Below are positions 1 to 23,260 of a stretch of DNA of 23,260 nucleotides, piece after piece. Position 1 is the first letter of the stretch; each line of letters begins with the position of its first letter. The position numbers and the translations under genes are program-made. Location: positions 1 to 23,260 of IMG/VR virus record IMGVR_UViG_3300018082_000029; one strand, written 5' to 3'. This stretch comes from a virus. The notes below the pieces were generated by a model, which saw nothing but the letters and a program-made list of their open reading frames with translations, had not been told where the DNA came from and made no database searches.

Positions 1-95
1 ATGGATGAGGCCTGGACCTGTGTGAGCGGCTGGACCGAGAATGTGGCGCGAATCCCTGACCGGGCTAGAAGCTGTTTCGCATATTTTGTAATCAT
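1..95 (-). CDS. Partial unknown protein running off the left edge
   Basis: An open frame begins with ATG at 95 and stays open to position 1, giving MITKYAKQLLARSGIRATFS and about ten more residues. I do not recognise it. It is favoured over the plus-strand frame in the same place because all neighbouring genes are on this strand and a well-formed sigma70-type promoter about 50 bases upstream (147-175) points at it. There is no clear Shine-Dalgarno sequence; the leader just before the ATG is A-rich. The protein is basic at its N-terminus and shows no signal peptide in the visible part. Confidence 0.45.
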   Translation of the reverse strand, partial: MITKYAKQLLARSGIRATFSVQPLTQVQASS

Positions 96-146
96 AATTT
101 CTATTTTGTGACTGCTCTACGGGAGAGCCACTATCCGTCATAGACT

Positions 147-175
147 AATATAGAACACTCATTAATCTTTGTCAA
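147..175 (-). promoter_or_regulatory. Sigma70-type promoter, leftward
   Basis: On the minus strand the -35 box TTGACA (170-175) is followed by exactly 17 bp and TATATT (147-152), one mismatch from the -10 consensus. The -35 box lies inside the last codons of the membrane-protein gene 162-326. It would start a transcript near position 140 for the gene that leaves the window at the left edge. Confidence 0.7.
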
Positions 176-326
176 ACCAGCGAAGCACTACCGCGAACAC
201 CGCCCACATAAGAACCGCCGGAATAAGGAGCGGAATCAAGGCGAGCGCCGCGAGTGCCGCAAGGGTTCCGGGGCTGATGAAGCTGTCCCATACGCTTTTA
301 TCGGTGATTCGTTTTGGCTGTCTCAA
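162..326 (-). CDS. Small single-pass membrane protein, TTG start
   Basis: A 54-residue protein. It begins with TTG at 326, overlapping the TGA stop of the upstream 62-residue gene, with an AAAAAGG Shine-Dalgarno-like string about 7 bases before it. Residues 1-18 are polar and basic. Residues about 21-48 are almost entirely Leu/Ala/Ile/Pro/Val/Trp, a clear transmembrane helix, and the end is a short charged tail (RWFDKD). The layout would fit a phage holin-like or small inner-membrane protein, but no family is recognised and nothing lysis-related is adjacent, so the role is unassigned. The stop codon overlaps the -35 box of the next promoter. Confidence 0.55.
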   Translation of the reverse strand: MRQPKRITDKSVWDSFISPGTLAALAALALIPLLIPAVLMWAVFAVVLRWFDKD

Positions 327-511
327 CCCATTACCTTTTTACGAAGCTTGCCTCGCGCAGGCGCCCCGGAAGGTTTCCACCCACGCTCTACCGCTCGAAG
401 GAGATTTAATTGGCGCTTGGCTTTCGCCGGAGTAGTTCTTTTTGCGTGAACGCCGCCCGGCCCGGATACGCGGACTTTTCCGCCGCTAACTTTAGAAATT
501 TTGTAAGGCAT
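323..511 (-). CDS. Small basic phage protein
   Basis: A 62-residue Lys/Arg-rich protein starting MPYKISKVSGGKVRV. The pattern MPY-x-I-x-KV-x-GGK-x-V followed by a basic K-A-K-x-Q-x-x-L-L-x-A-V segment is a recurrent small unnamed protein of phages and large viruses, in my recollection of such sequences. No catalytic motif is visible; the charge suggests nucleic-acid binding, which is inference. It follows the helicase stop by five bases and overlaps the start of the membrane protein downstream, so it is probably co-translated with it. The spacer before its ATG lacks a Shine-Dalgarno sequence. Confidence 0.7.
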   Translation of the reverse strand: MPYKISKVSGGKVRVSGPGGVHAKRTTPAKAKRQLNLLRAVERGWKPSGAPARGKLRKKVMG

Positions 512-516
512 GATAT

Positions 517-2052
517 TTATTTAATGTAGGTTTTTTCCTCAGCGGGCAATCGTAAATTTTCCGGCATAAGGTCCGCGTCATTGAGCGCGTCAAGATTAAA
601 AAGCTTTGCGTCTAACGCTCTTTTAATCTTTTCTTCCAGGGTTCTAGCGGCAAGCACGACCCTGTAGAATGCCGGACTTTTGGCGCCGTCGCGATGCAGC
701 CGACCGCACACTTGTTTAAAATCGACCGCCGAAAAATTAGGACAAACCAAGCCGACTCGTGGAAATTCTCCCCTAACGTCGTGCAAACTGACGGCTTGTC
801 CTCCCGCAGCGATTTGAACCACGATAACCCTCGCGGTGTCGGTCTGGAAAGCTGCAATTGACTCAGCGCGCTCTTTGAAAGACTGTCTTCCATCAATCCT
901 AGCTGTGATGTTTAAACGCTTTATTAGCTCGTCGAGAGTTTGAGTGAAGTTGACGAAAATTGCAACTGCGTTTCCTTTAGCCAAGTAATCAGAAACGAGT
1001 TCACACATAACGGGCACTTTGAAAAGCTCAATTTTCTGCCGGGCGCGAATCTGAAGCGTAAGTGGGTGTTCCGACGCCAAGTCCTGAAGCTGTTTTTCTT
1101 CTAACGCCGCGAGTGGCTCTCTCATCTCTGCATAGAGCTTGTCAATTTTCTCTGCATCCGTCACGTCATAGAGTTCCGCCGTTATCTGGCGCTCGGGAAA
1201 ATTTGGTATATCTTTAACCCGGACTCGGACGCCGCGAGACGGGATAATGCTGTCGTGAATGCCCGCCATGATTTTGCGCTGTTCTTCCCGGCCAACCGTC
1301 CAGCGGAGGCCCGGAATGGGCGGAATTTTTCCACAGCCCTTCGACCGCACCCAGGACCAAAAAGTTTTCTTCACTCCCCAGTCTTGCCAATTGGCCGCTT
1401 CAATGTTCCGCTCCTCGCCGCCATGAAGACCAAGCACGAAGCCAAGTGCTTTCATCTGGAGCGGACTGCAAGCCGCCGTCGCTGATAGCCCCAGCACTAG
1501 CTTCCTATCCCGCCGCGCCGCGTAAAGTATTCTGCTGTCGAGACTGTCGAGGGCACCACACCGGTGGACCTCGTCAAAGATGACGAACTTAACGTTGCTG
1601 TGGAAAATGAAATCCCCCAATACCTGCGGTCTTTTTTTTGTAACGAGACAATGTAAACCGATTGGATGGCAATAACATGGCGTGAGATTTTCAAGTTCCA
1701 CTTCGCGCTGACAACATTGACAAACATAGTAATCGTCTCGCCGGGTGACTCCCTCAGAAGCTTTTTCCCAAGCTCCAAACGGAGACCGGCCAGTTCGAAT
1801 TTTTTCATAATTTATCCAGCTAAATGACTCTTTAAAGTGTTTCGATGCCTGCTCCCAAGCATAGAGCCCGATTTTCGGTGCAACTATTAGAGTCGGGAGA
1901 TTCAACGCTGTGGCGACGGCAGCAGCTACGAAACTTTTTCCCGTGCCCGTGTCTGATAGGTCCGCGCAGTTAATGCCCTGTTGTAGTAAGCCGAGCAAAT
2001 GCCCGAATGACTCAACCTGATGCGGTCTGAGTTTACTTGTCAAGGAGCCCAT
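517..2052 (-). CDS. SF2 DEAD/DEAH-like helicase with Cys-rich insert
   Basis: A 511-residue superfamily 2 ATPase/helicase. It has a Q-like N-terminal motif (LRPHQ, 8-12), Walker A SDTGTGKS (33-40), motif Ia IVAPK (56-60), Walker B/motif II FDEVH (159-163), motif III LSAT (189-192) and motif VI QVCGRLHRDG (447-456). This is the usual architecture of phage SNF2/RAD3-like helicases acting in replication or recombination in the cytoplasm. Between motifs Ia and II there is an insert with Cys at 111, 113, 114, 126, 128 and 135 plus His129/134, which looks like a zinc-binding knuckle. It overlaps the end of the 99-residue gene upstream by 20 bases, so translation is probably coupled. The precise substrate cannot be told from sequence. 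Confidence 0.93.
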   Translation of the reverse strand: MGSLTSKLRPHQVESFGHLLGLLQQGINCADLSDTGTGKSFVAAAVATALNLPTLIVAPKIGLYAWEQASKHFKESFSWINYEKIRTGRSPFGAWEKASEGVTRRDDYYVCQCCQREVELENLTPCYCHPIGLHCLVTKKRPQVLGDFIFHSNVKFVIFDEVHRCGALDSLDSRILYAARRDRKLVLGLSATAACSPLQMKALGFVLGLHGGEERNIEAANWQDWGVKKTFWSWVRSKGCGKIPPIPGLRWTVGREEQRKIMAGIHDSIIPSRGVRVRVKDIPNFPERQITAELYDVTDAEKIDKLYAEMREPLAALEEKQLQDLASEHPLTLQIRARQKIELFKVPVMCELVSDYLAKGNAVAIFVNFTQTLDELIKRLNITARIDGRQSFKERAESIAAFQTDTARVIVVQIAAGGQAVSLHDVRGEFPRVGLVCPNFSAVDFKQVCGRLHRDGAKSPAFYRVVLAARTLEEKIKRALDAKLFNLDALNDADLMPENLRLPAEEKTYIK

Positions 2053-2332
2053 AAGCTATGAACCAACTACGGAAAACTTTTGAACGCGTTACTGCGTCAC
2101 CTTCGCCGATTTCTACGATTACCCATTCGTCAGTTAGGTCAGCTTCTAGCAGCTTTGCGGCAGCCTGTTGTGTTTCCACATGTATAGCGCCAAAATCCCA
2201 ATCCCAGTCGACTAGGATTTTGTCGGTTCGCCCTTTCGCCGTTGTAAACCGAACCTCCCATGAAGATTTCGGGCCTGAAAGGTCTTTGTGCCCAACTCCA
2301 TACACTTTCCCATAGCTTGATAATTCGCTCAT
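2033..2332 (-). CDS. Hypothetical protein upstream of helicase
   Basis: A 99-residue acidic protein rich in aromatic residues (VDWDWDFGAIHVE). No signal peptide, membrane segment or recognised motif is present. The ATG at 2332 overlaps the TGA of the HD-domain gene in an ATGA, and its own stop lies 20 bases inside the helicase gene, so it sits in an unbroken translational chain HD protein - this protein - helicase. A role accessory to the helicase is possible from position only. Confidence 0.75.
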   Translation of the reverse strand: MSELSSYGKVYGVGHKDLSGPKSSWEVRFTTAKGRTDKILVDWDWDFGAIHVETQQAAAKLLEADLTDEWVIVEIGEGDAVTRSKVFRSWFIAYGLLDK

Positions 2333-2910
2333 AACTTTGCGTTTTGTATTCGTAACCGCGTTTTTTCCCGATACCAGTTAAACCACAGCCGCGATTGAAC
2401 CTTTCGCGGTTGTCTTTCAAAATACTCTCGAAATTCATCAGACCAAACCTTTGAAGCAAGCGCAACCTGGATATATTCCCAGATTTCGCCGCTTGCTTTC
2501 GCACGCAGTAAATAGAGCCATCTGGCTTCGTAGAGGACCGATGCTTTGTCGGCGTAATAAAGCGGGCTCGGAGCTAGTCCAATTTGCGCAGCATAGGAGC
2601 TAGAGTGACAGGCCGCGAAGGTGTAGGCATCCCGCGCGATAAAAAAAGCCTGTAGATTACTACGAACATACCGTTCGATTCTGTAGATAAGCCAAGAAGC
2701 AATCCGAGCGCCCGCCTCTGGATGAAGTTTTCCTTCTGGCCCATCTAAATTTTTGCATCCCCAGTAGCCGATATCGTGAGCCGCGATGCAGACCCACTGG
2801 TTGAAGGTCGGCCATTTTACGAAGAGTGCGCGCCACGCTCTTCCGACATAAATCGGATGAAGCCAGAAGGCGTGAACCCCCCAGAGCAAACTTTTCGTTC
2901 CTACCCTCAT
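2329..2910 (-). CDS. HD-domain phage protein (putative phosphohydrolase)
   Basis: A 193-residue protein starting MRVGTKSLLWGVHAFWLHP. The in-frame sequence upstream is open, but the ATG at 2910 is chosen because it makes an ATGA overlap with the 30-residue peptide gene and because the family normally begins with this WGVH-x4-LHP block. Motifs are AAHDIGYWGC (43-52, the HD pair at 45-46), DGPEG (56-60), HP (63-64), a later His at 102 (ACHSSSYA) and ADK (120-122), followed by a WLYLLRAKASGEIWEYI block. This is the recurrent phage HD-domain family with the HSR-Y-A / ADK / WLY-GE signature. The metal-dependent phosphohydrolase role is inferred from the HD motif; the natural substrate is not known to me. 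It lies in a nucleotide-metabolism neighbourhood. Confidence 0.85.
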   Translation of the reverse strand: MRVGTKSLLWGVHAFWLHPIYVGRAWRALFVKWPTFNQWVCIAAHDIGYWGCKNLDGPEGKLHPEAGARIASWLIYRIERYVRSNLQAFFIARDAYTFAACHSSSYAAQIGLAPSPLYYADKASVLYEARWLYLLRAKASGEIWEYIQVALASKVWSDEFREYFERQPRKVQSRLWFNWYREKTRLRIQNAKL

Positions 2911-2999
2911 GGCTGAAAATACCAGTAGGCAATGACTAGGATGCAGGCAGCGCTTGCGAGAATCGCCGCGAGGGTTAGGAGTGCGTCGAAGGGGTTCAT
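2907..2999 (-). CDS. 30-residue membrane peptide
   Basis: An ATGA-linked mini-gene. Its ATG (2999) overlaps the stop of the HNH-AP2 gene and its stop TGA (2907-2909) overlaps the ATG of the HD gene. The product is MNPFDALLTLAAILASAACI followed by LVIAYWYFQP, essentially one transmembrane helix. Overlap at both ends is strong evidence that it is translated. It may anchor or regulate a neighbour, or simply couple translation; no family is recognised. Confidence 0.65.
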   Translation of the reverse strand: MNPFDALLTLAAILASAACILVIAYWYFQP

Positions 3000-3493
3000 A
3001 CTTGATTGAGTTGCTCGAACTCGCCAAAATATTTCTTGGCGGCTTCATTGTAAGCGCGGGCTGCGTCCTCTTCGTTTTCAAAAGTTCCCAATAAATAGTC
3101 TTCCCCTTGGGTTCGTAAACGCGCCAGCCATCGCCCGCTTGGGCGACGGTGGACGCCTTTAAACGTAGAAGAACACACGCGGACGGTCTTACGTTTACTT
3201 TGCCGATTCTGAAGCGTCGAACAACTACGCAGATTGCTTCGGAGATTGTCTAACTTGTCGTGGTTTTTGTGGTCTATCTCGGTGCCGTTTCGAGACGAGC
3301 CTTTAGTCGGCAATTCCAAAACACAATGCGCTAGCGAGGCGTTAGAATTATTTTTTGCGTGCCGACGAACATACCCGCCCGCACCACAATACCATTTGGA
3401 GTTCCAAATCTCTTCACGACAATCCGAATCGACTTGGGCATACTTACCCTGAGAAAGCGGAAGAAAAATTACATGTGGAATCACGTCACTCAT
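2996..3493 (-). CDS. HNH-AP2 homing-type endonuclease
   Basis: A 165-residue protein with an HNH nuclease core (EIDHKNHDKLDNLRSNLR, about 72-89, catalytic His75 with following Asn residues) and a C-terminal AP2 DNA-binding domain (about 109-163: STFKGVHRR, RWLARL, LLGTF, EDAARAYNEAA). HNH plus AP2 is the standard architecture of phage free-standing or intron-type homing endonucleases. A GAGG string lies about six bases before the ATG, and the ATG follows the stop of the broken dNMP kinase fragment directly. Its position immediately downstream of a duplicated gene end suggests that it arrived with flanking DNA. The stop overlaps the next small gene (ATGA). Confidence 0.92.
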   Translation of the reverse strand: MSDVIPHVIFLPLSQGKYAQVDSDCREEIWNSKWYCGAGGYVRRHAKNNSNASLAHCVLELPTKGSSRNGTEIDHKNHDKLDNLRSNLRSCSTLQNRQSKRKTVRVCSSTFKGVHRRPSGRWLARLRTQGEDYLLGTFENEEDAARAYNEAAKKYFGEFEQLNQV

Positions 3494-3709
3494 CTATGCC
3501 TCAATTTTCGCTATCTGCGCTTCTAGCTCCCCGATTGACAGAAGCCGAGAAGAAGGCGCGCGGACGGTGTCATTCCAGACACACCGGAGTTTAGGACCAC
3601 CCGGCTGCGTTGAAATATGTCGGGTAACGCTCATGTCAAATTTTTTGGCGAATTGTTCTGAGGCGTCATTTAACACTGGCGCATCCACGGCAATCTTGTC
3701 TTTCGCCAG
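3494..3709 (-). pseudogene. Duplicated 3' end of a dNMP kinase gene
   Basis: Translation of 3709-3494 gives LAKDKIAVDAPVLNDASEQF and about 50 more residues, which align without gaps to residues 290-360 of the full-length kinase-like gene 3989-5074; I count 48 identical residues of 71. The nucleotide sequences have clearly diverged, mainly at third positions, so this is not a recent tandem duplication but a related copy, perhaps from another phage. No P-loop or start codon of its own is present. Upstream it runs in frame into the end of the lipoprotein gene and could be read from an ATG at 3829, but that extension matches nothing. It ends with TAG directly before the HNH-AP2 ATG. Confidence 0.85.
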
Positions 3710-3759
3710 GCATTCGCTGCCCGGAACGGACCGGCTACGTAAATCACGGGAATGTTCAT
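3670..3759 (-). pseudogene. Truncated 5' stub of a DUF4406-like gene
   Basis: An ATG overlapping the lipoprotein stop (ATGA, 3756-3759) opens a 29-codon frame reading MNIPVIYVAGPFRAANAW, then RKTRLPWMRQC and a stop. IYVAGPFRA-x-NAW is the highly characteristic N-terminus of DUF4406 (nucleoside 2-deoxyribosyltransferase-like) phage proteins, which normally continue with an E-x-x-x-NI-x-x-AE helix for about 100-130 residues. Here homology ends at the Trp codon. The DNA then continues, in another frame, as the dNMP kinase 3' end (from about 3709). The product is surely non-functional. The retained start overlap shows that the gene was once part of this chain. Confidence 0.7.
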
Positions 3760-3992
3760 CGGGGTGGCAGAATAGAGAGTCCACCGCCGCTGTTAATACT
3801 GCGGATGACGATATATTCACTGCCGTCAACCATCACAGAATAGACCCCTATCTCGTCAAATATACCGTGACCGTGGAGTTTTTTGACTTGGCAGCGCTTG
3901 CCCGGCTCGGCGTCCGTAACCGGCTCGCTCGGTTTGACCTTTACACAGCCAACCAACACAGCCGCTAAGAGTATGAGCAGAGCTATTTTCAT
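3756..3992 (-). CDS. Small lipoprotein
   Basis: A 78-residue protein with a bacterial lipoprotein signal: MKIALLILLAAVLVGC, lipobox LVGC with Cys16 as the lipidation site. The mature part is about 62 residues, compact and basic/mixed. The ATG at 3992 overlaps the kinase stop (ATGA) and has a good Shine-Dalgarno sequence (GGAGG, four bases before the ATG); the longer frame upstream lies inside the kinase gene and is rejected. It is expected to be exported and anchored in the host envelope. Phage lipoproteins are sometimes superinfection-exclusion factors or outer spanins, but this one is not Pro-rich like an o-spanin and I cannot assign it. Confidence 0.85.
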   Translation of the reverse strand: MKIALLILLAAVLVGCVKVKPSEPVTDAEPGKRCQVKKLHGHGIFDEIGVYSVMVDGSEYIVIRSINSGGGLSILPPR

Positions 3993-5074
3993 TTCGCCTC
4001 CAAGGTAGAAATTTCGTGAAGTAGGTCCGGGACCGTAAGCAGACGCGGCGACGGCGACCGGGCCGTGTCGTTCCACACGCACCGCAAGCGCGAGCCGCCC
4101 GGCTGTCGGGAAATATGCTGAGTCACGCTGGCGTCCATCTTCTTGGCAAGCTGCTCGGACGTGTCGTTCAGCACCGGCGCGTCAACAGTCAGCTTGTCCT
4201 TGGCCAAGCGCTGTGACCACGTTGACGCAGAACAGACAACGTGAAAATGGGCGAATCCTTCAGCGACGAGCCGTTTTAGCTCGTTCTCAAATCTCACATT
4301 CGTTACGGCGACACGCGCAGAAGGATTTTCAGCGACAAAAACATTCAAGCGAGACAGGCACGCATCCAGCCAAATATCTTTGTTGAACCCGTAGTCGTTC
4401 CAATTTACGTAATCGGGAAGCTTGCCCTCTGCGGCTGCCGCGCGAATCCACCACACAAAGCTTGCGCGCTCCGGCGAAAGCGGATAGGCCGCTGAAATTT
4501 CGCCCCTACCCCACTGGCCGACTCTCTGCAAAAACTCCCGTGCGCCGGGAACGTCGCGTTGCCGAGTTCCAAAGGCGTATTCGAGCAACCCGTAGAGAGG
4601 CTCTGCGAAACCAAAAATTTTAGCGCCGACCGCCTTTGCAACGTGGTCTTTGCCAACATGAGTTCTGCCCGTAAGACAGAGCTTGGCGCCCCGCGTTGCT
4701 GGCCCAAAACAGGGGTCGATGTCGATTGCGACAGCCGAACCCGCCGATACTCCATTACAGCCGCTCTCGGAAGAGGGACCTGCCGGACCGACCGGACTAA
4801 GAAGATTAGTAAACGGCGTGCCGGGCAATGAATTCACAGCTTGAAGGGTCCGCGCCTCCGCCTTTGCCTGTTCCACTAATGCAGCTTGATTTGATTGTGC
4901 TCTGGCTGCGTCAATCTCAGCAATTGGATTTTCGCCCTTGGGCACATCGGCGCCCGTGATTGCTGAATTGTTCATATCGCGTAGAAGGGTTTTCAACGCG
5001 CGGGCATCGTCGCCGCTAGGCTTGAAGCCAGCGGGCAGTTTATCGTTTTCAAGACCGAGTTCGTTTCTACTCAT
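3989..5074 (-). CDS. Deoxynucleoside monophosphate kinase-like protein with N-terminal extension
   Basis: A 361-residue protein. The P-loop LTGRTHVGKDHVAKAV lies at 134-149 and is followed by GFAEPLY (155-161), VGQWGR (185-190) and AVTNVRFENELKRL (256-269). This order (P-loop with GKD, F-A-x-PL, V-T-x-VRF-x-NE) is that of T4 gp1-type dNMP kinases, which phosphorylate dNMPs to dNDPs for phage DNA synthesis. Residues 1-125 are an unusual hydrophilic, Ala/Gln-rich extension with a Ser/Gly/Pro linker, not part of the kinase fold. The C-terminal ~70 residues are duplicated downstream at 3494-3709. The ATG overlaps the upstream stop (ATGA). Assignment as a kinase is strong at family level; substrate range is unknown. 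Confidence 0.85.
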   Translation of the reverse strand: MSRNELGLENDKLPAGFKPSGDDARALKTLLRDMNNSAITGADVPKGENPIAEIDAARAQSNQAALVEQAKAEARTLQAVNSLPGTPFTNLLSPVGPAGPSSESGCNGVSAGSAVAIDIDPCFGPATRGAKLCLTGRTHVGKDHVAKAVGAKIFGFAEPLYGLLEYAFGTRQRDVPGAREFLQRVGQWGRGEISAAYPLSPERASFVWWIRAAAAEGKLPDYVNWNDYGFNKDIWLDACLSRLNVFVAENPSARVAVTNVRFENELKRLVAEGFAHFHVVCSASTWSQRLAKDKLTVDAPVLNDTSEQLAKKMDASVTQHISRQPGGSRLRCVWNDTARSPSPRLLTVPDLLHEISTLEAK

Positions 5075-5502
5075 GTGATTTGTTGTGTTTGTTTTGTGCT
5101 TAGCACTTTTTCTATCAGCTTATACTGATTGAAATAATAATTTTCTTGGCAACCGCGTTCAGCAAGTGCGCAAGTCGCCGCCCTTTCGCGCCGCCGTGCC
5201 GCCCTTTGATGCGTATTTGCTGCACGGTCTAACTTGCGCTGAAGCTGTCGAATTGTCAAACCGACAAGGGCTTTTTCCGCCTCAGAGCCGCGAACCACGA
5301 CTTCCGCTTCTACGAGGACGGCCATCGCGCGCCAGTGCTTAACCTTTCTGTCTAGCACGGCTTTAAAGCTGGGTCGAACTTCCGACTGGAGCCGGTTAGA
5401 AATTTTTTCAAGCTCGCGCAGGGCCTGCTTGCGCCGTCGAAGTAGCGACTTCCAGGAAAGGGAACGCAAGCTAACTTCAAATTTATCGTATTGGTTTTTC
5501 AT
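5071..5502 (-). CDS. Basic helical hypothetical protein
   Basis: A 143-residue Arg/Lys/Ala/Leu/Glu-rich protein, predicted mostly helical with coiled-coil-like heptads (about residues 20-130, e.g. RRRKQALRELEKISNRLQSE). No catalytic motif is visible. It overlaps the 95-residue gene upstream by 20 bases and its stop overlaps the kinase ATG, so it is part of the same translational chain. A DNA-binding or scaffolding role is possible from charge only. Confidence 0.75.
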   Translation of the reverse strand: MKNQYDKFEVSLRSLSWKSLLRRRKQALRELEKISNRLQSEVRPSFKAVLDRKVKHWRAMAVLVEAEVVVRGSEAEKALVGLTIRQLQRKLDRAANTHQRAARRRERAATCALAERGCQENYYFNQYKLIEKVLSTKQTQQIT

Positions 5503-5770
5503 ATGGGGTTAATGAAATGACGAAGGGTTCAAAGTCAGCGCGGACAATACGACGCATAAAATACGGGCCGTATGCGTTGAAAAGTTTATCTCCGTCGCTC
5601 CAAGAAAACCAAAACAGTTTTCCGTCGATGGTAATGCTCGACCCACGAGCTTGGACGTTACCGGTCTCGAACTGCCGCTTGGCCGCTGTCGCCGCGAGAC
5701 AATTTTTGTTACTGCCGTATCCGGCGCACGTTCGTGCGGCGATTTTTGTTATTTTCAATTTCAGTTTCAT
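5483..5770 (-). CDS. Hypothetical protein
   Basis: A 95-residue basic protein (MKLKLKITKIAARTCAGYGS...) with an aromatic central part (GKLFWFSWSDGDKLFNAYGP). No signal peptide, zinc site or known motif is evident. The ATG is preceded by an A-rich leader with AAACCAAAAA repeats, the same leader style as several other genes in this cluster, and there is no Shine-Dalgarno sequence. It overlaps the next gene by 20 bases. Confidence 0.75.
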   Translation of the reverse strand: MKLKLKITKIAARTCAGYGSNKNCLAATAAKRQFETGNVQARGSSITIDGKLFWFSWSDGDKLFNAYGPYFMRRIVRADFEPFVISLTPYEKPIR

Positions 5771-5822
5771 TTTTGGTTTTTGGTTTCCGAGTCGACCAAC
5801 CGTCGAGTTCGTTTTTATTCAT
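5709..5822 (-). CDS. Possible 37-residue leader peptide
   Basis: The ATG at 5822 makes an ATGA overlap with the stop of the phosphoribosyltransferase gene, the junction used repeatedly in this cluster, and opens a 37-codon frame (MNKNELDGWSTRKPKTKNET...). It runs past, in another frame, the ATG of the 95-residue gene at 5770. It is very hydrophilic. It may be a real mini-protein or only a translation-coupling device that carries ribosomes over the A-rich leader. Confidence 0.3.
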   Translation of the reverse strand: MNKNELDGWSTRKPKTKNETEIENNKNRRTNVRRIRQ

Positions 5823-6331
5823 CGAGGTATTCGTGATTCTAAATAATAAGTAAACTGTTCAGGGGTAAACTCAGGAAGGTCCGTGCCTGTAAGAAAAACA
5901 CTCTCGTTATAGAGAAAAGCGCCTAGGCACTTCGACCGATTATTCGTGTGAATGCAAACTTCAGCTTGAATTCGTCTGATTGTTTGGCCTGTAAAAATGA
6001 AGTCATCCACAATGACGTAGTTAATACGGTCAACCCCGTCGATACTCAAAACTCCTTCCGTAATGAAACTAGAGTGTCTTGACTCTTTTTCCTTGCGAAC
6101 AATAATCAGTCTCTTGTGAAGCCGGATAGCCAGCGCGGTGCCGAGTATTAACCCGGAGATACCCGAAACGGCGATAGCCTGGAATTCCAGGTTAGGCACG
6201 GAGTGAATTTTTTCTTCTGTTCTTGAGACCACTTTTTGTAGACTGTCTGGACTCCTTAACACATCATAAAGCCACGCACTACACGCAAAAACCGCGTGCC
6301 CTTCGTAAATTATGTTCGCTGTCTCGCTCAT
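5819..6331 (-). CDS. Phosphoribosyltransferase-like protein
   Basis: A 170-residue protein of the type I PRTase fold. The hallmark PRPP-binding loop is YVIVDDFIFTGQT at 105-117 (two acidic residues then T-G-x-T), preceded by AIAVSGISGLILGTALA (52-68) and RLIIVRKEKESRHS (74-87), which match the PPi loop and flexible loop positions of orotate/adenine PRTases. Length is normal for the fold. Such phage enzymes are thought to take part in nucleobase salvage, and the neighbourhood (dNMP kinase, DUF4406 stub, HD protein) agrees; the base used is unknown. The ATG overlaps the stop of the 59-residue gene (ATGA). Confidence 0.85.
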   Translation of the reverse strand: MSETANIIYEGHAVFACSAWLYDVLRSPDSLQKVVSRTEEKIHSVPNLEFQAIAVSGISGLILGTALAIRLHKRLIIVRKEKESRHSSFITEGVLSIDGVDRINYVIVDDFIFTGQTIRRIQAEVCIHTNNRSKCLGAFLYNESVFLTGTDLPEFTPEQFTYYLESRIPR

Positions 6332-6507
6332 ACCACGGCGGCAATCAGTCCTGTAGCCTGTTGTTCAGAAAAGTCCGGATTAGCGGCCTGAAGTTGCGGG
6401 ATAAAATAGTTTACCAGCCACTTGGCAAACGCCTGCGCCGGCCCATTGTAAACTTGACGAGAGCGACGAAGTTCTTCGATAATGAGATTCAGATGGTTTT
6501 TGTTCAT
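6328..6507 (-). CDS. Small helical phage protein
   Basis: A 59-residue protein, MNKNHLNLIIEELRRSRQVY... An in-frame upstream ATG exists, but it would run the protein through the repeated leader; the ATG at 6507 is chosen because this leader (6508-6562) matches the leader of the 75-residue gene base for base in spacing. The pattern A-x-x-F-A-x-WLVNYF-x-PQLQAANP-x-F resembles common small phage proteins of unknown function. The stop overlaps the PRTase ATG. Confidence 0.75.
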   Translation of the reverse strand: MNKNHLNLIIEELRRSRQVYNGPAQAFAKWLVNYFIPQLQAANPDFSEQQATGLIAAVV

Positions 6508-6562
6508 GTAATTTTTTGGTTTGTTGTTTTTGTTTTGAAAATAGGCCAAGCGAGGGAGAATA
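6508..6562 (-). repeat. Leader repeat class 2, copy 1
   Basis: The 55 bases directly before the ATG of the 59-residue gene. Read on the minus strand it begins ATTCTCCCTCGC, continues with a GGC and a CAAAA-rich part, and ends with CCAAAAAATTAC before ATG. It aligns without gaps to 6819-6873. A GCGAGG just upstream could pair with CCTCGC of the element. Confidence 0.6.
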
Positions 6563-6590
6563 GAACCTCGCCCAGCTTTTCGGGGCATGA

Positions 6591-6818
6591 CTAGGCCCCG
6601 GCTTCCGTCTTGCTGACGGGAAAGTTCATGCCGCACGCCCGGTAAAACCGGCCCGTGTCAAAATTTGAATTATCTTCGCAGGCAATGCGGGCGAAGTCCT
6701 GCGCAATTTTGACGGCGGTGGACCGTATCGCACTGCCGTCACTTTTGATATCAGTGTTTGACCCGTCAATTATGGTTTTGATTGCAGCCGCTACCGCTAT
6801 GTAATGCTTTCTGGACAT
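6591..6818 (-). CDS. Small phage protein (MSRKHYIAVA type)
   Basis: A 75-residue protein beginning MSRKHYIAVAAAIKTI and ending with a SNFDTGRFYRACG block. The N-terminal SRKHY-x-AIA and C-terminal FD-x-x-RF-x-x-ACG signature recurs in many phages as an unnamed protein of 60-80 residues; function unknown. It has the class 2 leader repeat (6819-6873) immediately before the ATG and no Shine-Dalgarno sequence. Confidence 0.8.
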   Translation of the reverse strand: MSRKHYIAVAAAIKTIIDGSNTDIKSDGSAIRSTAVKIAQDFARIACEDNSNFDTGRFYRACGMNFPVSKTEAGA

Positions 6819-6873
6819 TTGATTTTTTGATTTGACGTTTGGTTTTTGAAAGAGTGCCGGGCGAGGGAGAATG
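6819..6873 (-). repeat. Leader repeat class 2, copy 2
   Basis: Direct repeat of 6508-6562, again ending at the ATG: ATTCTCCCTCGC, GGC, CTTTCAAAAACC, then CAAATCAAAAAATCAA before the ATG. Just upstream, TAAGGTGTTTAAACA resembles the first half of the start-associated element at 7836-7869 (TAAAGCGTTTAAACA), so this leader may be a hybrid of the two repeat classes. Confidence 0.6.
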
Positions 6874-6894
6874 GTTGTTTAAACACCTTAGCGT

Positions 6895-7074
6895 TTATTT
6901 ACGAATCAAACCATTGTAGACTTTCAAAGCGGCGCAACAAAAGCAATTATTGCAGCCACAAACCCGGCCCGTAAAGACGTGTGGGTTTCGCAAGGCGGCA
7001 ATGCCGCGTTCTGCGGCGAGCTTCTGAGCTTGCCCGATTTGAAGTTCAAAAAAACTTTTGTTTGTTTCAGTCAT
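6895..7074 (-). CDS. Cys-rich mini-protein
   Basis: A 59-residue protein, MTETNKSFFELQIGQAQKLA..., with a dense Cys cluster CGCNNCFCC (39, 41, 44, 46, 47). The frame is open further upstream, but that part translates the start-associated repeat and the end of the preceding gene, so the ATG at 7074 directly after the repeat is the likely start. The Cys spacing suggests metal binding; no family is recognised. Confidence 0.7.
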   Translation of the reverse strand: MTETNKSFFELQIGQAQKLAAERGIAALRNPHVFTGRVCGCNNCFCCAALKVYNGLIRK

Positions 7075-7108
7075 ACTATTGTTATCGGTAGGTTGCTGAA
7101 AAACTTTA
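7075..7108 (-). repeat. Start-associated element, copy A
   Basis: A 34-base element between two genes. Its first three bases are the TAA stop of the 68-residue gene and its end touches the ATG of the 59-residue gene. Minus-strand parts: TAAAGTTTTTCAGCAACC, then TACCGATAACAATAGT before ATG. It is repeated at 7331, 7617, 7836 and, more degenerate, at 8417 and 12797. Confidence 0.75.
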
Positions 7109-7312
7109 ATCTCCGTAGTAGCTGGTTTCATTCTGGTCGTAAGCCGGACCTTCAATCGCGCGCGTGCAAGCCTTGCAATGATACCCTTGACTTTTGTCAT
7201 GTTGGCTCAGTGCGTTCTTTGCTCCGCAAGTCGGGCAATCGTAGCGGTTGCCGGAGCGATTCGCCCGGCGGATTTGCGCGTAATATTCGGCTCGTTCTTG
7301 GTAGTCACTCAT
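7106..7312 (-). CDS. Zinc-ribbon mini-protein
   Basis: A 68-residue protein starting MSDYQERAEYYAQIRRANRS with two CxxC knuckles, CPTC (26-29) and CKAC (46-49), 16 residues apart: a classical zinc ribbon. It may bind nucleic acid or a host RNA polymerase subunit; that is inference. The ATG at 7312 is chosen because the part upstream is the repeat; here, uniquely, 18 bases with an A-rich ACCAAAAAAG separate the element from the ATG. Confidence 0.75.
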   Translation of the reverse strand: MSDYQERAEYYAQIRRANRSGNRYDCPTCGAKNALSQHDKSQGYHCKACTRAIEGPAYDQNETSYYGD

Positions 7313-7330
7313 ATCTTTTTTGGTTTCCGT

Positions 7331-7361
7331 ATTACCATCGGCAGGTTGTTGAAAAACTTTA
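7331..7361 (-). repeat. Start-associated element, copy B
   Basis: Begins with the TAA stop of the 85-residue gene (7359-7361) and reads TAAAGTTTTTCAACAACC, then TGCCGATGGTAAT. Unlike the other copies it does not touch the ATG; an A-rich 18-base spacer follows. Confidence 0.7.
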
Positions 7362-7616
7362 GTTGGCGGGTCGCGCGCCCGTCGCAACACGTTCAATTTC
7401 TTTAATTGCAGAGATTTTGCCTCCATCCGCTTCGTAGAAGGCTCGAAGATACCGGCGGCTGTCTCCGGTGCCTTCAAAAGCCTTCCAAGGATGGACCTCA
7501 CTCGGAGTATTTCGGGATTTCTCAAGCTGGCCGATAGTTACCCCGTTTCTTTGAACCAAATATAGCGCAGGAGTATACCTGCCAACTTGGATATCAATTT
7601 GTTTAATTGTAGTCAT
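7359..7616 (-). CDS. Hypothetical protein
   Basis: An 85-residue protein, MTTIKQIDIQVGRYTPALYL..., a mixed alpha/beta composition with an initial strand-like segment and a central W-K-A-F-E-G-T-G motif. I do not recognise a family. Both ends touch start-associated elements (stop TAA within copy B, ATG directly after copy C), which supports the start and the reality of the gene. Confidence 0.75.
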   Translation of the reverse strand: MTTIKQIDIQVGRYTPALYLVQRNGVTIGQLEKSRNTPSEVHPWKAFEGTGDSRRYLRAFYEADGGKISAIKEIERVATGARPAN

Positions 7617-7649
7617 GTTATTACTATCGGCAGGTTGCCTAAAACTTTA
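7617..7649 (-). repeat. Start-associated element, copy C
   Basis: 33 bases, TAAAGTTTTAGGCAACC then TGCCGATAGTAATAAC before ATG. The TAA is the stop of the 62-residue gene upstream. One base shorter than copies A and D. Confidence 0.75.
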
Positions 7650-7835
7650 GCTCGGAATTCGGGGAATTAAAATGACGCTCGGTCCTGGCGCGGTGGCTGT
7701 TACCACCCAGTCTGACAAATGCCACAATACCGGGTCTTGGCTGAATACCTGCTTAGACAGGCCATGATTATGAAGCTCGACAAAAACACTGGGGTTGAGC
7801 CTTTGCCACTCGTGAAGAAGGATTTTTTGTTTCAT
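7647..7835 (-). CDS. Hypothetical protein
   Basis: A 62-residue protein, MKQKILLHEWQRLNPSVFVE..., ending in a hydrophobic beta-like segment (DWVVTATAPGPSVILIPRIPS). There is no known motif. It lies exactly between start-associated elements C and D, with the stop and the start codon touching them. Confidence 0.65.
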   Translation of the reverse strand: MKQKILLHEWQRLNPSVFVELHNHGLSKQVFSQDPVLWHLSDWVVTATAPGPSVILIPRIPS

Positions 7836-7869
7836 ACTATTACTATCGGCAGTCTGTTTAAACGCTTTA
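7836..7869 (-). repeat. Start-associated element, copy D
   Basis: 34 bases, TAAAGCGTTTAAACAGAC then TGCCGATAGTAATAGT before ATG; the TAA is the stop of the zinc-ribbon gene upstream. The right half is identical to the consensus of copies B and C, while the left half differs and contains GTTTAAAC, an 8-bp palindrome. Confidence 0.75.
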
Positions 7870-8016
7870 GTTATTCCAGACAGATTTCAGAGATTTCTTT
7901 ATCCAGTTCCAAAGCATGCCGCAATTGCGACATCGCCCGTGTGTCCGACTTCCAAGTCGACCTAATACTTGAATTTCGCCGCCGCATAATTGGCAGGTTC
8001 GATTTATCCGATTCAT
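7867..8016 (-). CDS. 49-residue zinc-ribbon protein
   Basis: ATG at 8016, 49 codons: MNRINRTCQLCGGEIQVLGR... with CxxC at 8-11 and 29-32 and a C-terminal Trp/Lys-rich helix (MLWNWIKKSLKSVWNN). The two knuckles 17 residues apart form a typical zinc ribbon, and the basic amphipathic tail suggests binding to nucleic acid or a membrane surface. The TAA stop is the start of repeat copy D, and the gene lies 25 bases after the stop of the 124-residue gene. Confidence 0.75.
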   Translation of the reverse strand: MNRINRTCQLCGGEIQVLGRLGSRTHGRCRNCGMLWNWIKKSLKSVWNN

Positions 8017-8041
8017 AAACTCAAAAGGCTCGCTAAGCTAA

Positions 8042-8416
8042 TCATATAAGTATAATCGAACAGTCTTTCAGATAACAAATCGCAATCTGGTCGGCGCCCC
8101 GGCCAAGGTTTATCGCGTCCTCGCGGTTCGGAAGGCACACAACCATGTCAAGATAATGGAACCCACCATCCTGCCATGTGCCGAGCGCATAAATCGCCTT
8201 TGACGAGCCGCTTGAATACGCTGGAAGGCGCGTTAAATACTGTGCAATATCCTGCGGACTTGGCGCAATGTTGGACTTCCATTCCAAAGTCTTACAAAAA
8301 GAGACTGCGTATAAATCAAGGCCCGACAAATCCTCACCTGCGGGAAGCAATGTCGTCGAACCGCCGTTTTGATTGTGCCGGCTGAGTATGTCGAAGATGA
8401 TTTCGTTTGTAATCAT
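8042..8416 (-). CDS. Hypothetical phage protein
   Basis: A 124-residue acidic soluble protein. It includes GGSTTLLPAGEDLSGLDLYAVS (18-39) and a DMVVCLPNREDAINLGR (90-106) segment, reminiscent of uncharacterised phage accessory proteins, but I cannot name the family. It is preceded by a degenerate start-associated element (copy E) that keeps the CGATAGTA core at the same distance from ATG. Confidence 0.75.
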   Translation of the reverse strand: MITNEIIFDILSRHNQNGGSTTLLPAGEDLSGLDLYAVSFCKTLEWKSNIAPSPQDIAQYLTRLPAYSSGSSKAIYALGTWQDGGFHYLDMVVCLPNREDAINLGRGADQIAICYLKDCSIILI

Positions 8417-8450
8417 ACCAATACTATCGACGATATGCAGAAGAACGCAA
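8417..8450 (-). repeat. Start-associated element, degenerate copy E
   Basis: Directly before the ATG at 8416 the minus strand reads TCGTCGATAGTATTGGT, matching the right half of the other copies (CGATAGTA at the same position), while the left half (TTGCGTTCTTCTGCATA) has lost most similarity. Just upstream lies a small hairpin CCGTA-GAAA-TACGG. Confidence 0.5.
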
Positions 8451-8468
8451 GTCCGTATTTCTACGGGT

Positions 8469-8495
8469 CTAGAAGTAGGTAATTACCCTAGAAGT
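8469..8495. promoter_or_regulatory. Operator-like palindrome with flanking direct repeats
   Basis: The perfect 10-bp palindrome GGTAATTACC (8478-8487) is flanked by two identical 8-mers CTAGAAGT (8469-8476 and 8488-8495). The right 8-mer overlaps the stop of the 116-residue gene. The symmetry suggests a protein-binding site, but no promoter boxes are evident around it. Confidence 0.35.
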
Positions 8496-8838
8496 TGCGG
8501 GATACCGCACGAAGCGTGAACGAAAACGGCTTTACATATTTAAGCCTATCGGCACGCCGGATAAATTTTGGAATTAGGTCGAACCAACGAGCCGCGCTTG
8601 ACGCTTTCTTTGGCAACGAAGCTAAAAACCACGTTCCATCGGCAACCCCGATGCTAACTGAACCTGTTAATATTCCCCGCGCGTCGCGATGGGGCACAAC
8701 GTGCACATACCGGGCTGACTTGATAGCCCGACGAACCGCGAGAGTAACAGCGCAGCGCGCAGAGTCTCCAGGCCGCCCGTCTAGAATATCCAGACGACTA
8801 ACATTAACCCGCCTAACAAACTTAAGAAGTGTTTTCAT
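8488..8838 (-). CDS. Conserved phage/bacterial small protein
   Basis: A 116-residue protein with the signature V-NVSRLDILDGRPGDSARCAV (N-terminal, about 11-31), then TLAVRRAI, and a C-terminal LP--A---FI---D----V-PFSF-L pattern. Proteins with this NV-x-x-x-DI-x-x-G-x-x-x-D-x-x-x-C-A/P-V-A-x-A layout are frequent in phages and plasmids and remain of unknown function as far as I know. The A-rich leader ACCAAAAAATAC precedes the ATG, and the ATG overlaps the upstream stop (ATGA). Confidence 0.8.
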   Translation of the reverse strand: MKTLLKFVRRVNVSRLDILDGRPGDSARCAVTLAVRRAIKSARYVHVVPHRDARGILTGSVSIGVADGTWFLASLPKKASSAARWFDLIPKFIRRADRLKYVKPFSFTLRAVSRNF

Positions 8839-9032
8839 GTTTTGTATTTTTTGGTTAGCTTCGCTCCTTCGCGACGAAATTCATCCGGCGCTAAAGCAGG
8901 AGGAAAGATAATCTCCGCGAAATTGTCTTTATATTGCTGCGTCCAGCCACTGCGAGGGACGCTTCCCTTGCCGGACCCGTGAGCGTTGCCGAAAAGGTTC
9001 CGATTAACTGGTCCTATCTTACGCCTTTTCAT
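8835..9032 (-). CDS. Small basic protein
   Basis: A 65-residue Lys/Arg/Gly-rich protein, MKRRKIGPVNRNLFGNAHGS..., ending KLTKKYKT. It has no fold-defining motif. It overlaps the upstream gene by 14 bases and the downstream ATG by ATGA, which is the main support for its being translated. Confidence 0.65.
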   Translation of the reverse strand: MKRRKIGPVNRNLFGNAHGSGKGSVPRSGWTQQYKDNFAEIIFPPALAPDEFRREGAKLTKKYKT

Positions 9033-9201
9033 GCTTGATTTTCCTGGCAGCGAAAGCAGTCAGCCGGGCGCGCTGTTGAGAAGCGGCGAGCCGCCTACCT
9101 TTGGCCAGCTTTTCGGCGCGACGCTCTTCGATGCCGGCAGCTTTGCCGAACTTTTCGGCGTGTTGTTCGTTAATTCGTTTGATATCACTAAGGTCATTCA
9201 T
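9019..9201 (-). CDS. Small basic helical protein
   Basis: A 60-residue protein, MNDLSDIKRINEQHAEKFGK..., highly charged and helical (EERRAEKLAKGRRLAASQQRARL). The leader TTAAAAACACAAAAGT before the ATG is A-rich without a Shine-Dalgarno sequence. It overlaps the next gene by 14 bases. Function unknown. Confidence 0.65.
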   Translation of the reverse strand: MNDLSDIKRINEQHAEKFGKAAGIEERRAEKLAKGRRLAASQQRARLTAFAARKIKHEKA

Positions 9202-9213
9202 ACTTTTGTGTTT

Positions 9214-9405
9214 TTAACTCGCTGCGCTCATTCGTTCAATTCGCTGAAGCACTCTACCCTCGGCGGTATAGATGTCAACCCAATGCTCGCTGCAATCCAG
9301 TTCCAAAATTTTCCGCGCGTGACTCCGGGCTTCATCCAAATTTATTTCAGGAGTTATGGTATCAAAGCCTTTGCTGCTCATGAGAAAAATATTTTCAAGG
9401 TTCAT
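9214..9405 (-). CDS. Hypothetical protein
   Basis: A 63-residue protein, MNLENIFLMSSKGFDTITPE..., with a short LDEARSHARKILELD helix followed by HWVDIYTAEGRVLQRIER. The ATG overlaps the stop of the 141-residue gene (ATGA). Nothing else can be assigned. Confidence 0.65.
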   Translation of the reverse strand: MNLENIFLMSSKGFDTITPEINLDEARSHARKILELDCSEHWVDIYTAEGRVLQRIERMSAAS

Positions 9406-9827
9406 TTTGCCTTAGGGTTTTCATCCGGAGTCGTAACTTGAGAAATGCCTGCCGCAACCGCTTCCGCCAGCCGTTGAGAAAATCCCCCGCGATGTAGCAT
9501 GCTTGACAGCCCTTGGACGGCGGGCAGATATTCGGTTTGCAGTATCAAGTAACTCTCAAGCAACGTGCGGGCGTTATTGTAAACGAATGTGGCAAGCACG
9601 TTACTTAGCTCTTCTGCTTGTTTTTCAGGATTCGGGTTCCCAGGCGTCGCGATTTGCGGCCCGTTTTTGCTCAGGTAGTCAATTTTAGCGAGTAGCGCAA
9701 GCGCCTGCTGTGCGGTCTTCGGACTCGCCGGGAGGTCCTGGAATCGTGTGGCGCTCTCCGCCTGATTTCCTCCCGATTGGTTGTTCAGGAGCTTTTCGTT
9801 GCTGTCGTTCGTATTGTTGCTGCTCAT
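9402..9827 (-). CDS. Hypothetical protein overlapping its upstream gene by 143 bases
   Basis: A 141-residue protein. The first ~30 residues are Asn/Ser/Gln-rich and look disordered; residues ~38-125 are helical (TAQQALALLAKIDYLS, NVLATFVYNNARTLLESYLI). The ATG at 9827 lies 143 bases inside the 314-residue gene in another frame; no later Met precedes the helical part, so the long overlap is probably real, although a non-ATG start nearer 9690 cannot be excluded. The leader before the ATG is CAGCAAAAAATT, the A-rich type. Confidence 0.7.
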   Translation of the reverse strand: MSSNNTNDSNEKLLNNQSGGNQAESATRFQDLPASPKTAQQALALLAKIDYLSKNGPQIATPGNPNPEKQAEELSNVLATFVYNNARTLLESYLILQTEYLPAVQGLSSMLHRGGFSQRLAEAVAAGISQVTTPDENPKAK

Positions 9828-10629
9828 AATTTTTTGCTGAATCTATTAGGTTTCGGAAGGTCGCTGTTAACTCCGCTACGGCAACACCCAGCGATTGAAG
9901 TTGAGCCGTATTGAAATTTATTTGCTGTGAGATTTTTTGGATTTCATCATCGCGCTCGTTCGCCCAATCAAAAAGCCGGGCACGCTGTTCGTCAATTCTA
10001 CTGACGGATTCCCCAAAGGTTTGTATTCGTTCCAGGACTTGAGCTAACTGGCTAGCCTGCCGCTTGCGAGGAAAGACGACTAAAGCAGGTATTGCTTCTT
10101 CCGACTTCAGCGGCGCCGGATAGAGTATACCTTTAGCCAGAAGAAAGTCTTCAACGTTCGCCAGAAAATCAAGCACGTCAGATATCGGCTGGCCCGCCGC
10201 AAAATTATTTGGCCCATCAGGAGTATAGCAAGCATACTGTTCGCGAATAAACAGCGGCAGGTTAAAGCGGGCATCTTCTTCATCCGGCTTGAAGTTTGCA
10301 TAACGAGGGGCCACACAATGCGGATACCGCGTAAAAAGTGAAATAAATAAATCACGCATCAGCGCTGAAGCTGGCAAACAGTAAGAAGAGAAAAGAACTT
10401 CTTGTTTCTTGTGCAATGAAAAACGGACTTGAAACTGGGGGGGCGCCCCCCCTTTCGGTCCGCGAGAAATTCCAGATAAAGCATTCACTCTAGCCTTTTG
10501 CATAACTAGTTTAGCCGCGTCATCAGTTAGTCCTGCGGAGGGATAGCTTCGTTCATCCATAAACTTTGTAAGGAATGAAATGTTGCTGTCGTAAATATGT
10601 TTCCAAAGAGTGACGTTGTTGTTTTTCAT
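9685..10629 (-). CDS. Hypothetical protein with C-terminal coiled coil
   Basis: A 314-residue soluble protein, unknown. Residues 1-190 are mixed, with a GPKGGAPPQFQ loop (about 57-67) encoded by a 16-bp G/C palindrome. Residues ~195-280 form a likely coiled coil (QLAQVLERIQTFGESVSRID..., IQKISQQINFNTAQLQSLGV). The last ~45 residues are Gln/Arg/Pro-rich and share their DNA with the start of the 141-residue gene. A well-formed promoter (10639-10667) lies nine bases before the ATG, so this gene probably heads a transcription unit and its mRNA would be almost leaderless. Confidence 0.75.
   Translation of the reverse strand: MKNNNVTLWKHIYDSNISFLTKFMDERSYPSAGLTDDAAKLVMQKARVNALSGISRGPKGGAPPQFQVRFSLHKKQEVLFSSYCLPASALMRDLFISLFTRYPHCVAPRYANFKPDEEDARFNLPLFIREQYACYTPDGPNNFAAGQPISDVLDFLANVEDFLLAKGILYPAPLKSEEAIPALVVFPRKRQASQLAQVLERIQTFGESVSRIDEQRARLFDWANERDDEIQKISQQINFNTAQLQSLGVAVAELTATFRNLIDSAKNYEQQQYERQQRKAPEQPIGRKSGGERHTIPGPPGESEDRTAGACATR
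10437..10452. repeat. 16-bp pure G/C palindrome in a coding region
   Basis: Seven G, then CG, then seven C: a perfect 16-bp self-complementary block inside the 314-residue gene, encoding Gly-Gly-Ala-Pro-Pro. Homopolymer runs of seven are prone to slippage, both in replication and in sequencing. Confidence 0.9.
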
Positions 10630-10638
10630 ATTGTGAAT

Positions 10639-10667
10639 ATCTTACCGTTGAATCGCCGCGTTGTCAA
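10639..10667 (-). promoter_or_regulatory. Sigma70-type promoter, near-leaderless
   Basis: TTGACA (10662-10667), 17-bp spacer, TAAGAT (10639-10644), then nine bases to the ATG at 10629. With a start site about seven bases after the -10 box the mRNA leader would be only two or three bases long. Confidence 0.7.
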
Positions 10668-10682
10668 CCTCGTCTCTCCCCG

Positions 10683-11363
10683 TCACGCGTGTCCCCATTC
10701 CTTTTCCCATTCTAAATCCCTCGCCTCCGCGCGTTGTTCCTCCGCTGCGCGTGCGGCAGCAACTTCCGCTTGTGCTGCGGCAAGCTCCTTCTGTGCGGCA
10801 ATAAGCCGGGCTTGTGGGGTGACGACGGTAGAGGGTGCCGCCGCTTTTAACTGAATCTCATACAACATGCCGACGCGCAAAATAACATAGCGACAGTCCG
10901 GCGACTTAATATTTTGACCTCGCCTGTCAAGGTATTGCCATGCAGCGGAGTTAGACGTAAAAGTCTTGCCCACTTCAACAGCGTGGCTCTTTTTCTGGCG
11001 CCAAAGCTTTATCTCGTGGGTTTTGTCCTCGACTATGCGCCACGATTGTCCGTCGTGTTGGTAGGCATAAGGGCAGTCGAAGGAATGCGGGTTGTATCCT
11101 GCTTCCTTCAAGGCACGAACGGCATTTTCTTTGCGGGCATACTCAGTCTCAAGCAACCTAACTCGCTTCGCTCGTTCCTTCTCTTCAGCGTCGCGCCGGT
11201 TGATTTTTGCGCCCGCCTCTAGCAGATTAGCACGGCGAAGCTTTTCCCCTTCTGTAAGCGGGGTAATAGAAGGAACTTTTTTTGGTGTAGACACGTCGCG
11301 CTCATCGTCATCGGCGTAGAACTGCCACTCCGCTGGTGCCAGTTCTTCGATTTTACTTTTCAT
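10683..11363 (-). CDS. Coiled-coil hypothetical protein, first gene of the leftward cluster
   Basis: A 226-residue protein starting MKSKIEELAPAEWQFYADDD. The ATG at 11363 is chosen over an in-frame ATG at 11420 because the latter part translates iteron DNA. Residues ~45-90 and ~185-222 are charged/Ala-rich helices (LIAAQKELAAAQAEVAAARA), and the middle (~95-180) is a small aromatic domain (YQHDGQSWRIVEDKTHEIKLW). No catalytic motif is seen. It lies next to the iteron/palindrome region at 11384-11498 and may be an early gene controlled from there. Confidence 0.75.
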   Translation of the reverse strand: MKSKIEELAPAEWQFYADDDERDVSTPKKVPSITPLTEGEKLRRANLLEAGAKINRRDAEEKERAKRVRLLETEYARKENAVRALKEAGYNPHSFDCPYAYQHDGQSWRIVEDKTHEIKLWRQKKSHAVEVGKTFTSNSAAWQYLDRRGQNIKSPDCRYVILRVGMLYEIQLKAAAPSTVVTPQARLIAAQKELAAAQAEVAAARAAEEQRAEARDLEWEKEWGHA

Positions 11364-11368
11364 ATTGA

Positions 11369-11396
11369 AGCTTAAACTGGATTGGCGAATTGTCAA
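11369..11396 (-). promoter_or_regulatory. Candidate leftward promoter inside iteron 1
   Basis: TTGACA (11391-11396), 16-bp spacer, TAAGCT (11369-11374), five bases to the ATG at 11363. The -10 box is weak, but the perfect -35 box coincides with the first iteron, so a protein bound to the iterons would block it. Confidence 0.45.
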
Positions 11397-11469
11397 ATCG
11401 GCGAATTGGCGGATTGTCATAACATACTTTACGGAGGATTGTCATAATATACTTTTAGGAGGAGTAACA
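11384..11469. repeat. Four iterons of 24-25 bp period
   Basis: On the plus strand GGCGAATTGTCA (11384), GGCGGATTGTCA (11408), GGAGGATTGTCA (11433) and a weaker GGAGGAGTAACA (11458) recur every 24-25 bp. Iterons 2 and 3 continue with TAA-C/T-ATACTTT. The period is more than two helical turns. They lie in the gap between the leftward cluster and the rightward genes, the usual place for operators or a replication origin. Confidence 0.65.
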
Positions 11470-11498
11470 TAATAAGTATTATTATACTCCTCCTAAAA
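11453..11498. promoter_or_regulatory. 14-bp perfect inverted repeat at the divergence point
   Basis: TTTTAGGAGGAGTA (11453-11466) is repeated inverted as TACTCCTCCTAAAA (11485-11498) around an 18-base A/T-rich centre. The left arm contains iteron 4. The arms contain GGAGGAG, so a transcript in either direction would carry a Shine-Dalgarno-like string in a stem. Bases 11499-11621 beyond it hold no convincing gene, only A/T- and pyrimidine-rich DNA. Confidence 0.6.
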
Positions 11499-11621
11499 TA
11501 CTATATGCTCTTACCTCTCTTACCTTTTCTTTTTTTTTCCATTATTGGGCTTTTGGAATTTCGCTGCCGCGTGGCTATCTTTTCGGTGGCGCAAGCTTGA
11601 AATTTTTCACACAGTAAAGAT

Positions 11622-11768
11622 GTGAAGCCTGCGCACAAGCCAGTTGACCTCATCCTTTTCAAGCGGACGCCACCCGCCGTGAAAGCATTGCAGGCACAAA
11701 GCAGAAAGGAATTGCGGCTGAAGGAGCGAAGGCGATGGAAGAAAGCTAATGAACAACACAACCCTTGA
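11622..11768 (+). CDS. Small basic protein, GTG start
   Basis: A 48-codon frame from GTG at 11622, VKPAHKPVDLILFKRTPPAV... ending in a strongly basic helix (RKELRLKERRRWKKANEQ). An in-frame stop lies directly upstream, fixing the start, and the end overlaps the next gene by 20 bases, the same overlap length used between several genes here. Its Arg/Lys content suggests DNA or RNA binding. It could be the first gene of the rightward unit; no clear Shine-Dalgarno sequence. Confidence 0.45.
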   Translation: MKPAHKPVDLILFKRTPPAVKALQAQSRKELRLKERRRWKKANEQHNP

Positions 11769-12426
11769 CCCTGACAATATAGAACACCTTGATTTACAAC
11801 AGGTTTTCTTACTTTTCGCGAACTTCGGCGGTGATGTAATTCGCACTGCTGCCGCACTGTCGATTAGCCCTGCCGCCGTGCTGCGAATGGCTGATGAGGA
11901 TGGCTGGCTTGCTCGGATTGAGCCACTTATAAAGCTCAGCAAGTCCGGGCGTCCGGGCGACCATGAACGAGGAATTAATCGCGCAATTTGTTTCGTTCAG
12001 GCTCATCGCTTCAGATTGATACTGGAGCGCACTATAAAACGCCTTACGTCACTCACAGACGCGGAATTGGAGCAATTCATGTCTGAGGTCAGGTTAAACA
12101 AGGAAGGCGCTGTAATGGGCAGCAAGCTCAATCTACGGGCACTCAGCGATATGGCGGCAGCTTTGGAGAAGGCCCATCACATGACCTACGCGGCTCTGAA
12201 TGACTCCATGCCGGAGCGCGCGAAGCGGAAGCAACCCGATGAAGACGGCGATTCTACCACGGATATTCACGCAAAGCTCGCAGCCGCAATGAGTTCCGCT
12301 GGATTGTCTCGGTCCCCGCGTGCGATACTCTTCGAGGCACAAGTGCAACAAGGCGAGGCGATTGCAGAGCGCGCCGCTAAACAAGCAAACGCTGTGCCAA
12401 ATCCCAACGACAATGATGACCACTAG
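11749..12426 (+). CDS. Putative small terminase subunit or HTH DNA-binding protein
   Basis: A 225-residue protein. Residues ~25-52 (FGGDVIRTAAALSISPAAVLRMADEDGW) fit a helix-turn-helix of the kind found at the N-terminus of small terminase subunits and phage regulators (D-x-x-x-TA-x-x-L-x-I-x-x-x-x-V-x-x-x-A-x-x-xGW). The middle is helical (ERTIKRLTSLTDAELEQFMSE, NLRALSDMAAALEKAHHM) and the C-terminus is acidic and disordered (NPNDNDDH). TerS is the best guess from this layout. The large subunit is 5.8 kb away, so a separate regulator role remains possible. It converges with the membrane-protein gene at 12479. Confidence 0.55.
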   Translation: MNNTTLDPDNIEHLDLQQVFLLFANFGGDVIRTAAALSISPAAVLRMADEDGWLARIEPLIKLSKSGRPGDHERGINRAICFVQAHRFRLILERTIKRLTSLTDAELEQFMSEVRLNKEGAVMGSKLNLRALSDMAAALEKAHHMTYAALNDSMPERAKRKQPDEDGDSTTDIHAKLAAAMSSAGLSRSPRAILFEAQVQQGEAIAERAAKQANAVPNPNDNDDH

Positions 12427-12430
12427 AAAC

Positions 12431-12456
12431 GAAAAAGGCCGCAACGAGTGCGGCCT
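12431..12456 (-). terminator. Intrinsic terminator for the leftward gene 12479-12796
   Basis: Perfect 8-bp stem AGGCCGCA / TGCGGCCT with a 5-base loop (12436-12456). Read on the minus strand it is followed directly by TTTTTCGTTT, a good U-tract. On the plus strand no T-run follows, so it acts mainly leftward, 22 bases after the stop of the 105-residue gene. Confidence 0.8.
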
Positions 12457-12478
12457 AAGCGGTTGGGAAAGCTGTAGT

Positions 12479-12796
12479 TTAGCTCCTTCTTAGGCAGTTG
12501 GAAACGATGCGCGATACTTCGTCGGGCGTCAGGTCCCGGTATATTGGTAGTCTTCTAGCCGCATTTGCCTTCCGTTCAGCGGCATAGTAAGCAGCGGATT
12601 CGGCATACGTGGCCCAACGCCCCCCGTTTGCTTGCCGCCATCGGGCAAGCTCCGTCGCGGCTAGCGCCGCAGCCACCGCCGCTTGTTCTGCTTTTACCGC
12701 CTTCTCTCTTTGTTCCCGGCGTTTGTCCCTCGCGTCCTCGCGCCATAGTATAGGTAGAAGGTAGCAGCACGCGAGGACAATCAGTAATGTAATCAT
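12479..12796 (-). CDS. Small N-terminally anchored membrane protein
   Basis: A 105-residue protein: MITLLIVLACCYLLPILW is a transmembrane anchor (2-18), followed by a charged Ala/Glu/Arg helix (about 20-65) and a short folded tail. The single N-terminal anchor plus coiled coil is the layout of inner-membrane spanins (Rz-like), but no partner outer-membrane lipoprotein frame is embedded or adjacent, so lysis is only one option. It is a single-gene unit with its own terminator and is preceded by start-associated element F, which links its control to the distant cluster at 7-8 kb. Confidence 0.75.
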   Translation of the reverse strand: MITLLIVLACCYLLPILWREDARDKRREQREKAVKAEQAAVAAALAATELARWRQANGGRWATYAESAAYYAAERKANAARRLPIYRDLTPDEVSRIVSNCLRRS

Positions 12797-12829
12797 GCTT
12801 TTACTATCGGCGCGGTGCCGGGATACTTA
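12797..12829 (-). repeat. Start-associated element, copy F
   Basis: Directly before the ATG at 12796: CGCCGATAGTAAAAGC, with TTAAGTATCCCGG at the left end. The CCGATAGTAA core sits at the same distance from ATG as in copies A, C and D, although this gene is 4.4 kb away from them and on its own. Confidence 0.6.
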
Positions 12830-12881
12830 AGCGAAAAGGCTCGCGAGTGGGCCAAGTGTTTTTTCCCGTTGTTTAACCACT

Positions 12882-12995
12882 AGGCAAAAAATGCCTGTGT
12901 CACAATGTCTCATGTGTGTCACAATGTCACAGTCAAGCGAAAAATTGGGGCCATTCACCCACATTGCCCTGTATTCAGGTGGGTGTAAGCACCCA
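12882..12995. promoter_or_regulatory. Direct repeats and alternative hairpins
   Basis: A regulatory-looking stretch within the 490 bases 12797-13286 that lack a certain gene. It has a small hairpin AGGCA-AAAAA-TGCCT (12882-12896), two copies of TGTGTCACAATGTC (12896-12909 and 12915-12928, 19 bp apart), then CACCCAC (12956-12962) able to pair with GTGGGTG (12979-12985). The second arm can instead pair forward, TGGGTG-TAAG-CACCCA (12980-12995). The two hairpins share a strand and exclude each other, as in attenuators. No T-run follows either. Confidence 0.45.
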
Positions 12996-13194
12996 ATCAC
13001 CTAACTCCTTGCAAATCAACGCCATTTTATACCCTTTGTGCCGACAAAGGATACGGCGACTCGGCGACCTGGCTACTCGGAAGCGTTTGCCTAGTGCTAA
13101 GACGTTGTGGCGAAGGGACTTGCAGCGGCTCGGCGTTCCTGGGAGGCGCGGGCCTAAGTTTTTCAACTGTAGGCGTCGGGGGGTTTCGGCGTAA
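12916..13194 (+). CDS. Possible small HTH-type protein
   Basis: An open frame whose last ~55 codons look protein-like: RIRRLGDLATRKRLPSAKTL, WRRDLQRLGVPGRRGPKFFN, a basic helix-turn-helix-like pattern (R-x-L-P-S-x-x-T-L-x-R-D-L-x-R-L-G-V) resembling excisionase-type or wHTH proteins. The first ~30 codons translate the direct repeats and hairpins, so the true start may be the TTG at about 13009 rather than the GTG at 12916. No Shine-Dalgarno sequence is seen, and it could be a chance frame. Confidence 0.35.
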   Translation: MSQCHSQAKNWGHSPTLPCIQVGVSTQSPNSLQINAILYPLCRQRIRRLGDLATRKRLPSAKTLWRRDLQRLGVPGRRGPKFFNCRRRGVSA

Positions 13195-13248
13195 AGAGTT
13201 ATCGCTTAACGACTTACTCGCGAGAAAAAATAAAAGTTGCCGCGAGGG

Positions 13249-13277
13249 TTGACAAGTTGTTTAAAGTGTGCTAGGCT
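13249..13277 (+). promoter_or_regulatory. Sigma70-type promoter, near-leaderless
   Basis: TTGACA (13249-13254), 17-bp spacer, TAGGCT (13272-13277), then nine bases to the ATG at 13287, the same geometry as the promoter at 10639-10667. It shares the extended string TTGACAAGTTG with the promoter at 14065. Confidence 0.65.
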
Positions 13278-13286
13278 TAACTGCTT

Positions 13287-14084
13287 ATGTATAAATACGT
13301 TACGGCAAGGCTTGCGGAGCTACGACAAGAGCGCGCGCAGCGATTTCGGGCGCGTTGGGCACCCGGCGGCGACTTACGAGAAGCAGCACGAAAACGAATC
13401 GAGACCCGCCTTTTGGCTAATCACGAAAAAGAGATGGCAAGACGGGCGACGCGAGAAGCGGCGACAAGTCGAGCAGATGAGAATAATAGGAGGCGCGCCC
13501 TTGCGGCGTATCATGCTAAGTCAGAGGTGATTAACGCGGCGCGGCGCTGGCAACCAACCCCGGAGAACTGTCGAAAAGACCTATTTCGGGCTTGCGGCAA
13601 AGTGTCACAGTTATTTAATACCCGGCAGGCGGCTCTCGAACGGGCGATTCGTCGAATCGACAACAAGCAGAACCTCTTGTTACGAAGGCATCTACGTCGA
13701 AGATACGAAAAGGCAATCTGTAACCTTGACATCCCTGGCAGCGTATCAAAAGCGGCACAAGAAATACTCGGTTGTTCTCTTTCCGAGCTTCGAGTCCATC
13801 TGGAACGTCAGTTTCGGCCCGGCATGACTTGGGCCAGATATGGATTCTACGGCTGGCACATAGACCACATTCGACCGATAGCTAAATTTGATTTGGCGGA
13901 CCTGGAACAGCGGCGGGAGTGTTTTCATTACTCCAACCTGCAACCCCTTTGGGCTGCCGAAAACTTCTCGAAACGTGCCAGAACGTGTTGGTCAACAGGC
14001 AATAAACGAAACACAGAAACAGAGCCTCTACGCTCGCGGCCCTGTGGAGCAGCGCCACGCAGGATTGACAAGTTGCCAGTTTGA
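13287..14084 (+). CDS. HNH endonuclease
   Basis: A 265-residue protein. The N-terminal ~140 residues are extremely Arg/Ala-rich and helical (DNA-binding character). Residues ~160-230 contain the nuclease: SLSELRVHLERQF, GWHIDHIRPIAKFDL (189-203, His191, Asp193, His194) and CFHYSNLQPLW followed by AENFSK (Asn217, Asn226). This WHIDH-I-x-P / F-x-YSNLQPLW / x-EN-x-SK pattern is the common phage HNH family, often mobile. It has its own promoter, with almost no 5' leader if the ATG at 13287 is used, and is flanked by promoters on both sides like an inserted cassette. Confidence 0.88.
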   Translation: MYKYVTARLAELRQERAQRFRARWAPGGDLREAARKRIETRLLANHEKEMARRATREAATSRADENNRRRALAAYHAKSEVINAARRWQPTPENCRKDLFRACGKVSQLFNTRQAALERAIRRIDNKQNLLLRRHLRRRYEKAICNLDIPGSVSKAAQEILGCSLSELRVHLERQFRPGMTWARYGFYGWHIDHIRPIAKFDLADLEQRRECFHYSNLQPLWAAENFSKRARTCWSTGNKRNTETEPLRSRPCGAAPRRIDKLPV

Positions 14085-14093
14085 CCGTAAGTT
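14065..14093 (+). promoter_or_regulatory. Sigma70-type promoter
   Basis: TTGACA (14065-14070), 17-bp spacer, TAAGTT (14088-14093). It overlaps the last codons of the HNH gene and would serve the small-gene run from 14121 with a ~20-base leader holding AAAGGGAC. The -35 context TTGACAAGTTG is identical to that at 13249. Confidence 0.6.
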
Positions 14094-14120
14094 GTAAGAT
14101 GAAAGGGACTCGTTGCTGCT

Positions 14121-14384
14121 ATGACTCGAACACGCATTAAAATAATCACCAAGGCGCTCAAGCACCACAGTTCAAATCGGAAGTTATACGGGGAAGCGTG
14201 GACAAATGGGGAAATCTGGGTTAATGTTAAACAATCGGAATCATCCCGGCTCGACACCGTAATACACGAGAGCCTGCATGTCTGCTATCCCAGGTGGAGC
14301 GAGGGGCGGGTTCGACGAGTTGCGAGTCGGATTGCGGCTGTGCTCTGGAAAGACAAATGGAGGCGTTTAAACAATGAACCCTGA
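14121..14384 (+). CDS. Mini HExxH protein (putative zinc metallopeptidase)
   Basis: An 87-residue basic protein with VIHESLHVCYPRWSEGRV (47-64). HESLH (49-53) is an HExxH zinc motif and Glu61 could be the third ligand. This short form, with the motif in the middle and a W-x-E-x-x-V helix after it, recurs in phages as an uncharacterised SprT/metallopeptidase-like protein. The size is very small for a peptidase, so an anti-restriction or regulatory role is as likely. It follows the 14065 promoter; AAAGGGA lies in the leader. Confidence 0.7.
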   Translation: MTRTRIKIITKALKHHSSNRKLYGEAWTNGEIWVNVKQSESSRLDTVIHESLHVCYPRWSEGRVRRVASRIAAVLWKDKWRRLNNEP

Positions 14385-14529
14385 ACTACGAGATTTTGAA
14401 CTAACGCAGGCGTGGCTCCGCTACGAGCTTGCCAGGAACAGCGGAAAGCCGGTTCAGCAAAACTGCTGGGAAAAGGCGATGGACGAGTGTTTTGACATGC
14501 TAGAGAAACAGTGCGAACCTTTAATATGA
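14374..14529 (+). CDS. Small hypothetical protein
   Basis: A 51-residue acidic helical protein, MNPELRDFELTQAWLRYELA... The ATG at 14374 lies 11 bases inside the previous gene with GGAGG ten bases upstream, and its TGA overlaps the next ATG (ATGA). The coupling on both sides supports it; no family is known. Confidence 0.65.
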   Translation: MNPELRDFELTQAWLRYELARNSGKPVQQNCWEKAMDECFDMLEKQCEPLI

Positions 14530-14708
14530 CAAACGAAAGACTCGGTGAAATCGCCTACGATGCTTATTGTGCATCGAGAGAATGGAAATCAGTGCGCGGC
14601 GAACCGCTGCCCCACTGGAAACAACAAGACGGCAGCCTGCGAGCGGCGTGGGTAGCGGCAGCGAGTGCCGTCGCGAAGGATATCGCCCTTCAAACAGGGC
14701 GGGGATAA
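14526..14708 (+). CDS. Small phage protein (Trp-rich helical type)
   Basis: A 60-residue protein, MTNERLGEIAYDAYCASREW... with LPHW and LRAAWVAAASAVAKD segments. The pattern A-x-x-A-Y-x-A-Y ... PLP-x-W ... L-x-x-AW-x-x-AA-x-AV is a widespread small phage protein of unknown function. The start is the ATG in the ATGA overlap at 14526; the in-frame upstream extension is within the previous gene. Confidence 0.75.
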   Translation: MTNERLGEIAYDAYCASREWKSVRGEPLPHWKQQDGSLRAAWVAAASAVAKDIALQTGRG

Positions 14709-14752
14709 TTGAGGCTAGCCATAACAAGCGCTAAACCACACTAGAGAAGAGT

Positions 14753-14989
14753 ATGGCTTACATTTTGACAGAAAACGACCGAACAAGATTGGACTGGGCG
14801 ATAAGATACATGTCAACCAGCCAAGCCGGCGATACGGCGCACGGTATCATCACTGAAGAGGTAGCAAAACAAATTGCGCCGGTCGCGGTGAACTCTGGTG
14901 CTTATGAAACTGAAGGAGCCTTCCTTGAGGAAGTCGGCGAACGCTCAATTACGGCGCTGCTGCGGCTCCTTCGACACGTCGGAGACTGA
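14753..14989 (+). CDS. Hypothetical protein
   Basis: A 78-residue acidic helical protein, MAYILTENDRTRLDWAIRYM... with a leader AGAGAAGAGT before the ATG that is a fair Shine-Dalgarno sequence. Nothing in it is recognised. Its C-terminal part overlaps another open frame (14904-15071). Confidence 0.65.
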   Translation: MAYILTENDRTRLDWAIRYMSTSQAGDTAHGIITEEVAKQIAPVAVNSGAYETEGAFLEEVGERSITALLRLLRHVGD

Positions 14990-15071
14990 TTTTCGCCCGG
15001 CGGCCTGGCAGGATTGGCACGAAGCTTTGTGGTTTGTCGAGTGGCTTCGGCTGGCGCGCGCAGCCTCATAA
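14904..15071 (+). CDS. Possible overlapping small gene
   Basis: A second frame opens at ATG 14904 inside the 78-residue gene and runs to TAA at 15071 (55 residues). The part beyond the overlap, FRPAAWQDWHEALWFVEWLR, looks like genuine protein (aromatic amphipathic helix) and would explain the otherwise empty stretch 14990-15071. It may also be the displaced 3' end of the 78-residue gene after a frameshift. Confidence 0.3.
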   Translation: MKLKEPSLRKSANAQLRRCCGSFDTSETDFRPAAWQDWHEALWFVEWLRLARAAS

Positions 15072-15111
15072 GCTTCAGGACCGGTTAGACTCCGGCGACC
15101 GCAACCAATTT

Positions 15112-15951
15112 ATGAAGCCATATTTCAAACAGCAACTCACAGGCGGCTCGGTAGTGGCTTGCTTGATTGCAGGTGCGCTGTTCTTTGTTGTCAGCCCTGG
15201 CTGCGAGCGCAATACTGAAAGCAAATACGAACGCGCGCAGGCTCAGACGGTTCTGCTTGCCGACGAAGGGGGTCAAGCTTCGGGGTTCATAGTCGTGCGA
15301 GAGAATATCGACGGGCAAAAACGGGTGTTTTGTTTTACGGCTGCACATGTGGTTGAAGGCAGGCCGGAGCAAAACGCGATTCGGCTTTTCCATTTCAACG
15401 GCGGGCATAAAGCAGGCAAAGCCACTTTCAAGGCGCGAGTCGTGCGATTCTCCGTCAAACACGACCTCGCGTTACTGCTCGTAGATTGCCCTCCCGATTT
15501 TTTCAAAACTAGTGAATTTGCTCACAGCAACGCGCGACTCGGCGACCCGGTTTTCATCGCGGGCAACGCGCGCGGGGAAGCCTACGACGGCAGTGTAACA
15601 CAGGGTTTTGTTTCGCAACGCGGGGTGTTTATGGACGGGTGGCCGTGGGGGACGGATTTGGACCAAGCCACTGCGATTGCCGTGCCCGGAAATTCAGGCG
15701 GTCCTGTTTTCAATACGGGGGGCGAAGTTGTAGGAGTGCTGGTCGGCTGGGCAGGACTGCCCGGCATTAGTCTTTACGTTCCGCTGGACAAGATTGAAAA
15801 GTGGGCGAAAAAGGACGGTATTTCCTGGGCAGTGCGAGGCAGCTACTGTCCGAGCGACGAATCGCTTGAAGACGCGATATCGCTTTCCAAGCTGCTGCTT
15901 ACTCCCCCGCCAGTGCTTCCGGCCCCCGCGCCGGAATCTCCTTGCTTCTGA
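15112..15951 (+). CDS. Exported trypsin-like serine protease
   Basis: A 279-residue protein from ATG 15112. Residues 1-31 form a signal (hydrophobic VVACLIAGALFFVV, then SPGC), possibly a lipoprotein signal with Cys31, although the lipobox is not ideal. The chymotrypsin/HtrA-type triad is complete: His79 in FTAAHVV, Asp118 in KHDLALL, Ser195 in VPGNSGGPVF. There is no PDZ domain, and the C-terminus ends Pro-rich (TPPPVLPAPAPESPCF). The protein should act in the periplasm or at the envelope. Phage-borne exported proteases are uncommon; roles could be lysogenic conversion, quality control or attack on a competing phage receptor (inference). A longer frame from 15034 is possible but lacks a signal at its N-terminus. 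No clear Shine-Dalgarno sequence. Confidence 0.88.
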   Translation: MKPYFKQQLTGGSVVACLIAGALFFVVSPGCERNTESKYERAQAQTVLLADEGGQASGFIVVRENIDGQKRVFCFTAAHVVEGRPEQNAIRLFHFNGGHKAGKATFKARVVRFSVKHDLALLLVDCPPDFFKTSEFAHSNARLGDPVFIAGNARGEAYDGSVTQGFVSQRGVFMDGWPWGTDLDQATAIAVPGNSGGPVFNTGGEVVGVLVGWAGLPGISLYVPLDKIEKWAKKDGISWAVRGSYCPSDESLEDAISLSKLLLTPPPVLPAPAPESPCF

Positions 15952-15955
15952 GGAT

Positions 15956-15983
15956 TTGACTTCCGGCTAGCCGGGGGTATCTT
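15956..15983 (+). promoter_or_regulatory. Promoter with palindromic operator in its spacer
   Basis: TTGACT (15956-15961), 16-bp spacer, TATCTT (15978-15983), five bases to the ATG at 15989. The spacer contains the perfect 12-bp palindrome CCGGCTAGCCGG (15963-15974), ideally placed for a repressor or activator controlling the endonuclease VII and recombinase pair. Confidence 0.6.
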
Positions 15984-15988
15984 TGGTG

Positions 15989-16399
15989 ATGAAGACCTGC
16001 GCAAAATGCGGAGCAACTAAAGCCTCGACTGAGTTTTATAAAAATGCCGCGAAGGCGGACAGGCTGTCTTCCTGGTGTCGGGTTTGTGAGGGTGCTTATG
16101 CGAAGGGGTATGCGGCAGAGCACAAGGAAGAGCTTAAGCAGTATCGGGCAGAGAACAAGCGACAGGCGAAATACGGAATATCTGAGGGCCAATTCCAGGC
16201 GATGCTGCTGGCTCAAAACAATTGTTGCGCGTGCTGTAGGGACGCTTTCGTTAAAGAACCGCACGTAGACCACAACCACAAAACCGGAGTGGTGCGGGCG
16301 CTATTGTGCGGGCCTTGTAACAAGGGCATTGGTTTCTTAAAAGACTCGGCGCTGAGATGTTTCTTGGCTGCGAGTTACGTGCAGAGGTTCGAGGTATGA
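15989..16399 (+). CDS. Endonuclease VII-like recombination nuclease
   Basis: A 136-residue protein. There is an N-terminal zinc finger-like part CAKC (4-7) and CRVC (30-33), a basic linker, then KYGISEGQFQAMLLAQNN (61-78), CCACC (79-83), VDHNHKTGVVRALLCGPCN (93-111) and GIGFLKDS. The Y-G-I-S / C-x-x-C / VDH-x-H-x-TG-x-VR-x-LLC-x-x-CN order is that of the T4 gp49 endonuclease VII family, which resolves Holliday and branched DNA before packaging. Free-standing relatives also behave as homing nucleases. The ATG at 15989 is preferred over in-frame TTG/GTG just before it. Its stop overlaps the recombinase ATG. Confidence 0.9.
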   Translation: MKTCAKCGATKASTEFYKNAAKADRLSSWCRVCEGAYAKGYAAEHKEELKQYRAENKRQAKYGISEGQFQAMLLAQNNCCACCRDAFVKEPHVDHNHKTGVVRALLCGPCNKGIGFLKDSALRCFLAASYVQRFEV

Positions 16400-17121
16400 G
16401 AGTGGTAGCCTACACGCGGGTTTCCGGTAAAGGCCAGACTGACGGCGACGGCCCGGAGCGCCAGCGCGAGGCAATTCAGAAATTTTGCGCTCGAAACTCT
16501 TTCGAGCTAGTTCCCAAAGACGAAGTTCGTATAGACTTTTTTGAGCCGGTTAGCGGCACAAAGGAAGTCGCAAACCGTGTCGTGTTTAGTGAGATGCTGG
16601 AATTTATTCTGGAGTCGCGTAGGACGGGGGACCTTCCGGTATTGGGCATTGTGGCGGAACGGATAGACAGGCTGGCGCGCGACTTAATTGTGTCGGAGTT
16701 GTTGCTTATGGAGTGCCAGAAGCTAGGCATCGCCGTTTATACCGCTGACCAGAGCATTCCAGAAGACCTCGCGGGCTCAGAAGTTGACCCCATGCGGCGT
16801 TTTGTCCGGCAGGTTATGGGGGCGGCGGCGGAACTCGATAAGTCCATGACAGTGCGTAAGTTAGCCATCGCGAAAGCTCGGATTATCGCGCGGGGCGAGA
16901 AATGCGGCGGCGCTCCGGTTTACGGCGACAAGCCGGGCGAGCGCGGCATAATCAATACGATGAGCGCCTACCGGGCGCTTGGATGGTCGTATCAAACAAT
17001 CTGCGCTCAACTCAACCTGGGCGGGCTACCGCCCCGGCGGGGGGAGAAGTGGTATCCAACGACTGTCCAGCGCATCCTCAGCCGAATTCCCCCGGTCACA
17101 AAAACTGAACAGTGTTTGTGA
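16396..17121 (+). CDS. Serine recombinase (resolvase/invertase family)
   Basis: A 241-residue protein starting MRVVAYTRVSGKGQ from the ATGA overlap at 16396. The resolvase catalytic domain has Ser10 with Arg8, and ERIDRLARDL (88-97) supplies the active-site arginines. The region 125-165 is the dimerisation E-helix (MGAAAELDKSMTVRKLAIAK). Residues ~166-230 are a short recombinase/HTH tail (SAYRALGWSYQTICAQLNLG, RRGEKWYPTTVQRIL). It is shorter than large serine integrases (450+), closer to small resolvases or transposon-type recombinases, so integration, inversion or resolution are all possible. It is co-transcribed with the endonuclease VII-like gene. Confidence 0.92.
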   Translation: MRVVAYTRVSGKGQTDGDGPERQREAIQKFCARNSFELVPKDEVRIDFFEPVSGTKEVANRVVFSEMLEFILESRRTGDLPVLGIVAERIDRLARDLIVSELLLMECQKLGIAVYTADQSIPEDLAGSEVDPMRRFVRQVMGAAAELDKSMTVRKLAIAKARIIARGEKCGGAPVYGDKPGERGIINTMSAYRALGWSYQTICAQLNLGGLPPRRGEKWYPTTVQRILSRIPPVTKTEQCL

Positions 17122-17223
17122 CGAGATTTTCTGGCATTCTTCCCGCTGTATCCCGCACTCTATAGGTGAGGGTATTGTGCGGCGAAACAGGGGCGACAGA
17201 CTTGCCTGAGAGCAACGGCCCAA

Positions 17224-17279
17224 AAACCGGGCGAAGCCGCCAAGGACGGTAAACCCAAAAGCCCGGTTTATTTAATTTT
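17224..17279 (+). terminator. Possible terminator or structured RNA after the recombinase
   Basis: Inverted repeat AAACCGGGC (17224-17232) / GCCCGGTTT (17261-17269) with a 28-base loop, followed by the T-rich TTTATTTAATTTT. It can terminate the recombinase transcript. The preceding ~80 bases (17160-17223) are GC-rich with further pairing options and no gene; a recombination site beside the recombinase is an alternative reading. Confidence 0.4.
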
Positions 17280-17281
17280 GC

Positions 17282-17965
17282 ATGGAAACTACTTTTATCT
17301 ACGCACTCTGCGAGCCGGGAACCCGAATGATTCGGGATATTGGCAAGGCCAACAACCCCCAAAAACGGCTGAAACAGCACTGGTATACGTCGCGAAAAAA
17401 GAAAAACCACCTGGGCTGTTGGCTGCGGAGTCTCGCCAAGCCGCCCGCACTCTTAATTCTAAAAGAAGTTCCTGAGTCGGAGTGGCAGGAATGGGAGCGG
17501 CGGTATATTCGCTGTGCAAAAGCGTTGGGGTTTCGGCTAGTCAACGGCACCGAAGGCGGGGAGGGGGGTTCGCTTCCCGGCGCGGAGCATCCGATGTTTG
17601 GAAAAGTTGGTCCAAACAAAGGGAAGAAACACTCGTTGGAAACCCGCGAGAAAATTAGCGCCGCCGCGCGTGGAAGAAAACATTCGCCGGAGACTCGCGC
17701 GAAAATTAGTGCGGCAAAGGTTGGGAAACCCAGAAAGCCGTTTTCCATAGAAACACGCGCGAAGATGCGCGCGGCTGGTTTGGTAAAAAGGTTTTCTGCG
17801 GAGCACCGTGCGAACCTTAGCGCGGCGGGCATCGGAAGAAAACACTCGGTGGAGACCCGCGAGAAAATTAGCGCCGCCAATCAGGGAAGAAAACTTTCGT
17901 CGGAGCAACACGCGAAGCTTGTCGTCGCCCAGCAAAAGCGGCGAATCGCAGAGAAAAAGACGTGA
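17282..17965 (+). CDS. GIY-YIG homing endonuclease with six NUMOD3-type repeats
   Basis: A 227-residue protein. The GIY-YIG domain is residues 4-95: FIYAL (5-9), RDIGKANNPQKRLKQH (18-33, with Arg29), EWERRYI (catalytic Glu72) and LVNGTEGGEG (86-95). The rest (about 113-220) consists of six ~18-residue DNA-binding repeats of the form GRKHS-x-ETR-x-KISAA (NUMOD3-like), the usual tail of T4 Seg/I-TevI relatives. The repeats are also visible in the DNA. It stands free between recombinase and packaging genes. Its stop overlaps a GTG start (GTGA). Confidence 0.93.
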   Translation: METTFIYALCEPGTRMIRDIGKANNPQKRLKQHWYTSRKKKNHLGCWLRSLAKPPALLILKEVPESEWQEWERRYIRCAKALGFRLVNGTEGGEGGSLPGAEHPMFGKVGPNKGKKHSLETREKISAAARGRKHSPETRAKISAAKVGKPRKPFSIETRAKMRAAGLVKRFSAEHRANLSAAGIGRKHSVETREKISAANQGRKLSSEQHAKLVVAQQKRRIAEKKT

Positions 17966-18207
17966 CGCTGTTCCTTTTCGTTGACCCCTACCAGCCGCCC
18001 GGCTCGTTTGGGCAGAGAGTCCAGCTTCAGATACGACGCTGGACAGAGGAAGGCTGGCAAGTTCGGATACTTATTCCGCAATTTGTGAAAAAGGGCAATC
18101 GCAAATTTCCCGTGATAGGCTGGCTTCTCTGCGGGGAGACCCCAGTTCAGCTTTCTCGCGACGAGTGCTCGCGGCTGTTGCACTCTCAGATTCAAAATGC
18201 TTCCTGA
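17962..18207 (+). CDS. Hypothetical protein before the large terminase
   Basis: An 81-residue protein with a GTG start overlapping the GIY-YIG stop and an end 11 bases inside the terminase gene. The sequence VTLFLFVDPYQPPGSFGQRV... shows beta-strand-like N- and middle parts and a helical C-terminus. No motif is recognised; position suggests a packaging-module accessory. Confidence 0.6.
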   Translation: MTLFLFVDPYQPPGSFGQRVQLQIRRWTEEGWQVRILIPQFVKKGNRKFPVIGWLLCGETPVQLSRDECSRLLHSQIQNAS

Positions 18208-20131
18208 CGCCCTCAAAAACACCCACGAAGAGGTTTGTCGACTGCTTCACTCAGACTGTCGTCGTGAAGCGACTGAGGTTGTCGCCGACTGGGCTAAGAT
18301 TAAATTAGGAAACGACCGAGAAAATCAAAAAGCGCAAAATGAACTACTTTCGGGATTTCTTCACCACCTTCTAAACAATCAAGCCATGCCGGAAGCAGCA
18401 GCAATGCTGTGGACCCCGGCGCAATTTACGGCAGAGCCAGCAAGCGTGAGGGCTATTTGGAAATTGTTTGAAGAGGCAAATTTTGGAATTATACTTTCGG
18501 GCGCATCATGTGGAAAGTCCTATAGCTTGGCCGTGCGGCTTTTCCTTGAATACCTCCGGGACCCGGAATACACGTCGGTCAGAGTCGTGGGGCCTAGCGA
18601 GGCGCATCTTGAAGCTAACCTATTTTCGCATCTCGTCTCGCTACACCAAAGCGCTACGCTGCCGATGCCGGGGGACGTGGGGGAACGATTCGTGGGGCTT
18701 GACCGGCGAAACTTGCTCGGCAGTATCCAAGGTGTCGTGATACCTATTGGTAGCAGAAAAAAATCAGGCCGACTGCAAGGAGGCAAACGAAAACCACGCC
18801 CCGTTGCGCATCCGGTATTCGGAAACCTTTCAAGGCTTTTTTTGTTTCTGGATGAAGCGGAAAATATTCCAAGTGGGATTTGGAGCGACATAACTAACGT
18901 CATGTCAAATTTGGATGAAGCGGGGTCACAAGGGTTGAAGATATTCGCGGCATACAACCCCATGGACCTTTCTTTGGAAGTGGCCAGGCAAGCAGAGCCG
19001 GAATTCGGATGGGCCAACCTGGACCCGGATACGCACTTCCGTTGGAAAAGCGCACGGGGCTGGGATGTTTTGCGCATCGACGCTGAGAAGTGCGAGAACG
19101 TCGTTCAAGACAAAATAATTTTCCCTGGATTCCAGAGCAGGGCGGGCGTCGAGCAAATCGCAAAAAAGTCCGGCGGCAGAAATACACCGGGGTATTTCAG
19201 CATGGTGCGGGGTGCCTACAGTCCACAGGGCATAGAGCTTGTCATCATCCCGTCAGGAATGTGGGCGAAGATGCGCGGTGAGTTCATTTGGCTGGATAAG
19301 CCCATCAACATCGCGGGTTGCGACTTAGCTCTTGAAGGCGGGGCAGCGTCGGTGTTTACGCTAGGAAAGTTCGGGCTCGCGACCGGCGTTAAGTATCCGC
19401 CGTCAATAGAATTTCCCACAGGCCGCACCGCGATGTTCAAGAATAACTCAGGTCAAATTATTCCGCGCTACGGTGCTCAGGCCGACCAACAGTTTTCGCT
19501 GCCAAAAGGGGGCACTGTCCAAATGAAAGATGAGATAGTGGCACTTTGTCGGAAGGCGGGCGTGCGGGGAGAACATATTGCGCTCGACCGCACGGGGCAT
19601 ACGGCGGGGGTTTGTGATTTGCTGAAGCACGAGTGGTCGTCAGCCATAATCGACGTGAACTATTCGGAGGGCGGCTCCGACATGAAAATCATGCAGGAAG
19701 ATAAACACATCGCGAAAGAAGAATACCCGCGCGTGGATTCGGAACTCTGGTTCGCGCTTAAATACTGGGGAGAGTTTTCCTATTTTTTGGTAAACCCGGC
19801 CCTGGACATTTCGGAGCTTACGCCGCAGATTACCGGGCGGCGGTATAAGACACTCAGCGGGAAAAACAAAGTCGAATCGAAACGCGATTACACGTCACGG
19901 ATGCCCGGCTCCTCTTCGCAAGCCTCGCCTGACCATGCTGACAGCCTATGCCTTTTTGTCCATGCGGCGCGCAAGCATAGTCGGTTCGTGCCGAGTATGA
20001 CGGGAAACACGGAATCTACCGCAAATGCCGGGGAGGATTGGCCTTTTTCGGGCGGGGTCAGGATAGACGTCTCTAATCGCATGGATACGCTTGAGGGGAA
20101 CGATAATTGGGCGCGGGACGGTATATTATGA
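18197..20131 (+). CDS. Terminase large subunit
   Basis: A 644-residue packaging motor. The ATPase domain has Walker A SGASCGKS (101-108), Walker B LFLFLDE (214-220, acidic pair 219-220) and the coupling motif AAYNP (251-255). The RNase H-like nuclease domain has GCDLALEGG (Asp376), HIALDRTGHTAG (Asp464) and SPDHADS (577-583, third acidic cluster). It cuts concatemeric DNA and pumps it into the prohead through the portal encoded downstream. The first ~85 residues are an extra helical extension before the adenine-binding region. The ATG at 18197 overlaps the previous gene by 11 bases. Confidence 0.95.
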   Translation: MLPDALKNTHEEVCRLLHSDCRREATEVVADWAKIKLGNDRENQKAQNELLSGFLHHLLNNQAMPEAAAMLWTPAQFTAEPASVRAIWKLFEEANFGIILSGASCGKSYSLAVRLFLEYLRDPEYTSVRVVGPSEAHLEANLFSHLVSLHQSATLPMPGDVGERFVGLDRRNLLGSIQGVVIPIGSRKKSGRLQGGKRKPRPVAHPVFGNLSRLFLFLDEAENIPSGIWSDITNVMSNLDEAGSQGLKIFAAYNPMDLSLEVARQAEPEFGWANLDPDTHFRWKSARGWDVLRIDAEKCENVVQDKIIFPGFQSRAGVEQIAKKSGGRNTPGYFSMVRGAYSPQGIELVIIPSGMWAKMRGEFIWLDKPINIAGCDLALEGGAASVFTLGKFGLATGVKYPPSIEFPTGRTAMFKNNSGQIIPRYGAQADQQFSLPKGGTVQMKDEIVALCRKAGVRGEHIALDRTGHTAGVCDLLKHEWSSAIIDVNYSEGGSDMKIMQEDKHIAKEEYPRVDSELWFALKYWGEFSYFLVNPALDISELTPQITGRRYKTLSGKNKVESKRDYTSRMPGSSSQASPDHADSLCLFVHAARKHSRFVPSMTGNTESTANAGEDWPFSGGVRIDVSNRMDTLEGNDNWARDGIL

Positions 20132-20173
20132 CTGGCAAAGTAGCACAAAAAATTGCACATATAGTATGAGGAC

Positions 20174-20737
20174 ATGCGTGTTAACGTAAACTGTGTCAAC
20201 CCCGATGAATTGTATTTTGTCGATACTGACGGTGCCCGGCTCCGTGGGGACTCTCATAGGTCTTTGCTGGCGCGTATTGTGGCATATCGCGAACGACGCG
20301 GTGCTCCGGCTGGCAATCCGGCTGAAGAGCTTCAGGCGCAATTGGCAGGAAGGAATCCAGGGTTGGTGCGCGCGGGCGCAAACCTCGGGCCGGTGCCCAA
20401 GCAGGGCCTTTCGTTCAAAGGAAGAATCCTTACGTGGCTCGCAGAAATCCGAAAACGAAAAGATTCTCTCAGTATTGTCCGGGATTCCGACCGAAACGCG
20501 CGCGTCAATATCTGTGCGGGATGTCCGCATAACAAACCGGTCGCGAGCGGTTGCGCCTCTTGCAAAGAAGTCATTGCCGAAAGCCGGAACGAGATTATTG
20601 GGCGGCGTGCGGTAGATAAACGTATGGGCGCTTGCCAAATTCTCGGTGAAGAGTTGTCCGTCAGCACTTGGACCGACGACGTAGCGGTTGAAAATAATGA
20701 ACTCCCGAATTTTTGTTGGCGTCGCAAAAGCATTTAG
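20174..20737 (+). CDS. Cys-rich protein between terminase and portal
   Basis: A 187-residue protein. Its C-terminal half holds CAGC (114-117), CASC (127-130), C154 and C181, followed by ELPNFCW. The CxxC pairs plus single Cys residues suggest one or two zinc sites. Similar Cys-rich proteins with a C-x-W end occur near terminase/portal genes in other phages, in my recollection, without known function. A GAGG lies four bases before the ATG. The 42 bases before it contain two GCAC words around AAAAAATT but no clear promoter. Confidence 0.75.
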   Translation: MRVNVNCVNPDELYFVDTDGARLRGDSHRSLLARIVAYRERRGAPAGNPAEELQAQLAGRNPGLVRAGANLGPVPKQGLSFKGRILTWLAEIRKRKDSLSIVRDSDRNARVNICAGCPHNKPVASGCASCKEVIAESRNEIIGRRAVDKRMGACQILGEELSVSTWTDDVAVENNELPNFCWRRKSI

Positions 20738-20966
20738 ATACGTCGGTTCCCGCGCGCGAATCCTCTGGTGGAAGCTCCAGGGCTTGAAAATTTTCGTGTC
20801 GGAAGAAATAGAAACCGCGCGTTGGGAGAAATGCTACCGGTGTTCTCAGTTGGACGTAGAAGCAGGAATTTGTAAAAGATGCGGATGCGAGCTACTCGCA
20901 AAAAACGCGCTGGCCCCAGAGGCTTGCCCGATAGGAAAGTGGAATCGAGAATATGTTAAAGACTGA
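20697..20966 (+). CDS. Zinc-ribbon protein (CPxGKW type)
   Basis: An 89-residue protein: a basic, aromatic N-terminus (RARILWWKLQGLKIFV) and a zinc ribbon CYRC (46-49), CKRCGC (59-64), ending ACPIGKW (76-82). The C-x-x-C ... C-x-x-CGC ... CP-x-GKW signature matches small phage zinc proteins often found near head genes. ATG 20697 lies 41 bases inside the previous gene, and the end overlaps the portal start by 14 bases. Confidence 0.75.
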   Translation: MNSRIFVGVAKAFRYVGSRARILWWKLQGLKIFVSEEIETARWEKCYRCSQLDVEAGICKRCGCELLAKNALAPEACPIGKWNREYVKD

Positions 20967-23040
20967 CGGCACAGATAGCATTAGCCCATATCCCGCGAGC
21001 GAGCGCGGCGGGCTTATTCAGAGCGCAGATATCAAAAGTGTAAAAGGAGGTCCCCGCAATCGCTCAATCCGAGACGTAGGGCAACTAAAGGCCGTTGTGC
21101 AAACGTTGATTTCTGCGAACCGTGAGCGACAACTCGTAAACTCGCGCATCCAGGCGAAGGTAAATGTTGAAAAGCCCTACTCGCAGCGCAAGCTTGACGA
21201 TGAAGGGCTCGGCTGGAGGTCAAACTTCTCCACGAGGCCCCTCACATTAATAATCGAAAAGGTTTACCCGCGTTTTGTGGACTCAGTTCAGTCGTTAAAA
21301 TACGTCACGGCGGCAGAGCTTCCGCCAAAATATGAAAATGCGACAGAGAAAACCGAAAGTTTTCGCGACGGCCTAACTCGTCTCATTCGCGCGCGGTCCG
21401 GCTGGAGAACCTTTTTGGAAACGGTTGCCCAAGAAAACGCATTGTTCGGTTCTAACGTCGTCGCTTGGCTCGACGAGTTCAGTTGGTTTCCGACGCGCCC
21501 GTTGCAACAAAACGAATCGTTTCTAACGGACGGCGCGAAGCAGGATGTAGAGTTTGCGCAAGTTGTGCTGGTAAAAGAAACACTTCTTCCGCATGAAGTT
21601 TTTGGTTTTATAAAAGACGAAGAGTCCGCAAAGGCGGCAGGCTGGGAAATTCAAGCGGCGATAGAAGTTATCAACAAGGCGTCACCCTCGCAAAATCGCG
21701 ATAATGTAACTGCCGGGACTACTTCGGAGAAATGGTATCAGGACGCGCAGCGTGATTTGACTCTCGGTGCTTCTTACATGGCTGGGGCCAGCGTTATCCA
21801 AATGTATTCCGTGCTGGTCCGCGAAGCGACCGGCAAAGTGTCGCACTACCGACTGGCGGGCGAAGATTTGAAGCTCGTTTTTCAGAAAGAGGACCGCTTC
21901 GAGAAAATGGAAGACTGTCTTGCTTTTTTTTCTTTTCAAAGGGGTAACGGAAACATGCACGGCTCGAAAGGAATCGGTCGCGAAATTTATGAATTGGCCG
22001 GTATCCTTGACCGGACTCGCAATGAGCTAGTTGACCGCGCGATTTTATCTGGCAAAACTTTTATTCAGGGCGACCTTCGTAATTTGCACAAGCTCAAGAT
22101 GAGTATCGTCGGCGCGATGGTCATTGTGCCTGCTGATTGGCAGTTCCTTGAGACGAAAATCGACGGCAACGTCGAGCCTTTTTTAAAACTTGACGCCTAT
22201 ATAGGTATGCTGGTCGACCAACTCATCGGCAGTGTTTCCCCGCCCAGAATTGAAGGAGAAGCTTTTCGTTCTCCGCAGGCGTGGTCGCTGCTGGCGCAAC
22301 GAGAGGAAGAGGGTCGGGACGCAAAAATTTCTCGGTTTTTGGAACAATTTGCCAGGATGGTTCAGACTATGCAACGTCGAATCTGTAGCACGGATGTCGT
22401 TGATGAAGATGCGAAAGCGTTTCAGAAGTTGATGTTGGAAAAAATGTCTCGCGAGGAGCTAAATGTTTTGGCCAACAGTCCGGTTGCGGGCACGGTGCGG
22501 GATTTGACTCCCGTGCAGCGTCAGATGATTTCGATTCTGGCAGCAGAGAAAAAAGGTAATCCACTTTATAATCAACGCGCGCTAGAGGTTGAAGACATAA
22601 CCGCGCGGGTCAATGCGGATTTTGCAAAGAAGATTTTGTTGCCCGAAAACGACCCAACAATCATGGCAGAGCAAAGCAGATTACAAGCTATGGAATTGCA
22701 GCTAATCCTGGCGGGACAGGCTTGCCCCGTTTCTCCAAGGGATTCCCATTCTATACACTTGGACATACTCATGCCTCTGGCAGAAAAAATTGGCGAAGGA
22801 GTTAACTCTGGTCAGACCGATACGGCGACGCTTGAAGCCTTCGTGGCCCATGTAGCGGAACACTACGAAAGAAGTCAACAATCTGGCGCGGACAAGGCAA
22901 AATTAAAACCAGTGGGAGATTTCTTAAAGAAAATTCTACCGGCGATTGAACAATTAAAAACCCTGGATACCCAAGCATCGGAAGTTAGTGCTGCTGCGCA
23001 GGCGCACGCACAAGAGGAAGAAATGGGTCCTCCGGTATAA
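20953..23040 (+). CDS. Portal protein
   Basis: A 695-residue protein directly after the terminase module. It contains recognisable portal features: an N-terminal stem with RERQLVNSRIQAKVN and KPYSQRKLDDEGLGWRSNFSTRPL, an HGSKGIGREIYELAGILDRTRNELVDRAI clip/wing-type segment (about 337-365), and a long C-terminal helical part (RMVQTMQRRI..., EVEDITARVNADFAKKI, SRDSHSIHLDILMPLAEKI-type). The size and the D-S-H-x-x-HLDI--PL motif agree with large portals of podovirus-like or related head-tail systems. The Gln/Ala/Glu-rich C-terminus may contact core or scaffold proteins. Family assignment rests on composition, length and position more than on one diagnostic motif. Confidence 0.85.
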   Translation: MLKTDGTDSISPYPASERGGLIQSADIKSVKGGPRNRSIRDVGQLKAVVQTLISANRERQLVNSRIQAKVNVEKPYSQRKLDDEGLGWRSNFSTRPLTLIIEKVYPRFVDSVQSLKYVTAAELPPKYENATEKTESFRDGLTRLIRARSGWRTFLETVAQENALFGSNVVAWLDEFSWFPTRPLQQNESFLTDGAKQDVEFAQVVLVKETLLPHEVFGFIKDEESAKAAGWEIQAAIEVINKASPSQNRDNVTAGTTSEKWYQDAQRDLTLGASYMAGASVIQMYSVLVREATGKVSHYRLAGEDLKLVFQKEDRFEKMEDCLAFFSFQRGNGNMHGSKGIGREIYELAGILDRTRNELVDRAILSGKTFIQGDLRNLHKLKMSIVGAMVIVPADWQFLETKIDGNVEPFLKLDAYIGMLVDQLIGSVSPPRIEGEAFRSPQAWSLLAQREEEGRDAKISRFLEQFARMVQTMQRRICSTDVVDEDAKAFQKLMLEKMSREELNVLANSPVAGTVRDLTPVQRQMISILAAEKKGNPLYNQRALEVEDITARVNADFAKKILLPENDPTIMAEQSRLQAMELQLILAGQACPVSPRDSHSIHLDILMPLAEKIGEGVNSGQTDTATLEAFVAHVAEHYERSQQSGADKAKLKPVGDFLKKILPAIEQLKTLDTQASEVSAAAQAHAQEEEMGPPV

Positions 23041-23045
23041 ACACT

Positions 23046-23260
23046 ATGCCCACCCTACCGTTAGAAATCTCGGCTCGCGCCGACGAATGGAATTCAGATG
23101 ACACTCTGGCATTCCGTAACTTTTTAGATACCACCAAAACAGGGAAGAAGCTTCTGCCGAAACTTCTGGAGAGCACTCCCGTATTGCTCCCCGGCGGAGA
23201 AACAAACGCGCTCGCGGTTCGTAGCGGCGAGGTTCGCGGAATTCAAATTATTGCCAAAGC
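23046..23260 (+). CDS. Partial gene after the portal
   Basis: ATG at 23046, five bases after the portal stop, open to the window end: MPTLPLEISARADEWNSDDT..., at least 71 residues, soluble. By position it could be a head protein (scaffold, protease or accessory), but the visible part gives no family signature. Confidence 0.7.
   Translation, partial: MPTLPLEISARADEWNSDDTLAFRNFLDTTKTGKKLLPKLLESTPVLLPGGETNALAVRSGEVRGIQIIAK

Follow-up and report, generated by a model that had tools for sequence, protein, structure and literature searches.

The repeated element that separates consecutive small genes in this phage fragment is with good probability a set of sigma-28 (FliA/SigD/WhiG-class) promoters that directly abut start codons, an arrangement that would give rise to near-leaderless mRNAs. 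The assignment to the sigma-28 class rests on sequence and its statistics; promoter activity, start point and the sigma factor used are inferred. The window analysed here, a virus record of 23,260 bases, covers part of the genome of a soil phage; the genomes of its relatives measure 68-75 kb. All copies of the repeat that were found lie on the minus strand, as do the small genes concerned: the main copies are located at 7108-7075, 7361-7331, 7649-7617 and 7869-7836, with two more at 8431-8417 and 12830-12797. A previous sequence-only reading had placed the four main copies between the stop codon of one gene and the start codon of the next, and this placement was confirmed: the gap from the TAA stop to the following ATG is wholly filled by the copies at 7075-7108, 7617-7649 and 7836-7869, and the copy at 7331-7361 starts at a TAA stop and is followed by an extra A-rich stretch, with the ATG (7310-7312) further off, as had been described. 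The core CGATAGTA occurs four times in the window against 0.26 expected from dinucleotide shuffles, and all four occurrences are found 6 nt before an ATG; the possibility that the core is equally common away from start codons, which would have spoken against the element, thus does not hold in the window. The hexamers most enriched immediately before starts in the window are ATAGTA, GATAGT, CGATAG and CCGATA, and the reported lack of a Shine-Dalgarno sequence was borne out in all repeat copies.

The published consensus of sigma-28 (FliA/SigD) promoters is TAAAGTTT-N11-GCCGATAA, and comparison with the element reveals that the TAA stop at its left edge is the start of a -35 box and that CCGATAG forms the -10 box. 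The small genes of the block are separated by gaps of 30 to 46 nt that contain four such putative promoters (P1-P4) in tandem, each with a -35 box whose first letters are the stop codon of the gene before it; a fifth (P5) lies at a distance. The sites were counted against the 16 consensus positions and scored in bits with a weight matrix derived from E. coli FliA ChIP-seq data (22 sites). The features concerned are as follows.

7075..7108, minus strand: P1, putative sigma-28-type promoter, 15/16 of the FliA consensus, 22.7 bits; -35 box TAAAGTTT at 7108-7101, beginning with the TAA stop of gene 7106-7312, 11-nt spacer, -10 box ACCGATAA at 7089-7082, CAATAGT, ATG at 7074-7072 (in order, TAAAGTTT-TTCAGCAACCT-ACCGATAA-CAATAGT-ATG)
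7313..7361, minus strand: P2, putative sigma-28-type promoter, 14/16, 20.3 bits; -35 box TAAAGTTT at 7361-7354, 11-nt spacer, -10 box GCCGATGG at 7342-7335, 22-nt A-rich stretch, ATG at 7312-7310
7617..7649, minus strand: P3, putative sigma-28-type promoter, 15/16, 21.3 bits; -35 box TAAAGTTT at 7649-7642, 10-nt spacer, -10 box GCCGATAG at 7631-7624, TAATAAC, ATG at 7616-7614
7836..7869, minus strand: P4, putative sigma-28-type promoter, 13/16, 13.4 bits; -35 box TAAAGCGT at 7869-7862, 11-nt spacer, -10 box GCCGATAG at 7850-7843, TAATAGT, ATG at 7835-7833
12797..12830, minus strand: P5, putative sigma-28-type promoter before ORF 12479-12796, 13/16, 17.4 bits; -35 box TTAAGTAT, 11-nt spacer, -10 box GCCGATAG, TAAAAGC, ATG
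8417..8431, minus strand: -10-only copy GTCGATAG followed by TATTGGT before the ATG at 8416-8414, without a -35 match, below 8.5 bits
6895..7074, minus strand: ORF of 59 aa behind P1, no Pfam match
7106..7312, minus strand: ORF of 68 aa, zinc-ribbon-like, behind P2, Pfam matches all below cut-off
7359..7616, minus strand: ORF of 85 aa behind P3, with a homologue in relative G011 (36% over 55 aa)
7647..7835, minus strand: open reading frame of 62 aa behind P4
12479..12796, minus strand: ORF of 105 aa behind P5, no Pfam match

The -35 box TAAAGTTT is matched at 8/8 positions in P1-P3 and at 6/8 in P4 and P5, the -10 box GCCGATAA at 7/8 positions in P1, P3, P4 and P5 and at 6/8 in P2, with CCGAT retained in all five (RCCGATRR for the array as a whole), and the spacers fall within the sigma-28 rule of 11 nt (+/-1). 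None of 20 simulated sequences with the dinucleotide frequencies of the window contained a site with at least 14 of the 16 positions. For comparison, the E. coli FliA sites themselves reach a median of 17.0 bits in a leave-one-out analysis (22 sites), and by chance both strands of the entire window together would be expected to yield 0.084 sites of >=17 bits and 0.007 of >=20 bits. Three sites of >=19 bits are present in the window vs one in 1.06 Mb of control phage loci (those among the matches listed for the reversed pattern). P4 is a modest match, with about one site of its score expected by chance in the window, and P1-P4 are probably of common ancestry and hence do not represent independent draws for these statistics. 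Variants of the -10 box are found at bacterial promoters: GCCGATGGT of P2 is also present at the E. coli FliA site in uhpT (PMC4183435), and GCCGATAGT of P3 at the E. coli flxA FliA promoter. Two copies had been described as degenerate and retaining only the core: this is correct for the one at 8417, which is, judged by its letters, a weak or decayed site, but not for the one at 12797-12829, where a good -35 box is present. A 15-mer, CTGCCGATAGTAATA, was also searched in viral contigs and discarded, as its 47 matches are mostly chance.

Each small gene of the block would accordingly possess its own sigma-28-type promoter, from which RNA polymerase would start at the ATG or 0-2 nt before it (approximately 15 nt before it in case of P2), yielding leaderless or near-leaderless mRNAs that would not need a Shine-Dalgarno sequence. 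The predicted position of +1 at or next to the ATG follows by analogy from E. coli aer, where transcription begins 6 bp beyond the -10 octamer (PMC2859248): the end of the -10 box is separated from the ATG by 7 nt in four of the five promoters and by 22 nt in P2. The ATG of P2 being 15 nt further away, a promoter with a short A-rich leader fits this copy, but a translation signal acting at fixed distance does not. Of the regulatory signal that had been suspected in the element, the regulatory part is upheld by a two-box promoter with the right spacer; its reading as a translation-initiation signal is not supported. An unexplained repeat thus becomes a named, testable regulatory signal. The boxes, the spacer of 10-11 nt and the tolerated -10 variants are those of flagellar sigma-28 promoters (E. 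coli tsr TAAAGTTTTTCCTTTCCAGGCCGAAAAT, tar, flxA), from which the sites in the window differ in being located in a phage, arranged serially between small genes, overlapping stop codons and having a predicted start at the ATG. The attack-phase FliA promoters of Bdellovibrio (TTAAG-N16-CCGATA), to whose consensus P5 is close, are of the same class and serve many non-flagellar genes, but are cellular rather than phage promoters.

The relatives of the phage were identified through the protein encoded at 20953-23040, which has 34 relatives with up to 59% identity in a protein search and is portal-like by its place after the terminase, without a family match; protein searches with the terminase and the helicase returned no relatives. 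A search of bacterial genomes produced one 12.7-kb contig (L121) in a Candidatus Peribacteraceae MAG, which encodes a homologue of this protein with 46% identity and probably represents a misbinned phage belonging to the window's family. A position matrix and a search of relatives had been proposed as a check: when the element was sought across the relatives, it was seen only in G008, the closest syntenic relative, where the ATG of a small ORF is closely preceded by TAAAGTCT-N11-GACGATAA (19.1 bits) and a -10-only site, CCGATAGTATTGGTATG, stands before an ORF for which no homologue is evident in the window. Members of this phage family seem generally to place promoters at start codons: in a set of 332 non-redundant start regions, exact TTGACA motifs occur 47 times within 80 nt of the start, 32 of them at positions -40 to -34 (the relatives' genes being taken from a simple purpose-written caller, so that individual starts are approximate), and Shine-Dalgarno motifs are rare, at approximately 6-7% of starts in the window and G008. 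In G014 and G021 (L110, L116), recurring TTGACA promoters (TTTGACAACCCGCCCGACCTGGGCGACATTGTGCC ahead of the ATG) occupy the 30-46 nt gaps before small genes, with a start near the ATG as for the array in the window; they differ from it in possessing a primary-sigma -35 box (TTGACA) and another -10 box. Across the family ACTATT is enriched near starts (15 vs 0.64), and in G006 (L092-L094) the sequence TGACTATT stands before five plus-strand genes, possibly as a late promoter element of its own. In the window, a similar A-rich stretch (ACCAAAAA...) is found before the ATG of minus-strand genes at 5771-5790, 6819-6840, 7313-7330 and 8839-8860, possibly a second kind of start region.

Beyond the family, viral contigs contain at least 120 loci that match TAAAGTTTN{10,12}GCCGATA; single matches mean little, since the reversed control pattern also gave at least 120. 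Clusters of sites behave differently: 21 loci among the 120 real matches listed contain at least two sites of >=19 bits vs one control locus with any such site among the 120 matches listed, and 33 sites of >=19 bits beyond the first per locus occur in 1.13 Mb of matches listed, with approximately one expected. In whole records, TAAAGTTTN{10,12}CCGATA is found eight times in G034, seven in G024 and four each in G027 and G037, with no occurrence of the reversed pattern there. Several strong sigma-28-type matches each are present in L187 (G024), L173 (G034), L170 (G027), L127 (G028), L231 (G023) and L218 (G029), six uncultivated phage contigs with no known kinship to the window. Some array matches (G037, G032) overlap with a TTGACA motif and could be elements of another kind. 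Four loci with TTGACAATGCCGATAAT...TATAAT (L144, L152, L210, L214) were not counted as sigma-28 arrays, being more likely primary-sigma promoters; they exhibit repeated TTGACAATGCCGATAAT-TATAGTATAATA, whose spacer contains a conserved CCGATAA that may be an operator. The cluster pattern is a lead and not a result about the window. In the open-access literature, we found no description of a phage with a sigma-28 promoter array. It is conceivable, though we advance it only tentatively, that phages tie blocks of small, for the most part uncharacterised genes to a flagellar sigma factor through a separate start-abutting sigma-28 promoter for every gene and that this class, of which the window would be one example, recurs in unrelated uncultivated phages; if true, infection programmes would depend on the motility state of the host, or the phage would bring a FliA-derived sigma factor along.

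As to the sigma factor that would read these promoters, we lean somewhat towards a presumed flagellar sigma-28 of the host, because five relatives that bear a sigma gene lack the array and other, possibly incomplete array contigs show no sigma gene; if the flagellar sigma governs phage genes, infection would be linked to host motility. The alternative is a FliA-related sigma factor of the phage itself, encoded elsewhere in its genome, which would make the array a phage-specific promoter class, and this we regard as a serious possibility despite our doubts. No sigma gene was found within the 23,260 bases of the window fragment, and all six large relatives (68-75 kb) encode a sigma factor of 220-263 aa; the Pfam region-2 model detected four of these proteins, which then served as tblastn queries that retrieved the other two.

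L107:3628-4419, L108:4477-5232, L094:8859-9581, L109:5875-6561, L090:2112-2771 and L114:18031-18690, minus strand: FliA-related sigma genes of the relatives, divergent, below the curated FliA/WhiG cut-off

Sigma-70 region 4 exceeds the cut-off in all six, and region 2 is found at E<=0.01 in four and above the cut-off in two. After the general sigma-70 superfamily model, FliA/WhiG models rank first or near the top among the specific matches, with RpoH and SigA close behind, and the best PDB match of the profile is E. coli FliA (1.8e-17), followed by WhiG. Phage sigma factors with late promoters of their own are established for phiEco32 and 7-11 (PMC8948821), which resemble the present case in sigma factors encoded within the family and in repeated phage promoters; their specificity can change between relatives (PMC8948821), and the promoters involved (tAATGTAtA; GTAAtg-16-aCTA) do not resemble the sigma-28 consensus. 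Against a phage-encoded reader stand the relatives G005, G006, G011, G013 and G014, which are without the promoter array although the sigma gene is present, the very close agreement of the boxes with the cellular consensus, and the distance of the phage sigma factors from FliA itself: with NCBIfam TIGR02479 they score 37.6-72.8 bits (73 at best) vs a FliA_WhiG cut-off of 189.6 and are distant relatives only. A search with the sigma factor as query recovered only itself. The notion that array-bearing phages always carry a sigma gene is not supported, since G024 (35 kb), G027 (88 kb) and G028 (50 kb), which may be incomplete contigs, have none at E<=0.001.

That the element acts at the RNA level, as a translation-initiation or regulator-binding signal like the start-associated sequences (SAS) of cluster K phages, is very improbable. 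The fixed distance to the ATG in four of the five copies and the lack of a Shine-Dalgarno sequence would agree with such a signal, but the blocks that are conserved coincide exactly with promoter boxes, the fixed distance is broken by P2 and the -35 part shares letters with the stop codon of the gene before it; scans for Rfam families and tRNAs gave no hits, the element included. The parallel with cluster K, which had been put forward earlier, is not supported by comparison of the two elements: both are repeated directly upstream of unrelated phage gene starts, but the SAS is GGGATAGGAGCCC (PMC3203893) and the extended form (ESAS) adds 17-bp inverted repeats, neither of which is present in the window's element, and no copy resembles the SAS within two mismatches of GGGATAGGAGCCC (sequence read by eye).

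We give equally little credence to primary-sigma promoters (-10 GATAGT/GATAAC with a weak -35 box) that would merely resemble sigma-28 sites. The -10 position is that of the TTGACA promoters of the family, but a TTGACA-like -35 box is missing and TAAAGTTT is complete in three copies. A scan for sigma-70 promoters and terminators across 6500-9000 of the window found no more than in shuffles and none at the element sites.

A recombination seam for exchange of single-gene cassettes, devoid of a promoter role, is the least credible reading, since it leaves unexplained both the consensus match and P5, where only the boxes are shared. The observations in its favour are compatible with sigma-28-type promoters, for which exchange would be a secondary effect, and to this extent the idea of a seam survives. 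The spacers of P1-P4 are 60-91% identical (6-10 of 10-11 positions), those of P5 and P1-P4 agree at 2-5 of 10-11 positions, and the boxes are common to all. The flanking genes are not recent tandem duplicates, which had been considered as a trivial source of the similarity: the small proteins are not paralogous (their one weak match spans 15 residues, E = 0.003), and beyond the element the DNA is no more alike than by chance (identity 0.17-0.38). As spacers free to vary are alike and flanking genes are unrelated, P1-P4 probably derive from one another by copying of promoter cassettes that left the genes behind; the pattern of P5 is as expected if function, not recent copying, keeps the boxes. 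Upstream of the G011 homologue of ORF 7359-7616 the sequence is different, so that promoter and gene are not bound to each other. If promoters are copied ready-made into the space between stop and start codons, this would explain how unrelated small phage genes come to be expressed separately.

Several further observations concern the surroundings of the element. At 6876-6890, after gene 6895-7074, the minus strand reads TAAGGTGTTTAAACA, which is like the left half of P4 (TAAAGCGTTTAAACA) and is perhaps, going by this likeness, a decayed copy without a -10 box. The segments 6493-6561 and 6804-6872 of the window are 74% alike. A homing-endonuclease-like gene of HNH/AP2 type, of which G008 and G005 contain several copies, is located at 2996-3493, and one of GIY-YIG/NUMOD3 type at 17282-17965. 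Upstream of gene 10683-11420, a near-perfect inverted repeat is found at 11453-11498 (22-nt arms, 91%, 2 nt between, AGGAGGAGT in the arms), with TATGACAATCCNCC duplicated beside the start codon there.
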